Shown piece after piece: positions 1 to 64,000 of a DNA stretch of 64,000 nucleotides. Under the pieces are notes generated by a model. It ran no database searches. It was given only the letters and a program-made list of their open reading frames with translations, and was not told where the DNA came from. The position numbers were made by a program, and so were the translations under genes. Every line of letters starts with the position of its first letter. Positions within the stretch are counted from its first letter, which is position 1. Origin of the DNA: Planctomycetota bacterium (lineage in GTDB: Bacteria > Planctomycetota > Planctomycetia > Pirellulales > Pirellulaceae); contig JAJDEH010000154.1 of NCBI GenBank assembly GCA_029259935.1, forward strand, positions 1-64,000, written 5' to 3'.

Positions 1-370
1 ACACGACCCCCATTCCGCCGGACCCGACGACGCCCAGCACCTCGTAGGTGCCCACGCGCCCGATCATCCGATCGTCGTCTGTCGGCGCTAGCAAATTCAG
101 CACCGTATCATGGTTGAACGGCGCATCCTCGGCGGTCGGCGGGTCTGTCGAATCGCCTTCCCGCGGATCTAGACCCAGTGAGCCGGATTCCAACGACTCT
201 CGTACCCCAGACCAAACGTCATCGCCCGCCGCGGCCGCTTCGAGCTGGCGGCGGCAATCATGACAGTGATCCAAGTGGGACTCGAAAGCGGCCTGCTCGT
301 CGTCGCTCAGTCGTTGCTCAAGAAACCGCTCGATCCGCGCCGGATCGCATGTCAGTTGTTCGTGGCTCAT
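1..370 (-). CDS. Serine/threonine protein kinase with N-terminal anti-sigma-type zinc finger (partial)
   Basis: Only the first 123 codons lie in the window; the gene runs off the left edge. The start is the ATG at 370-368. The N-terminus has a short helical zf-HC2 type zinc-binding motif (HLDHCHDC, residues about 32-39) of the kind found in anti-sigma factors. After an acidic linker the sequence reaches a protein kinase start, with GTYEVLGVVGSGGMGVV matching the glycine-rich ATP-binding loop of Hanks-type kinases (GxGxxGxV). Proteins with a zf-HC2-like segment before a Hanks kinase are common in planctomycetes and usually sit in the membrane or follow an ECF sigma gene. The catalytic loop and any C-terminal sensor are outside the window, so activity and partner cannot be judged. 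Confidence 0.85.
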   Translation of the reverse strand, partial: MSHEQLTCDPARIERFLEQRLSDDEQAAFESHLDHCHDCRRQLEAAAAGDDVWSGVRESLESGSLGLDPREGDSTDPPTAEDAPFNHDTVLNLLAPTDDDRMIGRVGTYEVLGVVGSGGMGVV

Positions 371-522
371 CGTGATATCTCCTGACAACTTATACACGAT
401 GCCGAGTGAAATCTGACACGATCCGTAACAACGAAAACCGCGTGTGCCGCTAATTCGCGAAATTAGTAAGTGACGCAGCTTGCATCCCGACAATAAAAAT
501 CCGGGAACGACGAATACAGATC

Positions 523-765
523 ATGGGCGACTCAACGGAAGTCGAGCGAGACCTTTGCCTTTGTCCGGATTGCCGGGCGGAGGTGTCCGAAGAAGCGACG
601 CACTGTCCCCGTTGCGGGTCGTACTTTCCGTCGCTGCCAGATCGCCAGTCCTTGAACACTCCGCCGGCCTTCAATCTTCTCCGCTGGACGGTGTTCGCCG
701 TAGCGGTGGCAATTGGAATCTGGGCGCTGCTGCTGGGATTCCTGGCGCTGCTGAACCGACTGTAG
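523..765 (+). CDS. Small zinc-ribbon membrane protein
   Basis: This 80-residue protein has a four-Cys zinc ribbon at the N-terminus (CPDCRAEV followed by CPRCGSYF, residues 14-34) and one hydrophobic helix at residues about 52-78, ending in a short basic tail. The ATG at 523 is the first in frame. Such small ribbon-plus-helix proteins are frequent in planctomycetes and have no known function. It is divergent from the kinase gene on its left. It might bind a partner through the ribbon while anchored in the membrane, but nothing in the context identifies one. I consider it a real gene because the Cys spacing and the helix are both coherent. Confidence 0.6.
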   Translation: MGDSTEVERDLCLCPDCRAEVSEEATHCPRCGSYFPSLPDRQSLNTPPAFNLLRWTVFAVAVAIGIWALLLGFLALLNRL

Positions 766-881
766 ATCGGCCATCGCGGCCGCGATATTGACGCGGAGAG
801 GGTTCTGTTCTAAAAGTCGCGACCGTGGGGGTTCTGGTTCCGCTAGCGGACTCGGCGCGGGCGACTAATAGGCGTATTCAC

Positions 882-1262
882 ATGAGATCGACGGTCCAGT
901 TTATTGTTCCAGCTTCTTTGCTGATATTCATGGTCTGCGTTCCAGGCTGTATGTCTCATCTCACGTGGTTTATGAACTGTGAATACGCTGTTTCCACTCA
1001 AGACGGCCACTTGGACGATCTCCCCCCAGATGTCGCCGAAGCGTGGCATGCGTGGACTGCCTCGAATCCGGGCTATCGGCTGCACTCAATTAGCATCGTG
1101 TCGATGAGTGACGTGCCCACGTTCTTCTCATTTCACCTAGAGGATCCGGACGGAAATCGGCACCGAGCGAGCTTCAACAGCGACGGATCGTTTCGCCACC
1201 TGCGGCCAGCCGACCCGGATCCGCTTCAGATTCAACCTGGTGCCGCCGCAACGAGTGGATGA
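882..1262 (+). CDS. Hypothetical small lipoprotein
   Basis: The reading frame opens at 825, but the ATG at 882 starts a typical export signal: basic start (MRST), hydrophobic stretch, then VPGC, a plausible lipobox with the lipidated Cys at residue about 23. The mature part of about 103 residues has no motif I recognise. It contains a segment (EDPDGNRHRASFNSDGSFRH) suggestive of a small beta-sheet domain. It stands alone, followed within 20 bases by a structured repeat. I infer a membrane-attached lipoprotein of unknown role. The start choice rests on the signal sequence. Confidence 0.5.
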   Translation: MRSTVQFIVPASLLIFMVCVPGCMSHLTWFMNCEYAVSTQDGHLDDLPPDVAEAWHAWTASNPGYRLHSISIVSMSDVPTFFSFHLEDPDGNRHRASFNSDGSFRHLRPADPDPLQIQPGAAATSG

Positions 1263-1280
1263 CCCGGGTACGATAACGGC

Positions 1281-1600
1281 GTGTGCCGTAGTTTTTTCTG
1301 GCGGGATGACGGGTAAGATCCGCAACCGGAAAGCAGCCGTGAAACGGCGAAAGCATTTAGCCGCCGGCGTGAGCCGGCGGATAGCCCGTCGTGAAGAACC
1401 GTGCCGCGAAAGCGGCGACAGCACAAAGAACGGTGCAACAAGTCCAGTGCTGCTGACGCCGCTTTCGCGGCTAGGCGTGGGGCTTTCCTTGATCCATGGG
1501 CTGGCGCCCATGGCTACATGCTACCGCCGTTTTCACGGCTTTCAAAACAGCGGACCGATGGTTGCGGTTAACAAGTCGCGACCTAAGTCTTCATCATGGC
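1281..1600. repeat. Nested inverted-repeat element, copy 1
   Basis: This non-coding stretch is repeated at 49600-49935 with about 80 percent identity by eye. It folds as nested palindromes: an outer pair at 1336-1356 and 1518-1539, an inner pair at 1403-1423 and 1451-1471, plus local hairpins such as 1494-1513 (CCATGGGC and GCCCATGG arms) and one around 1361-1380. It fills most of the 510-base gap between the lipoprotein gene and the ferritin-like gene. The open frame spanning it (1240-1677) is a by-product of the repeat. There is no transposase. It could be a mobile non-autonomous element or a structured RNA. Confidence 0.8.
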
Positions 1601-1772
1601 GATTGATAAGCTGGCCACGAATTCTGACCCCACACATAACGGCTGCCGTGTTGAACAGGTGCGGGGCTACGCATTAGACTAGCCGATGCCGCGCGAAGTT
1701 GTTCGCCCTTGGCCGTCCCACACACGCGAGCCGCGCGAAAGTTACTGACGAACACATCTAGGAGCTTTACCC

Positions 1773-2228
1773 ATGGCCGCGTCCAACGACGAAGTGATCA
1801 AGCTGTTAACCGCCGCTTATTGCATGGAAATTGAAACCGTTATGAACTATCTGGCCAACAGCACGAACCTTGACGGCGTGCGGGCGGAAGAGATCAAGAA
1901 ATCGTTGGCGGCCGACGTCAACGAGGAAATCCTGCACGCTCAACAACTGGCTCAGCGAATCAAGCAGATTGGCGGCGTGGTTCCCGGTTCCAAGTCGGTC
2001 GAAATCGGCGCTCAGCTACAACCGCCCAGCGATACGACCGATGTCGTCGGCGTCATTGAAGCGGTGATCGACGCCGAGAGTAACGCTTGCGCCCACTACA
2101 AGAAAGTCATTCGCGCGACCGATGGTGAGGATTACGTGACGCAAGATCTGTGCATTCGCCTGCTGGCCGACGAAGAGCAACATCTGGTGTTGTTCCGCGG
2201 CTTTCTCAAGGAGTATGCCAAGGCGTAA
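1773..2228 (+). CDS. Ferritin-like/bacterioferritin-type protein
   Basis: The 151-residue protein is all-helical with the metal ligands of a ferritin-like four-helix bundle: paired Glu in helix 1 (CMEIETVMNYL), EEILHAQQL (ExxH) in helix 2, EAVIDAESNACAHY in helix 3 and DEEQHLVLF (ExxH) in helix 4. Family members bind a di-iron centre and store iron or detoxify peroxide. A good ribosome binding site (TAGGAG) lies ahead of the ATG. The stop overlaps the start of the next gene in TAATG, so the two are probably translated together. It could be a bacterioferritin or a related oxidase; the exact subfamily is uncertain. It is expected to be cytoplasmic. Confidence 0.8.
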   Translation: MAASNDEVIKLLTAAYCMEIETVMNYLANSTNLDGVRAEEIKKSLAADVNEEILHAQQLAQRIKQIGGVVPGSKSVEIGAQLQPPSDTTDVVGVIEAVIDAESNACAHYKKVIRATDGEDYVTQDLCIRLLADEEQHLVLFRGFLKEYAKA

Positions 2229-3031
2229 TGAGCGGACGTCTGCGGGAAAAGGTGGTCGTCATCATCGGCGGCACGACCGGTTTGGGGCTGTCCGCCGCGC
2301 GGGCCTGCGTGGCGGAAGAAGCTCGTGTTGTCGTCGTGGGCCGCGATGAAGAGCATGCTCGGCAAGCGGCCGACGACCTTAGTTCCGCCTGCCAAAGCCA
2401 TGTCGGCGACGCCACCGAGCCGAGAACCGCCGTGACCGCCATCGATCTGGCTCTGCAATCCTTTGGAAGATTCGACGCGCTGTACCACGTCGCCGGCGGC
2501 AGCGGTCGCCGATTCGGAGACGGTCCGCTGGACGAAATCACCGACCAGGGTTGGCAGCACACCTTGCAGTTGAATCTGACATCGCAATTCAATTCCAGCC
2601 GTGCCGCCGTACGTCAATTCCTGAAACAGGGAACGGGCGGCAGCGTCGTGAACATGAGTTCCGTGCTGGCCGATTCGCCCTCGCCGCGTTTTTTTGCCAC
2701 GCACGCCTACGCGGCCAGCAAAGCGGCGACCATCGGCATGGCCACGGCGGCGGCGGCCTACTACGCACCGCGCGATATTCGATTCAACGTGGTCGCGCCC
2801 GCGCTGGTCGATACGCCGATGGCCGAGCGGGCGGTGGGCGACCCGCGAATCATGCAGTATGTGGCGACCAAGCAACCGCTGGACGGCGGACGAGCCGGAC
2901 GGCCCAGCGATTTGGACGCGGCGGTGGTGTATTTGCTTTCCGACGAATCGCGGTTTGTCACCGGTCAAGTGTTGCGAGTCGACGGAGGCTGGTCGCTGAC
3001 CGAAGGCCAGTACGCCGCCGACTCTAGCTGA
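2228..3031 (+). CDS. Short-chain dehydrogenase/reductase
   Basis: The start at 2228 shares one base with the ferritin-like gene's stop (TAATG), which favours it over the upstream in-frame codons. The 267-residue protein has the SDR Rossmann motif GGTTGLG near the N-terminus, the NLTSQF helix segment, the catalytic Ser region (NMSSVL) and the YAASK active-site Tyr-Lys pair. The C-terminal VTGQVLRVDGGW is typical of classical SDRs. It would oxidise or reduce a small alcohol or ketone with NAD(P). The substrate cannot be told. It is followed 10 bases later by the SIS gene, so the three genes probably form one transcript. Confidence 0.88.
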   Translation: MSGRLREKVVVIIGGTTGLGLSAARACVAEEARVVVVGRDEEHARQAADDLSSACQSHVGDATEPRTAVTAIDLALQSFGRFDALYHVAGGSGRRFGDGPLDEITDQGWQHTLQLNLTSQFNSSRAAVRQFLKQGTGGSVVNMSSVLADSPSPRFFATHAYAASKAATIGMATAAAAYYAPRDIRFNVVAPALVDTPMAERAVGDPRIMQYVATKQPLDGGRAGRPSDLDAAVVYLLSDESRFVTGQVLRVDGGWSLTEGQYAADSS

Positions 3032-3041
3032 TTCAAGCCAC

Positions 3042-3893
3042 GTGACGGACGATCACTCGACTCCTCAGGCCGTGCCAAGCAACCATGCCCACCCAACCAT
3101 GAACACCCAACCCGCCAGCCCCGCCGACGACTACTTAGACCGCTGCCGTGAGTTGGTTGAAATCGTCGCGGCCCAGAAGTCCGCTTTGGAACAGGCGGCC
3201 ACCTGGTTTGCCGATTCGATTTTGGCGGGACGAGTCGTCCACTTATTCGGCGCCGGACACAGCCGCATCTTGGTCGAAGAAATGTGGCCGCGTTACGGTT
3301 CGTTTCCGGGCTTCAATCCGATTGTGGAATTGTCGCTAACGTTTCATAACTTGGTGTCGGGCGCCAACGGACAGCGGCAAGCGATGTTCTTGGAAACACA
3401 AACCGGGCTGGCCGAACGGATTCTGCGCAACTTTGATTTATCGGAGGTCGATTCGGCGTTGGTCGTTTCGTCCAGCGGGGCGAATACCGTACCGATCGAG
3501 GTCGCGCAGATTCTCCACGATCGCGGCATGAAAGTGGTGGCCATCGTCAGCCAACGACATTGTGATGCGAGCCAAAGCAAACATCCCGACAACCACAAGC
3601 TAACGGATTTTGCCGACCTGGTTTTGGACACCGGAGCGCCGGTCGGCGATTCAATGGTAGAGATTCCCGGTCTGGAAACGCCCGTAGCGCCGGGATCGAC
3701 GGTGGGAGGCTGCCTGCTGGTGAATGCCATCAAGGCCGAGGTAGCGGCGCGTCTAACGCGGGCCGGTCAACCGCCAACCGTGCTGACCGCGGCCAATATC
3801 GTCGGCCGCGAAAAAGCAAGCGAGTTGTTTGAAGCCGCCTACGACGAACACGCCCGCCGAATGGCGAAGCTATACGAGAACCTGGGGATGTAA
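3042..3893 (+). CDS. SIS-domain sugar isomerase/phosphosugar-binding protein
   Basis: The protein carries a SIS fold: the FGAGHSRILVEE motif binds the sugar phosphate, and VVSSSGANTVPIEVA matches the second SIS loop. Overall it resembles the UPF0309-type sugar isomerase group (about 250 residues), whose members act on phosphorylated sugars or regulate them. The frame opens with GTG at 3042; an ATG at 3099 would drop 19 low-complexity residues and is an equally good start. It is the last gene of the ferritin-SDR-SIS run. A biochemical link between the three is not obvious. The protein is predicted to be cytoplasmic. Confidence 0.82.
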   Translation: MTDDHSTPQAVPSNHAHPTMNTQPASPADDYLDRCRELVEIVAAQKSALEQAATWFADSILAGRVVHLFGAGHSRILVEEMWPRYGSFPGFNPIVELSLTFHNLVSGANGQRQAMFLETQTGLAERILRNFDLSEVDSALVVSSSGANTVPIEVAQILHDRGMKVVAIVSQRHCDASQSKHPDNHKLTDFADLVLDTGAPVGDSMVEIPGLETPVAPGSTVGGCLLVNAIKAEVAARLTRAGQPPTVLTAANIVGREKASELFEAAYDEHARRMAKLYENLGM

Positions 3894-3927
3894 GGGGGCG
3901 TCGATTGGTGGAGCGGGGGTCTTCGGG

Positions 3928-4452
3928 TCACGCATCGGCACTCTTTCCGGTCCACGGCGTTAGCCTTGGAATCCAGCGAGGCACGTTCCGCCGATAGTCC
4001 TCGTACTCATCGCCGAATCGTTTGACCAGCCCCGGCTCTTCCGAAAGCGGAATGTAGATCGCATTCGCCACGGCAAAGAATCCGAACCAGATCAGTATCG
4101 GCGTGGAACTCGATGCCAAGGCTTCACCAAACAGGATGCACATGACTCCGGAAATCATCGGGTTGCGAACGTGTCGATACACGCCCTGAACGACCAGTCG
4201 CTCCGTTGGATTCCACGGAGCCAACGTTCCCTGGCCGGCCGTGGCGAACTGCTTGACGGTCGTCACGATCAGTATCAGTCCGGCTCCGCCGATGAGAACG
4301 CCGAAAATTGTGATCGCCGGTTGGAGGGCCGGATGAGCGGGCCAAACGCCAAAGGTATCCCAGCCGAACAAGACCAATGCCGTGGATGGGACAACCACCG
4401 CAGCCATCACGGGCAGCAAAAGAATCGCTCGGATGTGATGCCAAAGTTGCAT
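3928..4452 (-). CDS. Isoprenylcysteine carboxyl methyltransferase-like membrane protein
   Basis: This 174-residue protein has about four transmembrane helices and the family's conserved C-terminal block: YRHVRNPM, then SEEPGLVKRFGDEYEDYRRNVPRWIPR. Members of this ICMT/PEMT-like family are S-adenosylmethionine-dependent methyltransferases of membrane substrates, but most bacterial members have no known substrate. The gene is convergent with the SIS gene and divergent from the arsenic cluster on its right. I am confident of the family, not of the reaction. Confidence 0.8.
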   Translation of the reverse strand: MQLWHHIRAILLLPVMAAVVVPSTALVLFGWDTFGVWPAHPALQPAITIFGVLIGGAGLILIVTTVKQFATAGQGTLAPWNPTERLVVQGVYRHVRNPMISGVMCILFGEALASSSTPILIWFGFFAVANAIYIPLSEEPGLVKRFGDEYEDYRRNVPRWIPRLTPWTGKSADA

Positions 4453-4713
4453 GTCGAAGTCCAGTCCCAGTTCTTGGCTGGTGAATTAAAACGTTGCAGC
4501 AACGCCATTTTAGAAGATCCATTTGCGCTTGTGGCCGTTCCGGCGCAAATAACATTTCAAAGGGCGGGCGAACGTTCCCGCTGCTGCCGACCGTGGCTCG
4601 CCGGGCGAAGAAGTTCGGTGGTGGTTGCCTGGCGAAAGTTCTTGCGTCCTTTTCGAGCCATTCCCGTCTGTAGTTGCAGAATACCAACAATTCCTTAGAA
4701 AGGGAGCAAAACC

Positions 4714-5199
4714 ATGTCTACCAAATCTCCAGTCACTTTCGCTGCAAACCAGCGTATCCACGTCGCACTGGCCGTCTCGAATCTGAATCAATCCGTCGAG
4801 TTCTACCAAGTGCTGTTTGGTCAGGAGCCAACAAAAATTCGGCCGAATTACAGTAAGTTTGAAGTGGCCGATCCGTCGCTCAATCTCGCGCTGAATGAGT
4901 CCCAGGGGCCGACCGGGCCCGTCCATCCCGTGGGGCACTTTGGAGTCCAAGTGAAAACAACAACCGCCGTCACGGAAATGATCTCTCGATTCCAAACAGC
5001 GAAGTTGGAGACCGCGGTCGAGGAAGAAGTAGCGTGTTGCTATGCTATTCAGAACAAGGTGTGGGTGACCGATCCCGACGGCAATCGGTGGGAGGTCTTC
5101 GTGGTGCTGGACAACGATTCCGAACAGTACGCCCATGACAAATCGGAGTGTTGTTCGGAGGCCACCGAATGCTGTGATTCCCCTTCTTCCAGTTGTTAG
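4714..5199 (+). CDS. arsI: ArsI/CadI-family VOC metalloenzyme, probable C-As lyase
   Basis: The 161-residue protein has the vicinal-oxygen-chelate fold of ArsI/CadI. Probable Fe(II) ligands are H16 (IHVAL), H75 (GHFGVQV) and E127 (WEVF). The adjacent Cys pair C108-C109 (VACCYA) matches the thiols that bind trivalent organoarsenicals in ArsI. Known ArsI enzymes cleave the carbon-arsenic bond of methylarsenite; the CadI name comes from cadmium induction. The C-terminus is unusually Cys-rich (CC at 146-147 and 153-154, C161). A strong ribosome binding site (AAAGGGAG) precedes the ATG. Six bases later comes a SigZ-type sigma gene whose product also ends in Cys pairs. No arsR, arsB or arsC is nearby. 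Confidence 0.82.
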   Translation: MSTKSPVTFAANQRIHVALAVSNLNQSVEFYQVLFGQEPTKIRPNYSKFEVADPSLNLALNESQGPTGPVHPVGHFGVQVKTTTAVTEMISRFQTAKLETAVEEEVACCYAIQNKVWVTDPDGNRWEVFVVLDNDSEQYAHDKSECCSEATECCDSPSSSC

Positions 5200-5205
5200 G
5201 GCATC

Positions 5206-5805
5206 ATGTCCTCGAATCGCCAAATGAACTCAGATCGCCAAATCACCGAGCGAGTCTGGCATGACCTGCATGCCGCCTTGCTCGGTTTTATCCGCCAGAG
5301 AGTCGGTGACCAGACGCTGGCCGACGACCTTCTGCAAGACGTTTTTGTGCGCATTCAAGATAGGATCGACACGCTCCAGGAAACAGACCGATTGAGGGCC
5401 TGGGTTTATCAGATCACCAGAAACGTAATCACCGACTACTTCCGCGCCCGGGACAAAAATGCGAAACGGACTCCTGAAAGCGAGCCGGTCGCGGACGAAT
5501 CCACCGAGGCCAACCTGAATGCCGAAGTTGCCGGTTGGTTGACCGCAATGGTCGATGATTTACCGGACACTTACCGGGATGCTCTCCGGCTGTCGGAACT
5601 AGATGGCATGCGGCAAAAACAAGTCGCCGAGGCGTTGAGCATTTCACTTTCTGGTGCCAAATCACGCATTCAGAGAGGCCGGCTAATACTTAAAGAGGCG
5701 CTGTTGCGCTGTTGTCATTTCGAGCTTGACGAACGGGGCAACGTCATTGATTTCAACCAGCGGGCGCCTTGTTCGGACTGCTGCAGTGATGATTCGAGTT
5801 GTTGA
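5206..5805 (+). CDS. sigZ: SigZ-type ECF sigma factor with cysteine-rich tail
   Basis: The protein has sigma-70 region 2 (DDLLQDVFVRIQ, then WVYQITRNVITDYFR) and region 4 (DLPDTYRDALRLSELDGMRQKQVAEAL and GAKSRIQRGR). After region 4 comes RCCHFELDERGNVIDF, the extension seen in SigZ sigma factors. The tail then ends in C189, C192-C193 and C199. The gene begins six bases after arsI, so both are one operon. I infer that the Cys clusters bind arsenite or another soft metal and tune sigma activity, replacing an anti-sigma factor, since none is present nearby. The ATG at 5206 is used; a second ATG at 5224 is possible. Confidence 0.87.
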   Translation: MSSNRQMNSDRQITERVWHDLHAALLGFIRQRVGDQTLADDLLQDVFVRIQDRIDTLQETDRLRAWVYQITRNVITDYFRARDKNAKRTPESEPVADESTEANLNAEVAGWLTAMVDDLPDTYRDALRLSELDGMRQKQVAEALSISLSGAKSRIQRGRLILKEALLRCCHFELDERGNVIDFNQRAPCSDCCSDDSSC

Positions 5806-5840
5806 TGAAACGTCATACCTAACATGAGAGTCAATTTGAA

Positions 5841-6329
5841 ATGGACGGACCCAAACCCGTAACAATCCGACAACCGACCGAAGGCCGCTCCATCGGAATT
5901 GTTGGCGACATTTACCGTTTTCTGGCAACTGGCAAGGAAACGGCCGGGCGCTATGCAATGTTCGAGGCGATCGTCCTGCCCGGTGGTGGACCGCCTCCAC
6001 ACCTCCACCGCCGTGAAGACGAGACGTTTTACGTGCTGGAAGGCGAGATTACATTTCTCGTCGGTGATGAGCGAGTGGTCGCTGGTCCCGGCACGTTCGT
6101 GAACATGCCCATCGGAAACCCGCACGCCTTCAAGAACGAGACAGACCAGGCGGCCAAAATGCTGATCTCGTATGCCCCCGCCGGGTTGGAAGAATACTTC
6201 TTCGAGGTTGGACAGCCATTCGATGGTGAGTTGCCGCCGAAGCCGACGAAGGAGGAAATCGATAAGTTGATGGAAGCGGCACCGAATTATGGGATTGAGT
6301 TTGTTGCACCATCAGACGGTGGCGGCTGA
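5841..6329 (+). CDS. Cupin-domain protein
   Basis: This 162-residue single-domain cupin has the first metal-binding motif (GGGPPPHLHRREDETFYVLEG) and the second (GTFVNMPIGNPHAFKN), giving two His plus Glu in motif 1 and His in motif 2. Such quercetinase-like cupins either bind a metal and oxidise small molecules or act as small-molecule sensors. It lies 35 bases after sigZ and in the same direction, so it is probably the third gene of the arsenic operon or a target of the sigma factor. The C-terminal third (LPPKPTKEEIDKLMEAAPNYG) is common in cupins of this type. Confidence 0.82.
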   Translation: MDGPKPVTIRQPTEGRSIGIVGDIYRFLATGKETAGRYAMFEAIVLPGGGPPPHLHRREDETFYVLEGEITFLVGDERVVAGPGTFVNMPIGNPHAFKNETDQAAKMLISYAPAGLEEYFFEVGQPFDGELPPKPTKEEIDKLMEAAPNYGIEFVAPSDGGG

Positions 6330-6390
6330 GGCAATTCGGCGAACGGCCATCGCAAGTGACATGGCGAAGGCCAGCGGCTCCAGGAAATAA

Positions 6391-7887
6391 ATGGCTAAAC
6401 GAAAAACAACCCGCGTCGCGGAGTTTGGTGATTTTCAAACGCCTGGGGACCTTGCACGTCTGGCGTGCGGTGCAGTTCGACGACTTACGAGACCCAAGAG
6501 CATTTTTGAACCGACGTGTGGAAAGGGCGCGTTTCTTCTGGCGGCATTGGAATCATTTTCGACCGTGACCGATGCCGTCGGCCTGGATGTCAACCGCGAA
6601 TACGTGGAAGAGTGCAGAGAGACCATCCAACAAGCAGGGTACCAGGCGCGAATTGTTCACGCCGACTTCTTCTCGGGCGACTGGCGAGCAACGATTGATG
6701 AATTACCGGAGCCCATTTTAGTAATAGGTAATCCGCCGTGGGTAACCGCGTCCGAACTTGCCACACTCGGCAGTGAAAACGTGCCCGAAAAGAGCAACTT
6801 TCTTGGCTTCAACGGTTTTGAAGCGATCTCGGGCAAGAGCAATTTTGATATTTCCGAATGGATGCTGATGCGCCTGTTTGACGTTCTATGCAAACGGCGG
6901 GCAACCCTGGCGATGCTGTGCAAGACGGCGGTTGCTCGCAAAGTGCTGGCCTACGCATGGAAGAACCAGCTACCCGTACGTGACGCTTCGCTTCACCGCA
7001 TTGACGCTTCCCGGTTTTTCGACGCTGCCGTTGATGCGTGCTTCCTCGTTTGCCGGTTTGGCACGGCGGTCCGCTTTCAATGTAATGTGTTTGAGTCGTT
7101 GGAAGCGAACAGGCCCGCGTCAACTTTTGGGTACGCAGACAACCAGGTGATTGCCGACATGCAATCGTACACCGAGTTGAAGCATTTGCGGGGCCCAGCC
7201 CTCTCACCCTACCGTTGGCGTTCCGGTGTAAAACACGACTGCCGAAAGGTGATGGAACTGGTTCGAAGAGGAGATCAATTTGAAAACGGTTTGGGGGAAA
7301 CCATCGGAATGGAGGCGGACTATCTATATCCGATGTTGAAGAGTTCGGAGCTGTCGAACGGCAGCAAGTCGCCGGATCGCTATATGCTCGTTACGCAGCG
7401 GTCGACGGGTCAAGATACGGCGGCGATCCAAGACAATTTGCCGCACACATGGCGCTATTTGACGGATCACGCCGACGCACTAGATCGACGTGGTAGCTCG
7501 ATCTACAAGAATCGTCCACGTTTTTCCGTGTTCGGTGTGGGAGCGTACACATTCGCGCCGTGGAAGGTCGCGATTTCGGGGTTCTACAAATCTCTTCACT
7601 TTGTCAAGGTCGGCAACGTTGACGGAAAGCCAATTGTGCTGGATGACACGGCGTACTTATTGGCGTGCCGCACGGAAGAGGAAGCCGACCTCATTTGCTC
7701 CCTCTTGAATTCCGATCTGTCGCGTCGTTTCTATTCATCATTCATCTTTTGGGACCAAAAGCGGCCGATCACGGTATCCGTGCTATCTCGGCTGGACATT
7801 CGCGCTTTGGCAGTTGAAAGCGGCAAGGGTGAAGAGTTTGCGAGGTATTGCGCCAGTCACATGCCCGCGACAACCGTCTCGGTTTGA
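6391..7887 (+). CDS. N6-adenine-type DNA methyltransferase, solitary
   Basis: The 498-residue protein starts with GDFQTP, typical of gamma-class adenine methyltransferases. It has motif I (FEPTCGKGAF, residues 39-48) for S-adenosylmethionine and the catalytic motif IV NPPW (residues 114-117). The C-terminal half, from about residue 260, resembles a TaqI/Eco57I-type target recognition region. No restriction endonuclease, helicase or specificity gene is adjacent: a cupin lies before it and a DUF1501 protein after it. It could be an orphan regulator of DNA methylation, a degenerate restriction-modification remnant, or a single-chain type IIG enzyme, but it shows no obvious nuclease motif. Base composition is slightly more AT-rich than its neighbours, which may signal transfer. 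Confidence 0.8.
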   Translation: MAKRKTTRVAEFGDFQTPGDLARLACGAVRRLTRPKSIFEPTCGKGAFLLAALESFSTVTDAVGLDVNREYVEECRETIQQAGYQARIVHADFFSGDWRATIDELPEPILVIGNPPWVTASELATLGSENVPEKSNFLGFNGFEAISGKSNFDISEWMLMRLFDVLCKRRATLAMLCKTAVARKVLAYAWKNQLPVRDASLHRIDASRFFDAAVDACFLVCRFGTAVRFQCNVFESLEANRPASTFGYADNQVIADMQSYTELKHLRGPALSPYRWRSGVKHDCRKVMELVRRGDQFENGLGETIGMEADYLYPMLKSSELSNGSKSPDRYMLVTQRSTGQDTAAIQDNLPHTWRYLTDHADALDRRGSSIYKNRPRFSVFGVGAYTFAPWKVAISGFYKSLHFVKVGNVDGKPIVLDDTAYLLACRTEEEADLICSLLNSDLSRRFYSSFIFWDQKRPITVSVLSRLDIRALAVESGKGEEFARYCASHMPATTVSV

Positions 7888-7970
7888 TATAATGTTGCTC
7901 TTGAGGCCCGTCAGTTCCGCCCAGTTGAGTGTCCCGATTCCTGGGACGGCAAGCGAGATTGTGTTGATCC

Positions 7971-9350
7971 ATGTCAAAGCAGAATCTGATTCATAACACG
8001 GACATCTCCCGCCAGAGACTTTCGCGCCGCGATCTTTTGCGCGTTGGTTCGGTGGGAATGATGGGACTCTCGCTGCCGCAGTTGCTGGCGGCGGACGAAC
8101 AGAATGCGGGCATCGAGCCCCGAGCCGAGTCCTGCATCATCATCCACCTCAATGGCGGACCGAGCCACTTGGATATGTGGGACATGAAGCCCGACGGTCC
8201 AGCCGAAAGCCGCGGCGAATTCAAGCCGATCGCTTCTTCCCTAGCTGGCGTGCAAATTTCCGAGCATTTGCCAAAATTGGCCAAGCAGATGCACCATTGC
8301 AGCTTGGTCCGATCGATGCATCACAGCGTGAACAATTCTCACGCGGCGGCCGTGTATGTTTCACTGACGGGTCACGATCGGGGCGAACAAGGTGGCGGTG
8401 CCAAGCCGGATGATAATCCATCGCCGGGCGCGGTGACTTCGCTGCTGCGGCCGCCTCCGCGCAACGTCGTTCCGCATGTCGTTTTGCCTTACAAAACTCA
8501 AGAGGGCAAAGGCGGTCCGCCTCAGCCGGGTTTTTTTGGCGGCTGGCTTGGCCGGGCGGCGGATCCGTTGTGGATCTTGAACGATCCCAATGCCAAGGAC
8601 TTTGCCGTTCCCGAATTTACATTGCCCCGCGAGGTAAGCGGTGATCGTCTGTCGGCCCGCGGCGCGTTGCTGACACGATTGAACGCCCGCATGGCCGGAG
8701 CCGCGGGCAGCATCAAGCTGGGTGGCATGACGCGGCTAAAGGAACGAGCCTTCGACGTACTCACTTCCAGCGCCGCGCAGAGTGCGTTTCGGATCGAGGA
8801 AGAAAAGAGCGAGGTTCGAGATGTTTATGGTCGAAACGTCTACGGACAAAGCGTACTGCTTGCGCGACGTTTGATCGAAGCGGGCACCCGCGTGGTCACC
8901 GTATCTTGGGCACCCGATGCAAATGCCACCTGGGATACGCACGGGAACAACTTCAAGTCGTTAAAGGACACCTTACTGCCCCAGCTTGACGCCGCTTGCG
9001 GCAGTCTGATCGGCGACTTGTTCCAGCGCGGCATGCTGGACCGGACGCTGGTCGCCGTGCTGGGAGACTTTGGCCGCACTCCTAAAATCAACAAGAATGC
9101 CGGCCGCGACCATTGGAACTATTGCTACACCATCATGCTGGCCGGCGGCGGATTGCGACCGGGCTTTGTATGGGGAGCCAGCGACAAGTCGGGCGCGTTC
9201 CCGGCCGATAATCCGGTTCGTCCCGGAGACATCATCGCCACGCTCTACCACCAATTGGGTGTCGATCATCGCCGCGCATTGTACGACCGGTTCGACCGCC
9301 CGCACCGCATCGTCCCGCAAGGCGAGGTCCTGCGGCAGTTACTGCTCTAG
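7971..9350 (+). CDS. DUF1501 family exported protein
   Basis: This 459-residue protein is a clear DUF1501 member: SRRDLLRVGS near the N-terminus is a Tat-like signal, followed by IIIHLNGGPSHLDMWDMKP, HHSVNNSHAAAVY and GDFGRTPKINKNAGRDHWN. DUF1501 is a sulfatase-like fold abundant in planctomycetes and usually paired with a DUF1549/DUF1553 protein in the same operon. That partner is missing here. Export through Tat to the periplasm is inferred from the twin-Arg motif. The function is not established; roles in polysaccharide breakdown have been proposed for the family. A TATAAT sequence at about 7890, inside the 3' end of the previous gene, could be a promoter -10, but no matching -35 is visible. 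Confidence 0.9.
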   Translation: MSKQNLIHNTDISRQRLSRRDLLRVGSVGMMGLSLPQLLAADEQNAGIEPRAESCIIIHLNGGPSHLDMWDMKPDGPAESRGEFKPIASSLAGVQISEHLPKLAKQMHHCSLVRSMHHSVNNSHAAAVYVSLTGHDRGEQGGGAKPDDNPSPGAVTSLLRPPPRNVVPHVVLPYKTQEGKGGPPQPGFFGGWLGRAADPLWILNDPNAKDFAVPEFTLPREVSGDRLSARGALLTRLNARMAGAAGSIKLGGMTRLKERAFDVLTSSAAQSAFRIEEEKSEVRDVYGRNVYGQSVLLARRLIEAGTRVVTVSWAPDANATWDTHGNNFKSLKDTLLPQLDAACGSLIGDLFQRGMLDRTLVAVLGDFGRTPKINKNAGRDHWNYCYTIMLAGGGLRPGFVWGASDKSGAFPADNPVRPGDIIATLYHQLGVDHRRALYDRFDRPHRIVPQGEVLRQLLL

Positions 9351-9574
9351 AGTAGTCACAGCGTCGTTTTGGGATTGAGTCGTTCACCTTTATTCCCGGT
9401 GATGCTCTTGAAACAGGCTGCGAAGTCAAACGCGCGCGGATGCTCCCTGTTAATTGAAATGATCAGCGGTACAATCGAGCGGGAGAGGGCGAATAGCGAA
9501 CGGCCATCCGACGTCCGTGTTCGGCGGCAAACCACCTAGGCGAGGGTCAGCGACAAGGATTGAGAGGCAACTAG

Positions 9575-10873
9575 ATGAGTGAAACGAACGTGTTGAGTCA
9601 GTCCTACTTGGGCCAAGAGCTTGAACCGGGCGATATTGCGGCAGGTTACTTCGCGGTTCGCCAAGCGAGTGAATTGCTCTGTCAGCCGCTGGAACCAGAG
9701 GATTGTTGCATTCAATCGATGCCCGACGTGAGTCCCACGAAGTGGCACTTGGCGCATACAAGCTGGTTCTTTGAAACCTTTGTACTCAATCCCGCGCTGC
9801 CGGACTACTGCTCTCCGCACCCGCAATTCAAGTTCTTGTTCAACTCGTATTACAACACCGTGGGCGATCAGTATTCGCGGCCGGAGCGCGGATTGCTCTC
9901 GCGCCCCACGCTGGCCGAGGTGATGGCCTATCGGGCGCATGTGGATGACGCCATGGAGGGCCTGTTCGCGAACGGGCTGGCCGACGACCCCGATCAGGAT
10001 CTGTTGTCCGTCATCGAAATGGGCGTCCATCACGAACAGCAGCATCAAGAATTGATGCTGATGGATATCAAACATGTCTTTTATAAAAACCCGCTCCGCC
10101 CGGCGTATCGCGAGTTGCCGGAATCTTCGCGGCGGGAAGTGGCACCCGTTGCTTGGCTGCCATTTGACGGCGAGTTGCATTCGATTGGCCACGATGGTGA
10201 CGGATTTGCGTTTGACAACGAAGCCCCCCAGCATCGCGCGTATGTCGAATCGTTCCAAATCGCGAATCGACTCGTTACCTGCGGCGAGTTCCTCGAGTTC
10301 ATCAACGACGATGGCTACCAGCGTCCCAAACTGTGGCTGTCCGATGCGTGGAAAGTCATTCAGGCGAATGGCTGGCGGGCTCCTCTTTATTGGGAACTTG
10401 AAAACGGCCAATGGCAAATCATGACGTTGGGTGGCATGCGGCAACTGAACCCAAGTGAACCGGTCTGCCACGTGAGTTTTTACGAAGCCGATGCGTATGC
10501 CCGGTGGCGGGGATGTTGGCTGCCGAGGGAGAGCGTTTGGGAAACCGTGGCGAACGAACTTCCCATCGAGGGTAATTTTCGCGAGCAGAATTTTCTGCAC
10601 CCGGCTCCGCTGGAATGTGATTCTGATGAGCCGGCGCAGATGTTTGGCGACGTATGGGAATGGACCTGCAGCCCCTATTCCGCTTACCCGGGATATCGCG
10701 AGCGAGAGGGGGCGTTGGGCGAATACAATGGAAAGTTCATGTGTAATCAGATGTCCCTTCGTGGTGGATCGTGCGTGACGCCCATTTCACATATTCGCGC
10801 CACCTACCGGAACTTTTTTCCACCCAGCGCCCGCTGGCCATTTACTGGCATTCGCTTAACCAAAGAAGCATAA
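9575..10873 (+). CDS. egtB: Ergothioneine biosynthesis protein EgtB
   Basis: The 432-residue protein has the EgtB two-domain layout. The N-terminal DinB_2 domain gives the iron ligands: WHLAHTSWFFE (H58/H61 region) and the HxxxH in GVHHEQQHQEL. The C-terminal half is an FGE-sulfatase fold ending in MFGDVWEWTCSPY, MSLRGGSCVTP and ATYRNFFPPSARWPFTGIRL. EgtB is an iron enzyme that joins cysteine or gamma-glutamylcysteine to trimethylhistidine using oxygen. Its usual partner EgtD, the histidine trimethyltransferase, is not adjacent. The length is normal for the family. The cyclophilin gene follows 28 bases later. The alternative, an OvoA-like enzyme, is less likely since the C-terminal methyltransferase domain is absent. 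Confidence 0.88.
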   Translation: MSETNVLSQSYLGQELEPGDIAAGYFAVRQASELLCQPLEPEDCCIQSMPDVSPTKWHLAHTSWFFETFVLNPALPDYCSPHPQFKFLFNSYYNTVGDQYSRPERGLLSRPTLAEVMAYRAHVDDAMEGLFANGLADDPDQDLLSVIEMGVHHEQQHQELMLMDIKHVFYKNPLRPAYRELPESSRREVAPVAWLPFDGELHSIGHDGDGFAFDNEAPQHRAYVESFQIANRLVTCGEFLEFINDDGYQRPKLWLSDAWKVIQANGWRAPLYWELENGQWQIMTLGGMRQLNPSEPVCHVSFYEADAYARWRGCWLPRESVWETVANELPIEGNFREQNFLHPAPLECDSDEPAQMFGDVWEWTCSPYSAYPGYREREGALGEYNGKFMCNQMSLRGGSCVTPISHIRATYRNFFPPSARWPFTGIRLTKEA

Positions 10874-10901
10874 GTGTCCCGTCAACTGGAGTAATAAGAG
10901 A

Positions 10902-11762
10902 ATGCTTCAACTCGTCGGCAGAGATTGTGTAATTTGCAACGACCGAATTAGCTCGACATTGGACGCGGAATTCTGCGAGTCCTGCGGAAATCCCGTGCAT
11001 CGAAGTTGTCGGGAGAAGTTTCAAAAGCCGGAAGGCCAAGACTCGTCGCGCTGCGCGCAGTGCGGTGGAGATCCGCAAGATGCGCCGGTCGAGCAGGCTC
11101 CACCCGCCGAGTTCAAGGCCGAGTACGGCGCATATGGGCTGGGCGCAATCATCCTGCTGTCGATTCTGGCGCTCATGATTTGGCAAGTCGTTGTGTGGAC
11201 AGGTGGCGATTCATCACCTGAAAGTGCCAGCGAAAATCAGAGTTCGGCGGATGCCGATGCCGCGAAGAAGAACGGGAATCCGATTGTCGAAATAGAAACG
11301 AACATGGGGACGATCAAGGCCGAATTGTATTCAGACAAAGCGCCGAAGACGGTGGAGAATTTCGTGGACTTAGTCGACCAAGAATTCTACGACGGGATCA
11401 TTTTCCACAGGGTCATCGACGGATTCATGATCCAAACGGGAGACCCGCTGGGCCAAGGTATCGGAGGGCGTACCAGCAAAGGGCTGCCAGCAAAAGTTTT
11501 GACCGACGAGTTTCATGACGATCTTCGTCACGATAAGCCTGGGGTGCTGTCCATGGCGAATTCGGGTCCGAACACCGGCGATACTCAGTTCTTCATTACG
11601 ACCGTCCCCACTCCGCATCTTGACGAGAAACATGCGATCTTCGGACAGGTGATCGAGGGCATGGACATCGTCCACAAGATTGGAAAAGTCCAGACGGCTG
11701 GACAGAACCGGCCGCTGATGGAAATCAAGATGGTGCGTGTGCGGATGGTGGACGAGAAATAG
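10902..11762 (+). CDS. RING-like zinc finger, membrane helix and cyclophilin peptidyl-prolyl isomerase fusion
   Basis: Residues about 9-54 form a RING-like eight-ligand zinc finger: CVIC, CESCGNPVHRSC, then CAQC, which resembles the prokaryotic RING families. A membrane helix follows (about residues 79-98), then an acidic linker. Residues about 125-283 are a cyclophilin with the family signatures FHRVIDGFMIQTGDP and NTGDTQFFIT. It would catalyse proline isomerisation outside the cytoplasm or facing it, depending on topology. The zinc finger is similar to that of the RING-like protein in the ubiquitin-like operon 5 kb away. The 3' end overlaps the convergent glycosyltransferase gene by 38 bases. 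Confidence 0.87.
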   Translation: MLQLVGRDCVICNDRISSTLDAEFCESCGNPVHRSCREKFQKPEGQDSSRCAQCGGDPQDAPVEQAPPAEFKAEYGAYGLGAIILLSILALMIWQVVVWTGGDSSPESASENQSSADADAAKKNGNPIVEIETNMGTIKAELYSDKAPKTVENFVDLVDQEFYDGIIFHRVIDGFMIQTGDPLGQGIGGRTSKGLPAKVLTDEFHDDLRHDKPGVLSMANSGPNTGDTQFFITTVPTPHLDEKHAIFGQVIEGMDIVHKIGKVQTAGQNRPLMEIKMVRVRMVDEK

Positions 11763-13053
11763 AGTCGGACTGGCCCGTCAGCATCTCGGGCGCGTGTTCC
11801 GCTTTCTCGTTCGTAGGACTGACGCTTGGCGTGACGATTCTGGTCAAGAACCAGCAAAAGAAGAGCAACCCATATAGCGGCAGGTAGCTCAACAAGATCG
11901 CCAAGTGCGTGGGCAGCTTCGATTCTAAAAAGATATTACCGTGTAAAAAAACGGCCGCCACGGCGGCGCAGAAGCAAGCCACGTTGCGCTGCGTGGGACG
12001 GGCCTGGACCAGGGACAAGGCACAAGCGAACGGAAAGATCAGCAGCACTTGATAATGAACCCAAGCGGTGGCACTACCACAGAGCATCACCGTACACAGC
12101 AGCGAAAACTCTAGCTGTTCATCTTGGCCTCGAGACGCGGATGGTTGAAACCGCCAACATTGAAAATAGCCCCAGCCGATCAGTCCCAGGCCGGCCGCGA
12201 CTGCAATCGGCCAGGCAATGTCAACCACCCAGCCTTGCGATGTGCTGACCGCCGCCATGCTGGCGAGATTGTAAATCCATGAAGCGACGGTGTAGTTGAG
12301 TTGTCCGTGTTTCGCCCAGGCGAGGATCGCCTGCCGGCCCTCGGTAAGAAAGTCGCCCCACAGCGCGGGTCCCGAGATCCAAACTCCCGTGGCGATCATC
12401 AGGGCGCACCATAGAGTGTTTTTGGCACGTTTCGGCCAACTCGAAGCGCCGCGCCAGATGAACCAGGGTAGCAGCACGAACGGAAACAGTTTTAACAGAC
12501 CCGCCGCGCAAACCAGCAAACAGGCCGCAGCGCTGAATCCGCGTCGATGAAGGGCGAATGCCGACAGAATGAACACCGTCAACAGCAGTTGAACTTGCGA
12601 AAAATGAAAGTGCCAATAGACTGCCGGTGACACGATCACGACGGCGCAAAACAAGCGCCAGGATTGTGTATTCAGCCGGTCGCCGATCAGATGCCGCGTC
12701 AGCACAAGCACGGCGACCAAGCAGGCGGCTTCCACCAAAACCCAGGCAGCGAACCCCAGCGGCTGCGGCAAGATGACAAAAGGCACGAACATCCACAACA
12801 ACGTCGGCGGATTCGTGGCTTGGCTAATGTCCGTTTCGATCAGGTCGGTGAAGCCATGTTGCCGCAGTTCCGGCTTGAGCGGAATTCCGTAAGGCGATTG
12901 TCCGTCCAGCAGCAACTGGCTGGAAACGTAGTAGTGGGCGAAGTCATGTTGGCCCCTTCGCGAGGGAACTTGAGCCGCCAGAATGAGCAGGGCGACCGCG
13001 ACGAGTGCCACGTCCAGATATCGGTTTTGGCCAAGAATCCTAAGGGCGTTCAT
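11725..13053 (-). CDS. GT87-like membrane glycosyltransferase
   Basis: This is a polytopic membrane protein of about 442 residues with roughly ten hydrophobic helices. The region near the N-terminus (HDFAHYYVSSQLLLDGQSPYG) matches the first periplasmic loop of GT87/DUF2029 mannosyl- or arabinosyltransferases, where the conserved Asp is catalytic. These enzymes take a polyprenyl-phosphate sugar and transfer it on the outer side of the membrane. I use the ATG at 13053; a TTG at 13092 overlapping the previous stop would add 13 polar residues. It is third in a set of three co-directional genes with a polyprenyl-type GT2 enzyme, which could supply the donor. Confidence 0.77.
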   Translation of the reverse strand: MNALRILGQNRYLDVALVAVALLILAAQVPSRRGQHDFAHYYVSSQLLLDGQSPYGIPLKPELRQHGFTDLIETDISQATNPPTLLWMFVPFVILPQPLGFAAWVLVEAACLVAVLVLTRHLIGDRLNTQSWRLFCAVVIVSPAVYWHFHFSQVQLLLTVFILSAFALHRRGFSAAACLLVCAAGLLKLFPFVLLPWFIWRGASSWPKRAKNTLWCALMIATGVWISGPALWGDFLTEGRQAILAWAKHGQLNYTVASWIYNLASMAAVSTSQGWVVDIAWPIAVAAGLGLIGWGYFQCWRFQPSASRGQDEQLEFSLLCTVMLCGSATAWVHYQVLLIFPFACALSLVQARPTQRNVACFCAAVAAVFLHGNIFLESKLPTHLAILLSYLPLYGLLFFCWFLTRIVTPSVSPTNEKAEHAPEMLTGQSDSISRPPSAHAPS

Positions 13054-13088
13054 GATTGCCTCGGCGCCATCCGGAGCCACGCGCCGAG

Positions 13089-13934
13089 TCAATCGGCCAA
13101 GCCGTAACGCACGATGCAGTACAGGGCGTTGAAGAGATCCTTGACGCCGATCTTCTTGCCTTCTTCATAACCGCGTGCTTTGTACGTGATGGGCACCTCT
13201 TCGATGTGATACCCGCGGCGAGCAAGCTTGGCGGTGACTTCCGGTTCAAATCCAAAGCGGTTTTGCGCGATGCCGACCGACTGAATCGCTTCGCGGCGAA
13301 ACGCTTTGTAACACGTTTCCATGTCCGTCAGTGCCAAGCCCGTGAACCAGTTCGACGCACCGGTCAGCAGGCCGTTGCCCCACCGGTGGATCATCGACGG
13401 ATCTTGCGGACGGTCGCCCAGAAAGCGGCTGCCGTATACGACATCCGCGTTGCCTTCCAGAATCGGTTTCAACAAAGGCGGGATATCGCGAGGATCGTAT
13501 TCCAGGTCGGCGTCTTGAACGATGACGATATCTCCCGTCGCTTGCTCAAAGCCGGTTCGCAGCGCGGCACCTTTGCCTTCGTTCTTCGATTTGAAGACGA
13601 TTTTGATATCGGGGATCTGTTCGATTCGCCGCAGGAATCCACGGGTGCCATCGGTGCTGAAGTCGTCGACCAAGATGATTTCCTTGGCGACGGGCAGCAA
13701 GCTAACGCGGCCAATAATTTCGGCGATCGTGGATTCTTCGTTGAACACCGGAATGATCACCGACAACTTGAAGTCGGCCGGCAAATCAAAGGTCAAGGGA
13801 CGCGATTGGTAGGAGTTCTCGTCGGCGAGCAGGCTCGTCAAATCATCGATCGTCCGCAACGCGCGGTCGACGATCTCCGTGGATGACAAGGCATCATCCA
13901 CGAGCCTATCAGAGGATGTCAGTGTTTCATTCAT
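13089..13934 (-). CDS. Glycosyltransferase family 2, polyprenyl-phosphate glycosyltransferase-like
   Basis: The open frame extends to 14147, but the ATG at 13934 starts the coherent protein of 281 residues, 23 bases after the previous gene's stop. It has the GT2 core: [23 protein letters not shown], the DxD-type site QDADLEYDP and GSRFLG. The short GT-A domain without a long C-terminus resembles dolichol-phosphate mannose synthase and other enzymes that load a sugar onto a lipid carrier. With the two membrane proteins on either side, it likely makes the donor for surface glycan or protein glycosylation. Substrate sugar is unknown. Confidence 0.88.
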
Positions 13935-13957
13935 GAGGCCGCTTTCCAGGGCGTGTT

Positions 13958-15715
13958 TCAATCGCTCACCAATTGGACGTCTCTTCGGCCTCGAACAGGG
14001 AGGGCCGGCCAAGTAACATATCCCTTTTGAATCTCGTCGCTGATCCTGCGCTGCGCGGGCGGGATATAGTAAACGCTTTGCCGATCGTCGTATTTGGCGC
14101 GGCGTCCCCACAGTTGGGCGATGTTGTCTTGATATAACAGCGCCCACTCGTCGAGATTTTCTTTCATCACCTGCTGCGAATGCGGCTGGCCCCGGCTGAG
14201 CAGCACTAAATCAGGACGGCGAAATTCCAAGATCCGCCCGCCATCAAATGCCGGCGACTGGCTGCTTCGCCAACGCCACTTGGAACCGCGGTCGCCGAGC
14301 GTCAAGTCGAAACTCATGTCGACGATCTCTTGTGGATAGCAAGTGCGGAAGCGGCCGTCGAAGGCGACTTGAATTCCTGGTTCCTCGGGCGAACGCGTGC
14401 CGAACGCTCCGATAACGTATTGCGCCCAGTTGTAGGTAACCACCATGCGCCCTTGCAGGTTGTGGTCGGCGATGTATTGCATCGCGGTCACGGGATACCG
14501 GGCACGGTCGACTTTCAAATCGGTCAGTCGTTCGTAGAGCCGCGCACCTAAAACCAGATAAGACAAACACAGACCGCCAATCAACATGCGTCGCATGAGC
14601 GGGGACATCTGGCCGCCGAATTGACCTTCCTCTTGCGAAACGCGCCAACGGCGAAAACAGGACTCAATATGAACCGGCATCCAAAAGCCGAACAGGATCG
14701 CAAAAAACGGGATGTGCCGCTGGTGTTCGAGGGATTGCCACAGCGTCAGTGTCAGCAGCACCAAGTGGGTGAAGTCACGAGAGCGTTTCGAAAACGCCAT
14801 GGCCGTGCCGAACAGCGCGATAATTAACCACAATTCGACATTCTCGAGGGCGAACATGTTGGGGGCCGCCCATTCGGTAATCTCTGGACGCGGTGTCCCC
14901 AACGATTCGAGCAGCCACAGCGGCAGGCCCGGGCCATAAGGATTGACCAGGGTCGCCAGGCCCGCCACGAAAATCATCAAGGCAAAGCGGCGCACGATTC
15001 CCATCCCGTCCCAGCCGCGTTGCATGAGCACTTCGACGGTTCGGCACACCAAATAGGCGACGTACAAACAATACCCGGCCACAAAGCCGCCGTGTGAGTT
15101 GGCCCAGAACAGAAACAAAATGGGGGCCAGCCACAGCAGTCGCAAGCGGCCCGCGCAGTAGTTGGAATCCTGATCTTCATCGCGCTCGAAACCAGGGCCG
15201 AAGCGAGGCAAATGCCAGTTGCCTTGCCAGCCGTGAAAGCAATACGACAACAGCACGACCAGCAGCGTGAAATAGATGTATGAAAACAATTGCGGCCGCA
15301 CGGCCCAGTGGAAAGCCATGTTCGTCGCCACGAGCATCGCCACTAAGCAAACGGTCACTAGCTTCGCGCCGTCACGAAAGGCCTGCCAGACGATCAATCC
15401 CAGCAGCAGCAAGCTCAGCACGAACTTCGCCATGACCAGCCCCACCGGGCCAATCGTATCCGCACCGATCGCCATCAACAGTTCGGCGAAGTTTTCGTGG
15501 TTGACCCAGCGATAGCCCGCGGCTGTGTAGGAATAAGTTGTCGTCGGCGCGAATTCTCCATCGGCGATCGCGTCGCGTCCATATTGCACGTGTCCCCACA
15601 GATCCGGACCGGTAATATTCGGCGACATCGCCACGGCACTTCCTAGCACGATGGCCAGCAGCAACGCGCGTTGAAACCACAACGCAGTCTTGGATTCCTG
15701 ATTCGGTTCGGACAT
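13958..15715 (-). CDS. Polytopic membrane protein, GT-C-like
   Basis: The 585-residue protein has about ten or eleven membrane helices followed by a soluble C-terminal part of about 170 residues. The first loop after helix 1 ([17 protein letters not shown]) holds the Asp expected of the catalytic loop of GT-C enzymes. The C-terminal region ([41 protein letters not shown]) recurs in planctomycete and related membrane proteins. It is first of three genes with GT2 and GT87-like products. I infer a membrane glycosyltransferase or a flippase-like partner. The family assignment is tentative, the gene itself is certain. Confidence 0.72.
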
Positions 15716-15908
15716 TTCTTCTTCAACTCCCAGCGAGGCGGTGCCATACGTCGCCGGACACTCCGTGGCCGGTTTCGCAGCTTGAGCGCGACGGTTCCGG
15801 TAATGTGTCCTCCGAAATATAGGATACGAAGCGGAACGCGCTCGCGGATTGTGCGCTGCGACCGTTACAACCGCGCTATTGAGAAATGCCCGCGCTGTCT
15901 TCGGAGAT

Positions 15909-16643
15909 TCACTCGAGATTCGGCGGGCGCAAGTCGCGCGGATCGACGGGCAGATGCTTGGCGTTGGTGTCGGCCCACATGGCCGCTTCGCCGTCGAGCG
16001 GGCTCTTGATGTTATACGCCTGATAACTGATCAATTCGCCGATTCGAATCACGAGATCGACCAGCCGTTCGGCCGCCGTCCAGTGATCGCCAACGCAGAT
16101 CATGGCCGGTTCGATGTTGGGATGAAAGATGGGCGTCAGCATGCGGCATTTGGGGCTTTGCCGGGGATAGTCGCGCGTCAGTTGAATCTCAACGACGTGC
16201 CCTTCACGATAGATCGGCTTGCCGTCCTGGCCTCGCGCCAATCCCCGCACGTTGTAAATAATTCGATACAGTTCCGGTGGATTCCCAACGGCTTGATGAA
16301 TTCGAATCAGCGGAAAGCTTTTGAAGGCGCTTCGGACGGTTTCCGCATCCGCGACAAGCCGGCGAGTTCGCGGCGGTAACTTGGGCTTCTTTTGCTTGGC
16401 GGGAACTGGCTGGGAGGGCGCCGCGACGGGCGAATCGACGTTACTCTTTCGCGTGGTGGTTGGCGTTGCCGGCGCGGAAGCTTCCGCCGGTTGGCGAAGT
16501 CTCTGAACGGTGCCGGCTCCCGCCGATGTCGCTCTTGGCACCAACAGCGATTTACCGCAACCTTTGCACTTGCCTTTGCGGCCCGCGAGATCATCGGCCA
16601 CGGAAAAAGTCTTGCCGCAGTTGTCGCAGTTAAACGTGATCAT
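15909..16643 (-). CDS. E2-like ubiquitin-conjugating enzyme (UBC fold) with zinc ribbon
   Basis: The 244-residue protein has an N-terminal zinc ribbon (Cys 6, 9, 26 and 29), a Pro/Ala/Lys-rich linker, then a UBC-like domain at about residues 95-230. The domain has YREGHVVEIQLTRDYP, then SPKCRMLTPIFHPNIEPAMICVG in two adjoining blocks. This is the classic E2 order: strand with Y-P, the HPN tripeptide (174-176) and the active-site Cys (C183) in MICVGDHW. After it come helices with WADTNAKHLPVD. In eukaryotic E2s this Cys carries the modifier as a thioester and HPN shapes the oxyanion hole. It is the last gene of the operon, 98 bases after the RING-like gene. The start used is the ATG at 16643; a TTG precedes it. 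Confidence 0.9.
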   Translation of the reverse strand: MITFNCDNCGKTFSVADDLAGRKGKCKGCGKSLLVPRATSAGAGTVQRLRQPAEASAPATPTTTRKSNVDSPVAAPSQPVPAKQKKPKLPPRTRRLVADAETVRSAFKSFPLIRIHQAVGNPPELYRIIYNVRGLARGQDGKPIYREGHVVEIQLTRDYPRQSPKCRMLTPIFHPNIEPAMICVGDHWTAAERLVDLVIRIGELISYQAYNIKSPLDGEAAMWADTNAKHLPVDPRDLRPPNLE

Positions 16644-16674
16644 CAAACCTCAACATCGGGGCTGTTAGTTTCAT

Positions 16675-16727
16675 TTGTGGTGCAGCCGTCCCGGCGGCAA
16701 TCGGCAGGCGAGACGCCTGCACCACAA
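16675..16727. repeat. Small palindromic element between the RING-like and E2 genes
   Basis: The 98-base gap between the RING-like gene and the E2 gene holds a palindrome. The outer arms are TGTGGTGCAG at 16676-16685 and CTGCACCACA at 16717-16726; an inner stem pairs GCAGGCG (16704-16710) with CGCCTGC (16714-16720). It has no T-tract, so it is not a typical terminator. It could act as an RNA stem that lowers or stabilises E2 expression, or be a small repeat of the genome that landed in the operon. Confidence 0.7.
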
Positions 16728-16741
16728 CTTTCTCTGTACAG

Positions 16742-17437
16742 TCAAACCATCCAATACAAGAGCGAGAGGCAGAACCCAAACAAGACTCCCAAAACCGAAA
16801 TAGCCGTGGCCGCCACGGGTACGGCCCAACCGATCTTGTGCGAGCGATTGACTCCCATGACGAGGGCCAAAACTCCCATCAACAGCGACGGGAACCCACA
16901 AGTCACAATACTAAACAAAGCCGCCAATGCACTAGCCGCCAAGACGACGTATTCCCACGGCACGTCGGCTTCCACCGGTCGTTGCTTGGTTCGCTGCAAC
17001 CGTTGTGGCGACCAGGTGCCGCCGGGCTGCATCGTCGGTCCGGGCTGCATCAGGGGACTGGCTTGCGGCGTGGTCGTGGGCGGACCCAGGCCTTGAATGC
17101 TGATATCCGGGCCCACCTTCAGCGCGTTGACATTCTTGCAACCATAGGCCGAGCAGCCGAGATTCTCCTGCCAACATTCGGAATGGAATGGCAAGCCGCA
17201 AGCCTGGCAGGCGGTTCTTTCGTCGTCGTCGTCGATCCCGGTTTGACAGACACTGCAGACTTCTTGGATTTCGACCGCGTTTTCGGTCGTGAAACTCTTT
17301 CCGGCCACGGTGGCCGGGTCGGGAATTTCCAACACCAGTTGGCACCGCTGGCACTGCCCCTTGCGGCCCACTTGCGAGGCGCGCGCGGTCAGCACGGCTC
17401 CACACTGGCAAGCGAATTGGAATTTCTCGTCGGACAT
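16742..17437 (-). CDS. RING-like zinc-finger membrane protein, candidate E3
   Basis: The 231-residue protein begins with a zinc ribbon (C10, C12, C29, C32) related to that of the E2. Residues 61-100 form a RING-type finger with ligands C61, C64, C77, C80, H85, C88, C95 and C100 (VCSVCQ, CQACGLPFHSECW, GCSAYGC). This matches the prokaryotic RING family proposed to act as E3 ligases. A Pro/Gln-rich linker leads to three membrane helices (about 162-179, 181-196, 203-229). It sits between the FHA gene (15 bases ahead) and E2 gene. I infer a membrane-bound E3 that recruits E2. Whether the finger is a true RING or a scaffold without ligase function cannot be settled from sequence. Confidence 0.83.
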   Translation of the reverse strand: MSDEKFQFACQCGAVLTARASQVGRKGQCQRCQLVLEIPDPATVAGKSFTTENAVEIQEVCSVCQTGIDDDDERTACQACGLPFHSECWQENLGCSAYGCKNVNALKVGPDISIQGLGPPTTTPQASPLMQPGPTMQPGGTWSPQRLQRTKQRPVEADVPWEYVVLAASALAALFSIVTCGFPSLLMGVLALVMGVNRSHKIGWAVPVAATAISVLGVLFGFCLSLLYWMV

Positions 17438-17452
17438 GTGTTTTGGCGAAGC

Positions 17453-18703
17453 CTACCGTTTCGCTCGTTCTTGAAACAGAAAGACCGTCCCGCCGATTTG
17501 AATGGAATCGCCGCTCTTGAGTCGCGTGCGCGATACCGGTTGGCCATTGACAAAAGTTGGCGATGACTCATCCAGGCTTTCGATCTCGAATCCACCGGGC
17601 CGCTTGTGAACGGCCGCGTGCCGTGGAGCGATGGCGGGATCCTTGAACAAGTAGATTTCACATTGGGGCGAACTGCCGATGTACGTCGGATTTTTATATA
17701 AGACGAATTGCTTGCCCGCGATTAAACCCACGGCCACCCGCAGCCAGCCCGATTTGGTGGCGGTTTCCAGCACGCCCGTTCCGATTCCCGTTACCATGCC
17801 GATCGCACAGATCGCCACGAAACGGCTGCCCACCGCGCTGTTGGTGGCTTCCGCGATGATGTCGAACAACATTCCACCCAGCGTCCCCCCAATAATTCCA
17901 CCAGCCAACCCAATGGCGAAACGCTTCCAGTTCTTCAGACTCACTCCCGGAGCAACCGCCAAACTGCCGCCGACCATCGACCAGGCGATCGTGCGCCAGA
18001 CCACCTGAGTAAAAAACGAGTCCTCGGGACTGCCAATGAGCGGTTCCACGATCAGGTTGAGAACGACGGTGGTGGCAATCGCGCCCACCGTGGCCCCAAC
18101 GACTCCGGCAGCGATTCCGATCGAACCCTTGATGATCACGCCACGCCAATTGCTGCTGACCAGATCCTCGGCAATAGACAGGCTGCCGCTGATCAAAATG
18201 CCGACCCAACCAAAAAGGAAAATAATTCCAATCAACCCGCTAATTCCATCTCGGGACAGTTGCTGGTCCATGGCTATCACGCGCTCGTCATCCGACAACG
18301 ATTCGTCCGCTTCAATCTGGAGGTACGGATTGCTTGAATAAGCCTGCCGCAGTTCCACGATTTGTCTTGCCGCTTCCTCGGACGTAATCTCTCCATTGTT
18401 CGCCTGCTCAATCAGTTGCTGCTCGGTCTGCCAGACATAATCGTAATTCTCTTGCGTACCGAAGAATATGAGAAACACCAGTTCCGCCACCAGCCACGCC
18501 AGCAGCCCGCCCACCAAGCCGAACAGGCCCATGTAGACCATGGTGTTGTACAGCAGTTGGCTCCAGTTAAAGCCGCCGATGGCCGTGCCCGACTGTTGTT
18601 CGTAATGGCTTTGCGCCCGATCGGTGGCTCCTTGCTGGCGCAACCGTTCATCAACCCGCGGGCTGTGGATCTCCTCGGAAGTGATGCGGATTTTGTTGCT
18701 CAT
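17453..18703 (-). CDS. Membrane protein with C-terminal FHA domain
   Basis: The 416-residue protein has an N-terminal cytosolic stretch, one or two helices at about residues 52-82, a charged segment, several further helices rich in Gly and Ala (about 150-310), and a C-terminal FHA domain at about 331-416. The FHA core is visible as YIGSSPQCEIYLF, then PRHAAVHKRPGGFEIE and SSPTFVNGQPV. FHA domains bind phosphothreonine peptides, commonly made by Hanks-type kinases, which planctomycetes have in number. It lies between the trypsin-like gene (49 bases) and the RING-like gene (15 bases). I infer a membrane scaffold that senses phosphorylation and connects it to the conjugation machinery. Confidence 0.88.
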   Translation of the reverse strand: MSNKIRITSEEIHSPRVDERLRQQGATDRAQSHYEQQSGTAIGGFNWSQLLYNTMVYMGLFGLVGGLLAWLVAELVFLIFFGTQENYDYVWQTEQQLIEQANNGEITSEEAARQIVELRQAYSSNPYLQIEADESLSDDERVIAMDQQLSRDGISGLIGIIFLFGWVGILISGSLSIAEDLVSSNWRGVIIKGSIGIAAGVVGATVGAIATTVVLNLIVEPLIGSPEDSFFTQVVWRTIAWSMVGGSLAVAPGVSLKNWKRFAIGLAGGIIGGTLGGMLFDIIAEATNSAVGSRFVAICAIGMVTGIGTGVLETATKSGWLRVAVGLIAGKQFVLYKNPTYIGSSPQCEIYLFKDPAIAPRHAAVHKRPGGFEIESLDESSPTFVNGQPVSRTRLKSGDSIQIGGTVFLFQERAKR

Positions 18704-18752
18704 GGTGGTCCGTCAAGCGATGCCGCGATTCCCGCGATTTGGCTTCGAAGGT

Positions 18753-19670
18753 TTATCTTTGCACGCGGGCCAACAGGTCGGAGACGTCTTGGAAATAAAC
18801 CCACTTTTCCCGGTCGAAGACCAGATCTGCCCGCACGGCGAAACCCAGCGACTGCGCCAGACTGGGATCAAAGACTTTCGTGTTGACGCCCACGACAAAG
18901 CCGTCTTGGTTCACCAGCGGGCCGCCACTATTCCCCCGGCTGATTGCCGCGCTGGTCTGCAACTCCATTCCGCGCCGCTTGGCCGACACAATGCCATTGG
19001 TGACGGTGAAGTCCAACCCCATGGGATGGCCGACCGCCACCACCGGCTCGCCCACGCGAACGTCGCTAAATCGACCGAGCGGCCCGAGGGTTTGCAGACC
19101 CGGCGCGTCCACTCGCACGAGCGCCAGATCCAACTCGTCGTCTTTCGTACGACCGACGATTTCACCGGGCACGCGATAACCGGCCCGAATCACGACCTGG
19201 CAATCGTCGGCGTCCGCAACGACGTGCAGGTTGGTCAAGATCAAATGGAGGTCGCCGCTGCTGGCGATCACAAAACCCGTTCCCAGCGCGGATTGATCGC
19301 ACTCCAGGCGGACCACGCTACGATTGGCGCGGGCGGCGATCTGTTCGACCCAGTCGCGTTCGGGCTCCTTGGTCAACCAAGCCAAACCCAGGGCGATACA
19401 TCCCGCGCAAGACAAGCCGGCAAGTAGAAAAGCCACGACGCGAAAAAACCCTCGCGCCGACGGCGGACCGTGCCGCCACCAAATCCAAGCATTCAAGAAC
19501 GGGACGAAGGTCATGACGATCCAGACGGCGACAGGCAGTCCCGACCCAGGAGCTTTCGTGCCGTGCGCGGGAGTCGCACTCTGCAGCGCTGGCGCGGCCG
19601 GCATGCTAGGCGGCTTGGGGCTTGCCAAGTCCTGGGGACGAATGACGATCTTGTTGGGTGGGTCATTCAT
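18753..19670 (-). CDS. Membrane-anchored trypsin-like serine protease
   Basis: Of 305 residues, the first 45 form a Pro/Ala-rich cytosolic-type tail. Two membrane helices follow (about 46-66 and 75-99), then a chymotrypsin-fold protease from about residue 108. The catalytic triad is visible: H149 (LTNLHVVAD), D181 (DELDLALV) and S248 (SRGNSGGPLV). No PDZ domain follows, unlike DegP/HtrA. The start at 19670 overlaps the end of the JAMM gene by eight bases, which supports it over the frame's upstream codons. With two helices, the protease probably faces the cytosolic side like the FHA domain, but this needs a topology test. It may degrade or process modified substrates. Confidence 0.88.
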   Translation of the reverse strand: MNDPPNKIVIRPQDLASPKPPSMPAAPALQSATPAHGTKAPGSGLPVAVWIVMTFVPFLNAWIWWRHGPPSARGFFRVVAFLLAGLSCAGCIALGLAWLTKEPERDWVEQIAARANRSVVRLECDQSALGTGFVIASSGDLHLILTNLHVVADADDCQVVIRAGYRVPGEIVGRTKDDELDLALVRVDAPGLQTLGPLGRFSDVRVGEPVVAVGHPMGLDFTVTNGIVSAKRRGMELQTSAAISRGNSGGPLVNQDGFVVGVNTKVFDPSLAQSLGFAVRADLVFDREKWVYFQDVSDLLARVQR

Positions 19671-20853
19671 CGGGTGACGAACTCGCTTCCCCTGGGTCGT
19701 CGTTCTCGTCGACCTCACTCTCGGATTTCTTTTCCTCCTTGGATTCACCGTCATTCGACTTTGGCTTATCGGGAGTTTTCGATTCGACCGGTTCGGTACC
19801 CTTGCCGGGAAACTCGCCGGTTGCCTTCGGCCGCGCCGATTCGTTTGCGGACGGCTGGACCTCCGCTTTACCGGACGGCTCTGGATCGGAGGTTTCTTTT
19901 TCCTGGTCGGGCGCGATCCTAGGCGGGTTCACGAGTACCCTGTTGGGCGCGCGGTGCTGCCTTTCGCCGCCCCATCCGGGAACTCGCGCGCCAAAATGTT
20001 CGATCAGCAGCGGAGCCATGAGCAACGTGACGGCCAAGCTGTAGAAAATTAGCAACGCGACAAAAACTGAAAGGAAGGATAGCCGTCGTTCAAGACGAGC
20101 GACTCGCGCGGCGGTTTCCTCGTCGTGGCCCATCGACGGTTCTATTTGCGGCGTTCCTGATTCGACGGTTCGCGCCGTGACCGAGAGTGCATCCGTCGAC
20201 ACGGGTCGCATTTCGCTAGGCGGCGTTGCCTCAATGGGCGGATCTTCCGGCACGTCGGGCTCGATCAGCAACCCATCACGGGTCGCCTTTCCCGATCGCC
20301 AAACAAACAGGCCTTCGTCTCCGCCCAGTGGATCGTAGACGAACGCCAATTGTTCGTCGGCGCTGAAGTAATTCTCGTGGATGAACAAATCCATGGCGGA
20401 CAAGAAGATGCCAAATCCCGGGTGCGTATGATACCAGCCCAAAATCCTTAGTTCAGGATACTTCTGGTCCAGTTCGCCATGAATGTGATTCCAAGTTTCG
20501 CCCGTGAACGTGACCTGCGCCGTTTGGCCGTCGGAGTGCTGGCCTTCAATGATCTGTTCGATATAAACAAAGGGGCCGCGTTCATCTCGGTACCCGTTCC
20601 CGATCATGACGCCGCAGATTTCCACGTCGGTGCGGGTTTGCCCGTGACGGTGGATGGCGTTGAGGACGGACTGCCTGACAACCACGCGCACGGAATTTTC
20701 ACGCCGTGCATCATCGGCGGGAAAGGATCGCTCGGGCCACTCGTTGGCGTCGACCAGGTCGATGTCCGGACCCGTACTCGGTTGCTGACCGGCAACAGGA
20801 TCCGATTCGTTCCGTTCAGATTCGGTTTGGTTTGTTTCAGTATCTTGGCTCAT
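19663..20853 (-). CDS. Membrane-anchored JAMM/JAB-domain metalloprotease, probable deconjugase
   Basis: The 396-residue protein has a JAB/MPN domain at about residues 53-200. The JAMM zinc motif is complete: E78 (DVEICG), H142 and H144 in HTHPGFGIF, S152 and D155 (LSAMD). Such enzymes cleave ubiquitin-like proteins from substrates or trim their C-termini. A membrane helix follows at about 258-285, then a disordered acidic, Pro/Ser/Lys-rich tail. The ATG at 20853 overlaps the E1 stop as ATGA. No E3 or Ubl domain is fused to it. I infer that it both processes the Ubl precursor and removes it from targets at the membrane. Confidence 0.93.
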   Translation of the reverse strand: MSQDTETNQTESERNESDPVAGQQPSTGPDIDLVDANEWPERSFPADDARRENSVRVVVRQSVLNAIHRHGQTRTDVEICGVMIGNGYRDERGPFVYIEQIIEGQHSDGQTAQVTFTGETWNHIHGELDQKYPELRILGWYHTHPGFGIFLSAMDLFIHENYFSADEQLAFVYDPLGGDEGLFVWRSGKATRDGLLIEPDVPEDPPIEATPPSEMRPVSTDALSVTARTVESGTPQIEPSMGHDEETAARVARLERRLSFLSVFVALLIFYSLAVTLLMAPLLIEHFGARVPGWGGERQHRAPNRVLVNPPRIAPDQEKETSDPEPSGKAEVQPSANESARPKATGEFPGKGTEPVESKTPDKPKSNDGESKEEKKSESEVDENDDPGEASSSPDE

Positions 20854-22070
20854 GACCACTCCAACTCATCTTCGCCGGCGACCAACGGTCCGAGGACTTC
20901 GGCGGCGTCGCCCGTTAGCTCGATCCCCACTCGACGCTCGGAGGTCTGCGCGATGATGATATCAAATGGCGGCACGCCGATGTCGCGCAATGTTCGGTCA
21001 AGGAAGGTCTCCGTTCCTCGAATCTTGAAAAACGTTTCCACGTCGCGACGAACTTGCCTGCACCGCGGACACCATGCCTTGTCGGCCGGTACTTTCCCCA
21101 GCGACGCGAACATCATTTCTTCATTGCCACATTGGCGGCAAACAAGTTTTTCAAGCACATCGCGGCCTAGTTCCAATTCCACCTCCGGACCTAGCATGGC
21201 TCGAGCCTGTTCCAGCACTCTTCTAATGCGCGTGTCGGCCTGTACGCCGTCCAACGTGATGATCTCTTCCAATGTATCGTGGCTGTAGCACTCTTCCTTT
21301 CGCTGATACTCAACGCCATAAGAATCACCGCCAAGCCCTTCAAAGAACCAACCGCGACCCGCCATCGTCGACATCCCGTGTACCAGTTTGACCGCCTCTT
21401 GGCATTGGACGCCGGCAATGATGCTGCTGATGGTGGGCGTGGTAGGGGTTTTGCCCGCTTCCATTTCTTCCCGGGATAACAAGTTGCACGATCTACGTCG
21501 TTCCAGCAATTTCCAATCGACCTCCGACATGGTGCATTCGTAACACGGGCCATCCGGGACGAACACACGAGCGCAGCCTTGAATCTGTTCGATGGCGCCA
21601 TCGATCCATGGACGATCAACTCGCCAACAATTGCGATTGATCGCCAAGCGGGCCTCGCGATTGTCCAAGCCGGCAATCACGACATCGGCCCAACGAAATA
21701 CCCCCAGTCCCAAGTCGTAGACGATGTTGCCCTTAAAATCTTGCACGCGCATTTCGGGGTAGATTTCGCGTGCCGCCCGCGCCGCGACTTCCGCTTTATA
21801 GCGCCCATTGTCGGCCGCCCGATAAAGGACGGATCGGGATAGATTGGAATTCTCAATTCGATCCAGGTCGGCGACGAGCAAATGGCCCACGCCCAGCAAG
21901 GCAAGATTCTTGACAATCTCATTCCCCAGCGCGCCCGCGCCGACGACGAGCACCTTGGTTTGCGAGAGCTTTTCTTGATCCCACCAACCAATCAAACGAA
22001 AGCGATGAAACCGGTCTTGTTGATCGGCATGAACTTCGTCCGACGAAACTCGTAGCGGCTGGTCATTCAT
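20850..22070 (-). CDS. E1-like (ThiF-fold) ubiquitin-activating enzyme
   Basis: The 406-residue protein has a ThiF-type adenylation domain: VVGAGALGNEIV (residues 42-53), ADLDRIENSNLSRSVLYR, and GLDNREARLAINR. A Cys pair in GPCYECT (C176, C179) is followed 16 residues later by C195 in RRRSCNLL. This matches the UBA3-type arrangement of zinc pair and catalytic Cys. Next come TPTTPTISSIIAGVQCQEAVK, and a zinc ribbon (C311, C314, C334, C337). The tail (about 344-400, RGTETFLDRTLRDIGVPP) could be a ubiquitin-fold domain that presents the E2. It activates the Ubl C-terminus with ATP. The ATG at 22070 overlaps the Ubl stop as ATGA. Confidence 0.93.
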   Translation of the reverse strand: MNDQPLRVSSDEVHADQQDRFHRFRLIGWWDQEKLSQTKVLVVGAGALGNEIVKNLALLGVGHLLVADLDRIENSNLSRSVLYRAADNGRYKAEVAARAAREIYPEMRVQDFKGNIVYDLGLGVFRWADVVIAGLDNREARLAINRNCWRVDRPWIDGAIEQIQGCARVFVPDGPCYECTMSEVDWKLLERRRSCNLLSREEMEAGKTPTTPTISSIIAGVQCQEAVKLVHGMSTMAGRGWFFEGLGGDSYGVEYQRKEECYSHDTLEEIITLDGVQADTRIRRVLEQARAMLGPEVELELGRDVLEKLVCRQCGNEEMMFASLGKVPADKAWCPRCRQVRRDVETFFKIRGTETFLDRTLRDIGVPPFDIIIAQTSERRVGIELTGDAAEVLGPLVAGEDELEWS

Positions 22071-22366
22071 TTGGGACCACGCGTCGTCGGTTTCGTCGCG
22101 CCGGCGGTGATCTCCGGCTGCAGTCGCAACACGTCGCCTTCTTGGCAGGCAACGTCCGTCAGACATTGCTCGTCCAGAAGTTGCCGACCCGAACGTTTGT
22201 GATGAAACTTGTAGCTCAGCGGCTGCCCATCGGGCCCTGTTTGGGGCAAGTTCATTTTCTCCAACAGCACGGCCAGAATTCGGTTCACCGCGGCATCGTC
22301 GGGCAATTCCACATCTTGGCGTTTGTTGCCCGTGGCATCCCAGACCTGAACTGTAATCATGGCCAT
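22067..22366 (-). CDS. Ubiquitin-like modifier (YukD-like beta-grasp protein)
   Basis: The 99-residue protein fits a beta-grasp fold: strand ITVQVWDA, turn, strand QDVELPDD, a helix (NRILAVLLEKM), then LSYKFHHK, RQLLDEQCLTD and DVLRLQP. This is close to YukD-type ubiquitin-like proteins. A GGAGA ribosome site lies nine bases ahead of the ATG at 22366. The product does not end in Gly-Gly: the tail after the fold reads EITAGATKPTTRGPK. It heads the operon and overlaps the E1 gene, so it is the modifier most likely used by this system. Trimming by the JAMM or trypsin-like protein would be needed to expose G89 or another residue, unless conjugation uses a different terminus. No type VII secretion genes are nearby. 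Confidence 0.86.
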   Translation of the reverse strand: MAMITVQVWDATGNKRQDVELPDDAAVNRILAVLLEKMNLPQTGPDGQPLSYKFHHKRSGRQLLDEQCLTDVACQEGDVLRLQPEITAGATKPTTRGPK

Positions 22367-22636
22367 CCGCGCATTTCTCCTAGCCTGCTGAGTGTCGTCT
22401 TCCCCCCCGTCAATTTAACGTGATGGAGATTCGCTGGCAAACGTCCGGCCAAGGGTCGCGGCCGCCGCCAGCCACCTTCTTACAACCGGAATAGGCCTAA
22501 AAAACAGAAGTACCCGATTACTTCTATTCGAGATTCACGGATTGATCCGATCTGACGTGTGGATGGGGTAGCAGCGTCCGTTACGATCTTGACGAAGTTG
22601 TAAGCACTCTTCGGGTCTGGATTGGGGTTCTCTATC

Positions 22637-23746
22637 GTGTCTAAACACAACCATCGTTGGAATTTGGCATTCGTACTGGGTCTTTCCTTTTTGGCCGTCA
22701 ACGCTGCTGTCGCGCAGGTGGTCGACTTTTCCGATCATTCCGCTAGTAGCGGCGAAGGCTCGGTGCAGTTCGCCAACTACGCGAATAGGCTGTCGGAATT
22801 CGAGGCCCGTTTGCAAGCAATGGAAAACTACCAGCCGCGCATTGCCTCGCTGGAAAGCGAAGTCCAGCGACTGCCCGCCCTCACTTACCAATCGCGGAGT
22901 TTCTTCTACGCCGGCTATGATCACGTCCTCGCCAAACCGTACTTCTCCAGAAACGTTGCCTTCTATGAAATGGCGACCCTCACATCCAATTTCACAAGTT
23001 TTGATTGGAGTACCCAATACACTCCGCGTTTTTATGTCGGATACGAAGCAGATAGTGGAACAGGAGTAAGGGTCGCTTACTGGCAGTTTGACGGGCAAGC
23101 CAAGTTCTTACGCACTCAGCAGCCCGGCGAACGACTGTTCATTGAAGTCAACGCCGCTGACGCCACGGTTAACAACGAAGTAGCAACGGCGGGTGCAACG
23201 GGTTCCTTGGTCGGAGGTCATTCCATCCAAGTGGACGTCTTGGATCTGGAACTCACGCGAAACGCCGAATTTGCGTGGGGGTGGCTTCGAGGCCAGGGCG
23301 GCGTCCGCTACGCGCGCTTGGAGCAATCCGCCTTGTGGCTGGAGACGGGTAGCCCCGACTTCGTGGCCTTGAATTACGACTTCGAGGGCATTGGGCCGAC
23401 CGTCATGGTCGAAGCGGGCGTGCCGCTGTTCGGGTCCAATCTGTCCGCGTTCGCAAACATGCGTGGCTCTCTGCTTTTTGGCAATCGATCGATTACGACG
23501 CGTGACCTAGTGGGCGGCGATACGATTCCTTCCTACGATTCGCTGCAGTCGGCGATCGAGGGCCAAGTGGGGTTGGATTGGGCGACCACTGTGTTTGGCC
23601 ACCCGCTGACGGTAAGGGCTGCCATGGAAGCTCAGACATGGTTCCGCGGCGGTGCGGCTTCGGGCGGCGATGACGAAGGCATTCCCGTCGATCAGATCGA
23701 CATGGGGTTCTTCGGGGCGGCATTTACGACGATATTGGAACTGTAA
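22637..23746 (+). CDS. Lpg1974-type pore-forming outer-membrane protein
   Basis: This protein of about 369 residues has a cleavable signal peptide (LAFVLGLSFLAVNAAVAQ), a coiled-coil-like stretch (NRLSEFEARLQAMENYQPR), then a region of alternating beta strands typical of an outer-membrane barrel: FFYAGYDHVLAKPYF, YTPRFYVGYEADSGTGVRV, and MGFFGAAFTTILEL at the C-terminus. Members of the Lpg1974 family are described as pore-forming major outer-membrane proteins and are numerous in planctomycetes. The GTG at 22637 is chosen because it leads straight into the signal; a TTG at 22622 is possible. It is divergent from the ubiquitin-like operon, so the 270 bases between must hold promoters for both. 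Confidence 0.82.
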   Translation: MSKHNHRWNLAFVLGLSFLAVNAAVAQVVDFSDHSASSGEGSVQFANYANRLSEFEARLQAMENYQPRIASLESEVQRLPALTYQSRSFFYAGYDHVLAKPYFSRNVAFYEMATLTSNFTSFDWSTQYTPRFYVGYEADSGTGVRVAYWQFDGQAKFLRTQQPGERLFIEVNAADATVNNEVATAGATGSLVGGHSIQVDVLDLELTRNAEFAWGWLRGQGGVRYARLEQSALWLETGSPDFVALNYDFEGIGPTVMVEAGVPLFGSNLSAFANMRGSLLFGNRSITTRDLVGGDTIPSYDSLQSAIEGQVGLDWATTVFGHPLTVRAAMEAQTWFRGGAASGGDDEGIPVDQIDMGFFGAAFTTILEL

Positions 23747-23901
23747 GGTCCAACCTCGTGTCCCTGTCCAGTCTATTACTGCGGACTCGTCGCAACGACA
23801 AGCCGAGAAGGTGCTTCAGGTTTGTTTGAGATCGCCATACTGAAAGAAATAGGGGACAATAAATAGGACGACCTTCATTCATCGTTCCGGTAGCCCGCTT
23901 G

Positions 23902-24333
23902 ATGCCCTTCAACGAGTCGAATAATTCGAATCCCTATCGCCCGCCTGTTGACGGCGAAAAACCTGCCGCAACGACTTGGGTCGCTTCACTGCGAAGAACT
24001 TGGCCGGTCATGCTTCTCGTCGGTATGTTGTCGGCTGGGGTTGCCGCCATCCATGCACTAGAATTCATCAACGAGCTGACTGTCGAAGAGTACTTGTTGG
24101 AACACAATAAGACGACACGTCTACCCTTGTCGATCGGCCTGGCGGAGGTTGTGTTGATGATCAAGGCCGTTATCTTGGCGACGCTTACGTGGTTAGTCTA
24201 TCGTGCGTCAATACGCATTCGACGAATTAGGGAACCGTGCGAATTCCAAGACGCGATCGCCGGTCTATCGCCCATTTGGATCGTGGCAGCAGGATACGTG
24301 GTACTTGTCATGGTCGAGAAGGCGACTCTTTGA
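23902..24333 (+). CDS. Hypothetical membrane protein
   Basis: This protein of about 143 residues has a polar N-terminus (NSNPYRPPVDGE, a motif common in planctomycete membrane proteins) and three hydrophobic helices: about 37-56, 84-104 and 122-140. It has no catalytic motif that I recognise. A similar N-terminal 'NPY-P' leader is found in small integral proteins of this phylum. It may act with the next gene, also a small membrane protein 50 bases downstream. Confidence 0.6.
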   Translation: MPFNESNNSNPYRPPVDGEKPAATTWVASLRRTWPVMLLVGMLSAGVAAIHALEFINELTVEEYLLEHNKTTRLPLSIGLAEVVLMIKAVILATLTWLVYRASIRIRRIREPCEFQDAIAGLSPIWIVAAGYVVLVMVEKATL

Positions 24334-24382
24334 CAGATCCCAGTACGTACGGCGGACGCGCGGCATTCAAGAAGGATATCCC

Positions 24383-24763
24383 ATGGCTTATCCCTTTCGC
24401 TCAAGGAATTCGCAACTCCTCAACGTTTTTGCCTTGTCACTCCTGTCATTACTTGCCGTAATTTGTTCCGCAAGCTCTCTGCGATCGGCTTACCTGTCTT
24501 TGGCGCCCAATTGGTTTGAAGTATTGATCTATGAACTGAGAGAATTGATCGGAATGGCGCAAGCCTTAACACTGGGCTTTCTAGCACTGTTCTTGCTGCT
24601 GTCAGCACTTCGAATGAAAGCAGTCGATCGTGCGATTTCTGAATGCCATGATCCGTTTAAGTATCTGCATCAAGTGTGGTGGCTGGTTGCTTTGTTTATA
24701 GCTCTATGCATCGCGCAGCGCGCGGTCATTTACCACGAGTCTCGATACATATATCTCTTTTAG
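24383..24763 (+). CDS. Hypothetical membrane protein
   Basis: The ATG at 24383 follows a strong GAAGGA ribosome site, so I prefer it to the upstream extension of the frame to 24203, which overlaps the previous gene. The 126-residue protein has three helices at about residues 13-35, 54-75 and 98-117, with a charged loop (RMKAVDRAISECHDPFK) between helices 2 and 3. No family is recognised. Its layout parallels the preceding protein, so the two may be related by duplication or form a complex. Confidence 0.6.
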   Translation: MAYPFRSRNSQLLNVFALSLLSLLAVICSASSLRSAYLSLAPNWFEVLIYELRELIGMAQALTLGFLALFLLLSALRMKAVDRAISECHDPFKYLHQVWWLVALFIALCIAQRAVIYHESRYIYLF

Positions 24764-24808
24764 TGCGAACGTTGGCTCCAACGTGGGAGCGGGCGCCGGC
24801 CGCTGGAT

Positions 24809-26278
24809 TCATTCCGCCGGAATGTAATTCAGCGTGTAGTAGGCCTCATCGTGCAACAGCGGCAGGCCTTTCGCTGAACGCACTCCGTCCATGTGCAGTT
24901 CATGGACGTGGCCTTCTTGCAAGCCGTCGATATGTAGACGCACTGATTTGTTATCGGAAGCGACGTCCGCCCGTGTGATCTTGGCTTCGGTGTGATCCAC
25001 TTCGGGGCTGCCGTAGCTGGCTTGGAAGATGTAGGTGTAAGTCGGCAAGCGGTACGATGCCGGATCGCCCGCCGTTTTCGGGTCGACCGGCTTGGTGAAC
25101 GTCAATTCAAAGCCGTCCGGCTTGGCGCGCATTTCGTGAACTTCGAATGGAATCTTTCCTGTCCAGTCGAGCCGTTCCAGGGCGAACGGATTTTTACCCC
25201 GCGACCCCCAACCGCGATTGGTGCTGCCGACGAACATCTTCCCGTTGTCAGTCATTTTCATGGCCAACGTGCCGGAACCAAACCCTTCGCGAAACGGAAA
25301 ACAGACACCTTGATAATGGCCGTCGACCTTTTCCAGAAACACGCGCATCACCGTACTGAATGTCTGGTCGCCGACGAAAAGCTGGTTCTCGAAAGGTCCA
25401 AACTTACCGCCGGTGGTATCGCAAACCACGCCGCTGGCGGACTGGCCCATCTTTTTGTAAGGAAACAGCACGGCCGGCGGCTCGTACTCGGGAATCTTTT
25501 TGGCTTCCGTCATGATGCGGCTGCCGCTTTGCGGGTCCTTGGGCCGAGGGCCGATGGCGTCGGTGATGTCGTACCAGTTGTTGCCGCCGGGGTGGCCCTG
25601 AAACGATCCGGGACGCAGCCACGAGAGTTTGCTGGTCCCGTTCCAAGGTCCCTGGTTGTCGGTATAAAACATGTCGCCCGCGGCGTTCATGCCGATGCCG
25701 CCCGGCGATCGAATGCCGCTGCAGGTGGGAATGGTCTTGCCGTCGGGAGTGACCCGAACACACCAGCCGCGATATTTGCAGTTGCTGTTGAACGAGCCGG
25801 TCAGGCAAAGCACGACCCAGATATTGCCATCGCGGTCGAACTTCGATCCGATGGCGTATTCGTGATAGTCGCCGGTGATTTCCCAGCCATCGGCCACGAC
25901 CTCGAACAGATCGGCGCGGCCGTCGTTATCTTCGTCTTTCAGCCGGGAAACGTCACACCGCTGAGTGATGTAAAGGTAACCATCGCGCTGAGCGAGCCCC
26001 AGCACTTCATGCAGGCCGCTGGCAAATCGCTTGGACTTAATTTTTTCAGCCGAATCGGCGAACGGGTTCTCAAACATGTAGATGTCACCCCGCCGGGAAG
26101 AAGCCGCCAGTTTTCCGTCGGGCATCAGTTCCAGCCCCCCAACTTCCAGCACCACTCCCTCGGGAATGGGCAACGCAAAGATGGGGTAATAATCGTCTTC
26201 CGTGGGAAGTTTTTCTTGGGCTAGGCCCAGCGCGGAAAAGTACGTCAACAAGACGGCCAACGTCGCGATCTTCTTCAT
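24809..26278 (-). CDS. Secreted beta-propeller protein, sorbosone/glucose dehydrogenase-like
   Basis: The 489-residue protein has a signal peptide ending in ALGLAQ. The rest looks like a six-bladed propeller of the soluble glucose/sorbosone dehydrogenase group. Repeats with [49 protein letters not shown] (two blocks) and [12 protein letters not shown] are typical. It has no c-type heme. The C-terminal 120 residues ([18 protein letters not shown] onwards) look like an Ig-like beta-sandwich. In planctomycetes these proteins are exported and take part in carbohydrate use. Substrate and PQQ dependence are unknown. The ATG at 26278 is used because it begins the signal peptide. Confidence 0.8.
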
Positions 26279-26406
26279 CTGCAGATCCTTCAGGTTGCGG
26301 TGTTCAGCGGAATGCGAATAGTCTAATCGGAACGGACGCGGACTAACACCTTGGTAAGCCATGAGAACGGCCCCCCCTCACGGTCCGGAAACACGGTCCG
26401 GCCCCG

Positions 26407-27429
26407 TCATCGGGGTCGCCCTGACGGGCAGCAGTCAGCCGGACACTCGTCGCGGCGGGCTGGCAACGACCCGATTACGCGACGCTCGGCACCTTGCGTC
26501 CTTTCCTCGATCAGTTCACGGATCATGGCGATGAACACCGGGTGAGTGCCCACCGTTTTGGCTCGCACCATGTTCAATCCCAGCTCGTCACAAACGTCGC
26601 GGGCTTCGGTGTCCAGGTCGAACAGAATCTCCATGTGGTCGGAAAGAAAGCCGATGGGGACCAGCACGACGTTCGCAACGTTGCCTTCGGCGTGCAACTG
26701 TTTCAGGTAATCGCAAACATCGGGCTCGAGCCAGGGTTGCGTGGGAGGGCCGCTGCGACTTTGGTAGACGAGCGCACTGCCGAAATCGCCTATTTGCTCG
26801 TTAACCAACCGGCAGGCTTCTTGCAGTTGCGGAACGTAGTCGCCGCCCTGGGCCATCGACTCGGGAATACTGTGGGCGGTGTAAACAAGTTGCGTGGACG
26901 AATGTTGCTCGGACGGAATCTCGGCAAGCGCCGCTCGCACGCGTTCGGCCATTGCTTCGATAAAGCCGGGGTGGTTAAAGAAGGCTCGTAGTTTTTCAAC
27001 TTGTGGCGCGTCTACGCCGACAACCTGCCGGGCCCGCTCGACATCTTCTCGATACTGGCGACACCCGGAATAAGAACTGTAGGCCGATGTCATGAAGGCC
27101 AGAGCTCGATGAATGCCGTCGGCTTTCATTTGCCTCAGTGTGTCGGCCAGCATGGGGTGCCAATTGCGGTTGCCCCAATAAATCGGCAGGTTGACGCTGG
27201 CCGCTTTTAGCTCGGTGGTCAACGCGGCGATCAGTTCCCGGCACTGGCCGTTGATGGGGCTTACTCCGCCGAATCGCTGATAGTGTTCGGCCACCGCCAG
27301 CATTCGCTCGCGAGGCACGTTTTTTCCACGTAACACGTTTTCCAAAAATGGAATGACATCCTCGGGACCTTCCGGTCCGCCAAAGGAAACCACCAGCAGC
27401 GCGTCGTAGTTGTCGGTATTTTCAGCCAT
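26407..27429 (-). CDS. hemH: Ferrochelatase
   Basis: The 340-residue protein matches ferrochelatases: YDALLVVSFGGPEGPEDV at the N-terminus, NWHPMLADTL, FMTSAYSSYSGCRQYRED, then the catalytic His in YTAHSIPE and Glu in LSDHMEILFDLD. It inserts iron into a porphyrin for heme synthesis. The ATG at 27429 overlaps the previous gene's stop by eight bases. The last 30 residues, rich in Arg and Cys, are an extension. It is the third gene of a run with a four-helix membrane protein and a TIGR01777 epimerase. Whether the substrate is protoporphyrin or coproporphyrin is not clear, since no other heme genes are present. Confidence 0.92.
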   Translation of the reverse strand: MAENTDNYDALLVVSFGGPEGPEDVIPFLENVLRGKNVPRERMLAVAEHYQRFGGVSPINGQCRELIAALTTELKAASVNLPIYWGNRNWHPMLADTLRQMKADGIHRALAFMTSAYSSYSGCRQYREDVERARQVVGVDAPQVEKLRAFFNHPGFIEAMAERVRAALAEIPSEQHSSTQLVYTAHSIPESMAQGGDYVPQLQEACRLVNEQIGDFGSALVYQSRSGPPTQPWLEPDVCDYLKQLHAEGNVANVVLVPIGFLSDHMEILFDLDTEARDVCDELGLNMVRAKTVGTHPVFIAMIRELIEERTQGAERRVIGSLPARRDECPADCCPSGRPR

Positions 27430-27907
27430 CTTGGTCTTCACTCGTGATAGTCTTGGTTTCCGTTGCCGAGGCGGCCGGTTGATCGGACACGCGCTTCGAC
27501 GTCGTAGAGGCATGGTATAGTATCGCCGCGAATGGTAACCACCAGATCAGGTCGTTTGTCAAAAGAATCGCGCCGAACGACCACGGCAATTCTCCTTGAA
27601 CCACGGCCAGCAGGAACCCGATCGGTCCAAATATTTTTCCCAGCAAACCGACCAACGTAATCGGCCAATGCCGAATCGGATCGGCGGCGGCGATCAAGTA
27701 GCCGATTCCGTAGACGCCGACGATCATTCCCACGCACTGCCAAATCTGGGGATACCGCGGCGGATCCAGCTCCACGAACTCGAACCATCGCAGTGGAAAG
27801 AACACCACCAGCAGACCCCACGCCAGATTGTAAGCCCCGGCCAGCACCAGCACCCAGGCCATCCAGCGCGGCGGGCGAATTTCGTCACGGTGTGTCATGT
27901 CGTTCAT
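27422..27907 (-). CDS. Four-helix membrane protein
   Basis: The 161-residue protein has four membrane helices at about residues 15-37, 55-75, 82-103 and 110-131, and a polar tail with a Ser/Thr-rich end. No motif of known function is visible. It sits eight bases after a TIGR01777-type epimerase gene and overlaps the ferrochelatase start, so the three are one transcript. A role in heme or membrane lipid handling is only suggested by that context. Confidence 0.72.
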   Translation of the reverse strand: MNDMTHRDEIRPPRWMAWVLVLAGAYNLAWGLLVVFFPLRWFEFVELDPPRYPQIWQCVGMIVGVYGIGYLIAAADPIRHWPITLVGLLGKIFGPIGFLLAVVQGELPWSFGAILLTNDLIWWLPFAAILYHASTTSKRVSDQPAASATETKTITSEDQDG

Positions 27908-27915
27908 CGATTAGC

Positions 27916-28809
27916 TCATTTGCCCAAAACGTGCCGCAGCGCCACTTCCAACTCGGGATGCTGGAATTCGTATCCACTGGCGACGAGTGCCCGCGGCTTG
28001 ACGTGGTCACTGGCCAACAGCAATTCATGCGCCATTTCGCCAAGCGCAAGGCGAAGAAAAAATGCCGGCAAGGGAACGATCGTCGGACGCTTCAAGACAC
28101 GGCCCAGTGTCTTGGTGAACTCTCGATTCGTCACGGAATTTGGGGCCACTAGATTCACCGGACCGCGCAGTGATTCAGTCACGATGGCGTGATGAATGGC
28201 ACCCACCGTATCATCCAGCGAAATCCAGCTCCACCATTGCTTGCCGCTTCCCACAATGCCTCCACCTCCCAGCTTGAAGGGAAGCAACATTTTGGTGAGC
28301 GCTCCGCCTTTGGGGCTCAGCACTAGGCCGATCCGGATGTTCACGACGCGCATCCCGACGTCGACCGCGGCTTTCGCGGCCGCTTCCCAATCTTGACACA
28401 GAACCGGCAAGAACCCTTCCCCCGTGGAACTACTTTCATCCAACACTTCCTCGCCCCGTGAACCGTAGATGCCAATGGCCGAAGCGGCCACCAACGTCTT
28501 CGGAGGCGCTTTCATTTTTGCCAGACCCTCGCACAGCAGGCGCGTGCCAACGATTCGGCTGTCTCGCATCCTTTGCTTACGGGCCTTGTTCCAACGGCCT
28601 CCCGCGATGTTCTCGCCGGCCAAGTGAACGACCGCATCGACCCCTTCCAGTGGCGCGGAATCAAATTCCTCCCGATCAGGATGCCAAGCCACCTCGCCTT
28701 CCCCGGCCATCCCACGGACTATTCGAGTAACTGAATGTCCCTCCGTTTTCAGCAGCGAAACCAGTTCGCCGCCAACGAGGCCACTGGATCCGGTAATTGC
28801 GACATGCAT
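27916..28809 (-). CDS. TIGR01777/YfcH-family NAD-dependent epimerase
   Basis: The 297-residue protein begins with the Rossmann motif HVAITGSSGLVGGELV, has VVHLAGENIAGGRW, SAIGIYGSRGEEVLDE and IRIGLVLSPKGGAL, all typical of the TIGR01777 (YfcH/SulA) subfamily of extended SDRs. The ATG at 28809 leads directly into this motif, so upstream in-frame codons are rejected. Members have unknown substrates, although fusions and neighbours hint at roles in cell division or heme-related chemistry. It leads the run with the membrane protein and hemH. Confidence 0.87.
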   Translation of the reverse strand: MHVAITGSSGLVGGELVSLLKTEGHSVTRIVRGMAGEGEVAWHPDREEFDSAPLEGVDAVVHLAGENIAGGRWNKARKQRMRDSRIVGTRLLCEGLAKMKAPPKTLVAASAIGIYGSRGEEVLDESSSTGEGFLPVLCQDWEAAAKAAVDVGMRVVNIRIGLVLSPKGGALTKMLLPFKLGGGGIVGSGKQWWSWISLDDTVGAIHHAIVTESLRGPVNLVAPNSVTNREFTKTLGRVLKRPTIVPLPAFFLRLALGEMAHELLLASDHVKPRALVASGYEFQHPELEVALRHVLGK

Positions 28810-29186
28810 CAAGCTCGATTCCTTTCCGGTGTTTAGTGCATCACAAGACAGCCTGATTCGTGTCGGTGATGCGGGCATTTTCTCATGGCGGCATCCAAGG
28901 CTCAAGCGGGCCGCGAATCACGCCGCATTTTCGGCAGGGGGAGCAAATTACATCCGGTCATTACACGGCGCGCGCAAGATCTTAACAGAAGTTTAATCGG
29001 ATATTCACCAATGACACATTTGCTCTTCATGTGGGTCAACAAAATCTGTAACTGAAAGGCGTCGATTGGAATCACTACCGACGGCCTGAGGTTCCGCCAC
29101 TTGTGCATTCCACTTTGATCAGAGCAACAACATCACTTAACACAAGGATCCGAGGCCCTAAGGCCTCATTCTTAGGATTAAACTCA
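28810..29186. other. Intergenic region between divergent epimerase and DUF1559 genes
   Basis: This 377-base gap separates a minus-strand and a plus-strand gene, so it must hold promoters for both. A small hairpin (GAGGCC at 29152-29157 pairing with GGCCTC at 29162-29167) lies about 20 bases upstream of the DUF1559 ATG and could affect its translation. I see no coding sequence. Confidence 0.6.
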
Positions 29187-30386
29187 ATGAATACATTGCC
29201 TTGTGCCGGCGATTCCGGCTTGGCCCGCGCGAAACCCCGACCGGGATTCACTCTGGTCGAAATGCTGGTCGTGATCTTCATCATCGCGGTGCTGGCCGGA
29301 CTTTTGATGCCCGCAGTTCAAGTCGCCCGCGAGGCCGCCCGCAACGCCCAATGTCAAAGCAATCTGCGGCAGTTTGGCATCTCGTTGACCGCTCATGCTG
29401 ATTTGTCCGGCTCGTTATGTTCAGGCGCGTTTGACTGGCAGGAGGATGGTTGCGTCACCGAGATCGGTTGGGTCGCGGATCTGGTGAATAGTGAACAGCC
29501 CGCCGGCAAGATGCTGTGCCCGTCCAATCCTTTTCAGTTGAGCGCGGTGTACAAGGACCTTTTGGATCTGGGAGCCGCTGACTTTGGAGCTAACGTTTGC
29601 GTCGACATGGACGGCAGCGAACCTCGGCTTGCACCAGACGGAACCACCATCACGAATCCTTGCCGCCTGATTCTTGAGGATCAGACGAGCGGATCGTCGA
29701 CCTACGACCCGGGCACTGATCTGCGCCGTGAACTTGTCGAAAAGAAAATCTACGAGAAGCATTACAACACAAACTACACCGCCAGTTGGTTTTTGGTGCG
29801 GTCCGAATTGTCCTTGGACACCGACGGCAATCTGCGCGAAACGAGGCCCGGTTGCGGCAAGTCGCTTACGTCGCGCAATTCCACGCGGGGACCGCTGCGT
29901 TTGGCGCAGGTCGATGGTGCCGCCATCAGCTCGTCGTTCATCCCGCTGATTGGCGACGGCAATATCGGCTTGGACACGCTTTCCCAACCGATTGGCGAAC
30001 ACGACATGGGTACGAACTTGATCGCTCCCTTCACGGCCGGTCCCGTCTTGGGCCGGATCACCGATCCGCCAACCATGGGCACACCCGCTGACTTTTCGAG
30101 TTCCACCGACAAGTCGGTTTGGTGGCCAGTTTGGGCCAGAGACTCGTTGCAAGACTATCGTCGATTTGCCCCCGTGCATGGAGGTCGCTGCAACATTCTT
30201 TTTGCGGATGGCAGCGTGAAGTCCTTTGAAGACGAAAACGGAGACGGGCTACTCAATAACGGATTTCAAGCGACTCCCGGCAATGGCTTCGCGGATGGGA
30301 CCACGATTGAACTGCCACCGGAAGAATTTGAAAGCTTGTATTCAATGATGGATCAAACCGCACATCAACTCCAATCAAGCAGATAG
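29187..30386 (+). CDS. DUF1559-family pseudopilin-like protein (1)
   Basis: The 399-residue protein has the type IV pilin-like N-terminus: a polar leader of about 20 residues, then [20 protein letters not shown] with the Gly-Phe cleavage site and Glu at +5. It continues with [19 protein letters not shown] and ends with the DUF1559 signature ([17 protein letters not shown]). DUF1559 proteins are abundant in planctomycetes and are thought to be exported pseudopilins processed by a prepilin peptidase. The ATG at 29187 is chosen because it places the leader correctly. It is paired with a second copy 150 bases downstream, which shares the plan but differs in sequence. Confidence 0.9.
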
Positions 30387-30534
30387 GGAGGTGGGTATAG
30401 AAGTAATTCGTCGCGTTGAAAGTTGCCAGCGTAAATGTATCTCATCGTTCAATTCAAAATCAACATCCGCTACTTAACAGAAGAGCCCACGGATCGACAA
30501 AAAATGAGATGCCGTGGGTCCAGGAGAATTGGGA

Positions 30535-31785
30535 ATGAAAAAGGAAGAACGCACGGCGTTCACACTTGTCGAATTGTTGGTGGTGATTGCGATCATTGCC
30601 TTGTTGGTCGCCATCTTGCTGCCTGTTCTATCACGAGCACGCGAATCCGCTCGTAACACGGCATGTAAAAACAACCTTCGCCAGTTTGGTGTCGGTTTTC
30701 ATCTGTTCGCCGATCGCGACCCCCGGGAACGGCTTTCGAGCGGTGCATGGGATTTCCGTCGCGATGGTTGCATGGACACCTATGGCTGGGTCGCCGACCT
30801 AACCAATATCAATGCCGCGCTGCCCAACGAAATGCGTTGTCCCAGCAACCCGCTGAACGGCCCTGAAAAGCTGAACGACTTGCTTGGAAAAGACACGACC
30901 AATGGTAAAGACGGCGCACCCGCCTCGCGCCTTGCCGATGGTGTCTGCGGCAGTCCCCAGTGGGCCGGCCTCAGCGGTCCCGGCAGCGGCACGACGTTCG
31001 CCTCGACAGACGCGGACTCAGCCCAGCGTGCCGAACTTGTCGCGCGAGCCTTTATCGAGAAGGGGTTGAACACCAACTATGCCTCAAGCTGGTTCTTCTC
31101 GCGCACGGGGCCTCGATTCACCGTTGACGGTTCCGGCAACTTATTGAGTGTCGGCGACCCCACCAAGCAAGGTTTGAAGGGTTTGAGTACCACATTGGGC
31201 GCGCTGCGTCGGCCCATCGTGGAATCGAGCCCCGTGGTCAGTTCGTTGGTTCCGCTGCTTGGCGACGCCGCTCCTGGCGACGTTGACGAAGCCGTTCTGT
31301 CGCAAGACATTTTCTACGATGCGGCTGGCGTGTTCGCCAACGGCAGCACGGACGAGCGATTCTTCCTCGACGGTGGCGAACTGCTGTGCGAAGCCATGAA
31401 CGACGGTCCCGCTTTCTGGACCGGTACTCGCGTTTCGCTGATCGCTCAGCAGTCGGATCTGTCGACTCAGATCGAGTGCGAAAAGGCCGGCAGTTGTCCG
31501 CCGCCGACGGCAACCTCGGCCACATTTCTGCAAGACACGCGAGACTGGTACGCCGTCCACGCGGGTGGTCTTAACGTGCTGTTTGCGGACGGCAGTGTCA
31601 AGGAATTCGCCGATGCCAACGACGATAAGTTTCTCAACCCAGGTTTTCCCGTCGACGAGAACTTGACCGAGGACGACTACGCCGCGATCGGTTATCGCCA
31701 TCCAGACGTTGAACTTCCGCCGGGCCAAATCTTCAGCAACATCTTCCTGATGGACCTGTCCAAGCACGGCGTGTTTGAAAACTAG
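30535..31785 (+). CDS. DUF1559-family pseudopilin-like protein (2)
   Basis: The second DUF1559 protein has 416 residues. A very short basic leader (MKKEERTA) is followed by [20 protein letters not shown], typical of prepilin-type signals. Then come [20 protein letters not shown] and, near the C-terminus, [20 protein letters not shown] strong AGGAGA ribosome site before the ATG at 30535 selects this start over the GTG at 30514. It is about 35-40 percent similar by eye to the preceding copy, so the pair arose by an old duplication. The two are likely co-transcribed and may form a heteromeric fibre or surface assembly. Confidence 0.9.
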
Positions 31786-31834
31786 CTCCCGCTCGGCATG
31801 GGGTGCTTGCGGACCCATCGCCGTTTGACCTTCC

Positions 31835-31868
31835 CCAGGTAGGAGGTGCTTTTGTGTCTCCTACCTGG
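31835..31868 (+). terminator. Strong hairpin downstream of the DUF1559 pair
   Basis: An 11-base perfect stem pairs CCAGGTAGGAG (31835-31845) with CTCCTACCTGG (31858-31868) around a 12-base loop. It lies between the second DUF1559 gene and the DUF1573 gene. There is no T-tract after it, so it is either a poor intrinsic terminator, an RNA-processing or stability stem, or one copy of a short genomic repeat. Confidence 0.5.
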
Positions 31869-31897
31869 ATTTACGTTCATGCAAAGAGAGAAAGCGA

Positions 31898-33115
31898 ATG
31901 AATCGGATCGTTGCTATCCCGGCCTTGATCGTTGCCGTCGTGGTCCTGCCATTGGTCTGGGTCGGCGCTTCCGCGCGAAAACGGCCCGTGCTGCGGGTCA
32001 ACCCGAAAACGGGAAACTATCGCCCCATCACCGAAACGGAAATGCAAGACTTCCGCGAGCGAAGTGGTTTGACTCCATCGGCCGTCCCGCCCAAGGCGGT
32101 GGTCGACCAAACCGAATACGATTTCGGCGTGATGGATCCACGACAAACGGATGGCCACGTGTTTGAGATCCGTAACGAGGGGTCGGGGCCTTTGTATTTG
32201 ACCGGTTCCGGTACCACTTGTAAGTGCACCGAGTTCAACGTGCTGGACTCGACCATTCCTCCCGGCGAAGTCGGACGCGTCCAAGTGGTTTGGAAGACAG
32301 TATTTGATTCTGGATCGTTTCATGAATCGGCAACCATCAAGACAAACGATCAGAACGTGCCCGAGATCAAACTGGTCGTTCGTGGAAACGTGCTTCGCGA
32401 ATTCGGCTTCCAGCCTTTTCAACTCGACTTTCCGCGCTTGTTGCCGGGAAAAAACCAGTCCCGTACCGCGCTGTTGTTTTCGGAAAAATGGGACAGCTTC
32501 GGCATCGCAAATGTGGCGTCTACGATGCCGGGGCTAACTTGGAAGATCAAACCGGCCGACACCGAGGCGCTGGCCGAAGCGGACGCCAAGAGCGGTTATC
32601 AAATTACATTTACGACTCCGGAAGATCTCACCACGGGCCGGCATTCGCATCGAATTCGCTTTCAATTATTGCCGCAGGGCGAGCAGGAAGCCCGGTCCGT
32701 TGAGCTGGGCAGCGTGGCCAATGTCATTCGACGACTGTCAATTTATGGGCCGTCGTTGAAAACAACCGCGGACGGTACAGGGGAAGTCAGCCTGGGCAAT
32801 CTGCGATTGGGACAAGGAAAGCACCTTCGCTTGATGGTGAAAGTGCACGACGAAGATTCCACTCTCAGCGGAGCGAAAATCGTGACCCAACCAGACTTCC
32901 TGCAAGCCACGATTACGCCTCACGAAGCCTCGGCTCACAAGAAGTACGGCTTTTACGATCTGGATATCAGGGTGCCGAAGGACGCGCCCGAAGGAATTCA
33001 TGACGGAATCAATGCCGGCCAATTGCGGCTGATGCCGAATCACCCGCGCATCAAGGAAGTGAAATTACGGGTCATCTTCTCGGTGGTCGATGACCGGCCG
33101 GGCTACGCGCGGTAG
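31898..33115 (+). CDS. DUF1573-containing exported protein
   Basis: The 405-residue protein has a signal anchor or signal peptide (VAIPALIVAVVVLPLVWVGASA). The DUF1573 module follows at about residues 68-165: EYDFGVMDPRQTDGHVFEIRN, then GTTCKCTEFNV and IPPGEVGRVQVVWKT, the family's beta-sandwich with a conserved Cys pair. The second half repeats an immunoglobulin-like pattern. DUF1573 proteins are secreted in Bacteroidetes and planctomycetes; function unknown. The gene lies in line with the DUF1559 pair, after a hairpin. I expect a periplasmic or surface protein. Confidence 0.86.
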   Translation: MNRIVAIPALIVAVVVLPLVWVGASARKRPVLRVNPKTGNYRPITETEMQDFRERSGLTPSAVPPKAVVDQTEYDFGVMDPRQTDGHVFEIRNEGSGPLYLTGSGTTCKCTEFNVLDSTIPPGEVGRVQVVWKTVFDSGSFHESATIKTNDQNVPEIKLVVRGNVLREFGFQPFQLDFPRLLPGKNQSRTALLFSEKWDSFGIANVASTMPGLTWKIKPADTEALAEADAKSGYQITFTTPEDLTTGRHSHRIRFQLLPQGEQEARSVELGSVANVIRRLSIYGPSLKTTADGTGEVSLGNLRLGQGKHLRLMVKVHDEDSTLSGAKIVTQPDFLQATITPHEASAHKKYGFYDLDIRVPKDAPEGIHDGINAGQLRLMPNHPRIKEVKLRVIFSVVDDRPGYAR

Positions 33116-33170
33116 CCGCAAATCGCGGTCAGCATGCTAGTCAGTTGTTGAAGCAATCTAATCGAATTTG

Positions 33171-33204
33171 AAACGGTGAAACTTTGAAAACGGTGAAACT
33201 TTGA
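33171..33204 (+). repeat. Perfect tandem 17-base duplication at the pilM-like start
   Basis: The unit AAACGGTGAAACTTTGA is present twice head to tail (33171-33187 and 33188-33204). The second copy covers the TTG start codon of the PilM-like gene. It duplicates the translation-initiation context, so it may create two ribosome entry sites or be a recent slippage event. No third copy is visible. Confidence 0.85.
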
Positions 33205-35444
33205 ATCGTGGCCTCAAGCAACCAGTAGATATCGCAACAAGTTCAGGTGACGACTTGCGCGAACCGATCGTTTGTATTAGCTGTCGGAAGTCGAATGGTC
33301 ACGACCGAAAGTTTTGCTCAAAGTGTGGGCAGTCTCTGTGGGAAAGCTGTGAAAGTTGCGGGCACACCTTGCCCCTGGCCGAAGCGTTTTGCGGGGCATG
33401 TGGTACCGATTTGGAGGCCGTTCGCAGAGACAAACGTGGGCATGGCGAAAGCAGTTTGTCGCGCGCTGCCGAGCTTTCTCGTGAATCAGAATATGACAAG
33501 TCACTGGCTTTGCTGGAGAGTCTGGTGGCCGACGAAGATCCTCGACTGGCCGACCTAATCGAGCGGGCTAGCGAACTTCAACAGCGCGTGTCGCGGGAGA
33601 AACAGCACCAAATGGCATTCGCCGCCGAGACACTTGGCAAGGCGAAGAAGCTGCTGGAACGCCACGCGTATGACCAGATTATCGGGCTGGTGACGGACGT
33701 TGCGGAAACCGTTCGATCGGACGAACTGAGATCGTTGTTGGCGTTGGCGGTTGGTCGCCGCGATGAAGTGTTGGCGTTGAGCGGTGAAATTCGTGACGGT
33801 GTAAAGTCGGGAAAGCACTCGGACTTGATGCCCAAATTGAGCCGGATGTTGGTGTTGCTGCCCAGCCATAAACAAGCGAAACAGCTCTTCGATTCCATTC
33901 GGCAAAAGCTGTTGCACTCCGCCAAGAAGGAATTTGCACGCCATCAATATCGCAAAGCCAAGTTGTTGCTGGACCGAATTCCATTGGACGCTCAGTCGGA
34001 CGAGTGCGTGAAGTTGAGCGATGAGGCTCATGAGTTGGCTTGCCACGTGGACAGTCTTTGTGCCTCGCCCTTGGTTGACAAACCGCTGTTGGCGATCACG
34101 AACAAGTTGGCGAAGGTTGCCGCTGGTCACCCGCATGTTGCCAAGTTGAGACGCAAGCTAAAAGAAAAAATGAAGGTCCGCTCCCAGGATCCCCGCGCGC
34201 CACTTCAAACCTGGGCTCGCGCACCCAAGCGGTCACACTTTGCATTTCCAGTGGACTGGCTGGGCGGTTCGCGTCGTGTCACGGGCTGGGCGGAATTGAA
34301 TTCACGAGACCATCTCCAACAACCTGGTTCGTTTTTTGTGGCATGCGGCCTCGCCCTGCAGGCACTGGGACGGGCGGAAGTGGCCGTGAACTTGGTCCCT
34401 CGCGAGAAGAAAGGGCTGTTTGACGTCTTCACGCGCAAAAAGAAAAACGGGACGACGGTCGCCGGTTGGGGATTTGACCTTGGTGTATCGTCGCTGAAGA
34501 TTGTCAAACTCGTCCAAGAGGGTGACACGGGCGAAGACCTGCGAGTTGCGGCATGCCACCGAATCGCGTTCAAGAAGCACCGGTTCGCGGCCAGTACCGA
34601 ATCCGATGAGCGGGAAGTCATCCAACAGGCGCTCAAGTCTTTTCTGGCGAAGAACCAACTGGGCGACGAGCCGATTGCGGTTTCCATTCGCGGGTCTCGC
34701 GTGTTCGGGCGATTCTTCAGGTTGCCGCCCATGGAGGAGGAAGTGGCCCTCAAGGCAATTCGTCACGAAGCATGCAATCAAATCCCTTTACCCATCGATG
34801 AGATGGTTTGGGACTACCACATGGAAAGACGTTCAAAAGACTCGGCGAATGAAAACTCCGACTTGATCATGCCACGAAACGTGACGTTGGCGGCCGTCCG
34901 CGAACGGGATGCGCGCGAGTACTTACGCCCGTTTCAAGAATTGGAAATGAAGGTGGAAGTGCTGCAGAACGAATTTTGGGCTCTGTATAACTTCGCCCAT
35001 TATGAATTCTTCGCGAACCAAGCAACGTCAAGCGAGGGAGTGCCTGGTGACGCTCAACCGACAACGCAAGCCATCGCCCTGCTGGATGTTGGCAGCGAGG
35101 CTTGCGGTTTGGTGGTTTGCATGCCGGGACATGGCTGGTTTCGATCACTTCCCGCCGGCGGTGATGACTTTACAAAAGCGATTTCGCAAACCTTCAACCT
35201 AACCCACGAGCAGGCAGAGCAAGTCAAGTTGAATCCAGCGACCGCGCCCAGGCTGAGCCAGTTGCAGCAAGAATTCCAGCGCATCTTCGCATCCCTCGTG
35301 GGGCAGATCGACCGTTCCTTGGTCTCGTTTTCTTGCGAGAATCCAGATGTGACGATCAAGCATTTGTACACGGTTGGCGGCGGTGGGCAGATGCACGGCA
35401 TGCTAACGAACCTCAGGAACGGGGCGGCGGATGCCAATGTTTGA
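33201..35444 (+). CDS. PilM-like ATPase with N-terminal zinc ribbons and helical repeats
   Basis: The 747-residue protein has two four-Cys zinc ribbons at residues about 25-70 (CISC, CSKCG, CESCG, CGACG), then about 270 residues of helical repeat sequence. The rest, from about residue 400, is an actin-like PilM ATPase: GWGFDLGVSSLKIVKL, FRLPPMEEEVALKAIRHEA, IPLPIDEMVWDYH and the C-terminal GGGGQMHGML. PilM links the inner-membrane pilus complex to cytosolic partners. The end is a little shorter than usual PilM, with the conserved C-terminal 10-15 residues missing. pilN, pilO and pilQ do not follow. The TTG start at 33201 is the only plausible one near the first ribbon. Confidence 0.78.
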   Translation: MNRGLKQPVDIATSSGDDLREPIVCISCRKSNGHDRKFCSKCGQSLWESCESCGHTLPLAEAFCGACGTDLEAVRRDKRGHGESSLSRAAELSRESEYDKSLALLESLVADEDPRLADLIERASELQQRVSREKQHQMAFAAETLGKAKKLLERHAYDQIIGLVTDVAETVRSDELRSLLALAVGRRDEVLALSGEIRDGVKSGKHSDLMPKLSRMLVLLPSHKQAKQLFDSIRQKLLHSAKKEFARHQYRKAKLLLDRIPLDAQSDECVKLSDEAHELACHVDSLCASPLVDKPLLAITNKLAKVAAGHPHVAKLRRKLKEKMKVRSQDPRAPLQTWARAPKRSHFAFPVDWLGGSRRVTGWAELNSRDHLQQPGSFFVACGLALQALGRAEVAVNLVPREKKGLFDVFTRKKKNGTTVAGWGFDLGVSSLKIVKLVQEGDTGEDLRVAACHRIAFKKHRFAASTESDEREVIQQALKSFLAKNQLGDEPIAVSIRGSRVFGRFFRLPPMEEEVALKAIRHEACNQIPLPIDEMVWDYHMERRSKDSANENSDLIMPRNVTLAAVRERDAREYLRPFQELEMKVEVLQNEFWALYNFAHYEFFANQATSSEGVPGDAQPTTQAIALLDVGSEACGLVVCMPGHGWFRSLPAGGDDFTKAISQTFNLTHEQAEQVKLNPATAPRLSQLQQEFQRIFASLVGQIDRSLVSFSCENPDVTIKHLYTVGGGGQMHGMLTNLRNGAADANV

Positions 35445-35602
35445 GCTCACGGAGGTGTGGTGCATGAACGCCGCCGTGCGCTCACCTGGGCGATCTCTCC
35501 GGGCGTTCCGTGGGACGAGACCGATCTAAGTACCTGACCGGACCGAAATTCACTTTACCAGTATTTCACCGCACCAGTATTTCACTGCAACAGAGTTCCG
35601 CC

Positions 35603-36562
35603 CTAGCCGACGCCCCGATCGCGATGCCATTGGACAAACTGCTTGAGCCCCTCCTCGAACGAGACCGTCGGTTTGTAGTTCAAAATACGGCGGGCCTTGT
35701 CGAGATTGGCATGGGTTAGCGGCATGTCGCCTGGCTTCTCTGGTTGATGATCGATTTGAGCCGACTTGCCAATTTCGCGCTCCAGCATTTCGATCAACTG
35801 ACGAATTTCGATCGGCTTGTCATGGCCCAAATTGAATGCCTCGCCAATCGCCTCTTCCAGGCTGAGCGCCGCCAGCAGGCCAGTGCAGATATCGTCTACG
35901 TGCGTAAAGTCGCGGCGGATCGAGCCGTCGCCAAACAGCGGCAGCGACTCGCCCAGGAAGATCTTCTTGGTAAAAATCGTCATCGCCAGATCGGGCCGCA
36001 ACCGTGGCCCATAAACGCTAAACAGCCGCAGGCGAACCGTCGGCACGTCGTGCAATAAACGATACGTTTCACAAAGCAACTCGCCGGCCCGTTTGCTGGC
36101 ACCGTACGGGCTGAGCGGAATTCCGAGCTCCGCGTCCTCACTAAAAGGAGCGGTCGCGCCTGCGCCGTAAACGGTCGAGCTGGATGCGAACAAAAAACGT
36201 TGGACCGGATGATGCCGCGCCGCTTCCAACAAATTCGTCGTCCCACAGACGTTGGTTTGCTGGTAAATCAAGGGATGCTCGACGCTGTATCGCACGCCGG
36301 CGTAGGCACCCAGATGTACGATTCGCGTGACGTCGTGCTTTGCTAGTAGTGAATCGGCAACGCCCGCTTCACAGAAGTTGGCTTCGACCATGCTGACCCG
36401 TTTCTCGCCCGCAAAACCGGCGATGTTTTCGTGCTTGTCCCGGGGATCGTAGTAGTCATTGAAACTGTCCAAGCAGACAATTCGCTCGTCAGTGTCGCGC
36501 AACAGCCGCTCGATCAAGTGGCTGCCGATAAAGCCGGCTCCGCCGGTAACCAGAATGGACAT
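35603..36562 (-). CDS. UDP-sugar 4-epimerase family protein, UDP-glucuronate epimerase-like
   Basis: The 319-residue extended SDR has the NAD motif VTGGAGFIGSHLIE, the SSSTVYGAG loop, the active-site YGASK pair, and RLRLFSVYGPRLRPD. The sequence is closest to UDP-glucuronate or UDP-glucose 4-epimerases used in surface polysaccharide synthesis. The ATG at 36562 is selected because it immediately begins the Rossmann fold. It is followed by tsaE upstream on the same strand with a 59-base gap. Exact sugar specificity cannot be determined. Confidence 0.87.
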   Translation of the reverse strand: MSILVTGGAGFIGSHLIERLLRDTDERIVCLDSFNDYYDPRDKHENIAGFAGEKRVSMVEANFCEAGVADSLLAKHDVTRIVHLGAYAGVRYSVEHPLIYQQTNVCGTTNLLEAARHHPVQRFLFASSSTVYGAGATAPFSEDAELGIPLSPYGASKRAGELLCETYRLLHDVPTVRLRLFSVYGPRLRPDLAMTIFTKKIFLGESLPLFGDGSIRRDFTHVDDICTGLLAALSLEEAIGEAFNLGHDKPIEIRQLIEMLEREIGKSAQIDHQPEKPGDMPLTHANLDKARRILNYKPTVSFEEGLKQFVQWHRDRGVG

Positions 36563-36621
36563 GCTGTTTACCTTGTTTGTTTCGTATCGATGTTCGTGCT
36601 TCTCAAACGCCAAGCACCTAT

Positions 36622-37101
36622 TTAGTCAGTTAGCCGCGCCTCGATTTGGCTCAATACCACTTCGCAGTCGGTCCCATGCGCACGCAAGCGGACCGTGCGG
36701 GCCGTGCCGTCCTTGACTTGGATGTCGATTTCAATCCGTGATCTTGGCAAGCACGTCGCAACGCGGTCGGCCCATTCGATGACGGTAATTCCGTCGGATT
36801 CAAAATACTCATCCACGCCAAGTTCCAAAAACTCGTCGTCGTCTTGGATTCGATACGCATCCAAATGGTAAATCGTTTTCGTGCCTTGATAGTGCTGGCA
36901 CAGTACAAACGTGGGACTGGTTACGTTCTCGCGGGCAATCCCGCACGCCAGAGCCAAAGCTTGCACCAGCCGCGTCTTGCCGGCTCCCAGTGTACCGCTG
37001 AGCGCCAACGTGGTCCCACTCGGAACGACTTCCGCCAGCAGGCCGCCCAGACGGTCGGTGTCGGCTTCGGACGCGGATTGATATTCAATTTCCCTGCTCA
37101 T
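36622..37101 (-). CDS. tsaE: tRNA threonylcarbamoyladenosine biosynthesis protein TsaE
   Basis: The 159-residue protein has the P-loop LSGTLGAGKTRLVQAL, the SPTFVLCQHYQ loop and HLDAYRI, EFLELGVDEYF and VIEWADRV, all standard in TsaE. TsaE is an ATPase that works with TsaB and TsaD in adding threonylcarbamoyl to A37 of tRNAs. The ATG at 37101 lies five bases after the thiL stop, so the two are co-transcribed. Length is typical for the family. Confidence 0.94.
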   Translation of the reverse strand: MSREIEYQSASEADTDRLGGLLAEVVPSGTTLALSGTLGAGKTRLVQALALACGIARENVTSPTFVLCQHYQGTKTIYHLDAYRIQDDDEFLELGVDEYFESDGITVIEWADRVATCLPRSRIEIDIQVKDGTARTVRLRAHGTDCEVVLSQIEARLTD

Positions 37102-37105
37102 GGGT

Positions 37106-38032
37106 TCAATGCTCGAAGCCTCGTGGAGCGAGCGGCCGTTTGCCTTGCACATCGGCCACCCACAATCCAGGTTCGTCGATGAACCGGCCGATCCGCGTGA
37201 CTGGGACATCGACCGGTTGATCACTCAGTATCCGCGCCGCCTCGGCCGGAGCCACCGCCAGCGCCAATTCGAAATCTTCGCCGTCGCCCAGCGCGTGATC
37301 GAGCGCGGAAACGTTCGCGCCGTCGCCGGCCAGTCGTCGCGCGTCGTTGGAAATGGGAATCGAATCCAAATCCAGCAGCACGCCACAGCCGCTTTCGCGA
37401 GCGATGCGTGAAACATCCAGCGAGAGCCCGTCCGAGACGTCGATCGCCGCGTTGACCCGGTAATGCTCGCTAATTTCGATGGCCTCGGCGACGCGCGGTT
37501 GGAAGGTCATGTGACTGGCGGCCAAGCTTCCACCGAATTCACCCGTGACTAGCAGTTCGTCACCCGCCCGGGCCCCCGATCTGCGCCATGCTTTGATGGG
37601 ATCCACCTCGCCAAACGCCGTGATACTGATCGCCAACGGCCCCTGCCAACTGTTGGTGTCGCCGCCGGCAAGCGCCACGCCAAATTGATGGGCCAGCGGC
37701 AAGAATCCTTCGCAAATCTCGATGGCCAATTCCTTGCCGCGGTGTCGCGGCAGCGCCAATGAGACGGTTATCGCAACCGGCCGCGCCGCCATTGCCGCGA
37801 GATCGCTCAAGTTCACCGCCAGAGATTTTCTTCCTGCCAGACGAGGGCCACATTTTTCCAATTCGAAATGGGTCCCATCCATGAGCATATCGGTCGTCAC
37901 GACCAAGCCAGCGGCGTCCGGCCAAGAAAGGATGGCCGCATCGTCACCAATTCCCAGTTGCAGCCGGGAATGAGGCGCGACTCGCTCGCGCAACCAACAA
38001 ATAAACTCGGTTTCCACACTGACGCCATTCAA
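37106..38032 (-). CDS. thiL: Thiamine-monophosphate kinase ThiL
   Basis: The 308-residue protein matches ThiL: LGIGDDAAIL near the N-terminus, VTTDMLMDGTHF, RKSLAVNLSDLAAMAARP, LAGGDTNSW, DVSDGLSLDV and GDGEDFELAL. It phosphorylates thiamine monophosphate to the active cofactor. There is no ATG at the 5' end: the likely start is TTG at 38032 or GTG at 38017. It is first in a run with tsaE, a pairing seen in other bacteria. Confidence 0.93.
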   Translation of the reverse strand: MNGVSVETEFICWLRERVAPHSRLQLGIGDDAAILSWPDAAGLVVTTDMLMDGTHFELEKCGPRLAGRKSLAVNLSDLAAMAARPVAITVSLALPRHRGKELAIEICEGFLPLAHQFGVALAGGDTNSWQGPLAISITAFGEVDPIKAWRRSGARAGDELLVTGEFGGSLAASHMTFQPRVAEAIEISEHYRVNAAIDVSDGLSLDVSRIARESGCGVLLDLDSIPISNDARRLAGDGANVSALDHALGDGEDFELALAVAPAEAARILSDQPVDVPVTRIGRFIDEPGLWVADVQGKRPLAPRGFEH

Positions 38033-38238
38033 ACAGAACTTGGCAAGGCCGCTTCACCAGCAGCTAGATCAATCTCCTGATTATGCTGCCGACCCGTGGT
38101 TCCACGCAACGGGCCGGAACCCGGTAACGCCACCGGCATCCGCCGCGTTTTGACTCCGTTCCCGCGATGTGATATGGATGGCGATGTAAATTGAAAATCG
38201 TTGCTGTAGGCTTGGCCCCAGAACCAATAGGACTCGAA

Positions 38239-39717
38239 ATGCGCATCGCGACCGGCGGCATCATTCACGAAACAAGCACTTGCGTCGACACGCGGACTAC
38301 CGTCCAGAGCTTTGAAAATGACCGTGGAATTTTTCGAGGCGAAGCGATCCTGAAGCAATTTCAGGGGGCCAACGTGCAAACCGGCGGCTTTATCGCCGGT
38401 GCCGAGGAACATGGCTTCGAATTGGTGCCGCTGCTGCGGGCGTCGGCTTTTCCTGGCGGCTTGATCCCACGTGAGGATTACGACGCGTTGAAGAACGAGC
38501 TACTCCAGCGGCTCAAGGCGGCCGGGCCCGTCGACGGCGTGCTGCTCGATTTGCACGGCGCGATGGTGGTCGAGGGGATTGATGACGGCGACGGCGACAT
38601 GATGGCCGCCGCCCGCCAGGTCGTTGGCCCGGATGTACCGATAGGCGTGCCTCAAGATCTGCACGCCAATCACACGCGGTGGCGAGTTGAAGTTGCCGAT
38701 GCGATCGTGGGCTACGACACCTTCCCGCATGTCGACATCGCCGAGCGAGGAAAGGAAACCGCCGACATCATCGTGGCCACGATCCAGGGGCGGATTCGTC
38801 CCACGATGGCCCTCCATCAGTTGCCCATGTTTTGGAGTACGCCTTGCCAGGTTACGGCCCACCCGCCAATGAAAGAGGTGATCGATCGACTGCATGACAT
38901 GGAGCAGCGCGAGGGCGTGATCAGCATGACAGTCGCCACCGGCTTTCCTTGGGCGGACGTCCCCGACGCGGGCAGTTCGGTGATCGCGGTGACCGACAAC
39001 GATCCGCAACTGGCCCAGCGGATGGCCGACGAGCTTGGTGGTTGGATCTGGGATCATCGCCAGCGTTGGTACGCGCCGCCGCTCGCGGTGCGGGACGCGC
39101 TGGCGGCGGGCGAGCAACTCGGCCGTTATCCGATCATCATCGCCGATCACTCGGACAATACCGGCGGTGGCTCGCCCGGCGACTCGACCGAAGTGCTGCG
39201 GACGTTCCTGGAGATGAAATTACAAGACGCGCTGCTGCTGTACCTGGTCGACGAACAGGTAGCCCAACAAGCTCATGCAGCGGGCGTGGGCAGCCGCATT
39301 CAAGTTCGCATCGGCGGGAAATCTTCGCCGGTTCAGGGACCACCGGTCGAAGCCGAAGCGGAAGTGGTCGCGCTAACCGACGGCGGCTTTGCCTACGACG
39401 GCCCGATGTTCGCGGGCCTATCGGGAAGCATGGGAACTTCGGCGTGGCTCAAGATAGGAGGCGTATCGGTGGTGGTCGTTTCGGCTCGCGAGCAACCGCT
39501 CGACCAGGCGTTCGCTCGCGGCTTGGGCATTGATTGCGCGAGCATGCGCTATATCTGCGTGAAGTCAGCCGCTCACTTCCGAGCCGCCTTCGAGCCGATC
39601 GCGGGCTCGATCCACAACGTCGACGCGGCCGGCATTCACACGCACGACTTCTCGCAATTGCCCAAAACGAATCGCGAACGGCAAGTCTTTCCCGTCGAAA
39701 TTTCGCCCACCAGCTAG
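38239..39717 (+). CDS. M81-family metallopeptidase (MlrC-like)
   Basis: The 492-residue protein is of the microcystinase C (MlrC) family. Conserved parts are GGIIHETSTCVDTRT at the N-terminus, LLDLHGAMVVEGIDDGDGD, PQDLHANHTRW and DNTGGGSPGDSTEVL. These supply the probable zinc ligands. MlrC cleaves linear microcystin products, but most homologues outside cyanotoxin degraders act on unknown peptides or amides. The ATG at 38239 is preferred to a longer frame from 38191 because it directly precedes the conserved motif. No other mlr genes are nearby. Confidence 0.85.
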   Translation: MRIATGGIIHETSTCVDTRTTVQSFENDRGIFRGEAILKQFQGANVQTGGFIAGAEEHGFELVPLLRASAFPGGLIPREDYDALKNELLQRLKAAGPVDGVLLDLHGAMVVEGIDDGDGDMMAAARQVVGPDVPIGVPQDLHANHTRWRVEVADAIVGYDTFPHVDIAERGKETADIIVATIQGRIRPTMALHQLPMFWSTPCQVTAHPPMKEVIDRLHDMEQREGVISMTVATGFPWADVPDAGSSVIAVTDNDPQLAQRMADELGGWIWDHRQRWYAPPLAVRDALAAGEQLGRYPIIIADHSDNTGGGSPGDSTEVLRTFLEMKLQDALLLYLVDEQVAQQAHAAGVGSRIQVRIGGKSSPVQGPPVEAEAEVVALTDGGFAYDGPMFAGLSGSMGTSAWLKIGGVSVVVVSAREQPLDQAFARGLGIDCASMRYICVKSAAHFRAAFEPIAGSIHNVDAAGIHTHDFSQLPKTNRERQVFPVEISPTS

Positions 39718-39787
39718 CCCACGAACCGCAGTGACGAGCGCGTCGGATTCGCAATTCAACGGCCTCTTAGTCGCTACGGACTATTCG

Positions 39788-41821
39788 CTACGGAGTTATC
39801 CCGGGAATGGAGGGCATTCCGAGTTCGTTGGTGATCGCGGCCATGATGGCGTCGCTGGTTTTATGTTGATCGCACTGCTGCCGCAACTCTTCGGAAGTAA
39901 CGATTCGGAATGAATCCATCGTAAATTCGGCAAACTCGGGAACGGCAATCACATACGTTTCAGGGCGAATATAGCCGGCCTCGGCGAGTTGCCAGTCGAA
40001 GATGGCGTCGATTTCCGGGTCCACCGTCCCCGTGGCGTCTTGAATCTCGCCATCCATCGTCGGCCACGAACGAACGCTTGGCGGTTTGACGAATTTCACG
40101 TTGAGCCGCGTTAAGCGAACTCCCAATGTCGCCCAAATCTTGGCGATTTGTACGGCGCGATTGGTCATGACGATGCTCGATCGCCGCGCGTCGCCGCCCA
40201 GATAGGGGCTCTTGGTCAATTCGTCCAACCATTGTTTGGCGTGTCCTTGCACCAACAGCGGATCGACAGCATCTTCATCCGTTAACGCGGGGCGCATGCC
40301 GATATCATTACAAGTAAGCAAATAGAACCCAAAAAAGAGTTCCTTGGTTTGCCGCAACTCCGCGCGGAAAGACTGGGTGATTCCACTGTCGGGCATGGGA
40401 CGAGCCATCTCCTCCAAAACGTCCTCGCCCAGGGTTTTCAAAAGGTAGCTTTCCAGGAACGCATACAATCGCGCTCGCCGCAGATAGAAGGCGGCACTCG
40501 GCTCGACGGTCAGCCGAGGGCGGATTTGGTGCTGAAGCAAAATATCGCCCTGCGATTGTTGATCCTGGTCGTCGCGGCGCTCACGGGCGACATTCGATTT
40601 CCGCGCTTGAATCTTGAACAGAGCCAAGTTGCGGAGTTTGTACTTTCCGCTGAGCGACAACTTACGGCTTTCCGGCCCGACCGACGGAACTTCCAAGGCC
40701 GCCAAGGCGAAGACTTGATGTTGCAGCCAGCCATCGGTCTCCGTGGGCCGTAGGTCAATCTCCCCCGATCGAATTTTCTGAATTGCTTCCCGTATGATGT
40801 TCCCCGGCACGGGTTGCATCGCTCTCAGTAATTGCGGAATCAGATTTCGGATCAGCGCCACTTCGCGAATAACGGCCGGCTTCAAAATCGCGATGGTGTG
40901 GCGATGCATGTCTCGTTCGTTTGCCAACTGCGTGTCGACCGCGCCCGCGTCGACCAAGTCGGATAAGGAAAAACAAGTTTTCGGAACGCTGATTCGCGCG
41001 AACAGTTCGTCAAGCCGTCGGTATTGTTTTAGCAACGACTCGTCCTCCCGCAGCGCTCGGGCAATGGCCGTCGGCACATCTTGGGAATTCAATGGGAATT
41101 CGTATTGCAAGAAGCGGAAGAACTTCTCCACGCGATCCATTTCCTTCGACCAACTCTGCCACGGCTGGGGCGGACGTCGTGAGGCATTCTCGGCAATACG
41201 GATCGCCCACCGATCTTTCGCCTCCTGGCGATGAAGGGGCAGTTTCCACGATCTTCCCGCCGTTTCGAGCGCCGCCACCAAGAAGGCGGCCGCCTCGCTT
41301 TCGGCAGGCAGATTATTCAAGATCGCTTCGACGAAATCCGGCGCGGCGGGAGCGACCTGCAAGTCTCCACGAAAGCAAGCTAAGTAAATCGCCGCGGTCA
41401 ATCGTTCGTCGAACCGGCACGCCACGAAATCCACCATCCGCGCCGAAGGCAGAAAGTTGAGTTCGTCCGCACGGGCGTTTTCCAAAACTTCGAGATAGGA
41501 CGGACGCAGGATGAACAGCCGGCGGTCGATATCCGGCTTCAACGGCGGACAATCCAACTCGAACACGGCCGCGCTATGATTGACTTGCGAAAAAGCGATC
41601 GGCCGGCTGTCGACAAGATCTTCCTCCCATTCCGCGTTCTTGTCACCCAGCCGATCATCCTCAATCGTCCAGTCATCGCGCAGCGGCAGATTCACATAAT
41701 CAACCATCTCCACGACTTCGTACTTGGAATGCCACCAATAGTGATAACCAACGATGCCACAAGTAGCCGCGGTGGGAACACTGAAGATGATCAAACTGAT
41801 CGCGCAGGATCGAAGATTCAT
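39788..41821 (-). CDS. Large hypothetical membrane-anchored protein
   Basis: The 677-residue protein has a hydrophobic segment right at the N-terminus (ISLIIFSVPTAATCGIVGYHYW), likely a signal anchor, and is otherwise soluble and mainly helical. I recognise no domain. The sequence is rich in charged residues and lacks Cys clusters. It may be a planctomycete-specific protein. The ATG at 41821 is adjacent to a possible GTG at 41824. It is followed on the same strand by the YkgJ gene, 128 bases upstream. Confidence 0.65.
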   Translation of the reverse strand: MNLRSCAISLIIFSVPTAATCGIVGYHYWWHSKYEVVEMVDYVNLPLRDDWTIEDDRLGDKNAEWEEDLVDSRPIAFSQVNHSAAVFELDCPPLKPDIDRRLFILRPSYLEVLENARADELNFLPSARMVDFVACRFDERLTAAIYLACFRGDLQVAPAAPDFVEAILNNLPAESEAAAFLVAALETAGRSWKLPLHRQEAKDRWAIRIAENASRRPPQPWQSWSKEMDRVEKFFRFLQYEFPLNSQDVPTAIARALREDESLLKQYRRLDELFARISVPKTCFSLSDLVDAGAVDTQLANERDMHRHTIAILKPAVIREVALIRNLIPQLLRAMQPVPGNIIREAIQKIRSGEIDLRPTETDGWLQHQVFALAALEVPSVGPESRKLSLSGKYKLRNLALFKIQARKSNVARERRDDQDQQSQGDILLQHQIRPRLTVEPSAAFYLRRARLYAFLESYLLKTLGEDVLEEMARPMPDSGITQSFRAELRQTKELFFGFYLLTCNDIGMRPALTDEDAVDPLLVQGHAKQWLDELTKSPYLGGDARRSSIVMTNRAVQIAKIWATLGVRLTRLNVKFVKPPSVRSWPTMDGEIQDATGTVDPEIDAIFDWQLAEAGYIRPETYVIAVPEFAEFTMDSFRIVTSEELRQQCDQHKTSDAIMAAITNELGMPSIPGITP

Positions 41822-41949
41822 CACGCGGCACTTCTCATTTCACGAGGAGGAACGACATCATGGAGGCGGCGGCTTGGAATCATCGTATCAAGTCCGGCAA
41901 CGTTCGGCAAAACTGACAGCTTGAAAAAGCACGGCTGCCGCCCAGAGAA

Positions 41950-43197
41950 TCAACGGGCGTACCAGATCGCCAATTGCTCCAGCGCGCCAAGCTGCTTGAG
42001 GCTTGCGATGCGCCGACGATGGATCGGACCGACCAGCGCGTCGTGGCCTTGTCCGCGATCGATGGTCGTCACCATGTCGATGGCGTCTTCAGGAGTTGGC
42101 GAATTTCCTTGGAGGAAGTAGCGCATCATCCACAAGGCCGCCGGATAGGCCAGCGCCAAGGCGCGGAACTTCTCCACGATCGACCAACCCTGACGAACGG
42201 CGACCGCATACTGTTTGGAAACCGCGTTGGCTTCGAAGTAGGCATTCAGCGGCTGCTGTACCGATTGCTCGAAGTGCCCGAACGGTTCTTCCAAGTCTTT
42301 GAAATTCGCGGCGGGAAAAGATTCGTGGATCCGAGGTACTTCCTGTTTTCCGCGAGCGAACTTGAAGGCCGACCAGGCGAGTCGCCAGCGCTCACTCCAC
42401 GACTCGCGAACATGATAACTAGGATGCAGTCGCAAATAGCCGGCCACGGTCAAACGAAACAGGGGGCGCGCCGATCGGCTTGGCGGCTGGCCTTCGCGAA
42501 ACAGTTCGCTTGATTCATCGATCGCCGCCTCGCGGAGAACCGCGGTCAATTCGCCCAGGTCTTGGGCGTCGGTATTTTGAAGCCGGCACTGTTCCAGCAG
42601 ATCGCAAAATCGTAGCCCGTGAACAATGCGACGAATGAGCGGAAATTTGGCATCCGTCATTAGTTTCTCGATGGCCGCGGTCACCTGCATTGTTTCTTTC
42701 CAAGACCGCCGGTGTCGCCGGGTAATCTTCGGCGGCGAGATCTGCTCGGCGATTCTCGGTCGCTGGCGAGCAAAATCTTTGGCTTCCTTGATATGCTCGG
42801 CCATCGGCCGGCCTTGATCGGCGGCCGCCGTCGGACAACTGCGCCGCATCGTCAGGTAGGCCGTCTTACCGACGGGGACAATTTGCAGCGGGTACATCTG
42901 GCAGATGAGTGGCTTTCTTTCAAAGCCGAAATCCTTATGAATGCGGCACAGGCCATCCTCCATGAGGAACACGCAAGTGCCGTCGTCGCGCTGTCCCAGG
43001 TGCGGCCGCCCTCCAAACAGTCCGCGCCGCACGACGGTTTTCACGCCTTGATAGTCGGGGTGCTTGTGCCACTCTTGCTCGCGCAGCTTCGCCAGATCGT
43101 CCTCGTCCAAGGGAACGACGTTGCCCCGGCAGCACTTCCCACAACCGGTGCAATCCCAGCGTTCGACAATCGGCAGTGGCTTGATCGGAAGTGTCAT
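41950..43197 (-). CDS. YkgJ-type cysteine-cluster protein
   Basis: The first 130 residues hold the YkgJ cysteine cluster: CTGCGKCCRG, then TCVFL, LCRIH, PLICQMYPL and RRSCPTAA, which is thought to bind zinc or an iron-sulfur cluster. The remaining roughly 280 residues are helical and unassigned. The family's function is not known, although members often sit next to metal or rRNA-modification genes. The protein of 415 residues is much longer than small YkgJ members, so it is a fusion or extended type. Confidence 0.78.
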   Translation of the reverse strand: MTLPIKPLPIVERWDCTGCGKCCRGNVVPLDEDDLAKLREQEWHKHPDYQGVKTVVRRGLFGGRPHLGQRDDGTCVFLMEDGLCRIHKDFGFERKPLICQMYPLQIVPVGKTAYLTMRRSCPTAAADQGRPMAEHIKEAKDFARQRPRIAEQISPPKITRRHRRSWKETMQVTAAIEKLMTDAKFPLIRRIVHGLRFCDLLEQCRLQNTDAQDLGELTAVLREAAIDESSELFREGQPPSRSARPLFRLTVAGYLRLHPSYHVRESWSERWRLAWSAFKFARGKQEVPRIHESFPAANFKDLEEPFGHFEQSVQQPLNAYFEANAVSKQYAVAVRQGWSIVEKFRALALAYPAALWMMRYFLQGNSPTPEDAIDMVTTIDRGQGHDALVGPIHRRRIASLKQLGALEQLAIWYAR

Positions 43198-43310
43198 GAA
43201 AAATCGGCGGTGTTGGGACTTCTAATATAGCACGACGGCTGCTGTGTCCTGCCCTCGATCATTGACCGAATTCGCTCCAGCAATGATACTTCCCGTGAGG
43301 AGATTCAAGA

Positions 43311-45131
43311 ATGCGTGAGCCAGCTATTTACAATTCGTCGCTTCCAAATGCCTTCACTTTCCGTCCGTGTTGGGCGGCCGTTGGGATGGCAACGGTCATG
43401 GTTTCATTCATTTTCGCGACATCCGCCCGCGGGAAAGAAGATAGTCCGCCGAATGTCGTGCTTATCATGACCGACGACCAGGGCTGGGGCGACGTTCATT
43501 CCCACGGCAACGACCAGATTGACTCGCCGGTGCTCGATTCGTTGGCTTTGCAGGGTGCCCGGTTCGATCGCTTTTTCGTCTGCCCCGTTTGCGCGCCGAC
43601 GCGAGCCGGACTGCTGACGGGCCGCTATCATCTGCGGACCGCGACTCACGGCGTGACGCGCGGCGAAGAGAACATGCGGGCCGACGAGGTGACCGTCGCG
43701 GAAGTCTTCAAAAACGCCGGCTACACAACAGGTTGTTTTGGCAAGTGGCACAATGGAGCCCACTATCCCCATCATCCCAACGGACAGGGCTTCGACGAGT
43801 TTATCGGATTCTGCGCGGGACATTGGAATAACTATTTCGACACGCAGCTTGAGCACAATGGCCAACCGTTTCGATCCAAGGGTTACATCACCGATGTTCT
43901 CGTCGGCGCGGCGACGCGTTTTATCACCAAGAATCGGAAACGTCCCTTCTTTTGCTACGTGCCGCTGAACGCGCCCCACTCGCCTTGGCAAGTGCCCGAC
44001 AAATACTTCGACAAGTACAAGACGCAAGGCCTGGATGACAAAACCGCCTGCGCCTACGCCATGTGCGAAAACATTGACTTCAACATCGGGATTCTTTTGA
44101 AGAAGCTCGACGACTTGAAACTGGCCGACAACACGATCGTGATCTTCACGACCGATAATGGCCCCAATTCCAATCGGTACAACGGTGACATGAAAGGCCG
44201 CAAGGGAAGCGTGGACGAAGGCGGAGTTCGCGTGCCCTTGTTCGTTCGCTGGCCGAAACATATTCGAGCCGGATTGAAAGTGGATCCGATCGCCGCCAAC
44301 ATCGATATGCTGCCGACACTCGTCGACTTATGCGGTATTCCCACCGAGGAGTCGCTGCCCCCGACCGATGGCCGAAGTGTCGCGCCGTTGCTGTTGGAAC
44401 AGGATGTGAAGTGGGCGGATCGCGAACTGTTTACTTTTCGCCGGACGGGCGAACTGGGTGCCGTGCGGAATCAGCAGTGGCGTGCCGTTCTTCAACGCAA
44501 CAAGCAATGGGCGTTGTACGACATGGCCGCCGATCCGGGGCAAAAGAAAAACATCGCTGCTGATCAGCGGGCCGTTGTGAAAAGGCTGAGCGATTTGTAT
44601 CAGGCCAAGCTCAAGGACGTGTCAAAGGCTGGCTTTGAAACATTGCCGATCCAAGTGGGACATGACGAGCGACCGGCCGTCACCTTGCCCGGCCATGAAG
44701 CGTTCCTCGAGCCGTCGACGAAAAAGGGCATCAGTTATCTCGGACGGAACGGTTGGGCCAACGACTGGATCACGAACTGGACCGACACCGATGCCTATCC
44801 GTGGTGGGAAGTCGAAGTTGTCCAGGCCGGTAAATACAAAGTCGCTCTCAAATACGTTTGCTCGAAAGCAAATGTCGGTTCGCGGCTGCGAGTTGAAGTG
44901 GGTGGCAAGAGCGTTGAAGGTCGCATCGAAAAAGCGCATGATCCCCAGCCGATCCCCAGCCCGGACCGCGTGCCGCGAGGCGAAGTTTATGAAAAGACCT
45001 GGGCCACGCTCGAACTTGGCGAAGTGGAACTGCGGCCGGGCCGTACGCGACTGGCTGTGAAAGCACTCAGCAAACCGGGACCCCAGGTGGTCGATTTGAA
45101 AGCAGTTCAACTGCGGAAAGTTGTCGATTGA
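43311..45131 (+). CDS. Exported sulfatase
   Basis: The 606-residue protein has a signal-like segment (VGMATVMVSFIFATSARG) and a type I sulfatase domain. The C-A-P-T-R motif with C94 (VCPVCAPTRAGLLTG) is the site of formylglycine formation. Metal ligands are D55-D56 (IMTDDQGWG) and TTDNGPNSNRYNG. The C-terminal 140 residues look like a carbohydrate-binding beta-sandwich (WWEVEVVQAGKYKVALKY, LELGEVELRPG). Such enzymes remove sulfate from algal polysaccharides and planctomycetes have many. It needs a formylglycine-generating enzyme or anaerobic maturase, not present here. The next gene, a hydrolase, follows 12 bases later. Confidence 0.93.
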   Translation: MREPAIYNSSLPNAFTFRPCWAAVGMATVMVSFIFATSARGKEDSPPNVVLIMTDDQGWGDVHSHGNDQIDSPVLDSLALQGARFDRFFVCPVCAPTRAGLLTGRYHLRTATHGVTRGEENMRADEVTVAEVFKNAGYTTGCFGKWHNGAHYPHHPNGQGFDEFIGFCAGHWNNYFDTQLEHNGQPFRSKGYITDVLVGAATRFITKNRKRPFFCYVPLNAPHSPWQVPDKYFDKYKTQGLDDKTACAYAMCENIDFNIGILLKKLDDLKLADNTIVIFTTDNGPNSNRYNGDMKGRKGSVDEGGVRVPLFVRWPKHIRAGLKVDPIAANIDMLPTLVDLCGIPTEESLPPTDGRSVAPLLLEQDVKWADRELFTFRRTGELGAVRNQQWRAVLQRNKQWALYDMAADPGQKKNIAADQRAVVKRLSDLYQAKLKDVSKAGFETLPIQVGHDERPAVTLPGHEAFLEPSTKKGISYLGRNGWANDWITNWTDTDAYPWWEVEVVQAGKYKVALKYVCSKANVGSRLRVEVGGKSVEGRIEKAHDPQPIPSPDRVPRGEVYEKTWATLELGEVELRPGRTRLAVKALSKPGPQVVDLKAVQLRKVVD

Positions 45132-45142
45132 ACGAGGTAACC

Positions 45143-46129
45143 ATGAAATCAGCTCTTCGCCAACGCGCGGTCCTAACACCCGTCTGTTTGGGTTTGCTGC
45201 TTGCGACTTTCGTTATGTCCGATTCGGCACGAGCCGGGGACCGCATCAAGGTGCTGATCGAAAGCACGATGGATCAAGCCAAGCAGCCATGCTACGTCGT
45301 TTTGCCGGGGAACTTCGATCCCGATGGCGATCCCGTGCCATTGTTGGTTTCGCTTCATTCGTGGAGTGCGAATCTGGAACAACGTCGTGAAACGCTGGAG
45401 GCCAAAGCCGAGGCCCGAGGCTGGATTTCCATTTTCCCGAATTTTCGCGGCCGCAACGACCACCCCGAAGCCTGTGGTTCTCTGCTGGCTCAGCAAGACA
45501 TCCTGGACGCCGTCGCCTGGGCTCAAAAAAAGTACCCGGTCGATGAAAAGCGAATTTATCTGATGGGCGTATCGGGCGGCGGACACATGACCATGTTGAT
45601 GGTCGGCCGTCATCCGCAAGTTTGGGCAGCGGCCAGCGCGTGGGTTGGCATCAGCGATCTGGCTGCCTGGCACAAACTGCACGACCAACGAAAGAGTCGT
45701 TACGCGCTGATGATGCGTGCCTGCTGCGGCGGCGCGCCCGGAGCAAGCGCGGAGGTCAACAAGCAATATCGCGATCGCTCGCCGATCAATTTCTTGCACC
45801 GCGCCGTCGACGTGCCGCTCGATATCGCCGCCGGCGTTCACGACGGCCACAAGGGATCGGTGCCCATCCATCATTCGCTGAACGCCTTCAACGCAATTGC
45901 CGGGGCCGCGAAAGCCGCGCCGATTACGGAGCAGGAAATCCAACAAATCAGCCGCCCCAACGGCCGTCTAAAATCGCCCCGGGCGAGCGACACCGTGAGC
46001 GATGATTCGTTCGGTCGCGCGATTTATCTGAGGCGATCGGCGGGAAAATCGCGCGTCACGATTTTCGAAGGCGGCCACGAAGGAATCGAAACAGCCGCCA
46101 TGGCTTGGCTAGAGCGACACTCGAAATGA
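45143..46129 (+). CDS. Secreted alpha/beta hydrolase
   Basis: The 328-residue protein has a signal peptide (VCLGLLLATFVMSDSARA). It is an alpha/beta-hydrolase: catalytic Ser S144 in GVSGGGHM, an oxyanion region at LLVSLHSWSAN, and a C-terminal His in EGGHEG. It resembles the PhaC/prolyl-oligopeptidase-like esterases of planctomycetes. The ATG at 45143 follows a GAGG ribosome site; a TTG at 45128 overlaps the sulfatase stop. Adjacent to a sulfatase, it may deacetylate or cleave the same polysaccharide, but this is inference. Confidence 0.82.
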   Translation: MKSALRQRAVLTPVCLGLLLATFVMSDSARAGDRIKVLIESTMDQAKQPCYVVLPGNFDPDGDPVPLLVSLHSWSANLEQRRETLEAKAEARGWISIFPNFRGRNDHPEACGSLLAQQDILDAVAWAQKKYPVDEKRIYLMGVSGGGHMTMLMVGRHPQVWAAASAWVGISDLAAWHKLHDQRKSRYALMMRACCGGAPGASAEVNKQYRDRSPINFLHRAVDVPLDIAAGVHDGHKGSVPIHHSLNAFNAIAGAAKAAPITEQEIQQISRPNGRLKSPRASDTVSDDSFGRAIYLRRSAGKSRVTIFEGGHEGIETAAMAWLERHSK

Positions 46130-46142
46130 TGCCCGTCGAGCG

Positions 46143-46294
46143 CTAGTATTTTGTCAGGACTTAGTTTTCGGGTGGCTGGGGTCGAGCGAAGCGAGCACCC
46201 AGGATTCGCGCTGGGGGCTCACGTTGTTCGACCCGGGCTCACGTTGTTCGACCCCAGCCACCCAGCCGAAAACCAAGCTGCGATGGAACGCTAG
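46143..46294. repeat. MITE-like palindromic element, copy 1
   Basis: The element starts CTAGTATTTTGTCAGGACTT and ends in GATGGAACGCTAG, ends that pair imperfectly in inverted orientation. Its interior has GGTGGCTGGGGTCGA paired with TCGACCCCAGCCACC, and the unit GGGCTCACGTTGTTCGACCC is duplicated. Very similar sequences occur at 58921-59051, and the same ends with a different interior at 54352-54488. It begins 14 bases after the hydrolase gene and has no transposase. Confidence 0.8.
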
Positions 46295-46305
46295 TTCGGG
46301 TCGTG

Positions 46306-46674
46306 TTAGCCGCAACCCCGCTCTTCTCCAACCGAGATTGCCAAGCCGTCCGGATCGAGATACTGGGCGAGTCGCACGCCGAACTCGTCCTTGGGCTCCT
46401 GAATACAGGGCACGTTGTTGTCGACCATCTTGGCATGAAACTGATCCAGGTTGGGAACACTCAAACCGGGTTGACATCGTCCCGCCACCGCTTGCGGATT
46501 GTCCTTTTCGGCGTGGGATCCGTCGCTGGCGTGCAGCGCGAGGGTCGCGCCGTCGGTGGCGAACTCGGTCCATTCCGGAGACTCGAACTTCAGCGGCAGC
46601 CCCAGCACATCTCGATAGAACGAAACCGCCCGATTCATATCGCTCACAAAAACAATCGCATAGGCTACGCGCAT
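46306..46674 (-). CDS. VOC/glyoxalase-fold protein
   Basis: The 122-residue protein is a two-module vicinal-oxygen-chelate protein: VFVSDMNRAVSFYRDVLGL and LEFEsp-like FESPEWTEFATDG in the first half, VPNLDQFHAKMVDNN and QYLDPDGLAISVGE in the second. The classic metal ligands of glyoxalase I are only partly visible, so it may be a ligand-binding member. It is convergent with the hydrolase gene and 190 bases from the sigma factor on its right. Function unknown. Confidence 0.8.
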   Translation of the reverse strand: MRVAYAIVFVSDMNRAVSFYRDVLGLPLKFESPEWTEFATDGATLALHASDGSHAEKDNPQAVAGRCQPGLSVPNLDQFHAKMVDNNVPCIQEPKDEFGVRLAQYLDPDGLAISVGEERGCG

Positions 46675-46861
46675 TGGAAACCTCCAGGAAACCGACTACC
46701 GGATAACTACCGGAATTCTAACAGGCCGGGAATTCGTCCGCGACGTTGCTCGTTCCTTGGCGACGGGAATACGCGTCCAGCCCGGCCGCTTCCACGTCTG
46801 AGGTAAAAAAAACAGAAAAATCTCGTCCAAACTTGCCGCATGTGCGTGTAAACAGATTGAT

Positions 46862-47428
46862 GTGACCACGACAAGCGACCACGAGCTGATGGCCCGGCTA
46901 GCGGCTGGCGACTCCGACGCCCTGGAGGCGATCGTTCGCCGTTGGGAAGCCGGCGTGGGACGAGTGCTGGCCCGGCTGACTCCGAATTCGACCGACGTGG
47001 ACGATTTGCGTCAAGAAGTTTTCTTACGCGTGTTGACCGCGGCCAGTCGCTACCGAGCCGACGGCCAGTTTTCCGCTTGGCTGTATCGCATCGTGATCAA
47101 CTTGGCCCGCGATGCCGCTCGGCGGCGACGGATTCGAAGCTGGCTGCCGCTGGGCGACCATCAGCCGGTAGACCGCAACGGCGCGCCGCGGCAAGCCTGC
47201 TCGCAGCGCGAAATGACCAAAGCTATCGAGCATGCGTTGGCCGCGTTGCCCGATCGGATGCGCGAGGTGCTTGTCCTGAAACATTATGCCGGATTGACGT
47301 TCGCGGAAATCGCCTCCGCACTGAAACAGCCCGCCAGCACGATTAAATCGAGAACCCAATCCGCACTCCGCCGCTTGCAAGCGGAACTTGCGCGGCGCGG
47401 AGTGGGCGAAGAGGAGTTGGAACCATGA
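46862..47428 (+). CDS. ECF-family RNA polymerase sigma factor
   Basis: The 188-residue protein has sigma region 2 (DVDDLRQEVFLRVLTAASRYRADGQ, in two blocks, then FSAWLYRIVINLARDAARRRR) and region 4 (LPDRMREVLVLKHYAGLTFAEIA, then QPASTIKSRTQSALRRL). It starts with GTG at 46862. Its stop overlaps the anti-sigma start as ATGA, a strong sign of coupling. ECF factors respond to envelope or stress signals. The anti-sigma and an exported cytochrome-like protein follow. Confidence 0.92.
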   Translation: MTTTSDHELMARLAAGDSDALEAIVRRWEAGVGRVLARLTPNSTDVDDLRQEVFLRVLTAASRYRADGQFSAWLYRIVINLARDAARRRRIRSWLPLGDHQPVDRNGAPRQACSQREMTKAIEHALAALPDRMREVLVLKHYAGLTFAEIASALKQPASTIKSRTQSALRRLQAELARRGVGEEELEP

Positions 47429-48099
47429 ACTGCGACGATATCAAACATCAACTGACAGAATTTGTTTACGACGAACTGCCGCCCGACGACCGCCGCGCCG
47501 TCGAGGCGCATCTGGCGAGTTGCCAGCCATGCCGGGATCAGGTGAAACAACTGCAAAACGGCCACGACCTGGTGGAAGCGGCCGCGAACGCCGCGCGAGA
47601 GCGCCAACTTGCGGAAATCGACGCCGCAGCCGTGGTCCGCCGCGCGGAACAGCGAACGCAGCTTAGCCGCCGCCGATGGCGCGGATTCGCGCTGTTGGCA
47701 ACAGCCGCCACCCTTCTCGTCGCGCTGATGAACTGGATGTCGCTACGTTTGGAAATTCACTCAACGCATCTCGTCGTCGGGTGGAGCCAGCCCGTGGAAA
47801 ACCAATCCGATCAGCCGGAAGACCCGAAGCTGGATGCACTGCGTGGGCAACTCGACAGTCACGACGCGCGGCTTGAAGAGTTCGATCAAATGATGCAACT
47901 CGCCTTGGCCGAGATCAAGAACGACAACGAGGAATTGGAGCCCGGACTGCTCGCATTTTGCATGCGTCTCGATCAACGATTGCGGCAGCAAGAGCAGCGC
48001 GGTGAACAGCGCTGGGAAACGACGAAACAATTGATTCGACATTGGCGCCCCGAGGACGTGGTCGCCTTGCAACCTTCTACCCCAGGAGCGGCAGAATGA
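47425..48099 (+). CDS. Anti-sigma factor with zinc finger
   Basis: The 224-residue protein starts with the zinc-finger motif of anti-sigma factors (zf-HC2): MNCDDIKHQLTEFVYDEL, then HLASCQPCRDQV. A helical linker leads to one membrane helix at about residues 89-105 (GFALLATAATLLVALMNWM). A coiled-coil periplasmic part follows. It would hold the preceding sigma factor at the membrane. Its stop overlaps the next gene's ATG as ATGA, so the three genes form one transcriptional and translational unit. Confidence 0.9.
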   Translation: MNCDDIKHQLTEFVYDELPPDDRRAVEAHLASCQPCRDQVKQLQNGHDLVEAAANAARERQLAEIDAAAVVRRAEQRTQLSRRRWRGFALLATAATLLVALMNWMSLRLEIHSTHLVVGWSQPVENQSDQPEDPKLDALRGQLDSHDARLEEFDQMMQLALAEIKNDNEELEPGLLAFCMRLDQRLRQQEQRGEQRWETTKQLIRHWRPEDVVALQPSTPGAAE

Positions 48100-49577
48100 A
48101 ACGTCTCACTTTACATGTGCTGTTTTTGACGCTGGCATTGGCCGCGGGCCGAGCCTTGGCTCAACCAGAAAGCAAAGCGGGCGGCAATGCCGGCCGGGAT
48201 GCCGACATCGCGGACGATATGCAAACCATGGCGACGATGCTGCAAGAGGATCTTCAGCAGTTGTTCGCGTTGAGTATGGATAATCCCCATTTCAAGTGGC
48301 ATCGCAGCGCGCCGGCTCCGGCGGTCGGCGTTCCCCTGGCGGAACACCTTCCTGGTCAGGGCGTGATCATCCAGATGCGCATTCCCCAGCCATTCGACGA
48401 GCAGGTCGCGGCCAAGAAACCCGCGGAACCGCCCGCTCGAATCTCACGCTGGGAAAGGACCGAGCGCAAGTTGCGGGGAGAAGCACCGCATAGGGATCTC
48501 GTCACGACTTCGTGCTTTGCTTGCCACGACAGGAGCCAAACCGCGCGAGGTGCCTGTCCGGAATTTCCGAAACAGCGGTTCACTGACTGTCGTTCGTGTC
48601 ACGCGGTCCCGGCCTGGCACACGCCCTCCGGTTCGGCCGTTTTGTGGCGGATAGGAAAGAAGAAGGAGATTACGCGGGCCGATTACTATCGGCTGCATGC
48701 CTACTTCAATCACGACGGACGAAAGCCGCCCACGCGCGCAGCCGTGACGAACCAAGTGGTGGATCTGTTGGCCAAAAACGGTCACAATTTCCGTCACCTT
48801 CAGCCCGACGAGAAAGTGACCATCTCGCTTTCCTACGTGCGTCCCACGAAAAAATCGGCCAACAAAGCGGGCGCCGCGCAGCCAAGTAACAACAAGCCGG
48901 CTGCTAGTCGAAACTCGCCGCCGCCCAACGGCGCGGCGCAGGCAGGTTCAAGCCCGCCCAGTCGAGAGTTGGCCGGCGACCTGCTGATGCAGCAACAGAA
49001 GTACGAACTTGCCCTCGAGTCCTACGAACGGGCGATCGCGACCGCGTCGAAAACCGGCGATCATTTCGACCACGCCGCCAACAAGCCGCCCGCCACATTG
49101 TTGCGGAAACTGAATGCCGCCTACGAAGCCTTGGGCCGCGGCGACGAAGGAAAGCGTCGCGTCATGGAGTTAGCGGGAGTAGCGGAAAAACAGAACAACC
49201 CCCAAGCGGTTGCCAAGAACCCGGTCGATCAGTTCGTCCTTGAGCAGTTGAAGAAGCGGGGATACCTAGCAGCCACGGCTGAATCTCGTGAGGTGCAAAT
49301 TCGGCGATTGACGATTGATCTGTTGGGACGCCTGCCGACGGCGAGCGAAGTGGGGGCATTTCTCGCGGATGAGTCGCCCCGTGCGTCGCGGGCGCTCGTT
49401 GCTCGCTTGCTCGGATCGCCCGACGATCGTCCAGCGCCCGTCCTGCGCCCGGGGCCGCCCAGCCGAATTACCATCTCGACAACCAAGTCGCAGTTGGACC
49501 TGATCGGCGGCGGAAAGATTTCGCGAGAAGACTTCGCGCAGTCGTTGACGATCCGCATCTTCGATTCACCACGCTAA
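48096..49577 (+). CDS. Exported protein with two c-type heme motifs, TPR-like segment and DUF1549-like end
   Basis: The 493-residue protein has a signal peptide (LHVLFLTLALAAGRALAQ). Two CxxCH heme-binding motifs follow at SCFACHDR and DCRSCHAV, so it is likely a c-type cytochrome. A low-complexity stretch then leads to TPR-like repeats (LLMQQQKYELALESYERAI). The C-terminal third (FVLEQLKKRGYLAA, RRLTIDLLGRLPTASEVGAFL) matches the start of DUF1549, normally a large planctomycete exported protein, but only about 100 residues of it remain. It follows the ECF/anti-sigma pair by a 4-base overlap. It may sense redox or a substrate for the sigma pathway. Confidence 0.75.
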   Translation: MKRLTLHVLFLTLALAAGRALAQPESKAGGNAGRDADIADDMQTMATMLQEDLQQLFALSMDNPHFKWHRSAPAPAVGVPLAEHLPGQGVIIQMRIPQPFDEQVAAKKPAEPPARISRWERTERKLRGEAPHRDLVTTSCFACHDRSQTARGACPEFPKQRFTDCRSCHAVPAWHTPSGSAVLWRIGKKKEITRADYYRLHAYFNHDGRKPPTRAAVTNQVVDLLAKNGHNFRHLQPDEKVTISLSYVRPTKKSANKAGAAQPSNNKPAASRNSPPPNGAAQAGSSPPSRELAGDLLMQQQKYELALESYERAIATASKTGDHFDHAANKPPATLLRKLNAAYEALGRGDEGKRRVMELAGVAEKQNNPQAVAKNPVDQFVLEQLKKRGYLAATAESREVQIRRLTIDLLGRLPTASEVGAFLADESPRASRALVARLLGSPDDRPAPVLRPGPPSRITISTTKSQLDLIGGGKISREDFAQSLTIRIFDSPR

Positions 49578-49599
49578 ACGGAAACTCGCTCACGCGGTG

Positions 49600-49935
49600 G
49601 TGTGCGGCAACTTTTTCTGGCGAGCTCGTGATGGACATCCGCAACGTGAGGAAAAGCCGTGAAAACGGCGACAGCATAGAGCCGCTGGCGTGAGCCGGCG
49701 GATAGTCAGTCGTAAAGAAGCGAGCCGCGAAAGCGGCGACAGCACAAAGAACGGTGCAACAAGTCGAACGGTGCAACAAGTCCGGAACTGCTGTCGCCGC
49801 TGTCGCGGCTAGGCGTGGGGCTTTCCTTGATCCATGGGCTGACGCCCATGGCTACATGCTGCCGCCGTTTTCACGGCTTTCAAAACGGCGGACCAATGGA
49901 CGCGGTTCGGTCGCGACATAAGTCTTCTTATGGGC
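49600..49935. repeat. Nested inverted-repeat element, copy 2
   Basis: This is the second copy of the element at 1281-1600. The outer arms are at 49656-49677 and 49856-49877, the inner arms at 49724-49744 and 49789-49809, each with one mismatch. A perfect 17-base tandem duplication of GAACGGTGCAACAAGTC (49749-49765 and 49766-49782) lies in the loop and is absent from copy 1. It occupies most of the 530-base gap between the cytochrome-like gene and the SUI1 gene. No coding potential is evident. Confidence 0.8.
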
Positions 49936-50107
49936 AGTTGTTATGCTCGCCATTAATTTTTGCCGCACACACGCGGTGCTTCCCTTTTGATCGCTCTTGA
50001 AGTTCCGTCCTTCCATGCCACGGCATGTTGGCTTATCTTGGCATCCCGTCGTCGTTGCCAAAACGGCAAAGGAGAGACTAGGAAAGAGCGTTCAAGCGAA
50101 CAACCTG

Positions 50108-50449
50108 ATGAGACTGTTTGAGGGAACCGAGTGGGATCGACCGCCCCGTTGTGATCAATGTGGCGAGCTGGAGGAAAGCTGCGTTTGCCCGCCACCGCCG
50201 AAGGAGTTCACCGCGCCCGAGAAGCAGACGGCCCGGCTGGCGGTGGAAAAACGCAAAAAGGGCAAGCTCGTTACCGTCGTGAGGGGTTTGCCGGCGGAAG
50301 AAAACGATCTGTCCGCGTTACTCGGCAGGCTCAAAGCTGCTTGCGGTGCCGGCGGCACGCAAAAGGAAGAACTTCTGGAAATCCAAGGCAGCCACTTGGA
50401 GCGTGTTCGTGAATTGCTCACGAAACTCGGCTACCGCGTTCGCGGCTAA
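50108..50449 (+). CDS. SUI1/YciH-type translation factor
   Basis: The 113-residue protein starts at the ATG at 50108. It has a small zinc-binding CDQCGELEESCVC segment, then the SUI1 fold: RKKGKLVTVVRGLPAEENDL, LGRLKAACGAGGTQKEELLEI and LLTKLGYRVRG. SUI1 (eIF1-like) proteins in bacteria influence start-codon selection. It lies 230 bases before infA, so translation-initiation genes are grouped here. The N-terminal frame extension to 49997 is rejected since it overlaps the repeat-adjacent region and lacks conservation signs. Confidence 0.86.
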   Translation: MRLFEGTEWDRPPRCDQCGELEESCVCPPPPKEFTAPEKQTARLAVEKRKKGKLVTVVRGLPAEENDLSALLGRLKAACGAGGTQKEELLEIQGSHLERVRELLTKLGYRVRG

Positions 50450-50679
50450 ATCGTCATGCGGCGGAGGGTCGGTGGCGTTTCAAGCTGCGAACAGTAGCAG
50501 GCCGTGCTTGCCCCGCCGTCATTGCCTGCCAACTCGACTCAAAAACCGTAAACTTTCTCGTTCGACCTGGATTTGGGGTTGACCAACCGGGTAGAATATC
50601 TTCTTTGCCTGTGTGATTTGGGAAAATCATCCAGGAAACGCATTGGTGAGTACATCAATAACCTTATTGGAGGGACTGA

Positions 50680-50901
50680 ATGGCGAATAAAGAAGAAGCA
50701 TTTGAAGTCGATGGAACAGTGACGCAGGCGCTGGCCAATACCCGGTTTCGCGTGGAATTGGAGACCGGCAACGAAGTTCTGGCCCACGTAGCTGGCCGGA
50801 TGCGGAAGCACTTTATCCGAATCGTTCCCGGCGATAAGGTCCGTGTCGAATTGTCGCCGTACGATTTGACCAAGGGCCGAATTGTCTACCGAGAACGGTA
50901 A
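50680..50901 (+). CDS. infA: Translation initiation factor IF-1
   Basis: The 73-residue protein is a clear IF-1: [59 protein letters not shown]. It has an OB fold and binds the 30S A site. A GGAGGG ribosome site lies eight bases ahead of the ATG. No ribosomal protein genes are adjacent, so this is an isolated copy. Confidence 0.97.
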
Positions 50902-51229
50902 ACGGCGCTCCTCGGCGACTCTCGCCAAATCTCTGACTCATCCACCGGGCGGCTCGGGTTGCGCGCCTCGGTCCCGCCAAAACTCCCGCCTTTACAGCCA
51001 GCCGGGCGGTGTTTTCCGCGGCCAAAATCCATGCGGCATTACCTAGACGGTGGCCGATCAATCCTTTACGCTGGCGGTCGAAATTAAGCCTTTTTTTGCC
51101 CGTGAAACATAGGCCGCCAAGTCGGGGTATAAGCTTGGTTGACTGCCGCCTGGGCGGCAAGCGCGGCCTCGGCCGTTCCGACTGCTGGCTTCCGGCCAAT
51201 TGAATTTGTCACCATTAGGAGAAATCGTT
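50902..51229. other. Intergenic region between infA and a secreted unknown
   Basis: This 328-base gap shows no coding sequence. It holds a small hairpin (TGCCGCC pairing with GGCGGCA at about 51145-51160). The TAGGAG ribosome site at about 51216-51222 belongs to the next gene. I see no clear promoter or terminator. Confidence 0.5.
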
Positions 51230-52921
51230 GTGAAAACAATTGCAAACCTGCTTGCCTTTTCGGCCCTGGCATTGGCGTTGGTCTTGGTGCCGGTGCAACA
51301 GGTGTCGGCCCAAAACGAACAAGCAAAGCCCGCCATGGTCATTTCCGTGGCGAGCATCAACGAGCAACTGGCGGACGTGTCGTATTTGTTGAAGGCCGCC
51401 GGGCAAGACCAATTCGTTCCGTTGCTGGAACTGGGCGCGCTGACTTATGTCGATGGTTTCAATAAGCAGCAGCCGATGGGTGCATTCGTCAATATGACCA
51501 TGGGCGAACCCAGCGTGACGGCCTTTGTCGCCGTTGAAGACTTGGACAAGGTGCTGATGAAAGTCCAAGATCAAACGGGACAACCCGAAGACCTGGGCAA
51601 CGGAGTGCAGAAGCTAACGGCACCCGATGGCCAAGAGATCTTTGTCAAGGAAAAAGGCGGCTGGGCTTTTATGTCCAACGCGCTTGATAACCTGACGGAC
51701 GTGCCGGACGATCCTTCGAAGGCACTTGGCGACCTTCCCAAGGATTACAACGTTGCGGTTCAGATCAACGTGCGGGCCATCCCCGCCGAACTGCGCCAAA
51801 TGGCGATCCAGCAGATGAAGGACGGCTACGAGCAAGGCTTGGCCAACCTGGACGAGGAAGATCCAGAGAACAAGGAAGCCTTGGAAAAGATCACCGCCAA
51901 TGGCCTGGATTCGATCGAGCAGTTGGTCAACGAGTCCGACCAAGTGACGCTTGGCTGGAACGTCGACGCCATGGCCCGTACCACCTACATCGACTTTGAA
52001 ATAACCGCGGTGGCCGGCACCAAGCTCGCATCCCGAATGGAGAAGCTGAAAGACACCAAGACGAACCACAGCGGATTCCTGCTAAAGGACGCGGCGGTTA
52101 ACTTGAACTTTGTCAGCATCATGGCCGACCAAGATAAGGTCGCGTTTCTGGAAATGCTGAACACGATGAGCACCAAGGCGCTCGCCGAGTTGGACGATGA
52201 CGACAATCTGGACGAGGCCGGACGAACCGCCGCCAAGAATATTTTGAGTACGGTGTTTGGTTCGTTAAAGAAAACCGTCGAGGGCGGCCGGCTGGACGGC
52301 GGCGCGGCACTGCTATTCGAAGGCAAGAAATTGGCGTTCGTGGCGGGCGGCTTGATGGCCGGCAGCGCCGAATTGAACAACGCTTTTCGCGAGGCCGTGG
52401 ATCTGGCCAAGAAAGACGCCAAGTTCACCGGCACGGTGGAAATGGATCTCGAAACTCACGCCAACATCACGTTTCATAAGCTCACCTTTCCCGTGCCAGA
52501 CGACCAGGACGAAGCGCGGGATGTGTTAGGCGAGGATCTCGAAGTCTATGTGGGAATCGGCGCGGAGAGCGCCTACATTGCCGTCGGCCACGACTCTCTG
52601 ACGAAATTGAAGCAAGTCATCGATGCCTCGGCTTCCGCGGCGAACCAAGACGTGCCGCCCAGTCAAATGACGATTGCCTTGCTGCCCATTCTGAAATTTG
52701 CTTCGCAGTTCCCCGAGGGTGCCGTGCTGGCCGGAGCCGTTACTTCGCTAGAGCAGAACGCGGACAAGGACAAGATTCGTCTGTCCAGCCACACCGTGGA
52801 ACGCGGTGCCCGAACGCGAATCGAATTGGAAGAGGGTGTCCTGCAAGCCATCGGGGCCGGCGTTCAGGCGGCCATGCAAGGCTTTGGCGGCGGGGGCGGC
52901 GGCGGTTTTGATGATTTTTAA
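51230..52921 (+). CDS. Secreted hypothetical protein with glycine-rich tail
   Basis: The GTG at 51230 follows TAGGAGA and begins a signal peptide (LLAFSALALALVLVPVQQVSAQ). The mature 540 residues have an even mix of charged helices and strands, with low-complexity acidic parts (LANLDEEDPENKEALEK) and end in a run of glycines followed by FDDF. I recognise no domain. It may be a planctomycete-specific periplasmic protein. An intrinsic terminator follows 30 bases after its stop, so it ends its own transcript. Confidence 0.75.
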   Translation: MKTIANLLAFSALALALVLVPVQQVSAQNEQAKPAMVISVASINEQLADVSYLLKAAGQDQFVPLLELGALTYVDGFNKQQPMGAFVNMTMGEPSVTAFVAVEDLDKVLMKVQDQTGQPEDLGNGVQKLTAPDGQEIFVKEKGGWAFMSNALDNLTDVPDDPSKALGDLPKDYNVAVQINVRAIPAELRQMAIQQMKDGYEQGLANLDEEDPENKEALEKITANGLDSIEQLVNESDQVTLGWNVDAMARTTYIDFEITAVAGTKLASRMEKLKDTKTNHSGFLLKDAAVNLNFVSIMADQDKVAFLEMLNTMSTKALAELDDDDNLDEAGRTAAKNILSTVFGSLKKTVEGGRLDGGAALLFEGKKLAFVAGGLMAGSAELNNAFREAVDLAKKDAKFTGTVEMDLETHANITFHKLTFPVPDDQDEARDVLGEDLEVYVGIGAESAYIAVGHDSLTKLKQVIDASASAANQDVPPSQMTIALLPILKFASQFPEGAVLAGAVTSLEQNADKDKIRLSSHTVERGARTRIELEEGVLQAIGAGVQAAMQGFGGGGGGGFDDF

Positions 52922-52950
52922 GTCGAAACCGATCCAAGCTTGAGATTTAC

Positions 52951-52988
52951 AACGACGCCAATCCCAACGGATTGGCGTCGTTTTTGTT
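52951..52988 (+). terminator. Rho-independent terminator
   Basis: A 13-base stem pairs ACGACGCCAATCC with GGATTGGCGTCGT around a 3-base loop, followed at once by a T-rich tract (TTTTTGTT). It lies 30 bases after the secreted hypothetical gene and before lysA. It is the clearest intrinsic terminator in the window. Confidence 0.9.
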
Positions 52989-53075
52989 ACCCTCTTCTCG
53001 CTGGGATTCTTTTGGAGTACGGTGAGTTTTGGAAACGGATACAGTCGTTGAGTGATGCTCGGGAGAAGTTTACAC

Positions 53076-54341
53076 ATGGCGTCGATTCAAGAATTCCCGC
53101 TCGTGCGGCAACAGATTGCCGGGGTTACGGTCGCTGAACTGGCAAGCAAATTTGGGACGCCCGCATTTGTCTATGATGCCGGCCAAATCTTGCAACGGAT
53201 CGAAGACCTGCGGCAGTTCGATGTGATTCGCTATGCCCAAAAGGCGAACTCGAACCTGGCAATTTTGGATTTGGTCCGACGACATGGAGTGTTGGTCGAT
53301 TCGGTCAGCGCGGGCGAAATCCATCGCGCTTTGGCGGCCGGCTATTCGTTGGGCGGGGAACCCCCTGAAATCGTCTACACCGCCGACATCTTCGATCGCG
53401 ACGCGCTCAGCTTGGTGGTGGACAAAGGCATTCACTGCAACTGCGGCTCGCCCGACATGATCGAGCAGCTTGGCAAGGCGGCACCGGGACAGAGCATCAC
53501 GCTGCGAATCAATCCCGGCTTCGGCCACGGCCACAGCCAAAAGACCAACACCGGCGGCCCGCAGTCAAAGCATGGCATCTGGCACACTCAGATTAACGAC
53601 TGCGTGCAACTCGCCTCAAAATACAATCTGACCGTCAGCGGATTGCACATGCACATCGGCTCGGGCACCGACTTGGAGCATCTGGCGCAGGTGTGCGGTT
53701 CGATGGAAAATGCCGCCCGCTTAGTCGGACCGTCGCTGACCACGATCAGTGCCGGCGGCGGATTGCCCATTGCCTATAGCGAAAACGAATCGCCTATCGA
53801 CCTGGAACAATATTTTCAACTTTGGGATGCAACGCGCCGCCACCTGCAGGAAGAACTGGGCCATTCACTTTCTCTCGAGATCGAACCGGGCCGTTATATC
53901 GCCGCCGAAAGCGGATACTTGATAACTGAGATCCGCGCCGTCAAGCAAATGGACGAAAACAAGTTCTATCTTGTCGACGCGGGCTTCAACAATCTGGCGC
54001 GGCCGATACTCTACGGAGCGTACCATCCAATGTCGATCGCGGTGATGGAGGGCGGCGAGGATCGTGCCCTGCAAGATGTCGTCGTTGGCGGGCCGTTGTG
54101 CGAATCGGGCGATATCTTTACCCAAGATGGTGACGGCTTTGTTTGCCATCGCCAGTTGCCCGAGGCGGGCGTCGGGGATCTGCTGGTGATCGAATGTGCC
54201 GGGGCGTACGGCTCGGTGATGGGCTCGAATTACAACTCCAAGCCGCTCGCCGCCGAGGTACTCGTTCAAGACGGTGAGGCGAATCTGATTCGCGCCCGGC
54301 AGACCTACGAAGAGTTGATGCAAGGCGAGATCATCCCCTAG
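53076..54341 (+). CDS. lysA: Diaminopimelate decarboxylase
   Basis: The 421-residue protein is a fold-III PLP decarboxylase: the PLP Lys is K56 in YAQKANSNLAIL, HMHIGSGTDLEH binds the phosphate side, EPGRYIAAESGYL and IECAGAYGSVMGSNYNS complete the active site. It makes lysine from meso-diaminopimelate. The ATG at 53076 with a GGGAGA site ahead is preferred to the GTG at 53052. A related carboxynorspermidine decarboxylase is less likely given the length and the EPGRY/ECAGAYG set. A MITE-like repeat starts 11 bases after the stop. Confidence 0.9.
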   Translation: MASIQEFPLVRQQIAGVTVAELASKFGTPAFVYDAGQILQRIEDLRQFDVIRYAQKANSNLAILDLVRRHGVLVDSVSAGEIHRALAAGYSLGGEPPEIVYTADIFDRDALSLVVDKGIHCNCGSPDMIEQLGKAAPGQSITLRINPGFGHGHSQKTNTGGPQSKHGIWHTQINDCVQLASKYNLTVSGLHMHIGSGTDLEHLAQVCGSMENAARLVGPSLTTISAGGGLPIAYSENESPIDLEQYFQLWDATRRHLQEELGHSLSLEIEPGRYIAAESGYLITEIRAVKQMDENKFYLVDAGFNNLARPILYGAYHPMSIAVMEGGEDRALQDVVVGGPLCESGDIFTQDGDGFVCHRQLPEAGVGDLLVIECAGAYGSVMGSNYNSKPLAAEVLVQDGEANLIRARQTYEELMQGEIIP

Positions 54342-54351
54342 CGGACAAAGC

Positions 54352-54488
<137 letters not shown>

Positions 54489-54672
54489 TGTCGTCTTTCA
54501 CGGATCGAAAGGCGACCAAACACCGCTGGGCGCGCCGGCCTGTCCCAAAAGTTGGGCTCTTTGCCTCGCCAAAAGCGGCTTGCTAGACTATGTGGACCGG
54601 TCCGGCCCCTTTATGCGGACGCCCTCGAACTCTGAAAACTCTCCCGAGAACATTTTCGTCAAGGATTATTAC

Positions 54673-56553
54673 ATGTTCAAAAGATGCGTGTTGATTGCAG
54701 GACTTCTCTTCTTGATGTCGGCGTCGTTCGCCATGGCCAAGCCTTCCCTTCGCGCGCTCATTGTCGATGGTCAAAACAATCACGGCATTTGGCCCAAGAC
54801 AACCAAGATGATGAAGCGCTATTTGGAAGATTCGGGTTTGTTTAGCGTGGACGTGGCCACGACCAAACCCAAGGGCACCGACCCGGACTTCGCGCCCGAT
54901 TTTTCCAAGTACAACGTAGTCGTCTCGAACTACAACGGCGCTCCCTGGCCCGAAGCGACTCGCAAATCGTTTGTCGACTATGTCAAAGATGGCGGCGGTT
55001 TCGTGGTCATCCACGCGGCCAACAATGCCTTCGGCAATTGGAAGGAATACAACGAAATCATCGGCCTAGGCGGTTGGGGCGGGCGCAACGAGCGGAGCGG
55101 TCCCTATGTCTATCTAAGTGAAGCTGGAAAGGTGATTCGCGATACTTCCAAAGGCGGCGGTGGGCATCACGGACCGCAACACCCCTTTGCCGTCATCGTC
55201 CGTGACGGCAAGCATCCGATTACCAAGGGCATGCCTGATCACTGGTTGCATGCCAAGGACGAACTGTACGACAAGCTGCGGGGGCCCGGCGAAAACATGC
55301 AAGTGCTGGCCACGGCCTATGCCGATCCCAACAAGGGTGGTTCGGGCAGGCACGAACCGATGATCATGACCTTGTCCTACGGCAAAGGGCGCGTCTTTCA
55401 CACTCCGATGGGACATGCCGATTATTCGCAAGAATGCGTCGGCTTCATTACCACTTTTCTGCGCGGCACCGAATGGGCGGCCAGCGGCAAGGTCACTCAG
55501 GAAATTCCCAAGGATTTCCCCTCGGCCGACGAAGTCAGCGTGAGATCGTTTGCGGTGGCCGACCCGCCGGCGGGCTCGGGTCCGGCGAAACAATGGGTCG
55601 TTTATGAAGGCAAATCGGATCCCGGTGCCGGCAAGCATATTGTGCTGGTCGCCGGAGATCAGGAATACCGGTCCGAAGAGGCGATGCCACAGCTTGGCAA
55701 GATCCTTGCCGTTCATCATGGATTCAAGTGTACCGTGTTGTTTCCCATGGACGACAACGGAATCATCAACCCGAACAACACGCGCAACATTCCGGGACTC
55801 GAGGCGTTGAAGACCGCCGACTTGATGATCATGTCGTTGCGTTTTCGTGATCTGCACGACGCCCAGATGAAGCACATCGACGATTACCTCAAGTCGGGTC
55901 GCCCGGTGATTGGGATGCGCACCTCGACGCACGCGTTCAACATGGGCGGCAACAAGCCTTACGCTCGCTACAGCAACGGCTACGGCGGCAAGGAAGAAGC
56001 TTGGAAGGATGGGTTTGGCCGGCTGGTACTCGGTGAAAAGTGGATCAGCCATCACGGCGGCCACCACAGCCAAAGTACTCGGGGAATCATTGCCGAGGGT
56101 GCGAAGGACCATCCCATCGTGCGCGGCATCAAGAATGGTGACGTGTGGGGACCGACGGATGTTTATGGTGTGCGTCTTCCGCTGCCGAAGGGTTGCCAGC
56201 CGCTAGTGCTTGGGCAAGTACTCAAAGGCATGAAACCGGGCGACGAGCCGTTGGAAGGTCCCAAGAACGATCCCATGATGCCCGTCGGTTGGACCAAGCC
56301 TTTTCAACTGCCCGGTGGCAAGGCGGGCCAAGCCTTCACCACGACGATGGGGTCGTCCAATGACCTGGTCGCCGAGGGAACTCGCCGCATGCTGGTGAAT
56401 GCCGCCTATTGGTGCGTCGGTTTGGCGGACAAGATTCCAATGGACGGAACCAAAGTCGACTGCGTCGGCAAGTTTAGTCCTTCGGATTATGGCTTCAAGC
56501 GAGGCGACTACTGGCCCAAGAAGGGGCTCAAGCCGTCTGATTTTGAACTGTAG
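54673..56553 (+). CDS. Exported protein with two ThuA-like domains
   Basis: The 626-residue protein has a signal peptide (VLIAGLLFLMSASFAMAKP). Two class-I glutamine-amidotransferase-like ThuA modules follow, at about residues 20-290 and 325-610. The first has LRALIVDGQNNHGIWPKTTK, VVIHAANNAFGNWKEY, and PMIMTLSYGKGRVFHTPMGH; the second has KHIVLVAGDQEYRSEEAMPQ and PVIGMRTSTHAFNMG. ThuA proteins are thought to act in trehalose or other sugar use. Planctomycetes have many, usually with one domain, so the tandem form is notable. It is convergent with the next gene, one base apart. Confidence 0.88.
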   Translation: MFKRCVLIAGLLFLMSASFAMAKPSLRALIVDGQNNHGIWPKTTKMMKRYLEDSGLFSVDVATTKPKGTDPDFAPDFSKYNVVVSNYNGAPWPEATRKSFVDYVKDGGGFVVIHAANNAFGNWKEYNEIIGLGGWGGRNERSGPYVYLSEAGKVIRDTSKGGGGHHGPQHPFAVIVRDGKHPITKGMPDHWLHAKDELYDKLRGPGENMQVLATAYADPNKGGSGRHEPMIMTLSYGKGRVFHTPMGHADYSQECVGFITTFLRGTEWAASGKVTQEIPKDFPSADEVSVRSFAVADPPAGSGPAKQWVVYEGKSDPGAGKHIVLVAGDQEYRSEEAMPQLGKILAVHHGFKCTVLFPMDDNGIINPNNTRNIPGLEALKTADLMIMSLRFRDLHDAQMKHIDDYLKSGRPVIGMRTSTHAFNMGGNKPYARYSNGYGGKEEAWKDGFGRLVLGEKWISHHGGHHSQSTRGIIAEGAKDHPIVRGIKNGDVWGPTDVYGVRLPLPKGCQPLVLGQVLKGMKPGDEPLEGPKNDPMMPVGWTKPFQLPGGKAGQAFTTTMGSSNDLVAEGTRRMLVNAAYWCVGLADKIPMDGTKVDCVGKFSPSDYGFKRGDYWPKKGLKPSDFEL

Positions 56554-56554
56554 G

Positions 56555-57808
56555 TCATCGTCGCCGAACGTGACCGGCTGGCAACGGGAAGACCTCCATC
56601 ATCGAAGCCGTGGCCTCGGTCATGGGAACTTGAACGTTGCTGTCCGGCACCAGCATGCGGACGACGTCTAGCACGTCGCGATCGCCCATCGGATTCGGCT
56701 GGACCAATAACGGTGCCGCCCGATCATCAACCATGATCGTGCCCTGATGGTCGTTCCTGCCGTGTAACGTCAGCACGTGCTGATCGAGGTTGAACCCGCA
56801 ATGCAAGTTGCGGAAGGCCGTGGTCGAGTCGAATGCCAGGGTCTTCGCGCTTAATCGCAAGTGCGTAGCCGCGGCGTCAAGCAACGAGGCGCTGACAACG
56901 CCCTGCTCGCAGTGCAGCGATCCGGTTCCTTTCCGCAGTCGGCCATTCTGTATGACCACGTCTTTCAACTCGATTCGCCCCACACCCTGAAGCTGATGAG
57001 GAAATTGCTGGCTGACCAATCGGTCTAGGTCAACGTTCAGTAGACGGCCGTCGATTTCGCCTCGCACATCACTTGGCGAATGCTCGACCCAGATCATGCC
57101 TGCAAAGTGGCACTGCCCGCCGAGTGTTTTCAGCGCGGGCATCCGAGACGACAACATTTGGCAAGGAATCGAGTTTCCATTAGTTTGCAGAAACAACCGC
57201 GTGGATGCCTCGCTGCCCGCGACACGGTGGCGTGCAATCCTCAATTCGACGGGCTTCGTCGCTGGCTGATCGCCTGGCGAAAACCAGATCTTGGCCACCG
57301 GTCCCGAATCCATCACGTCGATCTTACAGGTCACGTCCCGCAACAACTGAGCCGGCGTGGTGGAGTTCGCCGTCCCTTGCCGCTCGTCGACCAGTTCCAA
57401 CTGATGGATCCGTATCGAGAGCGATTCGCCGCCAGAGCGCCATCGGCGTAACGAGCGCTGATGCAGAATCTCGTACAGGCGCCCAAGCTGCCTGACGGGA
57501 ACTCGCGCTTTGGAAACGAGAAATACCGTCCCTTGCTCGTTCGTGGTCAATTCCGCTTGTTCCAGGTGGGCGATCGTATGGCCGGTTTCCGGATCGGAAA
57601 ACTCGACCTGATTCAACCGAGTCGTGCCCAAACGCCGGAGCCGAGTTGTTTCGATCGCGACGTCAACCTCCAGTTGGCTCGACAGTGTCGCCTCCCAATT
57701 CGAGGCGGCGTCGGGCCACAGAATCCACGTGGCGACGGCCAACGTCGGTGTAAGACAAAACGTAATGAAGCTAAGACGGCAAAGAATAATCCGTGATTGC
57801 CGATTCAT
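56555..57808 (-). CDS. Hypothetical anchored protein, AsmA-like
   Basis: The 417-residue protein has an N-terminal signal anchor (LSFITFCLTPTLAVATWILW). The rest is rich in beta strands, and stretches such as LRRLGTTRLNQVEFSDPETG and VRGEIDGRLLNVDLDRLVSQ resemble AsmA/DUF3971-type repeats, which line lipid-transport proteins. This assignment is tentative. The gene is divergent from the BASS transporter with 128 bases between, and convergent with the double ThuA gene. Confidence 0.55.
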   Translation of the reverse strand: MNRQSRIILCRLSFITFCLTPTLAVATWILWPDAASNWEATLSSQLEVDVAIETTRLRRLGTTRLNQVEFSDPETGHTIAHLEQAELTTNEQGTVFLVSKARVPVRQLGRLYEILHQRSLRRWRSGGESLSIRIHQLELVDERQGTANSTTPAQLLRDVTCKIDVMDSGPVAKIWFSPGDQPATKPVELRIARHRVAGSEASTRLFLQTNGNSIPCQMLSSRMPALKTLGGQCHFAGMIWVEHSPSDVRGEIDGRLLNVDLDRLVSQQFPHQLQGVGRIELKDVVIQNGRLRKGTGSLHCEQGVVSASLLDAAATHLRLSAKTLAFDSTTAFRNLHCGFNLDQHVLTLHGRNDHQGTIMVDDRAAPLLVQPNPMGDRDVLDVVRMLVPDSNVQVPMTEATASMMEVFPLPAGHVRRR

Positions 57809-57936
57809 GCGAACATCCTTGTTCGAACGATCCGTCGCGAAACTGGGGAAAAGCCGGCGGGGATTCTACCGGGACCGTGTCCGTGGCGGTAGTGCGGTTG
57901 CGGACGGACGACGGGCGGCCGACAATCTTCGTCACT

Positions 57937-58923
57937 GTGAAGCATTTACTCACCCGCCACTGGTTTCTGTTTGCGCTGGGCCTGGTGCTGGTTGTCGGCA
58001 TCGCCTTCTCAAAATCCCTGGAACCGCTAGCAGACATAAAAGAGCTGCGATATTGCATCGTGGCCACCGTTTTGTTCCTGATGGCGTTGCCCTTGGAAGC
58101 GAGCGCCATGTGGCGCGCCCTGCGAAGTCCCGGGCCGACGTTGCTGGCCGCTTCGATCAACTTTGTCGCCATCCCGTTGACGGCCTGGGCCGTTTCCGGG
58201 CTACTGAGCCAGGATATGGCGGAGGGATTATTCGTCGCGGCGGCCACGCCCTGCACGTTGGCTTCCGCTTCGGTCTGGACCCGCCGCGCCGGCGGCAACG
58301 ACGCCGTGGCGATCATGGTCACCGTGATTACCAATCTCTCTTGTTTCATCTTGACGCCCTTGTGGCTGTATTGGATGACCGGGCAGAGCTTTCAGGCCGA
58401 GAGCCTACAACTTGGGCCGATGATGCTCAAGCTTGGCGTGCTGGTGGTGCTGCCGATGACTTTGGCTCAACTCCTGCGGCTCTACAAACCAATCGCGACA
58501 ACGGCAACCAAGCTAAAGCCGAAACTCGGCTTGCTGGCGATGTGCGGCGTCCTCTCCATGATCTTCTTGGGTTCGATTCGCGTGGGGGTCAAGCTATCTG
58601 AATCCGACGGAATCGGCGCACCGTTTTTCGACTTTGCTCGCATGTTGATCGTCGTGTTGGGGATTCACCTGCTGGCCATGGCACTCGGCCTGTGGTTGGC
58701 CTTTGTCTTCGGCTTCAAGCGCGAAGACCGCATCGCCGTCGGCATCGCCGGCAGCCAAAAGACGTTGATGGTCGGGCTGCAAATGGGACTGGAACTGAAA
58801 TTCAGCGTCCTGCCCATGGTCGTCTACCACGTCGGCCAACTGCTGCTGGACACGATCATCGCCGACCGGCTGCGCAAAGCCGGCGATCAAGAGCGGAATC
58901 AATCAGCGTCGGCCAACAAGTAG
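57937..58923 (+). CDS. Bile acid:sodium symporter (BASS) family transporter
   Basis: The 328-residue protein has about nine or ten helices. Residues include the family signature TPCTLASASVWTRRAGGNDAVA, which in BASS proteins lines the sodium and substrate sites. The GTG at 57937 starts the first helix well; the frame extends upstream to 57793 without conservation. BASS members carry bile acids, pantoate, or other organic anions with sodium. The TAG stop at 58921-58923 lies in the first three bases of a MITE-like repeat, so the native end may have been changed by insertion. Confidence 0.87.
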   Translation: MKHLLTRHWFLFALGLVLVVGIAFSKSLEPLADIKELRYCIVATVLFLMALPLEASAMWRALRSPGPTLLAASINFVAIPLTAWAVSGLLSQDMAEGLFVAAATPCTLASASVWTRRAGGNDAVAIMVTVITNLSCFILTPLWLYWMTGQSFQAESLQLGPMMLKLGVLVVLPMTLAQLLRLYKPIATTATKLKPKLGLLAMCGVLSMIFLGSIRVGVKLSESDGIGAPFFDFARMLIVVLGIHLLAMALGLWLAFVFGFKREDRIAVGIAGSQKTLMVGLQMGLELKFSVLPMVVYHVGQLLLDTIIADRLRKAGDQERNQSASANK

Positions 58924-59051
58924 TATTTCGTCAGGACTTAGTGTTCGGGTGGCTGGGGTCGAGCGAAGCGAGCCCTCAGAATTCGCGCTGGAGGCTCACG
59001 TTGCTCGACCCCAGCCACCCAGCCGAAAACCAATCCGTGACGGAACATTGG
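58921..59051. repeat. MITE-like palindromic element, copy 3
   Basis: The element starts TAGTATTTCGTCAGGACTTA and ends in GTGACGGAACATTGG, and its interior is nearly the same as in copy 1, including GGTGGCTGGGGTCGAGCGAA and the paired complement. The first three bases are the stop codon of the BASS gene. Its right end lies 10 bases from the stop of the short protein at 59062-59394. Confidence 0.83.
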
Positions 59052-59061
59052 CCCGGACTAT

Positions 59062-59394
59062 TCATGAGGATTGAAATCTTCGAGCCCCCAAGAGCATCCA
59101 AGAAGTGGTACGACAGCCAAATACAACTTTTCCCTCGACATCCACGGACGGAGAATAGTAGATCTCCGCACCATCCTGCCGCAGCGCGGCGACCGCGGAC
59201 TTTTGCCTCGTGGCCGATCGCCAATACCCACCGCAAGCCGCCGACAGCAACGCCATCAAAGCGGTAAAAGCCAACAGCCTGCGCAGCGTAAACCGCCCAC
59301 GGCGCTGGGTGCGTTGGGCACGAGGCTTTCTTACCCACAAGGGGGTGAGGAAGATCTTGCGAAGTCGGTAACGGATGCGCTGCCAGAAAACCAT
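59062..59394 (-). CDS. Short protein with planctomycete 'FTLRRLL' leader, possibly truncated
   Basis: The 110-residue protein has a basic start, then RGRFTLRRLLAFTALMALLSAACGG, a leader typical of planctomycete proteins that carry leucine-rich repeats or other domains. Then come RQKSAVAALRQDGAEIYYSP, also typical of that group. In longer relatives a leucine-rich repeat region of 150 or more residues follows; here the frame stops 10 bases before the MITE-like element. I suspect truncation by the insertion, but a naturally short protein is possible. Confidence 0.5.
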   Translation of the reverse strand: MVFWQRIRYRLRKIFLTPLWVRKPRAQRTQRRGRFTLRRLLAFTALMALLSAACGGYWRSATRQKSAVAALRQDGAEIYYSPSVDVEGKVVFGCRTTSWMLLGARRFQSS

Positions 59395-59541
59395 GAATCA
59401 TTTCCACGAGATTACTGGTAGTTCGCCCGGCGAGGGACGATCTTGCCTTGCCACTCCACGGGGATTCAATGACGGGGATTTAGTGGCATCGCGACTGGGC
59501 AGTCTGTCCCGAATTCACCGGTCGGCTAACGCCAGCCGCTC

Positions 59542-59573
59542 GCCGGATGGGCGTCGCACGTATCCGGCCTACG
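59542..59573. repeat. REP-like palindrome at the end of the glutamate synthase-like gene
   Basis: The sequence GCCGGATGGGCGTCGCACGT plus TATCCGGCCTACG resembles enterobacterial REP elements (GCCGGAT ... ATCCGGCCTAC). Stem arms are at 59542-59548 and 59562-59568. The stop codon of the neighbouring minus-strand gene lies within the right flank (59569-59571). It is a single copy in this window. Confidence 0.6.
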
Positions 59574-61137
59574 CCATCGCGTCGACCAGCAAATCCTCGA
59601 CGGGTACGCCTTCGACGGTTCCCGTCATGATCTCGCGGATGGCGATTTGATCGTGCATGGCGGGCAGGCCCCAGTCGGATTCATAGCGGAAACACTCGGT
59701 GGCGCTGACCGCTCCGAAGTTTTCGTCCAAGATCTCGAAGTGGTCGGTCGTTAGCAGCGCCGGATGCGGAACTCCGCAAGCGCGGGAAAGTTGAAGAAGT
59801 TCCTTCCGCAGCGTCGTGACGTAGTTGGCCATGCGCGCGGACTTGAGCCTTGGATCGAGCCCTTTCATCAGCCACTTGTTTTGCGTGGCCACGCCGGTTG
59901 GGCAATGGCCGGTGTGGCACTTCAGAGCTTGGATGCAGCCGATCGACAACATCGCTTCGCGGCCCACATTGATCAAGTCGCAGCCGCAAGCCATCGCCAG
60001 CAGAGCGGTCTCCGGAAATCCGAGCTTGCCCGATCCGATGAAGACCACGTTGTGATGGGCGTCGCCTTGGACAAATTCTCGATAGACGCGCGTAAACGCC
60101 AGCTTGAACGGCAAGGCCACGAAGTCCGAGAACGCCAGCGGAGCGGCCCCCGTACCCCCTTCGCCGCCGTCGATGGCGACAAAATCGACGCCCCGGTTGG
60201 TCGTGGTCATCAGGCGAACAAGGTCTTTCCAGAAGTCTATTTCGCCGACAGCGGACTTGATGCCGACCGGCAAGCCACTACGGTCGGCCAACAGTTCGAC
60301 GAAATCGAGCATGCTGTCGACGTCATGAAATTCGCGATGCGACGACGGACTGTTGCAGTCCTTGCCAAGCGGGATGCCGCGAATTTCGGCGATCTCGGGC
60401 GTGATCTTGCTGGCCGGCAATCGGCCACCCAAACCGGGCTTGGCTCCCTGGCTCAGCTTGATTTCTATCGCGCGAACGGGATGGGCGGCGACCACATCGG
60501 TAAATCGCTCGATGTCGAAGTGCCCGTTTTCGTCGCGGCAGCCAAAGTAACCCGTGCCGATTTGCCACACGAGTTCACCGCCGTTTTGGTGATAAGGCGA
60601 AATGCCCCCCTCGCCCGTGTTGTGCAAACAACCGCCAAGCTTGCTGCCGGTGTTCAGCGCCTCGACCGCCGGCCCGCTGAGCGACCCGTAGCTCATTCCC
60701 GAAATGTTAATCACCGACTCGGGGCGAAAAGCTTTGCGCCGTTGGCGATGAGCACCTAAAATCTTCGCGCAGGGAATATCGTGTCGTGGGTTGTATTGTT
60801 CGTCGCCCGGCTGGGGATCTCCCAGAGGAAACGCGGAATGTTTGATCACTAGGTGATTCGGCGAGTTCTCCATGTCATGATCGGTGCCGAATCCGAAGTA
60901 GTTGTTTTCATTTTTCGACGAAGCATAAATCCAACTGCGCTGATCGCGGCTGAAGGGCCGTTCTTCGTTGTTGTCGGTCACGATGTACTGCCGCAGTTCC
61001 GGACCGATGCTTTCCAGCCAGTAGCGAAAGTGTCCGATGACAGGGAAATTGTGAATGATGGAATGACTGCGTTGAGTAATGTCGCGCGCCACCCATATCA
61101 ACAAGCCCGCTACGACAAGGAGCACAAACCAGATCAT
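59569..61137 (-). CDS. FMN-binding glutamate synthase family protein with membrane anchor
   Basis: The 522-residue protein starts with a membrane helix (MIWFVLLVVAGLLIWVA) and then matches the GltB domain 2 family: NISGMSYGSLSGPAVEALN, NTGEGGISPYHQNGGELVWQ (two blocks), IEIKLSQGAKPGLGG and the FMN-binding VDFVAIDGGEGGTGAAP. The 3Fe-4S cluster motif is KCHTGHCPTGVATQ. No glutaminase domain is present, so it is not a complete glutamate synthase; related single-domain proteins are of unknown reaction. The ATG at 61137 is chosen at the helix; the frame runs to 61458 without support. Confidence 0.88.
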   Translation of the reverse strand: MIWFVLLVVAGLLIWVARDITQRSHSIIHNFPVIGHFRYWLESIGPELRQYIVTDNNEERPFSRDQRSWIYASSKNENNYFGFGTDHDMENSPNHLVIKHSAFPLGDPQPGDEQYNPRHDIPCAKILGAHRQRRKAFRPESVINISGMSYGSLSGPAVEALNTGSKLGGCLHNTGEGGISPYHQNGGELVWQIGTGYFGCRDENGHFDIERFTDVVAAHPVRAIEIKLSQGAKPGLGGRLPASKITPEIAEIRGIPLGKDCNSPSSHREFHDVDSMLDFVELLADRSGLPVGIKSAVGEIDFWKDLVRLMTTTNRGVDFVAIDGGEGGTGAAPLAFSDFVALPFKLAFTRVYREFVQGDAHHNVVFIGSGKLGFPETALLAMACGCDLINVGREAMLSIGCIQALKCHTGHCPTGVATQNKWLMKGLDPRLKSARMANYVTTLRKELLQLSRACGVPHPALLTTDHFEILDENFGAVSATECFRYESDWGLPAMHDQIAIREIMTGTVEGVPVEDLLVDAMA

Positions 61138-61578
61138 GAACCAATTTCCTACAACAGAGGCCGTCAAACCGTTTTCAAATCGTAGGTTGCAAAAAAGCAG
61201 CGCGCCTGCCGCGTAGACCGCACAATCGCGTGTTTCGGCACAAGCCGCATCCATCGACCGCCCAAGGCGAAAATGGTAGCGGAATGCCGTAGCTTGGCTG
61301 GACGCGGCTTCGATTGTTCGTGTCGCGACGGCGGACCCAGTTGGCGATACAATGGGCGCCTGTTTTATCCCACGGTGCTGAAAGTCGACGGCGCATACTT
61401 GATGTGGTACGGAAGTGACTGGACCACCCGCTCCAACACGCCAGCCGAAAAAAGCCACCGTTCGTCAATAAGTACTTCGCCGTCAACACGGCGGTCTGGA
61501 AATCTCGCTAGGGGAGATCGCAAGAGCAACCTTCCAAAATTCAGGGCGCGAGCCTCCGTCCGCCAGTGACACAGAATC
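61138..61578. other. Intergenic region upstream of the glutamate synthase-like gene
   Basis: I see no convincing gene in this 441-base gap. The open frames in it lack ribosome sites and domain signals. It should hold the promoter for the minus-strand gene and for the small plus-strand protein at 61579. Confidence 0.5.
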
Positions 61579-61917
61579 ATGAGCCAACCCAATTGCAAAC
61601 GCCGATGGCAATTCAGCCTGCGGACGCTGGTCTTGCTGATGACCTTGGCGAGCATGCTGGCCATCGGGGCTCACCGCTTCCGACAGTGGGGGAAAGAGCT
61701 GCATATCCAGCGAAGTGAGTTGTTGGCGGAACGATTCCGTTGGAGTGGCGTTCGATTTGGCAAATGGTCCGAGCGCCAAACGAAGGAATGGGACGCAGCA
61801 GGGAAAAAGGCCATCCGCCAACACGAGGAGTTTGAGCGCAAATACTGGCTACCGATTGCATTTTACTATCGGACGAGCTGGGATCCTGACTCTCCAATTC
61901 AAAAAACTGTCCATTGA
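61579..61917 (+). CDS. Small membrane protein with planctomycete 'FSLRTL' leader
   Basis: The 112-residue protein opens with RRWQFSLRTLVLLMTLASML, the same kind of leader as the protein at 59062-59394. After the single helix it has a charged helical segment (ELLAERFRWSGVRFGKWSERQ and KEWDAAGKKAIRQHEEFERK). It has no known function. It stands alone between two longer gaps and is likely a short exported or anchored protein, or the start of an eroded longer one. Confidence 0.55.
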   Translation: MSQPNCKRRWQFSLRTLVLLMTLASMLAIGAHRFRQWGKELHIQRSELLAERFRWSGVRFGKWSERQTKEWDAAGKKAIRQHEEFERKYWLPIAFYYRTSWDPDSPIQKTVH

Positions 61918-62745
61918 GGAAGCCGCCTGATTCCTCGAGCCGCCCATTCACGCTCGCCCGGCCCAAAGTTTTGGTGGTCCTTATGTAACTGCCCCAAATC
62001 AAGTTGACGGGCGGGAGTTCCTGGCCACAAGAAACACAAAAATCCACGAAGACAGCGCGAGTAGCTTTTGCGTTTCCTGTGCTTTTCGTGGCGGCCCGTC
62101 GGCGCGCGGGTCCCGCCGAACCTGAAAGACGCGCCTGCGACACTTACAGCGATGGAGCTTCCCTACATCCAGTTTCTGTCGCCAGTTGACGGTCTCGAAG
62201 CCCCTTGTCGGCCGAGGGCACCGGCTCAAGCCGAGCCGCAAAGCCTTCGCCTAGATGACGACGTTGGCGGAATGATGGAAGGCAGAATAACTTTTCCATC
62301 ACCTCGCTTGCGGAAACCGACATCTAATTCGCAGCAGTGTACACTTCGACTAACGTCAGGCCCCATCCGCTCGCCGCCTGCCTGCACAATCGTGCTTTGG
62401 CTACTCCACCTGGCAGGGCTTTCCCTCTGCATGGTCGAAACAACTAGGGGCCGCCCTTTTCGCGCTTCTAATCGGGAACGGCGGAGTATGGAATATGGGT
62501 GGCACTTTTCGTATTTGCAGATTTTTGGTGGGATGATTGCGCACTTCCAACCGGCTTTGCAAATCCTTCTTGGTGGAGTTCTGGCTCACACTCTGCAACT
62601 GGCGGAAAAAGGCTGCGACGAACTGAACGATCCGCCGTATGAAATCGAAGCCATCACCGACAGGCGGGGCGTCGATCTGCCTAGACGAAATAGTTTCGGA
62701 CGTGCTACGGCTGTTGCAAAACGGACGGTCGGTTCGTTGAGATCG
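61918..62745. other. Gene-poor region of about 830 bases
   Basis: I find no gene I can defend here. An imperfect palindrome at about 62022-62096 pairs GCCACAAGAAACACAAAAA with the complement of TTTTGCGTTTCCTGTGCTTT and is flanked by CGTGGC. Such CACGAA-rich hairpins recur in many environmental bacteria. A long plus-strand open frame (62068-62889) runs into the antisense of the LamG gene and is rejected. Confidence 0.5.
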
Positions 62746-64000
62746 TCAGTCTTGCGTCTCTTTGCCGGGTGCAGGTTGGTCTTTGGGCCGGTTGTGAACA
62801 CTCTCCGCTCGTCCAATCACCTTCAACTCATCATCCACTGTGACCCACTTGGCACCAACAATCTTGCCGTCGTGCCCATTGCCGGATGAGTCTTTCAGGA
62901 CGCTGCCACTGCCTTTGTCGAAGTGATACAGGGCCATCGTATGCTTATCGGTTTCAAAACGCTTAGAGGGAATGAATTCTTTGGGGTAGCGGGCGATGTT
63001 GGAAAAGCGCACTTCGTCCATAACGAGACGAAACGCACTCATATTCTGTTTGTCACCTAACTGAGATACGCTAAAGATACAAGGCTGTGCAGATTCACGT
63101 TTCCCGATTATCACAGGGATGCGTTCCCCTTGCAGTCTGCCGTCGATGTACAACGACAGCGCTTTGCCGTCGTAGACTACGGCAACGTGTACTGCCCGAT
63201 TCTTTTCCAGCAATCGAGTCGCAACGGTGTGGGCATTTTGTGGTTCGCTCGTTGCATACGCCATCAACACCCCTTTGCGCTGGAGTTGTAACGCAAGGCA
63301 GGGTGGAGGGCCGAGCAAGGCGATTGAGTGTGAAAGATCAGTGGGGAACTCCCCGTCGAATGTGAGACGGACCTCCATAGTCAGTGCATGAGAGCCGTCG
63401 TACATAGCCATCGTCGATGGATCAATTGTCGCCTTTCCATCAAACTCCAACGCATAGTTCTCTTCCGGCTCTCTCGAAACCACCTTCAACTCATCGTCCA
63501 CCCGCACCCACTTGGCACCGACAATTTTCCCGTCGTGACCGTTGCCGGATGAATCTTTCAGGACTGTGCCGGTGCCTTCATCGAAGTGGTACAGGGCCAG
63601 CGTGTTCTTGTCGGCACTGAAACGTTTGGTGGGCGTGAAGTCCTTGTCGTAGCGGGCGATGTTGGATATGCGGACTTCGTCGATGATTCCGTCCAAGCTG
63701 ATCTCATTATTCATGCCACCGATGAAGAATTCACCCACATCCCATGATTGCCTCTTCCGATCAGGTCGGGCTACCGCTCGTTTGCCATCAACGAAGAGAT
63801 CAACCTTCGAGCCATCCCAAGTACATGCGAGATGAGTCTTCTGCTTCAACAGCACTGTTGAAGAAGCAGCGAAAGTCGACTGCTTCGTATGAAAGTGGCC
63901 GTTGGCGGTGCCATCTGCTCGAATCCACAGGGACGGACTGGCACGTCTCCCGATGCCACGAATGATCGTCCCGTGTGAATAAGAGTTCAGATTGACGAAG
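62746..64000 (-). CDS. LamG-domain (concanavalin-like) protein, partial
   Basis: The gene is open to the right edge, so the start is missing. The 417 residues visible hold two LamG/concanavalin-like lectin domains. The first includes GTIIRGIGRRASPSLWIRAD, HLACTWDGSKVDLFVDGKR and DEVRISNIARYDKDFTPTKRF; the second has VAVVYDGKALSLYIDGRL and MDEVRFSNIARYPKEFIPSK. A third repeated piece (LALYHFDEGTGTVLKDSSGN, then GHDGKIVGAKWVRVDDELKV) follows each. These bind carbohydrates or other ligands on the cell surface. The last 20 residues are polar. It may be a long multi-domain planctomycete protein. Confidence 0.85.
   Translation of the reverse strand, partial: FVNLNSYSHGTIIRGIGRRASPSLWIRADGTANGHFHTKQSTFAASSTVLLKQKTHLACTWDGSKVDLFVDGKRAVARPDRKRQSWDVGEFFIGGMNNEISLDGIIDEVRISNIARYDKDFTPTKRFSADKNTLALYHFDEGTGTVLKDSSGNGHDGKIVGAKWVRVDDELKVVSREPEENYALEFDGKATIDPSTMAMYDGSHALTMEVRLTFDGEFPTDLSHSIALLGPPPCLALQLQRKGVLMAYATSEPQNAHTVATRLLEKNRAVHVAVVYDGKALSLYIDGRLQGERIPVIIGKRESAQPCIFSVSQLGDKQNMSAFRLVMDEVRFSNIARYPKEFIPSKRFETDKHTMALYHFDKGSGSVLKDSSGNGHDGKIVGAKWVTVDDELKVIGRAESVHNRPKDQPAPGKETQD
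62820..63019 (-). repeat. Internal repeat of the LamG gene, copy 1
   Basis: About 200 bases here match 63483-63681 at roughly 80 percent identity, in the same orientation. They encode the segment from DEVRFSNIARYPKE to VTVDDELKV. The similarity at DNA level indicates a domain duplication that is recent or under conversion. Confidence 0.8.
63483..63681 (-). repeat. Internal repeat of the LamG gene, copy 2
   Basis: This is the partner of the repeat at 62820-63019, encoding the segment from DEVRISNIARYDKD to VRVDDELKV in the upstream LamG domain. Confidence 0.8.

What the first reader, a model, noticed from the sequence alone, without database searches (positions are those of the whole stretch)
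15909..22366. Complete ubiquitin-like conjugation operon with E1, E2, RING-like E3, JAMM and two membrane signalling partners
Seven minus-strand genes run Ubl, E1, JAMM, trypsin-like protease, FHA protein, RING-like protein, E2. The first four overlap by 4-8 bases. Direct sequence signs are the E2 HPN and C183, the E1 GAGALG loop and C195, the JAMM set E78/H142/H144/S152/D155 and the eight RING ligands. From memory, a 2011 comparative study by Burroughs, Iyer and Aravind predicted prokaryotic RING E3s working with E1, E2, JAB and YukD-like Ubls. This operon fits that class. I know of no experimental work on one carrying trypsin and FHA membrane proteins. The inference is a eukaryote-like modifier pathway at a planctomycete membrane.
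Basis: partly seen in the sequence, partly recalled or inferred. Interest (0 to 1): 0.95.

Follow-up and report, generated by a model that had tools for sequence, protein, structure and literature searches.

The report
Bacterial membrane ubiquitin-like tagging operon
This bacterial gene cluster encodes a ubiquitin-like protein together with the set of enzymes that would attach it to other proteins and remove it again, and comparison with relatives indicates that the tag is likely trimmed to one invariant end glycine and predicted to work at the cell membrane, possibly together with a membrane protease.

Summary
In detail: all seven minus-strand genes and the named catalytic residues are there, and Pfam finds YukD, ThiF, JAB, Trypsin_2, FHA, Prok-RING_1 and UQ_con. 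Relatives add: (1) The Ubl is the slowest-changing gene. It is near-invariant up to ...PEITAG, then stops or carries a hypervariable tail (38 tailless, 81 tailed, of 119). Divergent Ubl subtypes also read -AG there (47 of 50 loci). This looks like a precursor trimmed to Gly89; the window copy has a 10-residue tail. (2) E1 Cys195, E2 HPN and Cys183, eight RING ligands and the JAMM residues are invariant in the aligned sets. (3) Gene order is conserved; of 392 planctomycete genomes 34 have the Ubl, 35 an E2 domain, 28 both (3 expected). (4) In seven relatives a RING-like finger is fused to the trypsin-fold membrane protease. The RING call is weak by score and fold. The class was predicted in 2011, so this is a variant of a known kind; no chemistry was tested.

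The parts
22067..22366 (-). Ubl (YukD/beta-grasp family), 99 aa precursor; conserved part is residues 1-89
   Evidence: PF08817 41.9 bits; 3028 homologues at E<=1e-3, the 120 listed ones inspected
22100..22105 (-). codons of Ala88-Gly89, predicted mature C-terminus of the Ubl
   Evidence: AG in 120 of 120 listed homologues and 47 of 50 Ubls in fetched loci
22067..22099 (-). 10-residue tail after Gly89 plus stop; predicted to be cut off; overlaps the E1 start by 4 bases
   Evidence: tails hypervariable: 76 distinct of 81 nonzero tails; DNA
20850..22070 (-). E1-like adenylating enzyme, 406 aa, with C-terminal domain holding a zinc ribbon
   Evidence: ThiF 174.8 bits; model pLDDT 89.4, pTM 0.88; alignments to UBA1 and SAE2 that run to residue 385-388
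21486..21488 (-). codon of E1 Cys195, predicted catalytic (thioester) cysteine
   Evidence: invariant in 40 of 40 aligned E1s
19663..20853 (-). JAMM/JAB metalloprotease, one TM segment after the catalytic domain
   Evidence: JAB 49.5 bits; E, H, H, S, D in 42 of 42; one TM segment
18753..19670 (-). HtrA-like trypsin-fold protease with N-terminal TM segments
   Evidence: Trypsin_2 101.9 bits; triad H177 D209 S276 (TTG-start numbering) in 11 of 11; two TM segments
17453..18703 (-). multi-TM protein with C-terminal FHA domain (residues 341-404)
   Evidence: FHA 53.5 bits; five TM segments by hydropathy; canonical arginine absent in 29 of 29
16742..17437 (-). zinc ribbon + prokaryotic RING-like finger + C-terminal TM helices; predicted E3
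   Evidence: Prok-RING_1 30.2 bits, cut-off 29.1; eight ligands in 52 of 52; model pLDDT 83.1, pTM 0.48
17135..17266 (-). RING-like finger itself, residues 58-101
15909..16643 (-). E2 (UBC domain) with N-terminal zinc ribbon and linker
   Evidence: UQ_con 42.3 bits; best PDB sequence match 2r0j, E 2.3e-8
16095..16097 (-). codon of E2 Cys183, predicted catalytic cysteine; HPN at residues 174-176
   Evidence: H, P, N and C invariant in 33 of 33 aligned E2s

Best explanation
The seven genes encode a ubiquitin-like protein, an E1, an E2, a RING-like finger protein, a JAMM protease and two membrane proteins (FHA and trypsin-fold) that are predicted to tag membrane-near proteins with the Ubl through its invariant Gly89, after the JAMM protease has likely removed the tail behind it. 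Predicted steps: (1) the JAMM protein cuts the Ubl precursor after ...PEITAG; (2) the E1 adenylates Gly89 and passes it to E1 Cys195; (3) the E1 C-terminal domain brings in the E2 and the Ubl moves to E2 Cys183; (4) the membrane-anchored RING-like protein holds the loaded E2 and the Ubl is transferred to a substrate at the membrane; (5) the JAMM protein can take it off again. The trypsin-fold protease is the likely partner or output where it is present, since in seven relatives a RING-like finger and this protease are one protein. Shown here: gene content and order, residue conservation, the Ubl end pattern, the fusions, and a confident E1 model. Inferred: every chemical step, the substrates and the membrane side of the protease.
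Against: No conjugate, thioester or processing has been seen. The Ubl would end in a single Gly after Ala, not Gly-Gly. Its family, YukD, includes a B. subtilis protein reported not to be conjugated (PMC1779556, passage seen). The RING match is weak by Pfam (30.2 vs 29.1 in the window; in relatives 31.8, 33.3 and 38.3 are over the cut-off but 27.8 for the protease-fused finger of L058 and 15.4 for L012 are under it) and by fold: Foldseek's best rows are PHD fingers and none reaches E 0.001; C4HC3 ligand order also fits PHD fingers. The tail could serve translation coupling to E1 only. Three of 50 loci lack AG (L075 reads AA; L079 and L081). Two named loci (L007, L017) have the Ubl without E1, JAMM or E2 although at least 4 kb follows it, and three of the 34 genomes (G242, G022, G136) show none of the three enzymes near the match.
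Confidence: 0.8

Rival explanations
1. The Ubl is a sulfur carrier or a non-covalent adaptor (as in type VII secretion), and the E1 works like ThiF/MoeB.
For: Pfam family is YukD, named for type VII secretion. The E1 core scores best against ThiF/MoeB models and the best VIA rows are MoeB and ThiF.
Against: An E2 with invariant HPN and Cys lies beside it in most systems, Ubl and E2 co-occur, and the E1 has an extra C-terminal domain that lines up with the end of eukaryotic E1s in 14 of 50 listed rows. None of the seven operon genes matches a secretion ATPase, a WXG100 protein or a sulfur-transfer family in Pfam.
Confidence: 0.08
2. It is an anti-phage defence system like Bil or type II CBASS rather than a housekeeping membrane system.
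For: Characterised bacterial E1/E2/JAMM operons act in phage defence or are proposed to (PMC10097602 and PMC13373217, passages seen; the latter says that Bub operons have not been shown to protect). The distribution is patchy: 34 of 392 genomes. PADLOC E1-E2 and JAB models hit the E1 and JAMM proteins.
Against: No PADLOC model hits the Ubl, FHA, RING or E2 proteins at E<=0.1. None of the seven genes is cGAS-like or a nuclease. Four of seven products carry TM segments. The Ubl changes slowly, which is not what an arms race would be expected to give (inference).
Confidence: 0.25
3. The 'RING' protein is a zinc-ribbon/PHD-like membrane adaptor with no E3 role; the E2 transfers the Ubl by itself.
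For: C4HC3 ligand order, Foldseek's top rows are PHD fingers, Pfam score barely over cut-off. Of 14 loci of the E1-Ubl-E2-JAMM kind (L063-L076), 12 show no RING-pattern ORF on that strand nearby.
Against: In 15 of 16 PEITAG-type loci of the survey a RING-pattern ORF is in the operon (the 16th, L055, is cut by a contig end). RNF165 RING, solved with UbcH5b~Ub, aligns to residues 59-102. A C4HC3 order is reported in print for prokaryotic RING domains (PMC11354881, passage seen).
Confidence: 0.3

Closest known systems
Prokaryotic E1/E2/RING/JAB/YukD operons predicted by Burroughs, Iyer and Aravind 2011 (paper not held; abstract recalled; cited in PMC4197634)
   Same: Same five core domains, same phylum named in the citing passage, YukD-like Ubl predicted to be conjugated (recalled).
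Candidatus Caldiarchaeum subterraneum ubiquitylation operon (PMC5654768)
   Same: Pro-Ubl with a short tail, JAMM protease, E1, E2 and small RING in one locus; tail removal by JAMM and E1/E2/RING conjugation shown there in vitro.
   Different: That modifier ends GG; here a single G after A is predicted. No FHA or trypsin-fold membrane gene is mentioned in the passages seen. Here JAMM and RING proteins carry TM segments.
Bil (BilABCD) and Bub systems
   Same: Bacterial Ubl, E1, E2 and protease operons; BilC exposes the Ubl C-terminal glycine (PMC11354881, passage seen).
   Different: BilB uses a CEHH motif and BilA has two Ub-like domains (same passage); here the E2 has eukaryote-type HPN plus Cys and the Ubl one domain. 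That Bil and Bub lack a RING, and that Bub uses oxyester chemistry, is recalled, not read.
Type II CBASS Cap2/Cap3
   Same: E1, E2 and JAB domains; target ends in a single Gly or Ala (PMC10097602, passage seen).
   Different: CBASS conjugates cGAS itself; no E3 or Ubl was known there (same paper); Cap2 carries E1 and E2 in one protein.
YukD/EsaB of type VII secretion
   Same: Same Pfam family (PF08817).
   Different: Not covalently conjugated in B. subtilis and found beside secretion genes (PMC1779556, passages seen).

Membership tests
Prokaryotic RING-containing Ubl conjugation operon | Ubl, E1, E2, RING and JAB genes together on one strand | tested here: met
   recurs in relatives
Prokaryotic RING-containing Ubl conjugation operon | Catalytic Cys in E1 and HPN plus Cys in E2 | tested here: met
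   C195 40/40; HPN and C183 33/33
Prokaryotic RING-containing Ubl conjugation operon | E1 with C-terminal ubiquitin-fold-like domain that presents the E2 | tested here: inconclusive
   Residues 269-396 are modelled with confidence and 14 of 50 VIA rows run to residue 385-388 against eukaryotic E1s, but the domain was not folded or searched alone and holds a zinc-ribbon insert
Prokaryotic RING-containing Ubl conjugation operon | Ubl forms isopeptide conjugates | not testable with these tools
   needs biochemistry
RING E3 ligase | Eight zinc ligands in cross-brace order | tested here: met
   52 of 52 aligned; C4HC3, the order reported for prokaryotic RINGs in PMC11354881
RING E3 ligase | RING rather than PHD fold | tested here: inconclusive
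   searches give both RING and PHD rows; Pfam scores straddle the cut-off
JAMM deubiquitinase | E, HxH(x7)SxxD | tested here: met
   42 of 42
Phosphothreonine-binding FHA | Canonical Gly-Arg arginine (motif recalled) | tested here: not met
   Absent in 29 of 29 FHA/TM proteins: Ser in 27, Cys in L061, Gly in L062. FHA domains fused to RING proteins read IGR in 5 of the 6 printed (L008, L010, L011, L012, L014; L005 reads IGS)
Bil system | E2 with CEHH motif and two-domain Ubl | tested here: not met
   E2 has HPN...C and no Glu/His at the CEHH spacing; Ubl is one domain of 99 aa
Type VII secretion YukD | Linked to FtsK-like ATPase and WXG100 genes | tested here: inconclusive
   none of the seven operon genes matches these; the rest of the window and the genome were not scanned

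The most novel reading that the evidence does not exclude
Planctomycetes run a true thioester ubiquitin system at their membrane in which a slow-changing single-glycine modifier, matured from a tailed precursor, is handed by a RING to membrane proteins to control a trypsin-type protease of the membrane: ubiquitin-directed proteolysis without a proteasome as partner. The RING-protease fusions would be the direct physical link.
Probability: 0.28. Interest if true: 0.9.

Novelty: new variant of a known kind. Interest (0 to 1): 0.65.

Why it matters
It makes a 2011 prediction directly testable: the likely conjugating glycine, the cleavage site and the catalytic cysteines are now named, and one precursor-cleavage assay plus one thioester assay would decide. 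If it works, a bacterium would have a complete E1-E2-RING-JAMM system with eukaryote-type HPN/Cys chemistry, tied to the membrane and to a protease, which bears on how ubiquitin control of proteolysis arose.

Tried and rejected

Rows dropped before counts: the RING alignment used the window plus 51 of the 53 other hits (P0285, P0287 left out). E1 used the window plus 39 of 43 loci (L016, L059, L067, L070 left out). E2 used the window plus 32 of 40 (L013, L016, L053, L059, L060, L067, L070, L077 left out: long overlapping ORFs, near-duplicates or no true E2). JAMM used the window plus 41 of 44 by length and score. Only the best 120 of 3028 Ubl homologues are listed by the tool, so the high identity there is partly selection; the 50 loci are the check. 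In one search the script missed the end of 8 of the 50; reading them gave AG in 5 and not in 3.

Full report
WHAT IS THERE. Seven minus-strand genes from 22366 down to 15909 encode a YukD-type Ubl, a ThiF-type E1, a JAMM protease with one TM segment, an HtrA-like trypsin-fold protease with two, a multi-TM protein with a C-terminal FHA domain, a zinc-ribbon/RING-like protein with C-terminal TM helices, and an E2 with an N-terminal zinc ribbon. The first four overlap by 4, 4 and 8 bases.

THE UBL LOOKS LIKE A PRECURSOR. A protein search gave 3028 relatives at E<=0.001, of which the tool lists 120. In 119 of these the sequence runs to PE-x-TAG and the other reads PEISAG; of the 119, 38 stop right there and 81 go on with tails of up to 61 residues, 76 of which are distinct. 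Entropy is 0 bits at the last three conserved columns and 3.1 to 3.8 bits in the six columns after. The list is the top of a ranking, so identity in it is selected; the test outside it is the 50 Ubls of the fetched loci, where subtypes with other residues before the end (PEIVAG and near forms, TSTFVAG, NIDAG/NVDAG) still keep Ala-Gly in 47 of 50. L075 has AA; L079 and L081 have neither. This is the pattern of ubiquitin-like precursors that must be cut to a C-terminal glycine. The window copy carries the tail ATKPTTRGPK, whose codons also lead into the E1 start, so part of the tail may serve translation coupling. A single terminal Gly is not a bar: the CBASS paper gives Atg8/LC3 and its own Gly/Ala targets (PMC10097602, passages seen).

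THE NEIGHBOURHOOD. One scan of species genomes returned 19 loci; L019 is a weak match without a Ubl by my profile, and 18 carry planctomycete titles. Twelve of the 18 have the full order Ubl-E1-JAMM-(trypsin)-FHA-RING-E2 (L001, L002, L003, L005, L010-L016, L018), two of them with the trypsin gene; L004, L006, L008 and L009 run into contig ends within 1 kb of their last operon gene; L007 and L017 lack the enzymes although at least 4 kb follows. In a sample of 392 genomes of the phylum, 34 have a Ubl match, 35 an E2 domain (33 over Pfam's cut-off) and 28 both, against 3.0 expected (no correction for kinship). Of the 34, 26 have E1, E2 and JAMM genes on the same strand within 9 kb; of the other eight, G065, G105 and G035 are cut by contig ends, G271 has its E2 about 10 kb away on the same contig, G098 lacks a JAMM match, and G242, G022 and G136 show none of the three. 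All 16 PEITAG-type loci of that survey (15 genomes) have the FHA protein and 15 the RING pattern; 9 have the trypsin-fold protease. More distant subtypes use orders such as E1-Ubl-E2-JAMM or RING-E1-E2-Ubl-JAMM, and 12 of 14 loci of the first of these show no RING-pattern ORF nearby.

First, in 7 of the 10 trypsin ORFs found (L050, L052, L054, L056-L059) a RING-like finger lies N-terminal of TM segments and the protease; several of these genomes are close kin, and the one scanned by Pfam (L058) scores 27.8 bits for Prok-RING_1, under the cut-off. The window, L001 and L002 keep the two parts apart. Such fusions suggest that the parts work together. Which side of the membrane the protease faces is not settled. 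Second, the FHA domain of the multi-TM protein lacks the canonical arginine in 29 of 29 sequences (Ser in 27, Cys in L061, Gly in L062; the canonical motif is recalled), while FHA domains fused to RING proteins read IGR in 5 of the 6 printed. Phospho-reading is therefore doubtful for the window protein, though possible elsewhere in the family.

HOW IT LIKELY WORKS. Inferred: JAMM trims the Ubl after Gly89, E1 charges it, E2 takes it over on Cys183, the membrane RING-like protein directs it to membrane-near substrates, and JAMM removes it. The nearest tested system is the C. subterraneum operon, where a JAMM enzyme removes a nine-residue propeptide and E1, E2 and RING conjugate the product (PMC5654768, passages seen). 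What the tag does is open; membrane protein quality control through the protease is my preferred reading, defence the main rival.

WHAT IS KNOWN. A 2014 article says that planctomycetes carry operons related to the archaeal one, citing Burroughs et al. 2011 (PMC4197634, passage seen; the 2011 paper is not held, its abstract is recalled). So the kind is known. I found no experimental report in ten searches of the open library (listed under Tried and rejected); most subscription papers are not in it.

Noticed in passing
L015 and L061 (same genome, G003); L051 and L074 (G065): Two different Ubl loci in one genome (71% and 56% Ubl identity to the window in G003), so parallel Ubl systems can coexist.
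   Followed up: partly
L068: Locus with doubled parts: Ubl, E2, JAMM, E1, JAMM, E2, RING in a row.
   Followed up: no
G026, G052, G131, G162, G181: Five genomes have an E2 domain over Pfam's cut-off but no Ubl match; they may hold a Ubl too divergent for the query or another E2 system.
   Followed up: no
L075 (same place as L046): Ubl ends ...PEIIAA and a tail instead of AG, yet sits with E2 and JAMM; perhaps a terminal alanine as reported for some CBASS targets.
   Followed up: no
window 15909-16643 and 16742-17437, N-termini: E2 and RING proteins begin with a similar CxxC zinc ribbon; such ribbons recur in operon proteins of relatives.
   Followed up: partly
L007, L017: Conserved Ubl without E1, JAMM or E2 nearby; L007 has the Ubl directly followed by the FHA/TM gene.
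   Followed up: no
L066, L073: ORF that reads by eye like a Ser/Thr protein kinase beside the E1-Ubl-E2-JAMM genes; not scanned with Pfam.
   Followed up: no
window 22622-23746 +: Divergent upstream neighbour matches Legionella_OMP (outer membrane protein, 50 bits).
   Followed up: no
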